Shown: piece by piece, positions 1 through 36,867 of the stretch
How positions within the stretch are numbered: the stretch's first letter is position 1
How the letters are laid out: the number at the start of each line of letters is the position of its first letter
DNA from: Planctomycetia bacterium
Lineage (GTDB): Bacteria; Planctomycetota; Planctomycetia; Pirellulales; Thermoguttaceae
Reading direction: 5' to 3'
NCBI GenBank assembly: GCA_030527705.1
Contig: JAUNAI010000009.1
Coordinates: forward strand, 1 to 36,867
DNA length: 36,867 nt
Program-made: the position numbers and the translations under genes
The notes under the pieces: generated by a model
Told to the model about the DNA's origin: nothing
The model's input: only the letters and a program-made list of their open reading frames with translations
Database searches by the model: none

Positions 1-633
1 CGCCTGACTCGCACGCACGACACGGTCATGGAGCATGTAACCATCGAGTGCGACAATCATCACCGTGTTGTCCGGCAGTTCCGCGTTCGGCATCTGCGAA
101 ATCGCCTGATGGAAATTCGGGTCAAACGGCTGGTCCTGCGCCTCGATTTTCGTGCAGTGATTCTGTCGCAGGGCGTCGGTCATCTGCTGATACACCATCT
201 GGACACCCTCCAGAAGCGCAGCGTCCGCGTTCTGCTGCTCTGCGGCGGTAATTGCTCGCTGAAGATTATCCATCACCGGCAGAAACGCACGGATAACCTC
301 GATTCCGCTATACTTCCGCTCGTCCATTAACTCACGCGCAGAGCGACGGCGTACATTATCCAACTCGGCACAAAGACGGAGCGTTCGGTCTTTTTCGTCC
401 TGGAGCGCTTTTTCAAGAACCGCCACGGGGTCGGGAGTGGGTTCAGTAGGTTCATTTTTCGCTTCTTTCAACGCTTCTTCCAGTCCTTCAACCGTCGGAT
501 TTTCAACGGTTTCGGTATTTTGAGCATTATCGGCATTTTCGCCGTTTTCTGTCATGTCCGCGCAGTTTTCCGGATTCTGTTCCATATCTTCACACACTTC
601 TTCGTTACTGTTATTTTTTCTCTTAAAAATCAT
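1..633 (-). CDS. grpE: GrpE nucleotide exchange factor (3' end cut by window edge)
   Basis: The reading frame opens at ATG 633 on the minus strand and stays open for 211 codons to the left edge. GrpE promotes ADP release from DnaK in the cytoplasm. The first ~70 residues are acidic and Asn/Glu-rich, as is usual for a GrpE N-terminus. A long helical region follows (ALQDEKDRTLRLCAELDNVR, then FLPVMDNLQRAI). The C-terminal beta domain carries the family signature FDPNFHQAI, then DGYMLHDRVVRAS. Only a few residues should be missing, since the last seen residues match the usual end of the family. It lies 29 bp downstream of dnaJ and is probably co-transcribed with it. No dnaK is present in the window. 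Confidence 0.93.
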   Translation of the reverse strand, partial: MIFKRKNNSNEEVCEDMEQNPENCADMTENGENADNAQNTETVENPTVEGLEEALKEAKNEPTEPTPDPVAVLEKALQDEKDRTLRLCAELDNVRRRSARELMDERKYSGIEVIRAFLPVMDNLQRAITAAEQQNADAALLEGVQMVYQQMTDALRQNHCTKIEAQDQPFDPNFHQAISQMPNAELPDNTVMIVALDGYMLHDRVVRASQA

Positions 634-662
634 GATTTACCCCGTCTTTTCTGTTCCTGAAA

Positions 663-1862
663 CTATTTCTTTTCTTCCGCATTTGGATTTTCGTTTCCAT
701 CTTCCTCGGCGCACGCTTCGCCAATCGTCTGAAGATAATCCTTAATTCGCTTGAAAAAGCCTTTCCGCTGCGGTGAAACGTTGACCTGTTCCACTTCCGC
801 CAGCTTTCGCAACAGTTTTTCCTGCTCTTCTGTAATTGTACGCGGAACTTCAATATTCACAACAAGTAAAATGTCGCCACATCGGTCCGGTCGATTAAGC
901 TGCGGAAGTCCTTTTCCCTTAAGTCGGAAAATATCGCCCGACTGCGTGCCAGCAGGAAGTTTAAAGTCCTGATGACCATCCAGAAGCGGAACATCGAGCG
1001 TGGCACCAAGAACCATCTGGGTGTAGGAAACCGGCATTTTACAGATTAAATCCTTTCCATCCACCTGAAAAACGGGGTGATCTTTGAAACGAACATTGAC
1101 GTAACAGTCCCCCGGCTCACCCCCTTTCGGACTCCGGGAACCTTCGCCGACGAGACGGAGTTGGTTACGCTCATCAATTCCGGCAGGGATTTCGACTTCG
1201 ATTTCTTTCGTATCGTCGAAAAGACCCGACCCACGGCAGACGGTACAGGGCTGACGGATGACTTTTCCGGCTCCGTGACAGGACGGACAGGTCGTCTGCA
1301 TACGGATAAACCCCGCCCCTTGCATGATGACACCACGTCCGCCACAGTACGAACACGGTTCTGGTGCTGTTCCGGGTTTCGCACCACTTCCCAGACACGT
1401 AGTACATACTTCTTTTCGGCGAATTCGGACGTTTTTCTTAATTCCACGCGCAACTTCACGCAAGTCGAGATCCACAACACATCGAACATCTTCACCACGA
1501 GGAACCCGAGTTCTTGTAGAACGGCGTCCACCACCGAAAATGTCACCAAAAATGTCGCCGAACGCACCGCCGCTAAACGCTTCAAAAATGTCATTAATGT
1601 CGTTAAACTGCGGTCCACCACCAGGCATTCCGTTCACACCCTGATGTCCGTAACGGTCGTAAGCCGCACGTTTATCATCGTTGTTCAGAACGTCGAAAGC
1701 CTCAGATGCTTCCTTGAATTTTTCGACCGCTTCTTCGTTTCCTGGGTTTCGGTCGGGGTGATATTTCAGCGCAAGTTTTCGGTATGCGGCAGCAATTTCC
1801 GATTTTGTTGCCGTCCGCTCGATACCCAGAATTTCGTAGTAATCCCGTTTGCTGTCAGCCAT
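663..1862 (-). CDS. dnaJ: Chaperone DnaJ (Hsp40)
   Basis: This 399-residue type I J-protein stimulates the DnaK ATPase and delivers unfolded substrates. The J domain covers residues 1-75 with the HPD motif at 35-37. A Gly/Phe-rich stretch follows (about 76-115). Four CxxCxGxG zinc-binding repeats start near residues 153, 170, 192 and 206, and the C-terminal substrate-binding domains follow. The length and domain order are those of a full-length DnaJ. The last ~30 residues are charged and family-variable. The start is ATG 1862; no strong ribosome-binding site precedes it. It is the first gene of a dnaJ-grpE pair and is separated from the groEL paralogue by about 480 bp of repeat-rich spacer, so it may have its own promoter. 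Confidence 0.97.
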
Positions 1863-1865
1863 GAT

Positions 1866-1930
1866 TTTTTTATACCTGATACATTATAAAATTCCGCCCT
1901 TCGCTGAAATTTCGAGTGGAATCCATATAA
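1866..1930 (+). repeat. R1 dispersed repeat, truncated copy
   Basis: This is a short copy of a repeat family seen seven times in the window. It has the family's left end (TATACCTGATACATTATAAA) and right end (TTCGAGTGGAATCC) but lacks the central hairpin part. It sits immediately upstream of the dnaJ start codon. Confidence 0.6.
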
Positions 1931-2034
1931 TTATGTGATGAAAGGGAGAGGGAAAATTCCCACTCCCTGATGAATGTTGGATAAAAGAAAGAGAAAAATA
2001 AAAAACCTGATTAAAACACGAAAGTTTTAAGGTT

Positions 2035-2057
2035 AGCCTCCCCTTTTAGGGGAGGCT
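2035..2057. terminator. Bidirectional hairpin in the groEL paralogue-dnaJ spacer
   Basis: A perfect 10-bp inverted repeat (AGCCTCCCCT / AGGGGAGGCT) has a 3-nt loop of T. It lies downstream of the 539-residue groEL and before dnaJ. The flanks are A/T-rich but there is no long T run, so terminator function is likely rather than certain. A related imperfect hairpin occurs near 7270-7290. Confidence 0.5.
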
Positions 2058-2058
2058 G

Positions 2059-2170
2059 AGTAAACACATTACGCAAGTTCCACTTTTCGAGAGGAACTTG
2101 CTACCCGTCGCGGGGTAACGCTCGTGGGAGAGAAAACATTTTTGCAAAATTGTTTTCCTCCCAGACCTGA
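2059..2170 (-). repeat. R2 structured intergenic repeat, copy 1
   Basis: The reverse complement of this segment matches 7030-7137 over about 108 bp with a modest number of mismatches. It contains three hairpin modules: GGGAG..AAAC/GTTT..CTCCC, CCCGCGACGGG, and GCAAGTTCC/GGAACTTGC. There is no coding capacity. Confidence 0.75.
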
Positions 2171-2195
2171 GAACGGTTAAATTACCGTAACGGGT

Positions 2196-2275
2196 TGAGC
2201 GGTCCTTTCACAAGTCATTTCGCAACGCGTAACGACGGTGAAGCGAAATTCTAGGTTACGTCGGGATTAAAAAAT
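2196..2275 (-). repeat. R1 dispersed repeat, reverse-oriented copy
   Basis: When reverse-complemented, this matches the R1 family. It contains GTCATTTCGCAACGCGTAA with the following ACGACGGTGAAGCGAAATT, and ends with the family terminus near CGTCGGGATTAAAA. It lies between R2 copy 1 and the end of the groEL paralogue. Confidence 0.65.
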
Positions 2276-2345
2276 TTCAAAAAACTCTTAATCACGTTCT
2301 ACGAACGCTTGCTTTTTGTGTTTTTTCTTTCTTTTCTTCTCTTTT

Positions 2346-3965
2346 TTAACGCACGGTGCCTTCCGCGGCGACCTTTTTCTTATCTTCTTTATCGAAATCG
2401 GTTACCATCGTTTCCGTCATAAGCATCATTCCGGAAATACTCGCGGCATTCGCCAACGCGCTACGGACGACTTTCAGCGGGTCAATGATACCAGCCTCGA
2501 ACATGTCAACATATTCGCCAGTTGCTGCGTTATAGCCTTTCGTCGGTTCCATATCGCTCACGATGTCGGCCACGACCGTTCCGTCTTCGCCACCGTTATT
2601 CACGATCTGGACCATCGGCTTGCACAAGCAACGCAGAATGATGTCCACACCGATTTTCTCGTCGCCACGAGCCGACGTACGAGCTTTTTCGACTGCTTCC
2701 CGGCAACGCAGAAGCGCGACACCACCACCGGGGAGGATACCTTCTTCCGCAGCTGCACGAGTTGCGTGGAGAGCGTCCTCGATACGAGCTTTTTTCTGCT
2801 TCATCTCAGCTTCCGTACTCGCGCCGACTTGGATAACCGCGATTCCGCCGGACAGTTTCGCCAGACGTTCCTGATACTTTTCACGGTCGTAGTTACTGTC
2901 CGTGTTTTCGATCATGTCGCGGAGCTGGTCGATACGCTTTTTGATGGCTTCTTTCGTGCCGGCACCGTCAACAATCGTCGTGCTGTCTTTCGTGACGGTA
3001 ATCTGTTTCGCGGAACCGAGCATGGAGAGGTCAACATTTTCGAGCTTGATGCCGAGGTCTTCACTGACAACTTGACCACCGGTCAGAATCGCCATATCCT
3101 GAAGCATCGCCTTACGACGGTCGCCGAATCCCGGAGCCTTGACAGCACAGACTTTCAGCGTGCCACGCAGAACGTTCACGACTAAAGCAGTGAGTGCTTC
3201 GCCTTCGATGTCTTCCGCAATAATCATCAGCGGACGACCCGTCGGAACGACTTTTTCCAGCAACGGAATCAGTTCACGCAGGTTGTTGATTTTCTTCTCA
3301 TGAAGAAGAATCATCGCGTTTTCCATGTAACAGTCGGCTGTATCGGGACGGTTCATGAAGTACGGAGAAAGGAAACCTTTATCGAACTGCATACCTTCCA
3401 CGACAGTGTAAATCGTTTCGGCCGTTTTACCTTCTTCGACGGTAATCACGCCGTCATTTCCAGCAGCTTCCATCGCGTCGGCAAGGAGAGCGCCGATTTC
3501 ATGGTCGTTGTTCGCTGAAATGGAACCGACCTGAGCGATTTCGTCTTTCGTGGTGACCTGTTTCGCCATACCGTAGAGTGCGTCGACAGCCGCTTCGACC
3601 GCCATGTCGATACCACGGCGAATACCAGCCGGATTGCTCCCCGCAATGATGTTACGGAGACCTTCACGGAAGATTTCGCGAGCCAGAACCGTCGCGGTCG
3701 TGGTTCCGTCACCAGCGATCGTCGAGGTTTTCTGCGCAACTTCATTCACGAGCTTGGCGCCCATGTTTTCGAAACGGTCTTCCAGTTCGATTTCGGAGCT
3801 GACAGTGACACCGTCTTTCGTGACCGTCGGACCACCGTAGGCTTTATTGATGATGACATTACGTCCGCGCGGACCCATCGTGACCGCCACGGCATCCGCC
3901 AGTTTTTCCACGCCACGCAACATTCGCTGACGAGCGGCATCGGCAAAAAGTAATTGTTTGGACAC
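2346..3965 (-). CDS. groEL: GroEL-type chaperonin paralogue without the GGM tail
   Basis: This 539-residue Group I chaperonin has the nucleotide-binding signature [10 protein letters not shown], the apical-domain segment [18 protein letters not shown] and the equatorial motif [13 protein letters not shown]. It would form a 14-mer that folds proteins with GroES. The C-terminus ends in a charged sequence ([15 protein letters not shown]) instead of the Gly-Gly-Met repeats of canonical GroEL. The start is GTG at 3965-3963, preceded by GAAGGA. It lies about 100 bp downstream of groES. Because the other groEL in the window has the GGM tail, this one is the divergent paralogue and may serve a specialised set of substrates; that role is inferred. 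Confidence 0.95.
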
Positions 3966-4065
3966 GGTTGTTGTTCCTTCTTTATCTCTAAATGGATTGT
4001 CTTGTTTTCCGTTGACGAAATGTAAATTTAACAGCGACTGCGTTAATTTACTTCATTGATTTCAT

Positions 4066-4362
4066 TTACTTCAAAATTTTCGCCAAAACATCGCCTTCGC
4101 GGAGGATTTTGTATTCTTCGCCAGCAACTTCAATATCACTACCAGCGTATTTTCCATAAATAACCTCGTCGCCGACCGCTACGGCCATCGCGCCACGAGT
4201 ACCATTTTCGAGCAATTTACCGGGACCAGTCGCCACAACTGTGCCACGCTGCGGTTTTTCTTTCGCCGTGTCGGGCAAAACAATTCCACCAGCCGTCATC
4301 TGTTCGGCTTCCAGCGGTTTCACAACAATACGATCATCAAGCGGACGAAGATTTGCGTTCAT
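4066..4362 (-). CDS. groES: Co-chaperonin GroES
   Basis: This is a 98-residue GroES, the heptameric lid of GroEL. It starts [20 protein letters not shown] and contains the mobile-loop region [19 protein letters not shown] and the roof-hairpin region. An in-frame start 25 codons further upstream exists. The ATG at 4362 is preferred because AGGAAGG precedes it at good spacing and the protein then has normal family length. It sits between the two groEL genes, so it could serve both. The order groEL-groES-groEL differs from the usual groES-groEL. Confidence 0.95.
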
Positions 4363-4502
4363 TTCGGATATCCTTCCTATTTTTATATGTATATTGTTTT
4401 TTATTATTTTGAAAATTCGTATTGGGAGGCGATACACCTTAAATTCATATTTTCCGTCGTTTCTGCAACGCGAGACGCGTCACCTCCCATATTTTTAACG
4501 GA

Positions 4503-6176
4503 TTACATCATGCCGGGCATTCCCATACCGCCCATGCCACCCATTCCTCCCATGCCAGGAGCGCCGCCACCAGCCGGAGCTTCGGGCGTGTCGACCGGAA
4601 TGTTCGTAATGACGCAAGAAGTCGTCAGCAACAGACCCGCGACACTTGCCGCGTTGGTCAGAGCGGTGCAGACCACTTTCGCCGGGTCAATAACGCCCGC
4701 CTCAACGAGGTCACAGTACTTATTCTTGTCCGCGTCGTAACCGTCATTTTTGCCGGTCATGCGGAGAACACGATTCACGACCACCGCGCCGTCGATTCCA
4801 GCATTCTTCGCAATTTCACGAAGCGGAACCTGAAGAGCACGTTTCAGAACCACCGCGCCGAGAGCTTCGTCGCCGTCCAGTTTCAGGTCATCGACAGCCG
4901 ATGCGCAACGAATCAGCGCTACGCCACCGCCGGGGACGATACCTTTTTCGAGAGCGGCAGCCGTCGCGGCTTTCGCGTCGTCGAGGAGGTATTTCTTCTC
5001 TTTCATTTCGGATTCCGTGGACGCACCGCAGAGGATTTTCGCCACGCCGCCCGCGAGTTTCGCAAGACGTTCCTGAAGTTTTTCACGGTCATAATCACTC
5101 GTGACGGTCTCGATTTCCGCGCGAATCTGTTCTGCACGTGCCGCGATTGCGTCTTTCGCGCCAGCACCGTCGATAATCGTGGTGGTGTCGTTCGAGACGA
5201 TGATTTTCTTCGCAGAACCAAGCTGTTCCAGTTCAACCGCTTCCAGAGCGACGCCGAGGTCCTTGAAAATGGCCGTTCCACCGGTCAGAACCGCAATGTC
5301 ACCGAGCATGGCCTTACGACGTTCACCGTAAGCCGGAGCCTTGACCGCGCAGATGTTCAGAATACCACGGAGTTTATTCACGACGAGCGTCGCAAGTGCT
5401 TCACCTTCGATGTCTTCCGCAATAATCAACAGCGGTTTATTCGCCTGGCTGGCCGCCTCGAGAATCGGAACCAACGACTGAACCTTGCTGATTTTCTCTT
5501 CATAGCAGAGCACGAGGCAGTTTTCGAGTTCCACCGTCTGGCGGTCGTCATTCGTCACAAAATGGGGGCTGAGGTAACCGCGGTCGAACTGCATACCTTC
5601 CGTGAATTCGACGGTCGTTTCCGCGCCACGTCCTTCTTCAACGGTGATGACGCCGTTTTTACCGACTTTCACGAACGCTTCTGCAAGAACCTTACCAACT
5701 TCCGAATCGTTATTACCAGCGATGGAAGCAACCTGAGCGATTTCCTTACGAGACTTTTCGTCGACCGGAACCGCTAGTTTTTCGATAGCATCGACAACCG
5801 CCGCGGACGCTTTCAGGATACCGCGCTGGAGGGAAACCGGATTGACACCACCGGAGGTGACGAAACGGAGACCTTCCGTGTAAATCGCCTCGGCCAGAAC
5901 CGTTGCGGTCGTGGTACCATCGCCAGCCACGTCATTGGTCTTGCTGGCGGCTTCTTTCACGAGCAACGCCCCCATATTTTCATTCGGGTCGTCAAGCGTG
6001 ATATCTTTCGCGACAGTCACACCGTCTTTCGTGACTTTCGGAGCACCCCACCCCTTATCAAGAACCACATTTCGTCCGCGGGGACCAAGCGTACTGCGGA
6101 CCGCACGCGCCAATTTCTGGACACCTTCCAAAATCGGCTGGCGAGCTTCATCTTCAAAAACCATCTGTTTCGCCAC
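4503..6176 (-). CDS. groEL: Chaperonin GroEL with GGM tail
   Basis: This 557-residue Group I chaperonin has the equatorial ATP-binding motif [15 protein letters not shown], the apical segment [20 protein letters not shown] and the [15 protein letters not shown] motif. It ends in a Gly/Met-rich tail of [15 protein letters not shown] type, the hallmark of a housekeeping GroEL. The start is GTG 6176-6174 with a strong AGGAGGA upstream. It is the first gene of the leftward chaperone cluster. The 257-bp leader shows no CIRCE inverted repeat, so HrcA control is not supported here; a candidate promoter lies at 6252-6280. Confidence 0.97.
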
Positions 6177-6251
6177 TGCGGATTCCTCCTGTTGTTGGCT
6201 AAAAAAACTATCAATAAAATTCCATTTAAACCTGGTGAGCCAGTCGGTTCA

Positions 6252-6280
6252 ATTTTACCTAAACTGACAAATTAGGCCAA
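6252..6280 (-). promoter_or_regulatory. Candidate sigma-70-type promoter for groEL
   Basis: Read on the minus strand, TTGGCC (6280-6275) and TAAAAT (6257-6252) are separated by 17 bp, about 75 bp upstream of the groEL start codon. The -35 box is only a partial match, so this is tentative. Confidence 0.35.
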
Positions 6281-6433
6281 GATTACGTATGATTTCATAT
6301 AATGCAATTTCCGTGTCACTGACAAAAAGACATAAATTTTCCAAAAAATTCTGGAACATTTACCCTCCTCAACCGTCCTATTAAATGAACAGTATGTTTC
6401 AATCCTATTTTCGTTGCGCAGCGGGAAGAGATT

Positions 6434-6970
6434 ATGACAGAAGAACAGAGAATTGAAGTTCAAGAACATATCAAAAACGCGGATTATCGGGCGGATTACA
6501 ACGCAATCTGCCTTTACGCCCTGCGTCTTGTCCGAAATCGGGCGTTGGCGGAGGAATTCGCGCAGGAAACGTTTTTGCGACTGCTTCAGCAGGAAAAAAT
6601 GGCGGAAAATGGCGAGGCTCAGCCACTCCAGAACCCACGTGCGTGGCTGTATCGGACGGCACGGAATCTGATTTACGATTTCTTTCGTCGTCAGAGAAAA
6701 CGCGCGGAAATCTGCGAGTATTTAACCGTTTTCACGCCACAGTCTCACGATTCTGAGGCGATTCGCGAGGCGGAAAACAAGGAGACGAATGAAATGTTGC
6801 TACAAAAACTCAACGAACTGCCCGTGCGACAGCGTGAGGCGGTACGACTGCGTTTTCAGGAGAGGCTCAAGTATGACGAAATCGCGGAAGTCATGGGCGA
6901 AACGCGCTCCAGCGTCGGGAAATTGCTCTCGGAAGCGATTCGGCGATTGCGTGAGATGATGCAAGAATAG
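6434..6970 (+). CDS. ECF-type RNA polymerase sigma factor
   Basis: This 178-residue extracytoplasmic-function sigma-70 factor directs RNA polymerase to alternative promoters. Region 2 spans about residues 17-85 and includes the -10-recognition segment around ETFLRLLQQEK and NPRAWLYRTARNLIYDFFRR. Region 4 spans about 125-175 with the helix-turn-helix core RLKYDEIAEVMGETRSSVGK. There is no region 3, as is normal for ECF factors. GGAAGAG precedes ATG 6434. It reads away from groEL and towards the VWA protein gene 343 bp downstream. In planctomycetes such pairs often form a sigma/membrane-regulator unit; that relationship is inferred. The long spacer filled by R2 argues against tight translational coupling. 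Confidence 0.93.
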   Translation: MTEEQRIEVQEHIKNADYRADYNAICLYALRLVRNRALAEEFAQETFLRLLQQEKMAENGEAQPLQNPRAWLYRTARNLIYDFFRRQRKRAEICEYLTVFTPQSHDSEAIREAENKETNEMLLQKLNELPVRQREAVRLRFQERLKYDEIAEVMGETRSSVGKLLSEAIRRLREMMQE

Positions 6971-7029
6971 AAAATACATACCCAAGAAGCAAGCAATCGA
7001 AGATTGCGATCAAAAGTTTTTTTGGAAGA

Positions 7030-7137
7030 GGGTCTGGGAGAAACCTATTTTGTAAAAATGGTTTCTCCCACGGACGTGAACCCGCGACGGGTAGCAAGTT
7101 CCTCTAGAAGAGTGGAATCTTGCGTAATGAGTTTAGC
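7030..7137 (+). repeat. R2 structured intergenic repeat, copy 2
   Basis: This is the inverted counterpart of 2059-2170. It shares the GGTCTGGGAG end, the CCCGCGACGGGTAGCAAG core and the CTTGCGTAATG end. It lies between the ECF sigma gene and the VWA gene, so the two R2 copies bracket the groEL-groES-groEL-sigma block in opposite orientation. Confidence 0.75.
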
Positions 7138-7157
7138 CTTGTGAGACATAAACATTC

Positions 7158-7198
7158 GTGAGGAGGGAAACATTTTTGCAAAATTGTTTCCCCCTCAC
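7158..7198. terminator. Long hairpin after R2 (R2-like module)
   Basis: GTGAGGAGGGAAAC pairs with GTTTCCCCCTCAC around an A/T-rich loop that contains TTTTGCAAAA. The stem resembles the first hairpin of R2. It may terminate transcription from the sigma gene, but there is no T run after it. Confidence 0.4.
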
Positions 7199-7313
7199 AC
7201 TCCCCCTTCAAAAAACTCTTGATAAGTAAAAATAGGTAATTCTACCCCGACCCCTCCCCCCTATCGGGGACCTCTCCTAAAAGGGGAGGCTGAATGAAAG
7301 CGAGGATTATATA

Positions 7314-9677
7314 ATGATAAACTGGAAAGAAAAGGAAGATTTCCTTACCGCATACGCACTGGGTAAAACGTTTCCGGAAGAGATGAAACCGGAAGTGGAA
7401 CAGCTGGAAAACGAACTCCGCGAGAACAACGCGCTCCGACGGGAACTCGACGAAATTCGCAAGATGGCGAACCGCCTGACCGACGCACTTGCGGAAGAAC
7501 CGTTACCCAGCCCGCAAGAAGAGATTACGTATGAAGATAAAACCGCGACGAAACAGCGACGCAGATTTTTTAATCCTTTCATACTTGGCACATTAATGGC
7601 GTGCATGGTAGTGACGATTACTCTGAGCTTTTTACTGCCACCGGAAAGTAATTTCCGAAAGTCGGCGGTCATTTTCAATTGTGCGCCATTGATGGAACGT
7701 AACGCGGTAATGGACTATCAATATCCAGCCAACGACAGTCGCCAGGAATACGCAAGCGCGACGGACGAACCGGCGGAATTTGCGCCCGCGCTGGAAATGA
7801 ATCGGCAAAAATCGGTGGCGAAAAAGAAAGAAAACGTCAAAAGTACGCTGGGAATGAATGTCACGGCGGATGCGAAAATGGAAGAAATGGCTGAAATGTC
7901 CGAAATGGTCGCCGACGAGGAAGACGTGTTATATATGATGGAAGAAGAAACGGAAGAAGCTGACATGGAAGCGGACGCGGAAATCGTGGAAGAACCTAAA
8001 ATCGTAGAGTTTCAGCCTATGGCGGCGACGCCGATGACGAATGAAAAACAGGCTGCCGCGTTAAACTCACGCCAATCTAGCGTTGAACAGTTTGGAAACG
8101 ACTGGATTGATATGGATATGCATTACAAAAGAACTCGCGCAATGGCGGTGGAACGTCCGCAACCCGCTCCCGCTCCGATTCCCGCTCCAGTCGTCGTGAA
8201 CGAGAATTCTTACGAAAAGTTACCGGAAACGGGTTTCAAGAAGCCGACGGACGCGCCGTTCTCCACGTTCGGCGTGGATGTGGATACCGCCTCGTACACG
8301 CAGATGCGGAACAGCCTGATGTTGGAATGCGGTCGGTTGCCGTCGCCGAATTCCGTACGCGTGGAGGAGTATGTCAACTATTTCCGTTATAACCTGCCGA
8401 AACCGGAAGAGGGGAGCGAGTGTCCGTTCCAGACGACGGTGGAAATCCAGAAACACCCGTGGCAGAACGGTCTGTACATGGCGATGGTCGCGATTCAGGG
8501 ACGCGAAATCCCGGCGGAAAAACGTCCGAAACTGAATCTCGTCTTCCTCCTCGACGTTTCCGGCTCGATGAGCGACTGGAATAAACTCCCGCTCGTGAAG
8601 GACGGCATGATGAAACTCCTCGACCAACTCACCCCGCAAGACCGTGTAGCGGTGGTCACTTACGCGGATACGGCAACGACCGTTCTGGAACCGACGGCGG
8701 GAAATGAGAAAGCGAAAATCGAGAAGAGTGTCCTCCAGCTCGAAGCGAACGGCGGGACGGCGGGAAGTGACGGTCTGCGACGTGCGTACGACTTGGCGCG
8801 GGAGAATTTCGACAAGGAAGCGGTCAACCGAATTATTCTCTGTTCCGACGGCGATTTTAATGTCGGCATGACCAACAACGACGACCTCCAGAAAATGATT
8901 GAAAACGAAGCGAAAAGCGGTATTTTCCTCAACGTTCTCGGTTTCGGAATGGGGAACTACAAGGATGACCGCCTCCAGCGTCTCGCCGAGCACGGGAACG
9001 GTGTGTACGGTTACGTCGATACACGTGCCGAAGCGAAGAAAATGCTCTGCGACGACGTGGTCGGCTCCATGATTACAATTGCGAAAGACGTGAAACTCCA
9101 GATAGAATTTAATCCCACGCACGTCGCCGCCTATCGACTTATCGGCTACGAATCGCGTCACCTGAAAGACCGCGACTTCCACGACGACAAGAAAGATGCG
9201 GGCGACATCGGCGCAGGACACCGCGTAATCGCGCTCTATGAAATCGTTCCGACTGGCGGAGAAATCCCGAATCCTGAAAAAGTCGATAAACCGCGTTATC
9301 AGTCGGAAAATACGGATGAAAACGCGGACGAAAACGCTGAAAAAGAGACCGCGACAGAAGCGAAAACGAAACCTGTGAACGATTCTCCGGAATGGTTATT
9401 CGTGAAACTCCGCTGGAAGGAACCGACCGCGAGCGAGAGTACCCTCAAGACGTTCCCGGTAGTGTTTACGCCGACCGATGTGGAGGGAAAAGCACCAAGC
9501 GACAACTTCCAGTTCGCAACAGGCGTGGCTCTTTACGCGCAACTTCTGCGAGAGAGCGACTACACCGGCGGAGCGAGTTTCGCGACGGTTCTGGAGCTGA
9601 TTTCCCCCGTCATTGGCGAGGATGAATACCGCGCGGAGTTTAAGAGACTCGTCGAGATGGTGAAAGAACAGCGTTAA
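7314..9677 (+). CDS. Membrane-anchored VWA-domain protein (YfbK/DUF3520-like)
   Basis: This 787-residue protein has a cytoplasmic-looking N-terminus (about 1-85, coiled coil) resembling anti-sigma N-termini in position. One transmembrane helix follows at about 86-109, then a long acidic low-complexity stretch (about 140-300, with many Met/Glu). A YfbK-type N-terminal domain (FSTFGVDVDTASYTQMRN, EEYVNYFRY) precedes a von Willebrand A domain with the metal-binding motif DVSGSMS at 414-420 and a downstream SDGDFNVG. The C-terminal ~170 residues resemble DUF3520. VWA domains bind partner proteins through a metal site. It follows the ECF sigma gene and may be its membrane regulator or target; this is inference. 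Confidence 0.88.
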   Translation: MINWKEKEDFLTAYALGKTFPEEMKPEVEQLENELRENNALRRELDEIRKMANRLTDALAEEPLPSPQEEITYEDKTATKQRRRFFNPFILGTLMACMVVTITLSFLLPPESNFRKSAVIFNCAPLMERNAVMDYQYPANDSRQEYASATDEPAEFAPALEMNRQKSVAKKKENVKSTLGMNVTADAKMEEMAEMSEMVADEEDVLYMMEEETEEADMEADAEIVEEPKIVEFQPMAATPMTNEKQAAALNSRQSSVEQFGNDWIDMDMHYKRTRAMAVERPQPAPAPIPAPVVVNENSYEKLPETGFKKPTDAPFSTFGVDVDTASYTQMRNSLMLECGRLPSPNSVRVEEYVNYFRYNLPKPEEGSECPFQTTVEIQKHPWQNGLYMAMVAIQGREIPAEKRPKLNLVFLLDVSGSMSDWNKLPLVKDGMMKLLDQLTPQDRVAVVTYADTATTVLEPTAGNEKAKIEKSVLQLEANGGTAGSDGLRRAYDLARENFDKEAVNRIILCSDGDFNVGMTNNDDLQKMIENEAKSGIFLNVLGFGMGNYKDDRLQRLAEHGNGVYGYVDTRAEAKKMLCDDVVGSMITIAKDVKLQIEFNPTHVAAYRLIGYESRHLKDRDFHDDKKDAGDIGAGHRVIALYEIVPTGGEIPNPEKVDKPRYQSENTDENADENAEKETATEAKTKPVNDSPEWLFVKLRWKEPTASESTLKTFPVVFTPTDVEGKAPSDNFQFATGVALYAQLLRESDYTGGASFATVLELISPVIGEDEYRAEFKRLVEMVKEQR

Positions 9678-9725
9678 AATTTAATAATTCGAAACACACT
9701 TGAACATTCTGGGAGAAACAGCTCT

Positions 9726-9792
9726 TTCTGCAGTCATTTCCGTAATGTGAAATGATGCTAAGATGGAATTTATAGCGTGTTAAGTATAAATC
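9726..9792 (-). repeat. R1 dispersed repeat, partial reverse copy
   Basis: This matches reverse-complemented R1 over about 65 bp (GTCATTTCCGTAATGTGAAA, then GGAATTTATAGCGTGTTAAG). It is preceded by a fragment like the first R2 hairpin (CTGGGAGAAACAG), so two repeat types abut here. Confidence 0.55.
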
Positions 9793-9798
9793 TTACAC

Positions 9799-9836
9799 GG
9801 TACGCGGACTGCCACGGTACGCGTACCTATTTTTTT
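9799..9836 (+). terminator. Intrinsic terminator after the VWA gene
   Basis: An 8-bp perfect stem GGTACGCG / CGCGTACC with a 13-nt loop is followed by TAT and a run of seven T. It lies 120 bp after the stop codon of the VWA gene. The remaining spacer to 10,110 is A/T-rich and contains only the promoter described next. Confidence 0.75.
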
Positions 9837-10012
9837 GTGTTTTCCTAAAATATGAGAAAATATGAGAAATTTTAAGAAAAAGATTAAAGCTCAGAAACAT
9901 TCTATTCTGCCAAAAACATATACCATTTTATCCACTTAACTCAATTTAAAAGAATAGGCAAGAAATTTTATATAAAATTTACGGAAATTGGGGAGAAATC
10001 GTGTGAAAGCTC

Positions 10013-10040
10013 TTTACAAAATGTGAAAGTATGCTAAAAT
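10013..10040 (+). promoter_or_regulatory. Promoter for the 75-residue protein gene
   Basis: TTTACA and TAAAAT are spaced by 16 bp and an extended TATGC precedes the -10 box. The same TATGCTAAAAT string occurs in the prophage promoter at 19344-19372. It lies 70 bp upstream of the start codon at 10,110. Confidence 0.55.
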
Positions 10041-10109
10041 AAAAACAACGATTTGGGACAATCGTATCGATAAAATAAAAAACACTATCAAGGACGAAAA
10101 GGATTTATC

Positions 10110-10337
10110 ATGAACTTTTTTGATTGGATTCGCCAGGGCGTTAAACGTTCGGTTCTCGAAGGCGTTGCGGACGCGGTGGAACATCTTGGAACCCCCGCGG
10201 ACCAGGACCAGATGCGTGAGCAGTTACTTGCGTATTCTTCGGCCGACCCGAATGTTCAGATGATTGAAGCCGGTGCGCAGACAGGTATGCGCAAGCGTCT
10301 CGGACGCGGAATTTCGATGGAAACTTCCGAAGAATGA
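10110..10337 (+). CDS. Hypothetical small protein (75 aa)
   Basis: This short soluble protein begins MNFFDWIRQGVKRSVLEGVA and ends with an acidic tail. It has an amphipathic helical N-terminus, a middle rich in Gln/Asp, and a C-terminal basic patch (MRKRLGRG). There are no transmembrane segments, Cys motifs or recognised domain. GGACGAAAAGGA precedes the ATG, a -10/-35 pair lies 70 bp upstream, and an R1 repeat starts at its stop codon. The isolated transcription unit suggests a real, independently expressed gene. Its function is unknown. Confidence 0.75.
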   Translation: MNFFDWIRQGVKRSVLEGVADAVEHLGTPADQDQMREQLLAYSSADPNVQMIEAGAQTGMRKRLGRGISMETSEE

Positions 10338-10339
10338 TT

Positions 10340-10444
10340 TTATACCCGACACACTATAAAATTCAGCTTTTTTCGTCGTTTCAGTTACGGAAACGATTAC
10401 TGAAAAGTCTCCTTTTCCTGAATTTTCGTGTATAATTGGTATAT
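10340..10444 (+). repeat. R1 dispersed repeat copy
   Basis: The forward copy begins TTATACCCGACACACTATAA and contains the central GTCGTTTCAGTTACGGAAAC hairpin region. Its right end, TTTTCGTGTATAATTGGTAT, is more diverged than in the copies near 15.7 kb. Confidence 0.7.
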
Positions 10445-10502
10445 ACTCGGCGCGGATTTTCACATGGTGTCAGTATCATCATACAAAAAACCATCCGTTT
10501 TT

Positions 10503-10534
10503 AACCTCCTCTGAAATCAGGGGAGGTTTATTTA
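10503..10534. terminator. Hairpin terminator between the small protein and hrpA
   Basis: AACCTCCTCTG pairs with CAGGGGAGGTT (11 bp, one G-U) around a 4-nt AAAT loop and is followed by TATTTAT. It also resembles the AGCCTCCCCT hairpins near the chaperone cluster. Confidence 0.6.
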
Positions 10535-10579
10535 TAGATAGAAGAGCAAGATAGATAAAATAAGTATAAAATTTAAGAT

Positions 10580-13500
10580 ATGAATCCCTCATCACAGAAC
10601 GACAGGCAGAAAAAAACGATTTCCAGAAATGAAAATACGCCGAAAAATGAAAGCGTGACGAAAAATGAAAGCGTGACGAAAAAAGGAAGCACGCATTCTC
10701 ATGAAAATATACGTTTCGCAGAGCGGAAACAGCAAGAAAAACGTGCGCAACATCGGCGTAAAATGAGTATTCCGACGATGATTTACGACGCAGAATTGCC
10801 GGTCTCGGCACGACGGGAAGAAATTCGGAAAGCGATTCAGGAAAACCAGATCGTCGTTCTGTGCGGGGAGACCGGATCAGGAAAATCGACGCAATTACCG
10901 AAAATCTGTCTGGAACTGGGACTCGGTGTGCGGAAATTGATTGGGCACACGCAGCCACGGCGAATCGCAGCAATTTCCATCGCGAATCGGTTGGCGCAGG
11001 AACTGGCTCTCGGAAAACAGAAACCCGCGCCAGAGGGGGAAACGCTCATTCCACCGGAGAAACTCGTCGGGTATAAAATCCGTTTCACAGACCACACGTC
11101 GCCGGAAACGTGTATTAAGTTAATGACGGACGGGATTCTGCTAGCCGAGACACAGGGGGATCGGTTTCTGAACCAGTATGAGGCGTTAATCATCGACGAA
11201 GCGCACGAGCGTTCTCTGAATATCGACTTTCTAATCGGGATTTTACGGCGTCTGGCGGATAAAAGACCGGACCTGAAGATTATTATCACGTCCGCAACGA
11301 TCGACGCGGAGCGATTCGCCGCTCATTTTGAGACGGGAACGCGGAAAGTGCCGATTCTGAAAGTGGAAGGAAGAACCTACCCGGTCGACGTCGTTTATCA
11401 GCCGGTTTTAGAGGAAGATGACGACGATGAGGAGGACGAAAACGCTGGAAATGCTGGAATCGCACATTCTTCCGCGTCGGGACACGCACGGAAAGACGCT
11501 CCACCGCGTGTCGTGCATGATGGCGACATTCATCAGGCGGTAATTCGGGCAGCGGAAATGCTTGCGCAGAAAGGACCGGGCGACATACTTGTCTTCGTGC
11601 CGTCCGAGCGGGATATTCATGAGTTGGTGAAGCTGTTTCACGGGGAATCACAGCGACGGACGTCTTATCTTTTTCAGTGTGATAGTGTCGAAATTCTCCC
11701 ACTTTATGCGCGCCTGCCGGCGGATCAGCAACAAAAAATCTTTAATCCGACCGGAAAACATCGACGAATCGTGCTGGCGACGAACGTGGCGGAATCGTCG
11801 GTGACCGTACCGCGAATCCGATACGTCATTGATACCGGGACGGCACGAATCAGCCGGTATTCTGCGCGTTCCAAGACACAGCGACTACCGATTGAACCGA
11901 TTTCTCAGGCATCGGCGGACCAGCGGAAAGGACGTTGCGGGCGTATCGGGCCGGGAATCTGTGTGCGACTTTACTCGGAGGAAGATTTCAACTCACGAGA
12001 AGAGTACACTCAGCCCGAAATTCAGCGGACGAATCTCGCATCGGTCATTTTACAGACGAAAATGCTCAAGTTAGGGCGAATTGAGTCGTTTCCGTTCCTC
12101 GACATGCCGAAAATCGCGTCAATTCGGGACGGATACCGTACGCTGTTCGAGTTGAAAGCGATTACGCGCGCCTCGGCGGAGGGTGACTTGACGCCGTTGG
12201 GGATTAAATTGGCGAAAATCCCGGTCGACCCGCGAATCGGCAGGATGATTCTGGAGGCAGTCGAAATTGCGCGTCGCGCGGAGTGCGGAAAAGCGTCGGC
12301 AACAGAAAATAACGAAAATTCCGGGAAAAAACAGGCGGAAAAGAAGAATCGACGTGGTGAGAAGCGGAAATCGGAAATGTCGGAGGTGAATCCACTTCTG
12401 GAAATTCTCGTGATTGCGGCAGCGCTGGAAATCCGCGACCCACGGGAAAGACCGCTCGAAAAACAAGGCGCGGCAGACGCGGCTCATGAACGGTTTCTGG
12501 ACCCGAAATCGGACTTTTTATCGTTCCTGAAACTGTGGGATTTCTATTTTGAGCTGAAAGGGAAACTGTCGCGAAATCAGCTGTTAAAAGCGTGTCGGCA
12601 GAATTTCATCTCGTGGAACCGAATGCGCGAGTGGATCGACGTGTATCATCAGTTGCGCGAGCTAGTTCAGCAACTTCTGAAAGAGTCGCGGTTACCGGAA
12701 AAACTCCTTCACGGCGACGCGGAGCGGTTATCCTTCACGGAAGGTCCCATTCCGCCGGGCGAAAACCATTCCGCGAAATACAGCTCCATTCACCGTGCGC
12801 TTTTAAGTGGTCTACTCGCAAATATCGGGCGGAAAGACCTCCTTACGAATGATTACGCGGTCGGAAACGGAAAATGTGTTTTGTGGCCCGGTAGCGGACT
12901 GCTGAAATCGATTCCGACGGGGAATGGAAACGGAAACGCGGGGAAAAATACGGGAAGAGAAAATTCTGGGAAAAATTCCGGGAAAAACGCGGAAAGCGGA
13001 AAGAATCAGGCTCCGCCGATGAAGCCGAAAGCGGGGGTACGGTTCTGGGGAAGGAGTCTGGACGCGAGCGGGAAACCGTGCGGGAACGGTGAGGATTTTA
13101 TCGCCGGGGAAGTCGCGGAAATATCGGGGACGGCGGAAATGTCGGAAACTCCGAAAAAGCGAGTCTATCCAACGTGGGTGATAGCAGCGGAAATGGTGGA
13201 AACGTCGAAACGGTTTCTGCGGACGAACGCCATTATTGAGCCGGAATGGGTCGAGCCGCTGGCGGAACATCTCGCGACGCACACCTACAGCGAACCACAC
13301 TGGTCGAAACAGAATAATGACGTAATGGCGTATGAGAAAGTGTCACTTTCTGGACTGGTTATCGTCCCGAAACGGCGGATTCCGTATGCGCACGTAAATC
13401 CGAAAGAAGCGCGAGAAATGTTTATACAGCAGGGACTGGTCGAGGGAAATTGGCAGTCACGGGCGGATTTTTACCTCTGGAATCGCGAATTGTGGTTCGA

Positions 13501-15655
13501 GCTGGAACAGATTCAGGCGAAATTGCGACGATTCGACTATTTACCGGGAACGTGGAAGCTGTACGAATTTTACGACACGCGGATTCCCGATACGGTGACG
13601 GACCACACGACGCTGGAAAAATGGCTACGCACGGCAGACACGGAGACGGTGAAGGCACTGGAAATGAAGGAAGAAGACCTCGTTTCGGAAACGCCGGACG
13701 CGTCGCTGTCAGAGCAGTTCCCGGACACGTTCAGCGGAGAATTTACTTGGGTCTCGAAACCGATTCCGATGAAAAAACCGGCGAAATCGGGCGTTTCGTC
13801 GGAAATGGTGGGGGAAAAATCGGAGAAAGACGCGCAGAAAGAAAAAGAGCAGAACGCCGATACGCCAGCCACGCCGATGCAGGAATTACGGCTTTTCGGT
13901 CAGGTAATTACGCCGAAAACTCCGGCTCCCGCAAAAAAAGAGGTAAAAACGCCGTCTTCTTCGCCGAAAACGCCGAAAGTGCCAAAAACTCCGGAAGATA
14001 AGAAGAAAACGCCGGAAAATAACGCGCCGACACGGAAAACGTCGAGTTACCAGTTCCCGCTGGAATACCGTTTTGAGCCGGGAAGCGCACAGGACGGCGT
14101 GACGATTCACGCGACACTCGAAACGGTTCACCAACTTCAGGAACACGCGCTAGAATGGGGTGTTCCGGGACTTCTGGCAGAGCGCGTGGCGGCGTTAATT
14201 CGGGCGTTGCCGAAAGAACAACGACGAAAATTGATTCCGGCTCCCGACACGGCACGGGCGGTCTGTGCACGGATTCCATTCGGCGTGGGAAACCTCCGGG
14301 CAGTTCTGGCGGCGGAATTCACGCGAATTGCCGGAGAACTGATACGCGAAAGGGACCTCGACATGTCGAAAATCCCGGAATCGTTACAATTAAACATCCG
14401 GGTAAGTGACACGCAGGGAAATACGCTCGTGGAAAGTCGCGATTTACACGAGGTTCTGGAACACGTCGGCGAGCAGGCGTCCGAGAAATTCGCAATGGTC
14501 GAGGATTCACGCTGGACGCGCGGAGGATTTACCAGCTGGAGCTTCGGCGACTTGCCCATTCAGGTACAGATTGAATCGACACTCCTCGACGCGGCTTCCA
14601 GGGCAGGAAAAATCACGGCATTTCCGATGCTCGTGGACGAGGGAAAAATGGTCGGGATTCGGCTTTCCACCTCGCAATTTCAGGCGGAATTAAATATCCG
14701 ACGCGCGGTGGTCCGGCTCTTCCGTATCGCGGCGAATCGGGAACTGACCCAGCAGGCGATCTGGATGCCAAAATTTAATGAAATGAAGATGCAGGCGGAT
14801 TATTTCGTAAAAAGTACCGGCGTTCCGTTCTCGGATACGATCTGTGATTTGGTCGCTTACGCGGCGTTGGAGCCGGAGGGATTCCCAGCACTGGCGGACA
14901 TGCCATCACTCTTGAATCGGGTTCCGCGCACGCAGAGGGAATTCGAGAAAATTGTGAAACAGGGAAAAGGACGCATCTCGATTGTGGTTCAGGAATTACC
15001 GCAACCACTGGAACAGCTCTGGAAAGCGTATCACTCGGCAATTCGCGCGTTAAACGGTCTCTGCACGCAGGATAAACGCCGACCCACAGTAAATGATTTA
15101 GCGTCGCAACTGAAAATCGGAACACTTCAGATAAAAACTTTCGGAAACCCCGACCGACGCGGAAATTCTGCTGGAACACGTGGAAATTCTGGAGGAATAC
15201 GAGGAAATTTGGACGAAAAGCATGAAAAACAGGACACCCTGCCCAGTCGCGTGGCTCTTTACGCGCCGTTTCAGCCGATAGTGGATGACATCAACGCGCA
15301 GATTCACCGACTGACACCGCCGGACTTTCTGTTACGGACATCGTGGAAGTATGTGCGTCATTTTTCACGCTATTTCCGGGGAATTGAAGCCAGAATCCAG
15401 TCACTTTCCGGCACGAATTCCGGTGTGAAAAATGCTCTGTCACGCGGAACGGAACAGATTCAGGAGCTGAAACATTTTCAGGAGGAATATGACCGAATTC
15501 GGCGGGATTACGACCTGCGCGGAATTGAAAGTGAGGAGCTGGAAGCGTTCCGGTGGGCGATTGAGGAGTATCGGATTTCTCTCTTCGCGCAGAAACTCGG
15601 CACCTCCATTCCCATCTCAGCACGGCGACTGGAGAAGATGCTGGAGACGTTATAA
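10580..15655 (+). CDS. hrpA: HrpA-like DEAH-box ATP-dependent RNA helicase, unusually long
   Basis: This 1691-residue DEAH/RHA-family helicase has Walker A GETGSGKST at 96-104, DEAH at 206-209, the SAT motif (TSATIDAERF) and the later QRKGRCGRIGPG motif VI. It is followed by the helicase-associated and OB-like regions and a long DUF3418-like C-terminus, as in HrpA. HrpA proteins remodel RNA and rescue stalled ribosomes in E. coli. Typical HrpA is about 1300 residues. The extra length is in a tandem-repeat N-terminus (KNESVT twice), an Asn/Gly/Lys-rich insert near 775-830 and a Lys/Thr/Pro-rich linker near 1090-1165. The true start could be the Met at residue 62. It appears monocistronic. Confidence 0.93.
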   Translation: MNPSSQNDRQKKTISRNENTPKNESVTKNESVTKKGSTHSHENIRFAERKQQEKRAQHRRKMSIPTMIYDAELPVSARREEIRKAIQENQIVVLCGETGSGKSTQLPKICLELGLGVRKLIGHTQPRRIAAISIANRLAQELALGKQKPAPEGETLIPPEKLVGYKIRFTDHTSPETCIKLMTDGILLAETQGDRFLNQYEALIIDEAHERSLNIDFLIGILRRLADKRPDLKIIITSATIDAERFAAHFETGTRKVPILKVEGRTYPVDVVYQPVLEEDDDDEEDENAGNAGIAHSSASGHARKDAPPRVVHDGDIHQAVIRAAEMLAQKGPGDILVFVPSERDIHELVKLFHGESQRRTSYLFQCDSVEILPLYARLPADQQQKIFNPTGKHRRIVLATNVAESSVTVPRIRYVIDTGTARISRYSARSKTQRLPIEPISQASADQRKGRCGRIGPGICVRLYSEEDFNSREEYTQPEIQRTNLASVILQTKMLKLGRIESFPFLDMPKIASIRDGYRTLFELKAITRASAEGDLTPLGIKLAKIPVDPRIGRMILEAVEIARRAECGKASATENNENSGKKQAEKKNRRGEKRKSEMSEVNPLLEILVIAAALEIRDPRERPLEKQGAADAAHERFLDPKSDFLSFLKLWDFYFELKGKLSRNQLLKACRQNFISWNRMREWIDVYHQLRELVQQLLKESRLPEKLLHGDAERLSFTEGPIPPGENHSAKYSSIHRALLSGLLANIGRKDLLTNDYAVGNGKCVLWPGSGLLKSIPTGNGNGNAGKNTGRENSGKNSGKNAESGKNQAPPMKPKAGVRFWGRSLDASGKPCGNGEDFIAGEVAEISGTAEMSETPKKRVYPTWVIAAEMVETSKRFLRTNAIIEPEWVEPLAEHLATHTYSEPHWSKQNNDVMAYEKVSLSGLVIVPKRRIPYAHVNPKEAREMFIQQGLVEGNWQSRADFYLWNRELWFELEQIQAKLRRFDYLPGTWKLYEFYDTRIPDTVTDHTTLEKWLRTADTETVKALEMKEEDLVSETPDASLSEQFPDTFSGEFTWVSKPIPMKKPAKSGVSSEMVGEKSEKDAQKEKEQNADTPATPMQELRLFGQVITPKTPAPAKKEVKTPSSSPKTPKVPKTPEDKKKTPENNAPTRKTSSYQFPLEYRFEPGSAQDGVTIHATLETVHQLQEHALEWGVPGLLAERVAALIRALPKEQRRKLIPAPDTARAVCARIPFGVGNLRAVLAAEFTRIAGELIRERDLDMSKIPESLQLNIRVSDTQGNTLVESRDLHEVLEHVGEQASEKFAMVEDSRWTRGGFTSWSFGDLPIQVQIESTLLDAASRAGKITAFPMLVDEGKMVGIRLSTSQFQAELNIRRAVVRLFRIAANRELTQQAIWMPKFNEMKMQADYFVKSTGVPFSDTICDLVAYAALEPEGFPALADMPSLLNRVPRTQREFEKIVKQGKGRISIVVQELPQPLEQLWKAYHSAIRALNGLCTQDKRRPTVNDLASQLKIGTLQIKTFGNPDRRGNSAGTRGNSGGIRGNLDEKHEKQDTLPSRVALYAPFQPIVDDINAQIHRLTPPDFLLRTSWKYVRHFSRYFRGIEARIQSLSGTNSGVKNALSRGTEQIQELKHFQEEYDRIRRDYDLRGIESEELEAFRWAIEEYRISLFAQKLGTSIPISARRLEKMLETL

Positions 15656-15760
15656 ATCTGATACACCAGAAAAATTCACGGTACCGTCATTTCGGGTTAC
15701 TGAAATAACGACTGAAAATACCACCTTTTCTTGAATTTTCAAGTGGAATCCGTATAAATG
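15655..15760 (+). repeat. R1 dispersed repeat copy (left of a close pair)
   Basis: The forward R1 copy directly follows the hrpA stop codon. It shares GTCATTTCGGGTTACTGAAA and the end CTTGAATTTTCAAGTGGAAT with the copy at 15803-15912. Confidence 0.8.
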
Positions 15761-15764
15761 AAAA

Positions 15765-15798
15765 AACGGAAGGGAGGCTATAAAATCTTCCTTCCGTT
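15765..15798. terminator. Bidirectional terminator between hrpA and the DUF1080 gene
   Basis: AACGGAAGGGAG pairs with CTTCCTTCCGTT (12 bp with one G-U) around a 10-nt loop. It sits between two convergent genes and between two direct R1 copies, with A-rich sequence on its left and T-rich sequence on its right, so it can serve both strands. Confidence 0.75.
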
Positions 15799-15802
15799 AT
15801 CA

Positions 15803-15912
15803 TTTTATATCCGACGCACTATAAAATTTCACTTTCCCATCATTTCGCGTTGCTAAAATGACGACCGAAAGGGCCACCCTTTCTTGAATTTTCAAGTGGA
15901 ATTATTTTAGTG
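15803..15912 (+). repeat. R1 dispersed repeat copy (right of a close pair)
   Basis: This is the best-preserved R1 copy. The left end is TATCCGACGCACTATAAAAT, a central inverted repeat pairs CATTT with AAATG, and the right end is CTTGAATTTTCAAGTGGAAT. It lies just after the stop codon of the minus-strand DUF1080 gene. Confidence 0.8.
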
Positions 15913-15928
15913 AAAATGGATTTTCTTT

Positions 15929-16795
15929 TTACTTGGTCAGTGGTTCAAGAGATATCTTGCGGAAGAAAATCTCCGCCCCCTCAGACTGAAGCTGGATTTT
16001 TCCTGCATCCTGTTTCAGGTCGGTAATTTCATTCACAAGAACGCCATTAACGTAAACAGTCATTTTATTCCCACACGCGTCGACGGTCAGAGTATTCCAC
16101 TCGTCCGCCTTTTCGACATCATCAGGACCACGGAAATCTTTCTCATCTCGGTAATCCACGGAGCCGTAACGGTTCTGAATTCCCCCCTGACTGTTAGACG
16201 TGAGCGTTACAGACTCCCCATTTTCCGGGTCATAAACGAGTTTATTATTTTTCCGTCGCGTGGCTTTACAAGTCGCAGAAATACCATCATCTCCATCTCC
16301 GACAATCCAGAAATCACCAGTCGCTCCCTCACAGATGTTCGCTTCTACGGATTTCGCCCAAATTCCGCCGAAGTCACCATCCTCGCCGAAAGTGTGAATG
16401 AGAAGTCCGGAATCACGAGCTTTTTTCTCGCGGCCACCCCACGTTTTTTCACCCCATTTATATTCGACAACGATACGATAATTCGAGTACGATTTCTCGG
16501 TCGTGATACATCCCCACGTCTCGCCCGACACGCGAATCATGCCATCGCGCACGGTAAAAACGCCGGCTGGGTCATTATTTTTTCCCTGATTCTGAATCCA
16601 CTTATACCAACCGTCAAGATTCTGACCGTTAAACAGATCCATTTTCTTGTTCACTTTCGTTACTGGAAGGTCTTCCGCTTTCAGGTTACTGGCTACGAGC
16701 ATAAGAAATACTGAAGGGATGAAAATGGCAAGAAAAACGGTGAAAATGGTCGAGGAAACGATCTGGAATACAGATTTTTTGAGTATGCGGGACAT
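15929..16795 (-). CDS. Secreted DUF1080 / 3-keto-disaccharide hydrolase-domain protein
   Basis: This 288-residue exported protein has a hydrophobic signal segment at about residues 12-36 followed by a likely cleavage site near NLKAEDLP. The mature part begins at the family hallmark KKMDLFNGQNLDGWYKWIQ and continues with a concanavalin/LamG-like beta-sandwich (GDFWIVGDGDD, EWNTLTVDACGNKMTVYVNG, ending IQLQSEGAEIFFRKISLEPL). This family is abundant in Planctomycetota and Bacteroidota and is linked to hydrolysis of 3-keto-glucosides, acting outside the cytoplasm. It is transcribed towards hrpA, from which a bidirectional terminator separates it. It is the last chromosomal gene before the prophage. 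Confidence 0.92.
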   Translation of the reverse strand: MSRILKKSVFQIVSSTIFTVFLAIFIPSVFLMLVASNLKAEDLPVTKVNKKMDLFNGQNLDGWYKWIQNQGKNNDPAGVFTVRDGMIRVSGETWGCITTEKSYSNYRIVVEYKWGEKTWGGREKKARDSGLLIHTFGEDGDFGGIWAKSVEANICEGATGDFWIVGDGDDGISATCKATRRKNNKLVYDPENGESVTLTSNSQGGIQNRYGSVDYRDEKDFRGPDDVEKADEWNTLTVDACGNKMTVYVNGVLVNEITDLKQDAGKIQLQSEGAEIFFRKISLEPLTK

Positions 16796-16899
16796 AAATT
16801 ACTCCTTATTTTGGTTGGAATGACGTGAAATGGAAATTGTGAAGGAAATTGTAAATGGGTAAAGGATTCAGATAATAAATTGATAAATCAACACAAAAA

Positions 16900-16927
16900 A
16901 ACCGGGCTATTTAACTCTAACCCGGTT
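16900..16927 (-). terminator. Terminator of the interrupted tRNA gene
   Basis: On the minus strand AACCGGG and CCCGGTT form a 7-bp stem followed by a T run. It lies 5 bp beyond the tRNA 3' end and is the expected position for a tRNA terminator. Confidence 0.7.
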
Positions 16928-16932
16928 CTTTA

Positions 16933-16974
16933 TGGGTGCGCCTGGATTCGAACCAGGGACCTCCGCCTTATCAG
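16933..16974 (-). tRNA. 3' portion of tRNA-Ile(GAT), displaced at the prophage attachment site
   Basis: Read on the minus strand, this segment contains the anticodon loop CTGATAA (anticodon GAT), the 3' anticodon-stem strand GGCGG, the variable loop AGGTC, a perfect T arm (CCTGG TTCGAAT CCAGG), the 3' acceptor strand CGCACCC and discriminator A. No CCA is encoded. The matching 5' half (an acceptor GGGTGCG, a D arm and the CCGCC stem strand) is not found to its right; A/T-rich prophage sequence starts there instead. This is the pattern of a prophage inserted into a tRNA gene, with the displaced 3' half left at this end. Confidence 0.72.
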
Positions 16975-17293
16975 GAGTTTGGAAAATTTGCTAAATGTGC
17001 TTTTTATAGCGTTAAAATGGGCGTGTGGTGCGTTTTGCTATTTTTTATACAAGTCCTTAAAAGGTGGGGAAATTTGGGAATTGTTGTATAATACAAGTTT
17101 TTAAATTTTTCTAAATTTTCTTAAAAAATTTTTTCTGAATTTTTTGCATTTTTTGTATTTTGCGCTTCTGTACACACTCTTGTTTGTTACTTTTTGAAAA
17201 CTTATTTTTAATCATAAGTGTCGTAAAATAAGGTGTTTTGTTGATTTTTATTTTATGTATTTTTTTCTACTTTATTCTACTTTTATTCAAGTT
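16975..17293. other. A/T-rich spacer next to the att site, no gene
   Basis: About 320 bp contain T-rich runs and short near-repeats (AAATTTTTCTAAATTTTC; TCTACTTTATTCTACTTTTA). No frame has both a start and a ribosome-binding site. Arm-type binding sites for recombination proteins could lie here, but none can be named from sequence alone. Confidence 0.5.
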
Positions 17294-17322
17294 TTGGGCA
17301 AGAAAAAGCCGATATATATAGT
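17294..17322 (+). promoter_or_regulatory. Promoter for the 34-residue peptide gene
   Basis: TTGGGC and TATAGT are spaced by 17 bp and lie about 65 bp upstream of a strong ribosome-binding site. The -10 box is good and the -35 box partial. Confidence 0.5.
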
Positions 17323-17387
17323 GTAAGGGAGAGGGAAGGCAAGAAAAATTCCTCCTTACAAAGTCTAACCTTCATAAGGAGGAAAAA

Positions 17388-17492
17388 ATGACTAGAAGAA
17401 AGTTTTTTGTTGTAGTTGGCAAGGTCGTCAAACTTGTAGCCAAGACGCTTAAAAACCTGTTCTTCAAAATTGTCAAAGACATTTTGAGCTAA
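17388..17492 (+). CDS. 34-residue cationic amphipathic peptide
   Basis: This short gene has a near-perfect ribosome-binding site (AAGGAGG, 7 bp before ATG), its own promoter and a strong terminator directly after it, so it is very likely expressed. The product starts MTRRKFFVVVGKVVKLVAKT and has nine Lys/Arg and one Asp. Hydrophobic residues (Val, Leu, Phe, Ile) alternate with Lys at helical spacing, giving an amphipathic, membrane-active-looking helix. No family is recognised. It sits beside the att site, outside the main phage operons, where accessory (moron) genes and small toxins are common. A membrane-acting toxin, lysogenic-conversion peptide or signal peptide are all possible. Confidence 0.7.
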   Translation: MTRRKFFVVVGKVVKLVAKTLKNLFFKIVKDILS

Positions 17493-17497
17493 CGAAC

Positions 17498-17531
17498 AGC
17501 CCGGTGGGAAAAGCCCGCCGGGTTTCTTCTT
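17498..17531 (+). terminator. Intrinsic terminator of the peptide gene
   Basis: CCCGGTGGG and CCCGCCGGG (9 bp, one G-U) flank an AAAAG loop and are followed by TTTCTTCTT, a few bases after the peptide stop codon. Confidence 0.8.
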
Positions 17532-17595
17532 CTCATCTATCGGAAGTTTTTAATCATGATATTTAGCAAAAAAAAGAAAAAAATTTTTTGTTTTT

Positions 17596-18426
17596 TTACT
17601 TTTTTACAATTTTCGTCAAAAATGCTATTTCTGGGATTATTTTAATCGGGATTCCTTTTTGTTGTAAATTTTGTGTGGCTCGAATCTTATTGGTCGTTTT
17701 TCCTTTTTTATACTCTTCCCACAGTTGCTGACCGACGACAAGGTGGGTGACGTGGGAAGAGACTTCCAGACGGGTTTCGCCTCCTCCAGCTTTTACAAGG
17801 TTTCGGGCTTCTTCACGGGTCAAGCCGTATAAGTCGCCGGTAAAAACATGACACGTTCCCTCAAAAATTTTTTGTTCTTCGGTTTTTTGAGGCGGAACGG
17901 ATAAAACAAGCTCGGACGGTTGAGGAAATTCGTCGGGGATTTCGCGCAATGAAAACGGAAAATCTTCCCAATTCAGGTTTTCTTCTTCCTCTTCCATAAG
18001 TCCGTTTTCGTCGCAATATTGCATGGCAAGTTTCAAATAACGCTGTAGAATGTAAATCGGCGGGAATTGGTTTCGGCGATTGTACCAGACCACTAAATCA
18101 TCGCCTTTTTTGTCGCTGTTACACCTCGCACAGGCAAAAACAAGATTGTCGCCGGAATCCCACCCGCCACGAATTCTCGGGACGACGTGATCCAGCGTTA
18201 ATTTTCCGACGACTCCACAATAACAGCAAGCGTCGGGCAAGTCCATTTTCATTTTTTCATCTTTGAAAATTGACTTTACTTTTGACGTTCCTTCCAGAAG
18301 TTGCTTCAAAAATTTTTTTCGGATGCCATACGCAATGGGCGTGTAAGTTTTGTTCCCATTTTTCAGGGAGTAAACCGCCATTCCAAGTGTGGCGTAATGG
18401 CGGTATAAACGTTCACGGAGTTTCAT
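17596..18426 (-). CDS. HNH endonuclease-BRCT fusion protein
   Basis: This 276-residue protein has two recognisable domains. Residues 64-105 form an HNH nuclease: zinc pair C67/C70, catalytic [18 protein letters not shown] with D79-H80, N93, and zinc pair C99/C102. An acidic linker at 140-185 leads to a BRCT domain at about 187-272 ([20 protein letters not shown], then [11 protein letters not shown] and a [10 protein letters not shown] segment), most like the BRCT of NAD-dependent DNA ligase. HNH domains cut DNA; BRCT domains bind DNA ends, nicks or proteins. The pairing suggests a nuclease targeted by a BRCT module, for example defence or DNA processing. Its ATG overlaps the stop of the upstream SHD1-like gene by 4 bp, so the two are co-translated. 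Confidence 0.88.
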
Positions 18427-19145
18427 TTTTCACGCTCTTTCATTGCGTCTTCAAGTTCACCAGGGTAGTCGAGGCACTGTTCTAAAATATAATTGCGGTC
18501 ACGTTCACAAAATTTCTCAAATTTGAATTTTTTGGTTCCTTTAGTGGTACTGATATAAACTTCTTTTTTCGTTGTCATTCGGCTTAACGTACCTTCAAGC
18601 GTGTTTCCGTTTACGTCAGTCCATTTTCGAGGATACTGGTTTTCAGGTTTTTTAAGGCGAACCGTCCCATGTTCAATCGTTTCTCTTTTAGGATACTTTT
18701 TCTTTTTGGGTTTAGTTTCCGGTTTAGTTTCTTCTTTTGGGGCGGTTTCCGGTTTGGTTTCGGGTTCGTCATCCAGCTCGGTAGTCTTTTCCGGCTCCGG
18801 TTCGGAATCAGTTTTAGTTTGTGAGGCTTCATTGTCTGCAGAAGGTTCAGCAACTGGAAACGTTTCGGGGGCTGGCGTTACATCTGTAGTAATAACCGTA
18901 GAAGGGGGAGAGGATTTACGAGCGCGTTTGGCGCACTCAGGGACTATAACAAAAAAGAAAACAATAACGAATAAAATCAGCGTCCAGACAAAACAACCGC
19001 AACCCAAGAAGGTTTTTCTTCCTCCTTTTCTTTCCATTGCCACCATTTTTGCCATGTCTCTTTCATAGCGACGTTTGTTTTCACAGTTTCGGAGGTCTCC
19101 ATAAAGGACTTTTTTCCAGTATCGTCTTTCATTTTCAGTGACCAT
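18423..19145 (-). CDS. Single-pass membrane protein with a C-terminal SHD1-like domain
   Basis: This 240-residue protein has a basic N-terminus with a Cys at 21, a transmembrane helix at about 46-69, and a Pro/Thr/Glu-rich linker at about 78-150 with repeated KPET. The compact C-terminal domain at about 172-221 begins [15 protein letters not shown] and ends [10 protein letters not shown]. That pattern (WT-D-G near the start, D-x-x-YI at the end) matches SLA1 homology domain 1, a module frequent in planctomycete membrane proteins. It is the first gene of a leftward two-gene operon with the HNH-BRCT protein and is transcribed divergently from the phage regulator. The host-type domain suggests acquisition from a planctomycete host. 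Its function is unknown. Confidence 0.75.
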
Positions 19146-19221
19146 TTGGACCTCTCAGAAAAATTTAAAAATTTTTCAAAAAATCAAGATTTTTTGAATT
19201 TCGTTGATTATGAAAATTTAT

Positions 19222-19250
19222 TTGACAAATTCTATTTTATAGTGTATATA
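19222..19250 (+). promoter_or_regulatory. Strong rightward promoter
   Basis: A consensus TTGACA and TATATA are spaced by exactly 17 bp, reading towards the ribbon-helix-helix gene at 19,415. It overlaps the leftward promoter at 19241-19269. Confidence 0.65.
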
Positions 19251-19269
19251 AGATATTGGGGGTTGTCAA
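19241..19269 (-). promoter_or_regulatory. Leftward promoter for the SHD1-like/HNH-BRCT operon
   Basis: On the minus strand, TTGACA (19269-19264) and TACACT (19246-19241) are spaced by 17 bp, about 95 bp before the ATG at 19,145. Its -10 region lies inside the rightward promoter, so the two cannot both be occupied at once. Confidence 0.5.
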
Positions 19270-19343
19270 GTGTGCGACTTGTAAAATTTCTAACTTTTTT
19301 TATAAAAATTTGGATTTTTTTTGAGTTTTTCTCTCCCCACCCC

Positions 19344-19378
19344 TTGACTGTATGTATATTATATGCTAAAATACATAC
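19344..19378 (+). promoter_or_regulatory. Promoter with palindromic operator before the RHH regulator
   Basis: TTGACT and TAAAAT are spaced by 17 bp with an extended TATGC. A perfect 8-bp inverted repeat, GTATGTAT (19350-19357) and ATACATAC (19371-19378), covers the spacer and -10 box. This is an operator-like arrangement suited to autorepression by the ribbon-helix-helix protein encoded 37 bp downstream. Confidence 0.65.
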
Positions 19379-19414
19379 CAATTAAGTGAAGGACTATATA
19401 AGAAAGGAGAAGTT

Positions 19415-19642
19415 ATGGGTGATATGAAAAGACTTAACTTCATCTTTCCTCAAGAGCTTGTTGATTTACTCGACAAGATGGCAAGGGAAAGAATGTGCGA
19501 CAGAAGCGACTTTATACGTCAGTTACTTTTTGACGTGTCGCGTACAAGCGGCAAGTTTCCTACGGAAATTCAGGCTGAATGCCGAGAGGAAATGGCGTCT
19601 TTTAGAAAACGGCTGGAAGCGCTTGAAGCAAAAGTCAAGTAG
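19415..19642 (+). CDS. Ribbon-helix-helix (CopG/Arc-like) transcriptional regulator
   Basis: This 75-residue protein begins MGDMKRLNFIFPQELVDLLD. The residues KRLNFIFP form the beta-strand that would contact DNA, and LVDLLDKMAR and RSDFIRQLLFDV form the two helices of a ribbon-helix-helix fold. A C-terminal coiled coil follows (EEMASFRKRLEALEAKV). Such proteins act as dimers on short palindromes. AGAAAGGAGAA precedes the ATG. The perfect inverted repeat over its own promoter is the natural candidate site, so it is probably an autoregulated repressor in the prophage control region. Whether it is the lysogeny master repressor cannot be told. Confidence 0.82.
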   Translation: MGDMKRLNFIFPQELVDLLDKMARERMCDRSDFIRQLLFDVSRTSGKFPTEIQAECREEMASFRKRLEALEAKVK

Positions 19643-19655
19643 GGAGAGAAAAGGC

Positions 19656-19810
19656 GGAGCGCGCCAGTAAGTTTGGCGACCGACGGCGCACTCCTAGACC
19701 GACCAGAAGGTCAAGTCACTCTTAAGTATACTTTTTCTAAAAAAGTTGACAAGGGGGGGGCTTGGCTCGCTTCCAGCCGTAAACCCCGTCCGGGATGCTC
19801 TCGCCCGGAC
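19656..19810 (+). ncRNA. Cluster of hairpins between the RHH gene and the first HTH gene (possible structured RNA)
   Basis: The 188-bp gap holds three stems: GGAGCGCGCC / GGCGCACTCC (10 bp, one mismatch, 19656-19694), GACC-AGAA-GGTC (19701-19712), and a perfect GTCCGGG / CCCGGAC (19788-19810). A run of eight G lies between them. No matching T run follows the stems. The block could be a small RNA or a leader controlling the HTH gene that starts at 19,831; no known family is recognised. Confidence 0.35.
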
Positions 19811-19830
19811 TTTGAATATTGTGCTATATC

Positions 19831-20103
19831 ATGTTACTTACTATCAAAGAAGTCGCCGAGCAGTTGCAAGTCTCGGAGGATCGCGTTCGCGATTGGACGA
19901 AGCGCGGGGAGTTGGCGGCGGTTGTCGTTAGCCCAAGAGCGTCTAGCAAAAAACCACAGTTGCGGATTCGACCGGAAGCCCTAGAGGATTTTTTGGACGA
20001 AAGAAGCGCGTATATGTCCAGCAGTCGGAAACGGTCTCAAAGTTCCAGAGTGGATAAAGAATGGTCCCGTCGCGCCGCCGCGCTTGGGTTAAAAATCGGA
20101 TAA
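19831..20103 (+). CDS. Helix-turn-helix (MerR/excisionase-like) small protein
   Basis: This ~90-residue protein begins MLLTIKEVAEQLQVSEDRVR. The N-terminal winged-helix/HTH-17-type segment (residues ~1-55, ending IRPEALEDFLDER) is the fold used by excisionases and small MerR-like proteins. The C-terminus is basic (SSRKRSQSSRVDKEWSRR). A TTG start four codons earlier is possible; the ATG at 19,831 fits the domain better. The ribosome-binding site is weak and a stable hairpin ends 20 bp upstream, so translation may be regulated. As an excisionase-type protein it could act in prophage excision or in early gene control. Confidence 0.75.
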   Translation: MLLTIKEVAEQLQVSEDRVRDWTKRGELAAVVVSPRASSKKPQLRIRPEALEDFLDERSAYMSSSRKRSQSSRVDKEWSRRAAALGLKIG

Positions 20104-20157
20104 AATACAGAAACTTTTTCATCGTTTTAGGGAAGATCAGTATGTAACAATACCGAG

Positions 20158-20208
20158 CGACCCAATTGGCAACATCGTAAAAAGTCCCATTTTTGCGGTG
20201 GTGGGTCG
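20158..20208. promoter_or_regulatory. 51-bp inverted-repeat element before the 84-residue ORF
   Basis: CGACCCA (20158-20164) and TGGGTCG (20202-20208) are perfect inverted arms enclosing an inner AAAAA / TTTTT hairpin. It lies 34 bp upstream of the next start codon and could be an operator pair or an mRNA structure. Confidence 0.3.
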
Positions 20209-20242
20209 TGTACCCTATCTTCCTTTTAAAGAAAGGATTATT

Positions 20243-20497
20243 ATGTATCAGCCTATAGAACTGAAAGAGCGCGTCGAAACGTCCTTGAAACACTATGTTG
20301 AAATGGACTGTTTTCATCGGACTTTGACTGGTCTGCATCGTGATATTCTTCAGTTAGATTCGAAGTTGAGAAAAGCTCGCTTGGATTCCACACGGAAACA
20401 GTATCAAGCGGAGTTACGCGATAAGTTGGGCGATTTTTGGCGGTGTTCGAGTGAACTCGCTCGCTCGGCTAGTGCTTGGCAGTGGGTCAAGCGGTAA
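20243..20497 (+). CDS. Hypothetical small helical protein (84 aa)
   Basis: The start is ATG 20,243, supported by AAAGGA 8 bp upstream; a longer in-frame version from 20,198 lacks such a site. The product is almost entirely helical and charged (ELKERVETSLKHYVEMDCFH, DSKLRKARLDSTRKQYQAEL) and looks like a coiled coil with no transmembrane segment. No domain is recognised. It lies in the rightward early operon between two HTH proteins, so a role in replication or regulation is plausible but unproven. Confidence 0.7.
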   Translation: MYQPIELKERVETSLKHYVEMDCFHRTLTGLHRDILQLDSKLRKARLDSTRKQYQAELRDKLGDFWRCSSELARSASAWQWVKR

Positions 20498-20516
20498 TTT
20501 TTCCATAGGAGGTTAT

Positions 20517-20942
20517 ATGGACGAAAATTTTGTATCAGAAGAAGGTTTAATCTCGGAAACAATTCCATTTGTCGGCGGTTCCGGCAACGCTTCCGGCGAA
20601 ATCGGCGACGATGGGAGACGTAGCGGTGAACTGACGCTCGACGAGGCAGCGAAACTTTTGGGTATGTCGCCGAAGCGCGTTCGACGGTTTTGTGTTCAGA
20701 ACGTCATTCCATCTGTGACGCGGTTTAACATGATTTTCATTCCGGAACAGGCGTTGAACGAGTGGTATTCGCTCCCGGAAAATCGGGCGCAGATTCGATC
20801 GTTTCAAGTTTATCCGGTCGAAATTGACATAGCTTCCGATGAAGTTCCGGCGAAAAAAGTTGCGCTGGACGACCTTCTCGCGAAAATGTGTGAACGTTTT
20901 GACCGTCTGGAAGCGACTTTAAACCAGATTTTGGAGCGATAA
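20517..20942 (+). CDS. Helix-turn-helix DNA-binding protein (excisionase-like fold)
   Basis: The start is ATG 20,517 because AGGAGG precedes it at ideal spacing; an upstream in-frame start overlaps the previous gene and has no such site. The 141-residue product has a flexible N-terminus, then an HTH of the MerR/excisionase type (LTLDEAAKLLGMSPKRVRRF), then IPEQALNEWY. The C-terminal tail (DDLLAKMCERFDRLEATLNQ) is a likely dimerisation coiled coil. Its stop codon overlaps the primase ATG by one base, indicating translational coupling. By position it may be a replication-initiation or loading factor binding the nearby candidate origin; this is inferred. Confidence 0.78.
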   Translation: MDENFVSEEGLISETIPFVGGSGNASGEIGDDGRRSGELTLDEAAKLLGMSPKRVRRFCVQNVIPSVTRFNMIFIPEQALNEWYSLPENRAQIRSFQVYPVEIDIASDEVPAKKVALDDLLAKMCERFDRLEATLNQILER

Positions 20943-22021
20943 TGGGGTTTTCAGTTTCACTTCATCAGATAGTGGACGCTGTGGGAAAGAATACCCGCGA
21001 CGTCCTCGTGCGTGTCGCTGGAATTCCAGCGGAGTTTTGCGATGAAAAACATCATCCTTGTCCGGCGTGTGGTGGTCTGGATCGTTTTCGTGTTTTGGAT
21101 TTAGAGGAAGGAACGTGTTTTTGCAATCGCTGTTTCAATAAGCGAAATGGCAATTATATCAACGCAGTTATGCACTTCCGAAACGTTGGTTTTCGTGACG
21201 CGCTTTTGCTGATTGCGGATTATCTCGGAATTAGAAAAGAAGGGACTTTCGCGCAAGCGGTTCCCGGCTGTCGTGCGTCGGCGACTTCCAAAAAGAAGGC
21301 GATGACATCAAAAATTAAACGGGTTTTGCATCCCATTTATAACACTGACGGTTCGCGGAAAGGTATGAGAGTTGATTCGTCGTGTGATGGGAAAGAGTGG
21401 TCTACTTTTTTTCCGTGGAACGGCTTCACTTATCAGCCTGTTCCTAGGGAAGTTTCGGCAAATTCCCACGTCAAAAAACATACGATTTACGAGTATCTCG
21501 ACGCGGATGGCGGACCACACCATATCGTTTATCGGCTTGATCTTAAGCAGGGGCGAAAAATCCCCATGCAGTTTCACTGGGACGGCTCGGCATATGTCCT
21601 CGGCAAGAGTGAAGAGCAGATTCCATATAATGCGCCTGATGTTCTCAAGGCGAAAAGGGTCTTTTTCGTCGAGGGAGAAAAATGTGCTGCGGCTTTGCAG
21701 TGGGATTTAAGTCGGAATCCTCCAGAGGGTGAAATGCCGGCTGTGACGTGCATTAATTGCGGTTGTGGAGCGTTTTCCGATTCATATATCCCATATTTTG
21801 AGGGAAAAGACCTTTTTATTTATCCTGACAATGACGCGCCGGGCGAGCGTCTGGCGTGTGAATTGGTAGAGAAATTGTCGTCGGTGTGTAAGAGTATCAA
21901 GGTCTATAAATGGCCCGATGGGACGCCCGAAAAATGGGATATTGCGGATGAAATTGTGAAACGGAATGCGGAACGGAAAGCGACGGAGGCGGAAATCGTC
22001 GTTGAGTCGGGATTAAAATAA
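20942..22021 (+). CDS. Phage DNA primase with zinc finger and Toprim domain
   Basis: This 359-residue protein has an N-terminal CHC2/P4-type zinc finger (HHPCPACGGLDRFRV with C40 and C43, and CFCNRC with C61 and C64). A Toprim domain follows from about residue 235: VFFVEGEKCAAAL carries the acidic Glu and IYPDNDAPGERLA carries the Asp pair. It would make RNA primers for phage replication. It is smaller than DnaG and lacks a helicase domain; the separate helicase gene downstream supplies that. The last ~11 codons are duplicated 74 bp downstream (see the repeat at 21989-22098), so the gene end has been rearranged. Confidence 0.86.
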   Translation: MGFSVSLHQIVDAVGKNTRDVLVRVAGIPAEFCDEKHHPCPACGGLDRFRVLDLEEGTCFCNRCFNKRNGNYINAVMHFRNVGFRDALLLIADYLGIRKEGTFAQAVPGCRASATSKKKAMTSKIKRVLHPIYNTDGSRKGMRVDSSCDGKEWSTFFPWNGFTYQPVPREVSANSHVKKHTIYEYLDADGGPHHIVYRLDLKQGRKIPMQFHWDGSAYVLGKSEEQIPYNAPDVLKAKRVFFVEGEKCAAALQWDLSRNPPEGEMPAVTCINCGCGAFSDSYIPYFEGKDLFIYPDNDAPGERLACELVEKLSSVCKSIKVYKWPDGTPEKWDIADEIVKRNAERKATEAEIVVESGLK

Positions 22022-22098
22022 GGTTCATAACCGGAAAAGGTTGGGCGGCTCGGCGGGTTGAAGCGGAAATCGTCGTTGAGTCGGAGTTAAAATAGGTA
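21989..22098 (+). repeat. 74-bp-period duplication of the primase gene end
   Basis: GCGGAAATCGTCGTTGAGTC starts at 21,989 and again at 22,063. Both copies run on to a stop codon (GGATTAAAATAA and GAGTTAAAATAG). The copies are in different frames, so only the first ends the primase. Confidence 0.8.
22035..22062 (-). repeat. R3 short dispersed repeat copy
   Basis: AAAAGGTTGGGCGGCTC and the following GGTTGAA match the reverse complement of 27862-27889 over 28 bp with 5 mismatches. Confidence 0.55.
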
Positions 22099-22103
22099 AA
22101 ATT

Positions 22104-22375
22104 GTGCCGGGGTTGTGCCGGGGCTGGTGGCGGTTTTCAGGAAATTAAGGAGGTTAAAATGAGTGGATAGATTTTAGGATGATTTTTCATTAAATGTCGG
22201 TTTTTAGGAGGTTTTAGCCGTTTTCGGTTAAGATTGCAGGGGAAATACACACTTTTTGGGAATTGGGATTTAGAAAGTGTGCCGGGGTGTGCCGAGGTTT
22301 TCTCTCTCTTTTTCTAATATTAATTAGGCAAGAATAATATTTTAATATTGTTTATTAATATTAGCAAGAAGCGTG
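22104..22375 (+). other. Candidate replication origin: iterons plus A/T-rich block
   Basis: Between primase and helicase lie GTGCCGGGG repeats in two pairs: 22104-22112 and 22115-22123, then 22279-22287 and GTGCCGAGG at 22289-22297. Directly after the second pair is an almost G/C-free stretch (about 22312-22372) with repeated TTAATATTA and a repeated ATTAG(G)CAAGAA. Iterons next to an easily melted block, beside the replication genes, are the layout of a phage origin. The 420-bp gap has no credible gene apart from a four-codon start-stop (ATG 22159) behind a strong AAGGAGG. Confidence 0.5.
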
Positions 22376-22439
22376 TCATTCAATAACAATTTTGGTATTT
22401 TTTACAGTTCCTAGCCAGAGATGGGCGGGGGAAGAAACG

Positions 22440-24047
22440 ATGGATTTTTTTGCGGATTCAGGCTGGGTCGAAATCCCAAAAGGCGCGACACCAGAGGAAA
22501 GTGTGAAAGCACTGGTCGATTCAGGAGTTGTAACAAAATCAACTCTGGAAGATGAAAAACCAGAATGGAAAGAGCGTAAAAAACGGGTTAAGAAGGTCGC
22601 GGAAACGAAAACGGAATCGGGTTCAGAATCGGTTTTGGTTCAGGAAAAACAGGCGATTTATACCGGCGCGGCTTACGATGCTTATAAGTTTTTGGAACGT
22701 TTTGAGGAGCCGAGGTATGTTTTTTACATTCAAAATTGGTGGAAATATGATTCTCAAAACGGTTGGAGACAAGTGCTGGATGTGGAAATGCAACACGATG
22801 TAGCGGATTTTTTGGTCGAATCGTGTTACAAGTGCGACGCGAATGAAGTGGCGAAGATTTTGTTGGCAATGGTGCATTTTTGTCGGATTCCATACGCAGA
22901 GGACGTTTTCGACCAGACTTTTTTGCTGACGAAAACTGAATCGGGAGTTTTGGAGGTTGAGCACTCTCCAGGGTGGGTTGTGTGCGAAAATGCGACTTTT
23001 CACGTTCCGACGGTTGCGAAAGCGTTGTTTCGTGGGGAATCGGTTCCGGATGAAAGCGTGGCTCCATTATCGTCCACGTTGTTCACGCAGGGGAGAATTC
23101 CTTGCAAGTTGAATTTTGACGCGAAATGTGAACGTTGGGAGAGTTTCATCGAAAGCGCGTGTCCTTTTGACCGGGAATGTCTTCAGCAGATGTTTGGTTT
23201 GTCGCTGACGTTCGATAGGTCGTTTTGCGTGTTTTTTATCGTTTTCGGACCGGCTGGGAGTGGAAAAAGTACCTGTTTGAATATCTTGCAACGTCTGAAT
23301 CGTGGGACGGTTTCTCAGGTTTCGATGGGGCGTTTCGGGGAGAGATTTTATATTTATCCGCTGTCGCAAAACAGGGCGAATATCGTTCACGATATGGATT
23401 CCATTTTCGAGGGAGATGGGAGCGTGTCGCTTCGGGAGGCGGTTTTGAAATCGGTCGCGGCTGGGGAAAGTATGGAGGTCGAGCGGAAGCATCGACACGC
23501 GAAACGTGAATATTTACGGGCGTTGTGCGTTTTCGGAACGAATCAGGTACCACGATTTGCGGATAAATCCGAGGCGATTGCGCAACGAATGAAGATTATT
23601 CAGTTTCCAAATTCTTTTCGTGGAACGGAAGGACAAGTTAGAAATTTGACGGACATTTTGGCGTGCGATTTGGAAGGGGTGCTGATTTGGGCATTGAAAG
23701 GGTACGGAATGTTGCTGGAAATGGACGCGCTGGCGGTGAGTGAATCGCAAGAGGCGTATGACCTGAAAACCGAGGCATTTAAGGATATGCGTCCAGAAAT
23801 TCAGTTTTGTGATGAGTGTATTGTTTTCGACGATTTTATCGGTTTTTTGCCGTCGCTGGAAGTGTATAAAGCGTATGCGAATTTTTGTACAGACCGTGGC
23901 TATTGTCCTGCGGGAATGTCGAAGGTGATTCCGTTGATTGCGTCCTACTTGGGCGTTGATCTGAAACGGCGACGAATTCAAGGCGTGCAGGTGCGCGGTT
24001 TGGTCGGCGTGTCGCTTGCGGGGGGTACGAAGACTTACGTACAGTAG
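22440..24047 (+). CDS. Phage replicative helicase, SF3/D5-like (P4-type primase C-terminal family)
   Basis: This 535-residue protein is counted from ATG 22,440, which follows GGGGGAAG; a TTG start 16 codons upstream is less likely. The N-terminal ~70 residues are charged. A central region (residues ~75-240) resembles the D5 N-terminal domain. The ATPase core has Walker A FGPAGSGKST (269-278), an acidic Walker B-like segment (IVHDMDSIFEG) and sensor-type FGTNQVPRF. SF3 helicases unwind DNA at phage and plasmid origins. With the separate Toprim primase upstream it forms the replication module around the candidate origin. A weak hairpin terminator follows. Confidence 0.85.
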   Translation: MDFFADSGWVEIPKGATPEESVKALVDSGVVTKSTLEDEKPEWKERKKRVKKVAETKTESGSESVLVQEKQAIYTGAAYDAYKFLERFEEPRYVFYIQNWWKYDSQNGWRQVLDVEMQHDVADFLVESCYKCDANEVAKILLAMVHFCRIPYAEDVFDQTFLLTKTESGVLEVEHSPGWVVCENATFHVPTVAKALFRGESVPDESVAPLSSTLFTQGRIPCKLNFDAKCERWESFIESACPFDRECLQQMFGLSLTFDRSFCVFFIVFGPAGSGKSTCLNILQRLNRGTVSQVSMGRFGERFYIYPLSQNRANIVHDMDSIFEGDGSVSLREAVLKSVAAGESMEVERKHRHAKREYLRALCVFGTNQVPRFADKSEAIAQRMKIIQFPNSFRGTEGQVRNLTDILACDLEGVLIWALKGYGMLLEMDALAVSESQEAYDLKTEAFKDMRPEIQFCDECIVFDDFIGFLPSLEVYKAYANFCTDRGYCPAGMSKVIPLIASYLGVDLKRRRIQGVQVRGLVGVSLAGGTKTYVQ

Positions 24048-24096
24048 CGGATGGTGACTTTTGAAAAATCGTTACATTTTCAGTTTTTGAGAAATA

Positions 24097-24119
24097 GGGG
24101 ACGGCAAGGGGGTCCTTTT
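24097..24119 (+). terminator. Weak hairpin terminator after the helicase gene
   Basis: AGGGGAC and GTCCTTT can pair (two G-U) and run into TTTT. A similar AGGGGAC ... GTCCCTTTT hairpin occurs at 32408-32430. The rest of the gap to 24,365 shows only a short GTCGGGC/GCCCGA stem and A-rich sequence. Confidence 0.4.
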
Positions 24120-24365
24120 CAGAAATTTTATAAACAAGAAGCCAGACGGAAGAGTTCTTTATAAACGGAGAGTTTCTTTCTTTAGAGGAAGAACGGGAAG
24201 GAACGCAAAAATCGGACGGCAGGGGGAAGGGGAGGGTTTCGGAAGAGCGTTTTCGGAGGGAAGCGAGTTTTCGGCACAAGTCGGGCAACGCCCGAACCTA
24301 AAAACGTTACGCAAGAAAAAAAAGAAAAAAAATAAAAAGTTTTTTTTGAAAAAGGAGTTTTTTTC

Positions 24366-26480
24366 ATGGTGCGGTATAAAGACGCGAGCGAGCTTTTTGA
24401 CAACTACGATTCCAGTCTATTTGGCGACGGTTTTGCGTCGGACAGACAGGCGGAACACGCGGAAAATCACGCGATGAAGTACGCGGACCATAAGCAACGA
24501 GCGAAAGAGCGACAGGCGCGGATCAGCGAGGAGGGACGCGAAATCGGTCCACTTCCTCCGGTATTGTATCCTGAGTTGGTCGGAGAGTGTCGGCACGATT
24601 TTTTGAGGTTTATGCTAACTTTCGGCAACGCGGACCAGTCCGACCCGGCTTTCCCTGCTCCGTTTTGCGATGCGCAACTTTACGCGATTCGGTCAATTCA
24701 GGAAACGCTCTTGAATGGCGGTAGTCGTCCGTTGTGCTTGCCACGAGGTTTCGCAAAATCGACGTTTTGCGAGTGGGGAATTGCGTGGGCGTTGTGTTAC
24801 GGTCATCAGCGGTTTATCCTGATTATCGGCGCGAAACAACAGCTGGCGTCGCAGATTCTGGAGAACGTCGGACGGATTCTGTTTCAGAACGACCTTTTGG
24901 CGGCGTGTTTTCCGTCGCTGGTTTATCCCGTTTTGTGTCTCGATGGAAGTCCGGGACGCGCTCCGGGGCAGACGCTGGACGGCGAGCATACCAACATTAA
25001 GTGGAATTCGCGGACTCTAATTTGTCCGACAGTTGCGGGTGCTCCTTCTTCGGGGTGCATTGTGACGGTTTCGGGGTTGGACGGCGCGATTCGCGGTATG
25101 AAAGTCGGTTCCGACCGTCCGACATGCGTCATCGTGGACGACCCCCAGACCGAAAAAAGCGCGGCAAGCGTTCACCAGACCGATAGACGCTGGAATTTAC
25201 TTTCTGGAGCGGTGAAGGGGTTGGCTGGTCCGTCGCAGTCTTTGGCAATGATTGCTACGATTACGGTTCAGCGTCCAGACGACCTTTCGGAAAAGATTCT
25301 GGCGGCGTGGGGTGGTCGGCGTTTTTCGATGCTTCGGACGATGCCGGAGAAAATGGAATTGTGGGAAGAATACAATAAACTCCGGGAAATCGGGATTAAA
25401 AACCACATTGAGACGGCGGATCAAATTCGGGAGGCGAATGTGTTCTATCTTTCCCATCGATCGGAAATGGACGCGGGAGCGGAAGCGGAGTGGGAATACC
25501 GATTCGACTCAAGAACGGAAGTTTCGGCGATTCAACACGCGATGAATCTTTATTTTGCAAATAAGCAGACGTTTTTTTCGGAGTATCAAAACCGACCGTT
25601 AGCGATTCTCGACGAGGCGCGGAATTTGACGCGGGATGAGATTTTGCGAAAAATCGTGACCGTCAAGCGTTATACGGTTCCGCTGGAGTGCGAGCGCGTG
25701 ACGTGTGGGATTGACATTCAACAGGATTGTCTGTACTGGGTAACGACCGCTTGGGGCGATGGTTTTCGTGGTCACGTTTTGGATTATGGACGGTTTCCGG
25801 AAGGGAGAAAAACGATTCAGGATTTGTTTCCCGATGCAAGTGAAAAAGACGCTTTTTATCTGGCTTTGGGACGATTGTGTCCGATTCTCGATTCACGTTC
25901 TTATCAGCGTGAAGACGGGACCGCGTTGAAAATCGAAAAAGGTCTGATAGACGCGAACCGTGGGCTTTTCACGCCGCAAGTTAGGAAGATTTGTTACGAT
26001 ATGAATTCCGTTTGGGAACCGGTTTTCGGCTGGGGGAAAGGCGCGGACGAGTTGTTTATCCGAGGCGGATTGAAACCGGGCGAGCAACGCGGCGAGAATT
26101 GGCAACGTCCGGCGTTGGTTCCGGCAAATTTGGTCCGACACACGCGATACGATACGAACTATTGGAAATCGTCGGTCCGAACCTTTTGGCAAGCTCCGGC
26201 GGTCGGATCAGGAACGCTGACGCTTTTCGACGGCGATGAACGCTCCCATTACGATTTCATTCAACATCAGCTTTCGGAAAAATCCGTTCCGGTAACGGGT
26301 CCGCGAGGGACGATTGACAAGTGGACTTTAGTACCCGGTTTAGAAAATCACTTGTGGGATTGCTTAATTATGGCGACCGTCGCGGCTTCCGTTTGCGGTT
26401 CCCACCTTGCAAGCGCGACAACGCCCGCAAGTAGAAAACTTTTGTATCGTGTTAAAAATTGGTCAGTTAAACCTAAATAA
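24366..26480 (+). CDS. Phage terminase large subunit
   Basis: This 704-residue packaging motor would thread DNA into the prohead and cut it. The N-terminal ATPase has a modified Walker A, CLPRGFAKST (about 124-133), and Walker B TCVIVDDPQTEK near 256. The C-terminal RNase H-like nuclease starts at VTCGIDIQQDCLYWV near 448 with a catalytic Asp, and a late LWDCLIMA provides another acidic residue. GAAAAAGGAG precedes the ATG at 24,366. The length suits GpA-like large terminases. No small terminase is recognised upstream; the 318-bp gap before it has no ORF, so that subunit is elsewhere, diverged or absent. Confidence 0.88.
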   Translation: MVRYKDASELFDNYDSSLFGDGFASDRQAEHAENHAMKYADHKQRAKERQARISEEGREIGPLPPVLYPELVGECRHDFLRFMLTFGNADQSDPAFPAPFCDAQLYAIRSIQETLLNGGSRPLCLPRGFAKSTFCEWGIAWALCYGHQRFILIIGAKQQLASQILENVGRILFQNDLLAACFPSLVYPVLCLDGSPGRAPGQTLDGEHTNIKWNSRTLICPTVAGAPSSGCIVTVSGLDGAIRGMKVGSDRPTCVIVDDPQTEKSAASVHQTDRRWNLLSGAVKGLAGPSQSLAMIATITVQRPDDLSEKILAAWGGRRFSMLRTMPEKMELWEEYNKLREIGIKNHIETADQIREANVFYLSHRSEMDAGAEAEWEYRFDSRTEVSAIQHAMNLYFANKQTFFSEYQNRPLAILDEARNLTRDEILRKIVTVKRYTVPLECERVTCGIDIQQDCLYWVTTAWGDGFRGHVLDYGRFPEGRKTIQDLFPDASEKDAFYLALGRLCPILDSRSYQREDGTALKIEKGLIDANRGLFTPQVRKICYDMNSVWEPVFGWGKGADELFIRGGLKPGEQRGENWQRPALVPANLVRHTRYDTNYWKSSVRTFWQAPAVGSGTLTLFDGDERSHYDFIQHQLSEKSVPVTGPRGTIDKWTLVPGLENHLWDCLIMATVAASVCGSHLASATTPASRKLLYRVKNWSVKPK

Positions 26481-26497
26481 GAAGGGAACTTTCAAAA

Positions 26498-26773
26498 ATG
26501 AGTGAAACTGGAAACTTGAAGCGGTTTCGGGTGCAAGCGCAGGTGAAGTCGGTGCCGGTCTTTTATGACGTGGTGGCGGAAAGCGCGGACACGGCGGAAA
26601 ATCTCGTTGCGGATGCACTGGAACAGAGTGGAATATCGGCTGAAATTTTAAGACGTTCGGTAAAGGAATTCCACATTGACGCGGTGGGGATTTTCAAGGA
26701 TACGCGACTCAGTCACAAAGGCGTTTTCATTGTGAACTCAATGGAAAAACCAGATACGGAGGTGATAAGATGA
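26498..26773 (+). CDS. Hypothetical protein (91 aa), first of a small-gene cluster
   Basis: This soluble alpha/beta-looking protein begins MSETGNLKRFRVQAQVKSVP and continues VFYDVVAESADTAENLVADA, a pattern of strand-helix that recalls small phage proteins of unknown role. There are no Cys motifs or transmembrane segments. It lies 17 bp after the terminase and ends in a GGAGGTGATAAG that serves as the ribosome-binding site of the next tiny gene. Co-transcription with the terminase is likely; its function is unknown. Confidence 0.72.
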   Translation: MSETGNLKRFRVQAQVKSVPVFYDVVAESADTAENLVADALEQSGISAEILRRSVKEFHIDAVGIFKDTRLSHKGVFIVNSMEKPDTEVIR

Positions 26774-26835
26774 CTTTTTTTAATACCGATAAGAAAGGTT
26801 TTCAATTCATTGTTGAGAGCCGCGCAACGTTTTAA
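26770..26835 (+). CDS. 21-residue peptide ORF with a strong, coupled start
   Basis: ATG 26,770 overlaps the previous stop codon (ATGA) and follows GGAGGTG at ideal distance. The product is MTFFNTDKKGFQFIVESRAT plus a final Phe. Its last codons lie in an R3-like repeat (GAGCCGCGCAACGTTTTAAG). It may be a real micropeptide or only a translational bridge to the next gene. Confidence 0.4.
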   Translation: MTFFNTDKKGFQFIVESRATF

Positions 26836-26847
26836 GGAGGCGAAAGA

Positions 26848-27102
26848 ATGACGTGGATGAATTTTATAGCCGGGTTTTGTTGCGGGACTGGAGTTAGTTT
26901 GACACTGGTCGGAACGTTTCGTTATTGCGCGCTTGCGGAAGCGGTGAGATGTGAAACGAGACAGGAATGTCAACCTCCTCAAGTTTTACACTTGGAACCA
27001 GCGACGGACGAGGAACTTGCGGAAGCCGCGAGAGGTTTGGAAGAGGCTTGGGAGTATTGGGAGAAATTTGACCGACAGGAGGAAAAGGAGGGTTTAAGAT
27101 GA
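26848..27102 (+). CDS. Small single-pass membrane protein (84 aa)
   Basis: AAGGAGG precedes ATG 26,848. Residues 4-28 form a transmembrane helix (WMNFIAGFCCGTGVSLTLVG), followed by a Cys-containing linker and a C-terminal acidic, Trp-containing helix (EEAWEYWEKFDRQEEKE). Its stop overlaps the next ATG by 4 bp. No family is recognised. Small membrane proteins between terminase and portal are common in phages of unknown type; roles from lysis control to membrane-associated accessory functions are possible. Confidence 0.7.
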   Translation: MTWMNFIAGFCCGTGVSLTLVGTFRYCALAEAVRCETRQECQPPQVLHLEPATDEELAEAARGLEEAWEYWEKFDRQEEKEGLR

Positions 27103-27281
27103 GTTTTGATACGGTTTCGTTTGTGATTTTCGTTGGAATCGTGATTCTGCTTATGTACTGTGGAAGTTTGCAAGGGGCGGAAATTGCGAATCTGAAAAAA
27201 GATGTAATTACGTTGAAATTGGAAATTCTGAGACTTAAAACAAGGGCTGGAGATGATGATGTGTCCGGAGTGCGAAAGTGA
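27099..27281 (+). CDS. Small membrane protein with coiled-coil tail (60 aa)
   Basis: The start ATG 27,099 overlaps the preceding stop and is preceded by GGAGG. Residues 6-25 (VSFVIFVGIVILLMYCGSLQ) are hydrophobic; the following EIANLKKDVITLKLEILRLK has heptad spacing and should form a coiled coil. The topology resembles spanins or small anchor proteins, but no lipobox or partner signature proves that. Confidence 0.68.
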   Translation: MSFDTVSFVIFVGIVILLMYCGSLQGAEIANLKKDVITLKLEILRLKTRAGDDDVSGVRK

Positions 27282-27444
27282 AAAAAGTCGCGTAAAGAAT
27301 ACGGTTCGCGTTTCAAGAGCGATTTTAAGGTATCGCGTTTGTGAAAAGTGCGGTTGCGTGTATTCGACGCGGGAAGTCGTTCAGTATATTATGGGACATG
27401 AAAATGTTCTAAAACGTAAAAAAGATAAGCACGAACCAATTTAG
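27259..27444 (+). CDS. Zinc-ribbon protein (61-63 aa)
   Basis: Three consecutive ATG codons begin at 27,253. The third (27,259) has the best spacing from GGAG. The protein has two CxxC pairs (MCPECESE and VCEKCGCVYSTREV) about 27 residues apart, a zinc ribbon resembling the NrdR N-terminus and other nucleic-acid-binding ribbons. It overlaps the preceding membrane protein by 23 bp in another frame and is the last gene before a strong terminator. A DNA- or RNA-binding regulator of late genes is a reasonable guess only. Confidence 0.7.
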   Translation: MCPECESEKSRVKNTVRVSRAILRYRVCEKCGCVYSTREVVQYIMGHENVLKRKKDKHEPI

Positions 27445-27489
27445 ATTAGACGCTATTTTTTCAAAAACAGTGATTTTCTAAAATATTTT

Positions 27490-27540
27490 AAACTATTTTT
27501 GCACATACAGTGTATCTGCAAAAATAGTTTTTCTTTTTTG
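27490..27540 (+). terminator. Strong intrinsic terminator closing the terminase cluster
   Basis: A perfect 14-bp stem, AAACTATTTTTGCA / TGCAAAAATAGTTT, carries a loop that itself pairs (ATAC/GTAT) and is followed by TTCTTTTTT. Confidence 0.85.
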
Positions 27541-27568
27541 TTGACGCTTGGGGGGATTCTGGTATACT
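27541..27568 (+). promoter_or_regulatory. Promoter of the head-gene operon
   Basis: TTGACG and TATACT are spaced by 16 bp, with TGG directly before the -10 box (extended -10). It starts immediately after the terminator and 50 bp before the gpW-like gene, so terminator and promoter split early and late structural transcription. Confidence 0.7.
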
Positions 27569-27617
27569 TGATGATGTGAGATGAAAAAAGGTTTACGTTC
27601 TTTTTGAGGTTTAAACC

Positions 27618-27830
27618 ATGTTAGAAGAAAATACAATGCTCGCCGCGATTCAGCAAGCGAAACGGGAAGCGATTGAGCGTGGCGTTTCTGGAGTTTCATC
27701 GGCGGGAAGGTCGGTAAGTTATACCGATGTCAAAACGCTGGAGGAATTGGAACGCGCGGAGAAGCACAAAAAAGCGCGGTCGATGTTCGCCAGAAAATGT
27801 CAAGCGAAGCCGTATGATAGCCAGTGGTAA
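27618..27830 (+). CDS. gpW-like head-tail joining protein
   Basis: This 70-residue protein begins MLEENTMLAAIQQAKREAIE and has a helix-hairpin-helix pattern (an N-terminal helix, a short strand pair around SVSYTDVKTLEEL, a second helix and a basic tail). Lambda gpW (about 68 residues) has the same size, pattern and gene position between terminase and portal, and completes the portal for tail attachment. Sequence identity to gpW looks low, so the assignment rests on order and pattern. A second Met at residue 7 is an alternative start. Confidence 0.65.
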   Translation: MLEENTMLAAIQQAKREAIERGVSGVSSAGRSVSYTDVKTLEELERAEKHKKARSMFARKCQAKPYDSQW

Positions 27831-27833
27831 TTT

Positions 27834-29489
27834 TTGATCCCGACTCAACGATGGTTTTTTATTCAACCTTTTGAGCCGCCCAACGTTTTAAGTCGTTCAA
27901 CCTTTTCAAGATTTGGTGTTAAAGTGAGCAGAAATAAACGGAAAAAGAAGCGTTTACAGGCGAAAATGGTCGCGGACAGGAATGTCCCCGCCCCTATGGA
28001 ATCCGTTTTGGGAGTGAATCGTGCTGGAGGTTCTCGACGCTCTTTGTATCGACACGGGAGAGAAATTCATCCGGTAGCGGAAGCGCAACTGGAACGGATT
28101 GAGGCGACGATGGTGGAATCCGCAATGCCTCCAGAACGGCTTTCGGTTTATTTCGGCGATAGTACCGATGATTTCGCGGATAGAATCATTTCGGAAGGCG
28201 TGCGACAGAACTTAAGAGCGAATTCGAGGAAGATTTTCTTAAATGACGCCTGTACGAATCACGGTTGTTTCGTTTTTGGAATTCACACCATTGGAAGTAC
28301 GGGACCGGAATTGAATGTGGTTTCTGAGAAACAGCTTGGTCGGCAATCGTCGAACGCTTTCGGGATTACATTGTCGGCGGAAGAAAGAGAATATCTCGAA
28401 TGGGAATGGTTTTACTTTCAGCAGGAAATCGACCTTTCAGACCATTTACGGCAAGCGATTGAGGCGTTGCAGTATGATGGGGAAATGTTTTTCCAGCTGG
28501 TTTTCGACCCGGAAATTTCGCGCGTGAATCTAAATTTGTTGCAGATTGAAGCGAAACGAGTTCGGTATCCAATGCAAGGTCCGTGGAATGAGCAACTGGT
28601 TGAGGGTATCGAATTTGAGGGAATGCACCCGAAAACGTACTACGTTCAGAAAAAGGTTTTGAATCCAAATCTGGATTTTGCGTGGACGTTTGAGCCGATT
28701 CCGGCGGACCAGATACTTCATTTTGTTGTGAAACGCTTGCCGGATCAGCACCGAGGAATGTCGTGGTTGTCGTGTGTTTTGAATGACTTGGCGGAAACGC
28801 ACCTTTACGACCAGTATCACTTGGGAGCGGCGAACGCTGCGGCTCGGAATAGTGGCGGTGTTGTAGAGTTGGATGCATCGCTTGCGTATGAACCGGGCGA
28901 CCCGATTGATTTGGATGGAATTACCGAAATGGACGCTCCTAATCCGGGAATGATTAAGCAACTTTTACCCGGTATGAAGTATGTACAAGGGTCGGCGCAG
29001 TGGCCGTGCGGAAGTTACGATACGTTCATTAATTCGAAACATAAGAAACACGCGGCGGGCATGAATCTGACGAAAGCGATGTTGACGAATGATTTTTCAG
29101 ACCACAATTATTCCAGTTTTCGAGGTGAAATGATTGTGTATTGGGAGGTTATTCGTTATATTCGTTCAAGGCTGGAAAGATTGATTTTGGATAAACTTTT
29201 CGACCATTGGATTTCGTGTTTATCGTGCGTTGATGAAAAAGTTGCGGAAATCGTTTCAAGGCATAATGGGAACGTGAAAAGGATTCCTAGATCGTGGAGT
29301 TGGTCTCCAATTCCGGCTTTTGACATGAAAGACTTGATTGCGTCGTTACAAGTAGCGGTTTCCGCTGGTTTCATGTCACGGAAAATGGCGGTTCAGGCTC
29401 TTGGTAAAGATTTTGAGCAGGTGGAACAGGAAAGAATCGCGGATACGTTTCAAAGTGTAAATGGTGAAGTAAATGAAAATCAGAGTTGA
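27834..29489 (+). CDS. Phage portal protein (lambda gpB-like)
   Basis: This is a portal ring protein of up to 551 residues, the dodecameric gate for DNA. Family-like features are DDFADRIISEGVRQNLRANS near the N-terminal third, a long central DQILHFVVKRLPDQHRGMSW with NDLAETHLYDQYHLGAANAA, and a C-terminal MFxxM-like helix region. The start is uncertain: TTG 27,834, GTG 27,924 and ATG 27,966 are all in frame, none with a strong ribosome-binding site, and the first 40 residues look unlike the family. The repeat R3 lies in that doubtful 5' part. The end overlaps the next gene by 17 bp. Confidence 0.82.
   Translation: MIPTQRWFFIQPFEPPNVLSRSTFSRFGVKVSRNKRKKKRLQAKMVADRNVPAPMESVLGVNRAGGSRRSLYRHGREIHPVAEAQLERIEATMVESAMPPERLSVYFGDSTDDFADRIISEGVRQNLRANSRKIFLNDACTNHGCFVFGIHTIGSTGPELNVVSEKQLGRQSSNAFGITLSAEEREYLEWEWFYFQQEIDLSDHLRQAIEALQYDGEMFFQLVFDPEISRVNLNLLQIEAKRVRYPMQGPWNEQLVEGIEFEGMHPKTYYVQKKVLNPNLDFAWTFEPIPADQILHFVVKRLPDQHRGMSWLSCVLNDLAETHLYDQYHLGAANAAARNSGGVVELDASLAYEPGDPIDLDGITEMDAPNPGMIKQLLPGMKYVQGSAQWPCGSYDTFINSKHKKHAAGMNLTKAMLTNDFSDHNYSSFRGEMIVYWEVIRYIRSRLERLILDKLFDHWISCLSCVDEKVAEIVSRHNGNVKRIPRSWSWSPIPAFDMKDLIASLQVAVSAGFMSRKMAVQALGKDFEQVEQERIADTFQSVNGEVNENQS
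27862..27889 (+). repeat. R3 short dispersed repeat copy
   Basis: TTCAACCTTTTGAGCCGCCC and the following AACGTTTT match, in reverse complement, 22035-22062 over 28 bp, and match 26817-26836 (GAGCCGCGCAACGTTTTAAG) over 20 bp. TTCAACCTTTT recurs at 27896-27906. Confidence 0.55.
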
Positions 29490-31527
29490 AGCGTCGTTTT
29501 CGATTGGAGAAAAAACGTTTAAATTCGAGCCGTTATATAGTGGCGGAACGCTGTGGATTGACGGTTTCGATTGCGGAATGGTTCTCGATATTTCAGGTGT
29601 GGAACCGTTGCCGGAAAAAGTGGCAGCGTGTTTTGACCATAATCGGGAGCAGGTCGTGGGAACGTTTCATCCGGAAATTGTGGAAACCGAAAAAGGTTCT
29701 CAAATTTGTGGGGAAGGCGTTTTTGATGTGACGGCTCCAGCGTGGAACGTTTTGAAAGCGTTTCAGGTAGAAGGGGTGAAATGGGAGTGTTCCATTGCGA
29801 CCGAGGATTTTTCCCCGGAGCGCGATGTGGAATGGATACAAGCCGGTGAATGTGTGAGCGTCAACGGCAAAAAGTTTGTTGGACCGGTTGGCGTTGTCCG
29901 AAAATGGGCGCTTGCCGAGGGTTCTTTTGTTCGGCGTGGAGGCGACGCTTTTAATACCGCGTCGATTTCGGCGCGTCTTTTATCAGTGAAAGGAAAAGGT
30001 ATGAGTGATGAACTTCGGGCTTTCATTCAGGAAGCCAATTTTGACCCGGACGCTTTGACGCCGGAGCAGATTGCGATGTTTGAAAAAGCGTTTGCGGTCT
30101 GTGAAGCGCGAATTAAGGCGGAATTGGAAGAAGTGGAGAAAAACTGTCAGGCTGAAATCGACGACGATTTGAAACCCGCCGATGACGCTGATGGCGAGCC
30201 GTCGCTTGTCGATGATGAGGAAAATGGTGACATTTCCGCCGATGATTTGGACCCGGAAGAAAGTCCTGATGGGTCCGAAACGGAGGAGGATTTAGAACCG
30301 ACTTCGGAACCGAAACCGGTAAACGCGCGAGCGTCGCGAAAATATCGACGTGGAAAAGTGACGGCTTCGGCTGGCGCTCCGTCTCCGAAAGAGGTTTTTG
30401 GCGTTGCGTTGATGAAAAGTTTCGGTATGGAAGATAGGGCGATTAAAGCGTCTGGTTATTCTGATAATGCGATGTCGGAAGGTTTAGCGGGGCGGTTTTC
30501 GTCTTATTCTCCGCGCGACTTGATTTGTGAAATGATCCGACAATCGACTGGGCGTGTTTTTCGCGGTACGGAAGACGCTTTCATGGAGGCGTTTTTCAAG
30601 CCGAAAAGTGTGCGTGCAAGCGCGTTTTCGACTTCTACGCCACTCGGTATTTTGAGCGAAGTTATCAACAAGTTTTATGTTTCCGGTATCATGTCGGTCA
30701 ATGACCCGTTACAGAAAATCGCGAAACGGATTCCTGTCAATTCTTTGCGAACGGCTCTTGTCACGAATTACGACGTGTACGGCGTCCCGGAAGAAACGCC
30801 TTATACCGGTCGAATTGCGGACACAACGCTCGTCGGCGAAGATTACAACATCGGAATCGGACTTGACGGGAGTAAATTGACGTTGACCCGTGATATGATG
30901 GTGAATGACGATTTGAACGCGCTGCCGGACGTTTCGGCGAAACTGGGACGGAAACAGCAGTTAAAGCGTGTCAAGCGCGGTCTTAAAAAGCTGATGGACG
31001 GCGCGACGGGAACTGCGGGAACGTTTACGACGGGCGTGAATAAATCGACGGTTCCTCTTTCTCTGGAAGGTCTGAACACGCTGGCGGGAATGTTGGCGTC
31101 CATGACGGACATCGGAAGCGACCCGAACGACCCGACTTTCACGGAAAACGTCGGAAAATATCTGCTTGTACCGACGGAGTTGGCGGCGACGGCGGATTCG
31201 CTTTACACCGCGACGAACTTGTTAGCGCAGACGGCTGGCGGAACGGTGACGCTGACTTCGCGCCGTCACCGTTTCGAAGTTATCGACACTCCTTATATCG
31301 GAGCCGGAGTGAATGGCGGCTCGGCGACGAACTTCTTTTTGCTCGCGGACCCGCAATTCTCGGCAATTCTCGGAGAAACGCGCCTCCGTGGCTCGGAAGA
31401 ACCGCGAATTATGCAGGTTGCGCCGCCGCCGAATATTCTGGGAGCATCGTGGGTCTGCTACTTTGAGTACGGCTTCGGGCTGATGGATAAGCGTGGCGCG
31501 GTGTACTCGACGGGCGCGGGAGCGTGA
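29473..31527 (+). CDS. Fused prohead protease, scaffold and major capsid protein
   Basis: One 684-residue polypeptide carries three head-assembly modules. Residues 1-170 resemble a phage prohead protease, with a possible catalytic His in FDHN (56) and Ser in ECSIATE (107). Residues ~178-288 are acidic and helical, then low-complexity Asp/Glu-rich, like a scaffold (delta) region. Residues ~300-684 look like the major capsid protein (LREDMM-like DMMVNDDLNALPDVSAKL, GKYLLVPTELAATADSL, ending ASWVCYFEYGFGLMDKRGA). A Met at 177 (position 30,001) follows AAAGGAAAAGGT, so an internal start could make scaffold-capsid alone, as in lambda C/Nu3. Maturation cleavage near residue 290-300 (RKYRRGKVTAS) is plausible. 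Confidence 0.82.
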   Translation: MKIRVEASFSIGEKTFKFEPLYSGGTLWIDGFDCGMVLDISGVEPLPEKVAACFDHNREQVVGTFHPEIVETEKGSQICGEGVFDVTAPAWNVLKAFQVEGVKWECSIATEDFSPERDVEWIQAGECVSVNGKKFVGPVGVVRKWALAEGSFVRRGGDAFNTASISARLLSVKGKGMSDELRAFIQEANFDPDALTPEQIAMFEKAFAVCEARIKAELEEVEKNCQAEIDDDLKPADDADGEPSLVDDEENGDISADDLDPEESPDGSETEEDLEPTSEPKPVNARASRKYRRGKVTASAGAPSPKEVFGVALMKSFGMEDRAIKASGYSDNAMSEGLAGRFSSYSPRDLICEMIRQSTGRVFRGTEDAFMEAFFKPKSVRASAFSTSTPLGILSEVINKFYVSGIMSVNDPLQKIAKRIPVNSLRTALVTNYDVYGVPEETPYTGRIADTTLVGEDYNIGIGLDGSKLTLTRDMMVNDDLNALPDVSAKLGRKQQLKRVKRGLKKLMDGATGTAGTFTTGVNKSTVPLSLEGLNTLAGMLASMTDIGSDPNDPTFTENVGKYLLVPTELAATADSLYTATNLLAQTAGGTVTLTSRRHRFEVIDTPYIGAGVNGGSATNFFLLADPQFSAILGETRLRGSEEPRIMQVAPPPNILGASWVCYFEYGFGLMDKRGAVYSTGAGA

Positions 31528-31560
31528 GTTTAAGGTAACTTTAATTGAAAGAGGTATGAC

Positions 31561-31920
31561 ATGAACGCAATTTGGCGAAATGACGATTTGGAAATCCCTT
31601 TTTACCCGGAAACGGACCTTGAATCAGGCGTTTTCGTAGTTCTCGGCTCTTTGGTCGGTATCACGAAAGCCACTTTTGAGGCGGGACAGTGCGCGTCGCT
31701 GACGCTTCGGGGAATCTTCCATAACGTCGCAAAACACAACGTGGCGAACGCACTGACGAAAGGTCAGAAAGTCTGGCTGAATCCGACCACGGGCAAGATT
31801 CACAACGCTTCGGCGGCTGGTTATATTTGCGTCGGGTACGCGCTCGACGCCGCTGGAGCGACGGACGCGACTTGTAAACTCCTTCTTCGTCCGACGGGCG
31901 AGGTGGGCGCGAGCAGTTGA
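31561..31920 (+). CDS. DUF2190-like head protein (possible capsid decoration protein)
   Basis: This 119-residue protein has the DUF2190 pattern: GSLVGITKATFEAGQCASLTL, then GIFHNVAKH, then ALTKGQKVWLNPTTGKIHN, and a final GYALDAAGATDATCKLLLRP. DUF2190 proteins lie directly after the major capsid gene in many phages and in some cases are decoration or stabilising proteins. AAAGAGG precedes the ATG. All-beta composition is expected. Position and pattern agree; the exact role is inferred. Confidence 0.78.
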   Translation: MNAIWRNDDLEIPFYPETDLESGVFVVLGSLVGITKATFEAGQCASLTLRGIFHNVAKHNVANALTKGQKVWLNPTTGKIHNASAAGYICVGYALDAAGATDATCKLLLRPTGEVGASS

Positions 31921-31936
31921 TGAATAGGAGGACGGC

Positions 31937-32296
31937 GTGAAAACGGAACTTTTTGAGTTTCTGAAACGTCAATTTTTGGCGATGACCTACGAAGAGTTTA
32001 CGGTTGAGAATGTGCAGAGCGTTTTCACCAGACTTTCAAGAGCGGTAACGGCTTTTTCAAGTCGATCTAATCAGTTTTTGGATGAGTGGATTCTTCGTAA
32101 GTGTGAGGAGCTTGCAACTAAAACCAGTTCCACAAAACGGTTCATCGAGCTGGTTCAGCAGATAAGCGAAACGCGGTTTACAACGGGGCAAATTTACACG
32201 GCTTGCAAGCCGGAAAATATCCGAACTTCGACTTCTCTTGAAGTGGCGATGGCTGTCGATTGCGTTCTTTTTTGGTCTCCACAGGCTCCTTTTTAA
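31937..32296 (+). CDS. Hypothetical virion-region protein (119 aa)
   Basis: It starts at GTG 31,937 behind AGGAGG. The protein is mostly helical (KTELFEFLKRQFLAMTYEEF, then SSRSNQFLDEWILRKCEELA) with no motif recognised. By position, after the capsid genes, it could be a head-completion or neck protein. It is the last gene before an R1 repeat and terminator. Confidence 0.6.
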   Translation: MKTELFEFLKRQFLAMTYEEFTVENVQSVFTRLSRAVTAFSSRSNQFLDEWILRKCEELATKTSSTKRFIELVQQISETRFTTGQIYTACKPENIRTSTSLEVAMAVDCVLFWSPQAPF

Positions 32297-32305
32297 GGTT
32301 GCTAC

Positions 32306-32405
32306 CGTTCCACTTAAAAATTCAGGGAGGGGCGGTTCTTTCGGTAGTCGTTCAGCGACGCGAACGGCGGTGAATTGAAATTTTATAATGCGTCGGGATA
32401 AAAAT
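32306..32405 (-). repeat. R1 dispersed repeat copy inside the prophage
   Basis: The reverse complement matches the copies near 15.7-15.9 kb over the full length: GTTCCACTTAAAAATTCAGG on one side, CGGTTCTTTCGGTAGTCGTT, CGACGCGAACGGCGG in the centre and TTTTATAATGCGTCGGGATA at the other end. A chromosomal repeat family has thus entered the phage genome. Confidence 0.78.
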
Positions 32406-32407
32406 TA

Positions 32408-32430
32408 GGGGACTCTTCGGGGTCCCTTTT
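32408..32430 (+). terminator. Hairpin terminator before the protease gene
   Basis: AGGGGAC and GTCCCT pair with one bulged G around a short loop and are followed by TTTT. GGAGGTGA directly after it is the ribosome-binding site of the next gene. Confidence 0.5.
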
Positions 32431-32440
32431 GGAGGTGATT

Positions 32441-33994
32441 TTGATTAAGTTTTTACTAAAAAGCGTGTGTGGAATCGTTTTCGGTTTCCTACTTACAACC
32501 GTCGTCAATGCGGATTTATACAACGCGAGTAAAGCCTGTATCCGTGTCAGTACTTCCGATGGGGTTGGTTCAGGTGTCGTCGTTGGCGCAGATTCCGAGC
32601 ATTATTATGCTTTGACGAATGCACACGTCGCAACGGGGAAAACCGTGACCGTTGAGTTTTTCGACGCGTCGCAGATTGTCAAGTTTCAGGCAACGGTTGT
32701 TTTGAGAAGTCAAAAACTGGATATAGCAATTCTGAAAATTAAAACGGAAGGAAAGTATAATCCGTCTTTACTTCCGCTCGACCCGAATTACACGATTAAA
32801 AAAGATGACGTTTTGGCTACGATGGGACACCCACAAGGGAGGTACCCGACGACGTATTTTTGCTCTTACATCGACCGAAGCGACGCTTTTGGATATCGGT
32901 TTACACCACCGCCGAAGCAGGGACGGAGCGGCTCGCCGCTTTTGGCTTCTGACGGCTCTCGCGTCGTTGGTATCGTCTATGGGTACACCACATCAGACAA
33001 TGCGGGACTTGCGATTCCTGCTGATGTTATCGCTCGGTATGTAGAAGGTGCTACGACAGGAAAAAAAGTGACGGAAACTTGGTTTCCTAAAACCGAAGGG
33101 GTGGAAAGATTGGGAATGGAATCCGTTTTGAGTGAAGGCGTTACGAACGTTCCTGAAAAGCTGGAATCAGCGGGAGATGAAGTCAATCCGACTGCGAGAA
33201 GATTTCGGCAGCGCGGACGTCGCTGGGAACGTTTTTTTCAGCGAAAACGTTTTTCACCAGAGGAACAGCAGGAACCGTTTCAAGAGCACGATTTGACGGG
33301 TACGCCAATCGTGAAAACTCAGTACATGTATTCTTTTCCGGTAACGGACTGTCCGTCTGGTCATTGTCCTAGCACGTCTTCAAGTTCGGGCGACATCATC
33401 GGTGAAAAACCGCCTATCGAAATCATCGGTGGGAAAGATGACATCTTACCAGACCCGCCCAATGTGGAACCGAAGACGGTAAAGAAAAAGGCAGTGGAAG
33501 AGCCGGAAGAAAAAATCGTTCCTGTCATTCCTTCAGCTTTTTCTGGGCGAGTTGCTAAACTGGAAAAGCGTGTCGAAGATTTGGAGGCGACTGTAAACGC
33601 CCTGAAAAAAGAACATGCGGAAGAGACGAAGCGCAAAACGATTCCCGACGCGCTAGAAAATGGAATCTCGTCGGGAATCATCGGCGCAACGGATAAAATT
33701 ACGGTTTCCGTTTCCGAAGACTTGCAGACCGTCGCAGGTTCATCAGCTCTCGCGCTTTCCACAACCGCCGAGGCTTGCACACTTGCGTCAGAATCATTTT
33801 CCGCCACGATGAAAAAGACCTCCGAAACGCTAACCGTCGTCGATTCCACACTTAACGACGTTCGCGACTTTTTCTACCATTTTGAACGGTTAATAATCGC
33901 CTCAATTATCGCATTTTCCATCATTTACATCGTCGGAAGGTTATTGGAATCCGCGAAAATTAATCTGAAAACAATGAAACAGGAGGAAAACTGA
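32441..33994 (+). CDS. Secreted trypsin-like (DegP-type) serine protease with C-terminal membrane anchor
   Basis: The best start is TTG 32,441, spaced correctly from GGAGGTGA; this gives 517 residues. A signal peptide spans 1-24 (ending TTVVNA). A chymotrypsin-fold protease domain at about 28-205 has the triad His62 (TNAHVATG), Asp94 (KLDIAILK) and Ser164 (QGRSGSPLL). Downstream are a basic segment (RRFRQRGRRWERF), a Pro-rich stretch, a coiled coil near 365-395 (VAKLEKRVEDLEATVNALKK) and a transmembrane helix near 485-505 (LIIASIIAFSIIYIVG). A protease with signal peptide and membrane anchor is unusual among virion genes; it may act on the host envelope or alter the lysogen surface. Confidence 0.85.
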   Translation: MIKFLLKSVCGIVFGFLLTTVVNADLYNASKACIRVSTSDGVGSGVVVGADSEHYYALTNAHVATGKTVTVEFFDASQIVKFQATVVLRSQKLDIAILKIKTEGKYNPSLLPLDPNYTIKKDDVLATMGHPQGRYPTTYFCSYIDRSDAFGYRFTPPPKQGRSGSPLLASDGSRVVGIVYGYTTSDNAGLAIPADVIARYVEGATTGKKVTETWFPKTEGVERLGMESVLSEGVTNVPEKLESAGDEVNPTARRFRQRGRRWERFFQRKRFSPEEQQEPFQEHDLTGTPIVKTQYMYSFPVTDCPSGHCPSTSSSSGDIIGEKPPIEIIGGKDDILPDPPNVEPKTVKKKAVEEPEEKIVPVIPSAFSGRVAKLEKRVEDLEATVNALKKEHAEETKRKTIPDALENGISSGIIGATDKITVSVSEDLQTVAGSSALALSTTAEACTLASESFSATMKKTSETLTVVDSTLNDVRDFFYHFERLIIASIIAFSIIYIVGRLLESAKINLKTMKQEEN

Positions 33995-34698
33995 TGTCAA
34001 AAACAACCTACAAAAACACGCTAACTATTCCAAATTCGAGTTCCGACGAAGTCGCGAATGGGAGCACGGTTGGCGGCGATATTGTGGTGAACTTTAAAGC
34101 GTTGGCGGATATTGTTCACAAAAGCAGTTCAAGTTCAAGTTCTGGTGTGGTTCTTGGAACGAGTACGGCTAACACCGCGTCCGGTACTTATTCCGCTTCG
34201 GTTGGCGGTTATAATAATTCCGCGTACGGTATATATTCCGTTACGATTGGTGGTTGTAGTAATTACAACTATAAAACAGGCGCAGTGATGACTGGTTACT
34301 ATGCGTACAATAATTACATTGATTACGGTTTCATATCGAATCAAGATAGTAATTATGTCAACATTGGCGGTTTGACTTTTACAAAAGGTGTCACTATCGG
34401 CTCAAATTCTACATATACTATGACGATTCCGACGGGTGGTTCCATGATTTTAAAAGTTCAGGAAATGGTTCCATCATTGAACAATTTCAGTTCTTACGAG
34501 TTGTTCATCACCCCCACAGTGGGACCATATCTTTCTCGGTACAACACCTCCGGGAATGGAGATTATTGCTATTATATTGATTTTTACTACTTAGATGGAA
34601 CGCTTGAAATTCGCAACCGTTCCAGCTATCCCGCCCAGTTTGGATTGTTTGGAACCATTTGCGGGCAGGTACTAGACGATTATTACTACTATTATTGA
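33994..34698 (+). CDS. Repeat-rich tail fibre / adhesin-like protein
   Basis: This 234-residue protein begins at an ATG overlapping the previous stop (TGATG). After a Ser-rich hinge (HKSSSSSSSGVVLG), residues ~55-110 contain left-handed parallel repeats of YadA-head type: GTYSASVGGYNNSAYGIYSV and related motifs. The C-terminal half is beta-rich (LTFTKGVTIGSNSTYTMTIP) and ends in a remarkable DDYYYYY. YadA-head repeats form trimeric fibres, so a receptor-binding or short fibre role is likely. Neighbours are an envelope protease and a glycosyltransferase. Confidence 0.7.
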   Translation: MSKTTYKNTLTIPNSSSDEVANGSTVGGDIVVNFKALADIVHKSSSSSSSGVVLGTSTANTASGTYSASVGGYNNSAYGIYSVTIGGCSNYNYKTGAVMTGYYAYNNYIDYGFISNQDSNYVNIGGLTFTKGVTIGSNSTYTMTIPTGGSMILKVQEMVPSLNNFSSYELFITPTVGPYLSRYNTSGNGDYCYYIDFYYLDGTLEIRNRSSYPAQFGLFGTICGQVLDDYYYYY

Positions 34699-34713
34699 TA
34701 GAAAGGAACGAAA

Positions 34714-35421
34714 ATGAAAGTTTACGTATTGAATCTTCCCGAAGCGACGCAACGTTTAGCAAATATCACAAGTTGTTACCCTTCCGACATGCCACCATTT
34801 GAAGTTTGGGTCGGTAAAACAGGTGACGAAATCGAAATTCCAGACTGGTGGAAAGGTTCACCCAGAATGGCTTCCAACCGTCAGAATTTCATCGACCTTT
34901 TCGATGCTTGTGCAAGTGGAACCGAAAACTTTTTGATTCTTGAGGACGATTGCGTTTTTGCTGAAAATTTCAAAACGAAACTGGATGCGTTTCTTGAAGA
35001 AGTTCCCGACGATTGGGAGTATCTCAACCTCGGAGCGTGTCACTTGCAACACAATTTACTACCTCCAAAACAAATTTCCGAAAACGTTTTGCGTCCAAAG
35101 TTTCCAGTTTGCACACATGCAATTCTTGTGAAACCTACCGGAGCCACGAAAGCAAGAGACATTATCATTCAGGAAGGTTGGGGAGGTAGACACGTTACCG
35201 ACCAGCGAATTGCTCTACTTTTTTACGCTGACTTAATCAATGGATATTCACCCTTGCGAAATTTCGCAGGTCAAGCGGGTGGACAATCAACATTGTGCCA
35301 AATTGTTCGTAATGGTGATGATTATTTTAATGATTTTCGTTACATTGATTTAGAAGGCAAAACGTGTCAATCGGTTTCAGATACACAACCTAAAACGGAT
35401 TCAGAACCCACGGAGGTGTAA
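34714..35421 (+). CDS. GT25-like glycosyltransferase
   Basis: This 235-residue protein begins MKVYVLNLPEATQRLANITS, the N-terminal strand pattern of family 25 glycosyltransferases, and has the acidic metal/sugar-nucleotide site LILEDDCVF at about 75-82. The segment THAILVKPTGATKARDII and the later HVTDQRIALLF fit the family core. GT25 enzymes transfer sugars to lipo-oligosaccharide or protein in bacteria. The C-terminal ~25 residues are a low-complexity Thr/Glu tail. Set among fibre genes, it may glycosylate a phage fibre or modify the host surface to block superinfection. The next gene begins directly after its stop. Confidence 0.78.
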   Translation: MKVYVLNLPEATQRLANITSCYPSDMPPFEVWVGKTGDEIEIPDWWKGSPRMASNRQNFIDLFDACASGTENFLILEDDCVFAENFKTKLDAFLEEVPDDWEYLNLGACHLQHNLLPPKQISENVLRPKFPVCTHAILVKPTGATKARDIIIQEGWGGRHVTDQRIALLFYADLINGYSPLRNFAGQAGGQSTLCQIVRNGDDYFNDFRYIDLEGKTCQSVSDTQPKTDSEPTEV

Positions 35422-36282
35422 ATGGCTGGAATGACGTATTCCGATTTAACTTCTCTCACATGGGGGGAGTTAAATGAAAAAACGTGGGCACTTGAAACGG
35501 ATTCAGGTTCTACAGTTTCCTGCGTGTGGAATGAAACGAGAATTGCGAGCCTTGAGAGTTCCATTTCCGAATTGAAAACGATGATTCATACGTTGCAAAC
35601 GAAGGTAAATTCACTACCGACGGCAACTTATACAGTTCCGACCGTTTCACAGATTGCGACTTCCGTATGGTCTGCAAGTTCCCGAACCGTCACAAATTCG
35701 ATACCGACCGTGGCACAAATCCAGTCCGGGTTGGCAACGTCCGCAAGTATCACAAGTCTCCAGAATCACGGGGATTCCAACTGGAAAACCGCAACCGGTT
35801 TCGCAACGCCGGAAGATGTGAAACTCACAACCACAACGCAAACCGTGGACATTTCAGGACTTGCGACGAAAACACAAGTGCAGACGTTACAGACCTCGGT
35901 GAATGCGATACCTACGACCGTTTACGACCTCTCCAATTTGGCGACGAAAGAGGATGTTCAAATTACGGTCAATGCAGACGGAATTGATGTGCCAACCGTT
36001 TCGGAAATTCAATCTGGGCTGGCGAAATCGTCCGAAATTGCGACACTTGCGACGAAAACACAAGTTCAGACGTTACAGACCTCGGTCAATGCAATTCCGA
36101 CCGAAAATGTAGATGTTTCGGAACTTGAAACCGAAATCAAAAAGGTTTTTGCGCTCATTGCAAATTGGTCCGTGTCGGGAACCGTTTTAACTGCGAAATC
36201 TGCCAACGGTTCCACACTCGGAACGTTTACATTGACGAAAGATTCCGACGGAAAAATCACTTCCGTCACGCCAACGGAGTAA
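35422..36282 (+). CDS. Repetitive coiled-coil virion protein (fibre- or baseplate-like)
   Basis: This 286-residue protein has an N-terminal ~25-residue segment containing LTSLTWGELNEKTWALE and then a coiled coil (SLESSISELKTMIHTLQTKV). A middle is built of repeated modules: LATKTQVQTLQTSVNAIPT occurs twice, as do VPTVSEIQSGLAKS and similar copies. The C-terminal domain is beta-rich (SGTVLTAKSANGSTLGTF). It is likely a trimeric fibre or fibre-connector; the exact role cannot be assigned. The ATG follows the glycosyltransferase stop directly, with GGAGGTG as ribosome-binding site. Confidence 0.72.
   Translation: MAGMTYSDLTSLTWGELNEKTWALETDSGSTVSCVWNETRIASLESSISELKTMIHTLQTKVNSLPTATYTVPTVSQIATSVWSASSRTVTNSIPTVAQIQSGLATSASITSLQNHGDSNWKTATGFATPEDVKLTTTTQTVDISGLATKTQVQTLQTSVNAIPTTVYDLSNLATKEDVQITVNADGIDVPTVSEIQSGLAKSSEIATLATKTQVQTLQTSVNAIPTENVDVSELETEIKKVFALIANWSVSGTVLTAKSANGSTLGTFTLTKDSDGKITSVTPTE
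35866..36105 (+). repeat. Coding direct repeat within the fibre-like gene
   Basis: About 55 bp starting ACTTGCGACGAAAACACAAG recurs at about 36,049 with few changes, encoding the repeated LATKTQVQTLQTSVNAIPT module. Confidence 0.75.
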
Positions 36283-36285
36283 AAA

Positions 36286-36471
36286 ATGAACGATTTTTTT
36301 AGCGTCGCGAGGCGGTTTACTTCCACGGGAACGTCAACGGAATCGGAACCGGAACCGATTCCGGGGGCGCGTCTTACTCCTTTCCATACCGAGACGATTT
36401 TCATATCGGCGGAGGAGGCGAAATTGGCGGGGGTTTTCACGTTCCAGCAGATTCACGCCGAGGCGACTTAA
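36286..36471 (+). CDS. Hypothetical small protein (61 aa)
   Basis: This short gene begins 3 bp after the fibre-like gene stop. The product has a basic N-terminus (MNDFFSVARRFTS), a Thr/Glu/Pro-rich middle and a C-terminus with AEEAKLAGVFTFQQIHAEAT. No motif is recognised. Its position within the tight virion operon makes it likely to be real; the ribosome-binding site is weak. Confidence 0.5.
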   Translation: MNDFFSVARRFTSTGTSTESEPEPIPGARLTPFHTETIFISAEEAKLAGVFTFQQIHAEAT

Positions 36472-36483
36472 GAAGAGGCAAAA

Positions 36484-36849
36484 ATGTCAGACTATATCGA
36501 ACTCAAAACCGGAGGCGGTTTTCAGGTTTCCCTTTTTATCACAGATTGTAACGGGACGGCTTTAACTTCCTCAGACGTTTCCCAGATTCAGTATACCGTT
36601 TTTCGGAGACGTTACGGAACGCGGACGGTTATCAACGGTCACGAATCGGCTTCGGTTCCCGTTTCGGCAATCGTCGAAACGTTTTCAGAGCCGCACACGG
36701 GAAAAGACTGTAATTTTCAGCACAAAATAACGCAAGACGAAAATGGACCTTTTCCAGAATATAACGAAATTTACATCATTCAGTACCGGTTTACGGATTT
36801 AGAAGGTACGGTACATATTCACGAAATCGAAGGTCATACTAGTCCATAA
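36484..36849 (+). CDS. Hypothetical virion-region protein (121 aa)
   Basis: AGAAGAGG precedes ATG 36,484. The product is beta-rich (YIELKTGGGFQVSLFITDCN, then VSQIQYTVFRRRYGTR) and ends with YRFTDLEGTVHIHEIEGHTS, a pattern like small immunoglobulin-fold phage proteins that decorate tails or baseplates. No family is named with confidence. Confidence 0.65.
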   Translation: MSDYIELKTGGGFQVSLFITDCNGTALTSSDVSQIQYTVFRRRYGTRTVINGHESASVPVSAIVETFSEPHTGKDCNFQHKITQDENGPFPEYNEIYIIQYRFTDLEGTVHIHEIEGHTSP

Positions 36850-36862
36850 GTAAAAGGGTAAA

Positions 36863-36867
36863 ATGAA
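36863..36867 (+). CDS. Possible start of the next phage gene (window edge)
   Basis: An ATG at 36,863 lies 13 bp after the previous stop and follows AAAAGGGTAA. Only five bases are visible, so nothing can be said of the product. Confidence 0.25.

Follow-up and report, generated by a model that had tools for sequence, protein, structure and literature searches.

In bacteriophage lambda, translation that begins in frame within gene C, at the border of protease and scaffold, gives rise to a protease-free product, Nu3; the lambda protease is of the ClpP type, and that of the locus described here is predicted to be of the gp21/assemblin type. The herpesvirus UL26 and UL26.5 products (protease-scaffold and scaffold alone) are also in-frame and 3′-co-terminal, with a separate promoter for the nested product and a separate capsid protein. 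Gifsy-2 reportedly possesses a tripartite capsid gene, in which ClpP protease, scaffold and capsid are joined. The same three parts are described for a single gene of Pseudomonas phage MD8 (gp5) in a paper whose main text does not contain the word “internal” (PMC8508860); HK97 is presented there with two separate genes, gp4 (protease) and gp5, unlike the locus analyzed here. One-to-one fusion of protease and capsid protein poses an assembly puzzle: a protease on every shell subunit.

As listed in Table 1, the window (the whole 36,867-nt stretch of DNA analyzed) contains the head genes of a tailed phage or prophage. The true start of the portal gene is perhaps ATG 27,966.

Table 1. Coordinates of head genes and of predicted elements of the fusion ORF in the window (SD, Shine-Dalgarno).
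Feature	Position	Strand	Remarks
Terminase large subunit, GpA type	24366..26480	+	
Portal protein, lambda family	27834..29489	+	end overlaps fusion start by 17 nt
Protease-scaffold-capsid fusion ORF	29473..31527	+	684 aa, 73.9 kDa; frame open, ATG start
Predicted prohead protease domain, T4 gp21/herpesvirus assemblin fold	29473..30000	+	residues 1–176
Catalytic-type residues in protease domain	H56 29638-29640; S107 29791-29793; E149 29917-29919	+	
Internal SD, AAAGGA	29989..29994	+	6-nt spacer to ATG 30,001; position conserved in relatives
Nested scaffold-capsid reading frame	30001..31527	+	508 aa, 54.7 kDa
Scaffold (delta-like) region	30001..30630	+	residues 177–386
HK97-fold major capsid domain	30631..31524	+	residues 387–684; PF25209 and fold comparison
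Capsid cement/decoration protein	31561..31920	+	PF09956

The first-pass annotation proposed that protease-like, scaffold-like and capsid-like parts are joined in ORF 29,473–31,527. Structure prediction and fold comparison supported both the protease and the capsid fold, and the fusion is confirmed. Residues 1–176 (AF2 pLDDT 83.5) resemble T4 gp21 (Z 9.4, rmsd 2.5, 125 aligned residues) and the VZV protease (Z 8.8) in fold comparison, and are predicted to form a peptidase S78/prohead protease of the assemblin fold with conserved catalytic His and Ser. The protease-like part had been assigned to residues 1–170 with H56 and S107; both residues are as placed and, together with E149, are invariant among 61 aligned sequences. 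A ClpP-like identity (as in NCBIfam NF045540) was rejected because the fold comparison indicates gp21/assemblin. Pfam PF04586 (Peptidase S78) gave no match to residues 1–176 of the window protein; it matches 37 of the 61 alignment members at E≤1 (best 4.8e-6). A PDB search with the single protein sequence yielded chance matches only, and a PDB profile search retrieved no protease relative and weak capsid relatives.

The acidic, scaffold-like character noticed earlier in the middle of the protein is evident from the 25 D/E versus 2 K/R in residues 226–284. In the predicted model, the scaffold region comprises a helical head (177–232), an acidic low-confidence stretch (approx. 226–297) and helices (305–375). 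Pfam PF25209 (Phage_capsid_4) matches residues 387–677 with 70.2 bits (gathering cut-off 27; E 4.6e-19), and the fold match of the capsid domain (Foldseek E 4e-10; Z 13–16) spans residues 211–508 of the nested-product model, i.e. 387–684 of the protein. The capsid-like part had been placed at ~300–684; the predicted HK97 fold covers 387–684, and residues 300–386 constitute a linker or N-arm outside the capsid core. In the model of the nested product, high-confidence structure sets in at the very N-terminus.

Among 392 genomes of the host phylum, 50 contain relatives of the fusion. Searches with the single sequence identified no close relatives in viral_contigs, genome_contigs or plasmids, and four distant matches among phages, all confined to the capsid part. 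The fusion architecture is not new, since it has already been catalogued (NCBIfam NF045541/NF045540, phage MD8, Gifsy-2). The window protein scores 83.4 bits against NF045541 (protease/MCP fusion) over residues 336–682 only (E 1.3e-23) and does not reach the curated cut-off of 525; three relatives score 276–308 bits, and the cut-off is passed by phages Pd_22F, S1, RcOceanus and B8b. The window protein shares the architecture and a homologous capsid part with fusions of this type. The RcOceanus and Anseraureola records carry protease/MCP fusion labels, with one product each and no internal start annotated. A literature search, which covered few subscription journals, found no earlier report of an internal start in these fusions.

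ATG 30,001 is codon 177 and, as the first-pass annotation had indicated, is preceded by AAAGGAAAAGGT. Among the 17 in-frame ATGs of the gene, an SD match at proper spacing is found only at codons 177 (5 nt) and 202 (4 nt); the first ATG of the ORF (29,473) has no SD match, whereas the internal ATG has AAGGA. The window sequence contains what characterizes lambda C/Nu3, an in-frame internal start with an SD at the protease/scaffold border. Judging from the sequence, two proteins are very probably made from the gene, namely the fusion and a shell protein devoid of the protease, and the nested 508-aa frame is predicted to encode the principal capsid-protein precursor.

The conservation of this signal was analyzed in two sets of relatives. 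At least 4 nt of AAGGAGGT at a distance of 3–11 nt were required as SD, with the ATG 10–30 codons beyond the protease, an interval fixed after the first set had been seen. The first set (86 loci from the host phylum) gave 63 distinct fusions after single-domain, cut or identical entries had been left out. A border ATG with SD was present in 53 of these, in 60 when GTG/TTG were allowed, and in 15/15 when one fusion was taken per 50%-identity cluster; an SD preceded 53 of 54 junction ATGs versus 78 of 667 other internal ATGs. The second set, from named collections, comprised 141 fusions (159 less 18 duplicates), of which 119 contain a border ATG with SD (73/75 viral, 46/66 genome fusions), or 124 with GTG/TTG allowed. 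Here an SD accompanied 122 of 139 junction ATGs versus 154 of 1758 other ATGs; elsewhere in these genes, about 9–12% of in-frame ATGs have one. The frequency at the junction matches that at the start of the downstream gene (109/127). In fusions from phage records, where the junction ATG was selected visually, the border ATG with SD occurs in 18/18 (7 with ClpP-type proteases), and an SD was found at 19 of 272 other ATGs.

An ATG with SD is absent from the tested interval in 22 fusions of the second set. Twelve of them belong to a single clade of the Rhodopirellula type, in which the catalytic motifs are intact and the SD is missing, and three of the twelve also lack the ATG, suggesting that some relatives may do without an internal start; downstream starts have no SD in 7 of the 12. 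Among the others, GTG with SD was found at L136, L198, L203 and L211, and TTG with SD at L231. Locus L213, which contains masked bases, has an ATG with SD one codon outside the interval, L194 has an ATG without SD, and L238, L204 and L209 have neither.

In Faecalibacterium phage FP_Epona and Dulem virus 34, protease and capsid are encoded by separate genes, divided at this very border and with a strong SD; the capsid ATG of Dulem virus 34 is in frame, six codons past the protease stop. Methanoculleus virus L4768 also has a separate capsid ORF (395 aa). Three capsid-only loci (L018, L022 and L077) have no protease nearby, yet were set aside as proof of an independent start, because other such loci end at contig ends. 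The fusion of Pseudoalteromonas phage B8b, which has the same junction as that of the window, is listed with 937 virion spectra and 42.7% coverage, protein region unspecified, in Table 1 of PMC4294664. The internal ATG of EpicDab gp9, in the passage of PMC9671378 that discusses it, precedes the protease domain and is therefore no precedent.

The border pattern might simply reflect a conserved protein sequence (Met and Lys/Gln-Glu at a cleavage site), with translation uninvolved: Lys-Glu is common at the junction and the in-frame GG register is identical in 99 of 119 fusions. In the codon test, the junction ATG was chosen regardless of SD and synonymous codons were reshuffled. This analysis revealed an SD at 116 of 120 junction ATGs versus 96.9 expected (z 5.9), and an SD of at least 5 nt at 100 versus 72.9 expected (z 8.4); at control ATGs (n=423) the SD was slightly avoided (z about −2). 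Part of the excess is due to conserved Lys-Glu/Gln-Glu residues, the synonymous expectation being already 97/120, but by this test junction codon choice favours the SD beyond the needs of the peptide. At the junction, 66 of 73 Lys-Glu pairs are encoded as ...GGAG, versus 59 of 172 elsewhere, and Tyr-Gly-Gly, Ser-Gly-Glu, Pro-Glu and others also give an SD, which leaves an explanation at the protein level the least credible of all. Hardly more credible is the idea that the SD-like sequence, situated exactly at the domain border, does not start translation and instead slows the ribosome, allowing the protease to fold ahead of the scaffold. Such a role has been proposed for internal SD-like sequences; however, the SD goes together with a start codon at a distance suited to initiation (60/63 and 124/141, GTG/TTG allowed), and the same place is the true gene start in split relatives.

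A single-start polyprotein deserves somewhat more weight, but is still improbable. Only the 74-kDa protein would be made, with a protease on each subunit, the capsid precursor would result from self-cleavage at the protease/scaffold border, and the ATG and SD would be a relic of separate genes. This agrees with the presence of protease and capsid in one frame at 159 of 160 loci and with the catalytic motifs retained by the 12 fusions of the clade without SD. A relic should decay, whereas the SD persists, codon choice included, in 119 of 141 fusions despite their deep divergence; hundreds of protease copies would presumably also have to fit within the shell.

The proposed internal start is strongly supported by sequence comparison, because the ATG with SD is conserved at the border in both sets, codon choice favours it and the genes of split relatives are divided there. 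The best overall explanation, which we hold with considerable confidence, is that the ORF represents two overlapping, in-frame, 3′-co-terminal genes. Initiation at 29,473 would yield the 74-kDa protease-scaffold-capsid protein, and initiation at 30,001, with its own SD, a 55-kDa scaffold-capsid protein, the counterpart of the HK97 capsid precursor. The procapsid shell would be built from the 55-kDa form, with the 74-kDa form as a minor co-assembling subunit bringing the protease inside. The protease would then cut off the scaffold, and probably itself too, at sites that would leave a capsid core of ~32 kDa. The conserved nested start would thereby resolve the assembly puzzle, the annotated “fusion” being the predicted minor product. 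That the two products set the protease:capsid ratio, as suggested in the first-pass annotation, is plausible. The comparison did not bear out a general rule by which the internal start exceeds the first one in strength: set against the strongest candidate start upstream, it came out ahead in 60 of 128 relatives, level in 26 and behind in 42.

The odds slightly favour an extension of the two-gene explanation to all tailed-phage protease-capsid fusions, with gp21/assemblin- or ClpP-type proteases: translation from the border start would produce the real capsid protein, with the annotated fusion as a minor shell subunit carrying the protease into the procapsid. Databases would then give the wrong capsid N-terminus for these phages.

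The analogy with lambda drawn in the first-pass annotation holds for the nesting but not for the product, since the lambda nested product is scaffold only and the capsid gene is separate, whereas the nested frame of the window runs through the capsid to 31,527. The ClpP fold of the MD8 gp5 and Gifsy-2 proteases differs from that predicted here, which is shared with herpesvirus UL26/UL26.5 assemblin (Z about 6–9). The nested product would equal HK97 gp5 (delta domain-capsid), with the scaffold fused to the capsid protein. If the two-gene explanation is true, the capsid gene start would be corrected for a large number of phages and prophages, and the lambda C/Nu3 trick would extend even to the capsid protein and to proteases of another fold.

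The protease-scaffold-capsid fusion ORF lies between a lambda-family portal gene and a gene for a cement protein. The end of the portal gene overlaps the ORF start by 17 nt, and a GpA-type terminase is encoded upstream. This gene order identifies the locus as a head module, belonging to a tailed phage or prophage. At its left end, the 36.9-kb contig has host-like genes. A trypsin/HtrA-like protease gene lies shortly 3′ of the genes for the capsid and cement proteins, which is an unusual site for such a protease.

Features of the window and of related loci (window positions unless a locus is named)
Feature	Position or loci	Strand	Remark
Protease-scaffold-capsid fusion ORF	29,473–31,527	+	684 aa
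Two distinct Cpn60 chaperonin genes clustered with a DnaJ gene	663–6176	-	left contig end
HNH endonuclease and BRCT domains in one protein	17599–18426	-	
Trypsin/HtrA-like serine protease	32429–33994	+	PF13365, E 1.7e-14; HtrA/DegP models also match
Capsid-domain ORFs, no recognisable protease nearby	L018 1159–2397, L022 1174–2409, L077 1314–2642 (-)		
Fusions without a Shine-Dalgarno sequence at the border	L202, L214, L217, L221, L225, L228, L234, L235, L240, L243, L245, L148		

A model of residues 1–176, built from 61 sequences (pLDDT 83.5, pTM 0.74), matched T4 gp21 best (Z 9.4, rmsd 2.5 Å, 125 residues), followed by the herpesvirus assemblins of VZV (Z 8.8) and pseudorabies virus (Z 8.0); herpesvirus proteases were also the top Foldseek matches, though weakly (E 2.3e-3). 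H56, S107 and E149 are invariant in the alignment. The protease-like first part with H56 and S107 proposed in the first-pass annotation is confirmed. Pfam did not recognise the protease part of the window protein; PF04586 matched 37 of the 61 aligned members (E≤1). In the model of residues 177–684 (60 sequences; pLDDT 78.7, pTM 0.60), the HK97 fold expected from about residue 300 was found, but the capsid domain begins only at residue 387 and extends to 684 (PF25209, E 4.6e-19; Foldseek, E 4e-10; Z 13–16). Before it lie a confidently modelled helical head (177–232), a low-confidence stretch (226–284) as acidic as had been noted (25 acidic versus 2 basic residues), and further helices. From its position and composition, we read this region as a putative scaffold or delta domain.

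The fusion architecture is already known. NCBIfam holds two models named protease/major capsid fusion, one of which (NF045541) matches the window protein below its cut-off. Published accounts of the Rhodobacter RcC cluster (PMC8601537) and of Pseudomonas phage MD8 (PMC8508860) describe like fusions, and a Gifsy-2 “tripartite capsid gene” figures in the title of a published paper.

A Shine-Dalgarno sequence (SD) precedes the proposed internal start: AAAGGA lies 6 nt 5′ of ATG 30,001. Of the fusion's 17 in-frame ATGs, just two have an SD, namely ATG 30,001 itself with a 5-nt match and codon 202 with one of 4 nt; the first ATG has none. Nearby genes of the same phage have similar signals (e.g. 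AAAGGA ahead of 34,714). Since the window signal alone is only suggestive, relatives were tested. Among these, an internal start stronger than the first one, as in the window, is no general rule.

A sample of 392 genomes of the host phylum contained relatives of the protein in 50, one of these being the genome of the window itself; named relatives are mostly Planctomycetota. Differing copies L210, L212, L215, L220 and L232 share one chromosome (CP087563.1), and L002/L033/L036 and L007/L035/L037 likewise represent at least three differing copies per genome, which suggests that several related prophages reside within a single planctomycete host. The tabulated capsid-domain ORFs are possible protease-free relatives.

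In the first set (63 distinct fusions from the host phylum), ATG with SD (at least 4 nt, 3–11 nt before the start codon) occurred 10–30 codons past the protease, an interval picked after this set had been seen, in 53/63 fusions, and any start codon with SD in 60/63. SDs preceded 53/54 junction ATGs versus 78/667 other internal ATGs, and all 15 representatives of 50%-identity clusters had ATG with SD. The identical rule, applied to a second set (141 fusions, 18 duplicates removed), gave 73/75 viral and 46/66 genome fusions, with SDs at 122/139 junction ATGs versus 154/1758 others. This frequency is similar to that at the next gene's own start (109/127).

One clade, made up of twelve fusions (Rhodopirellula, Rubripirellula, relatives and one viral contig), lacks the border SD, and three of the twelve also lack the border ATG; the catalytic motifs of the clade are intact. 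Seven of the twelve downstream genes also start without an SD. This suggests that translation initiation is SD-poor in these hosts or their phages, so the missing border SD says little here. Certain relatives may do without the internal start.

Conservation of the encoded peptide could itself preserve an SD. With the junction ATG taken nearest the modal position, SD ignored, and synonymous codons redrawn from each gene's usage, 96.9 of 120 junction SDs were expected and 116 observed (z 5.9); for 5-nt matches, 72.9 were expected and 100 observed (z 8.4). At 423 other ATGs, SDs were slightly rarer than expected. Lys-Glu by the junction ATG was encoded ...GGAG in 66/73 cases versus 59/172 elsewhere in the same genes. 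The peptide accounts for a large part of the junction SD, not for the whole.

Eighteen further fusions, from outside the host phylum, came from phage records: seven ClpP-type and 11 of other types (hosts including Paenibacillus, Pseudomonas, Stenotrophomonas, Bordetella, Rhodobacter, Synechococcus, Microcystis, Pseudoalteromonas, Silvanigrella and Microbacterium). Pfam, run on ten, found CLP_protease in four and Peptidase_S78 in three; the remainder were assigned a type from their annotation, an alignment or their resemblance in sequence. A border ATG with SD was present in all 18 (junction ATG located by eye), versus 19/272 other ATGs. Two phages, Faecalibacterium phage FP_Epona and Dulem virus 34, encode the protease and the capsid protein in two genes split exactly at the border, the capsid ATG being preceded by TAGGAGG and GAGGAGG, respectively. 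In Dulem virus 34 this ATG is in frame, six codons past the protease stop, so split and fused forms differ in this case by scarcely more than one stop codon. In B8b virions, the fusion, counted as a whole, yielded 937 spectra (42.7% coverage; PMC4294664), showing that the gene encodes a major virion protein.

The two-product reading of the first-pass annotation is strongly supported by this comparison of sequences, and the most likely mechanism would involve two in-frame products with a common C-terminus. These may also set the ratio of protease to capsid, as that annotation proposed. The 55-kDa scaffold-capsid protein would build the shell, with the 74-kDa protease-scaffold-capsid protein as a minor subunit carrying the protease in cis; the latter would then be cleaved to a capsid core of about 32 kDa (computed mass).

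The conserved nested start is apparently unreported in the literature searched. Nested products are known from lambda C/Nu3 and, in outline, from herpesvirus UL26/UL26.5. The window system would work like the former and resembles the latter in outline; it differs from both in that its nested product would be the capsid precursor itself.
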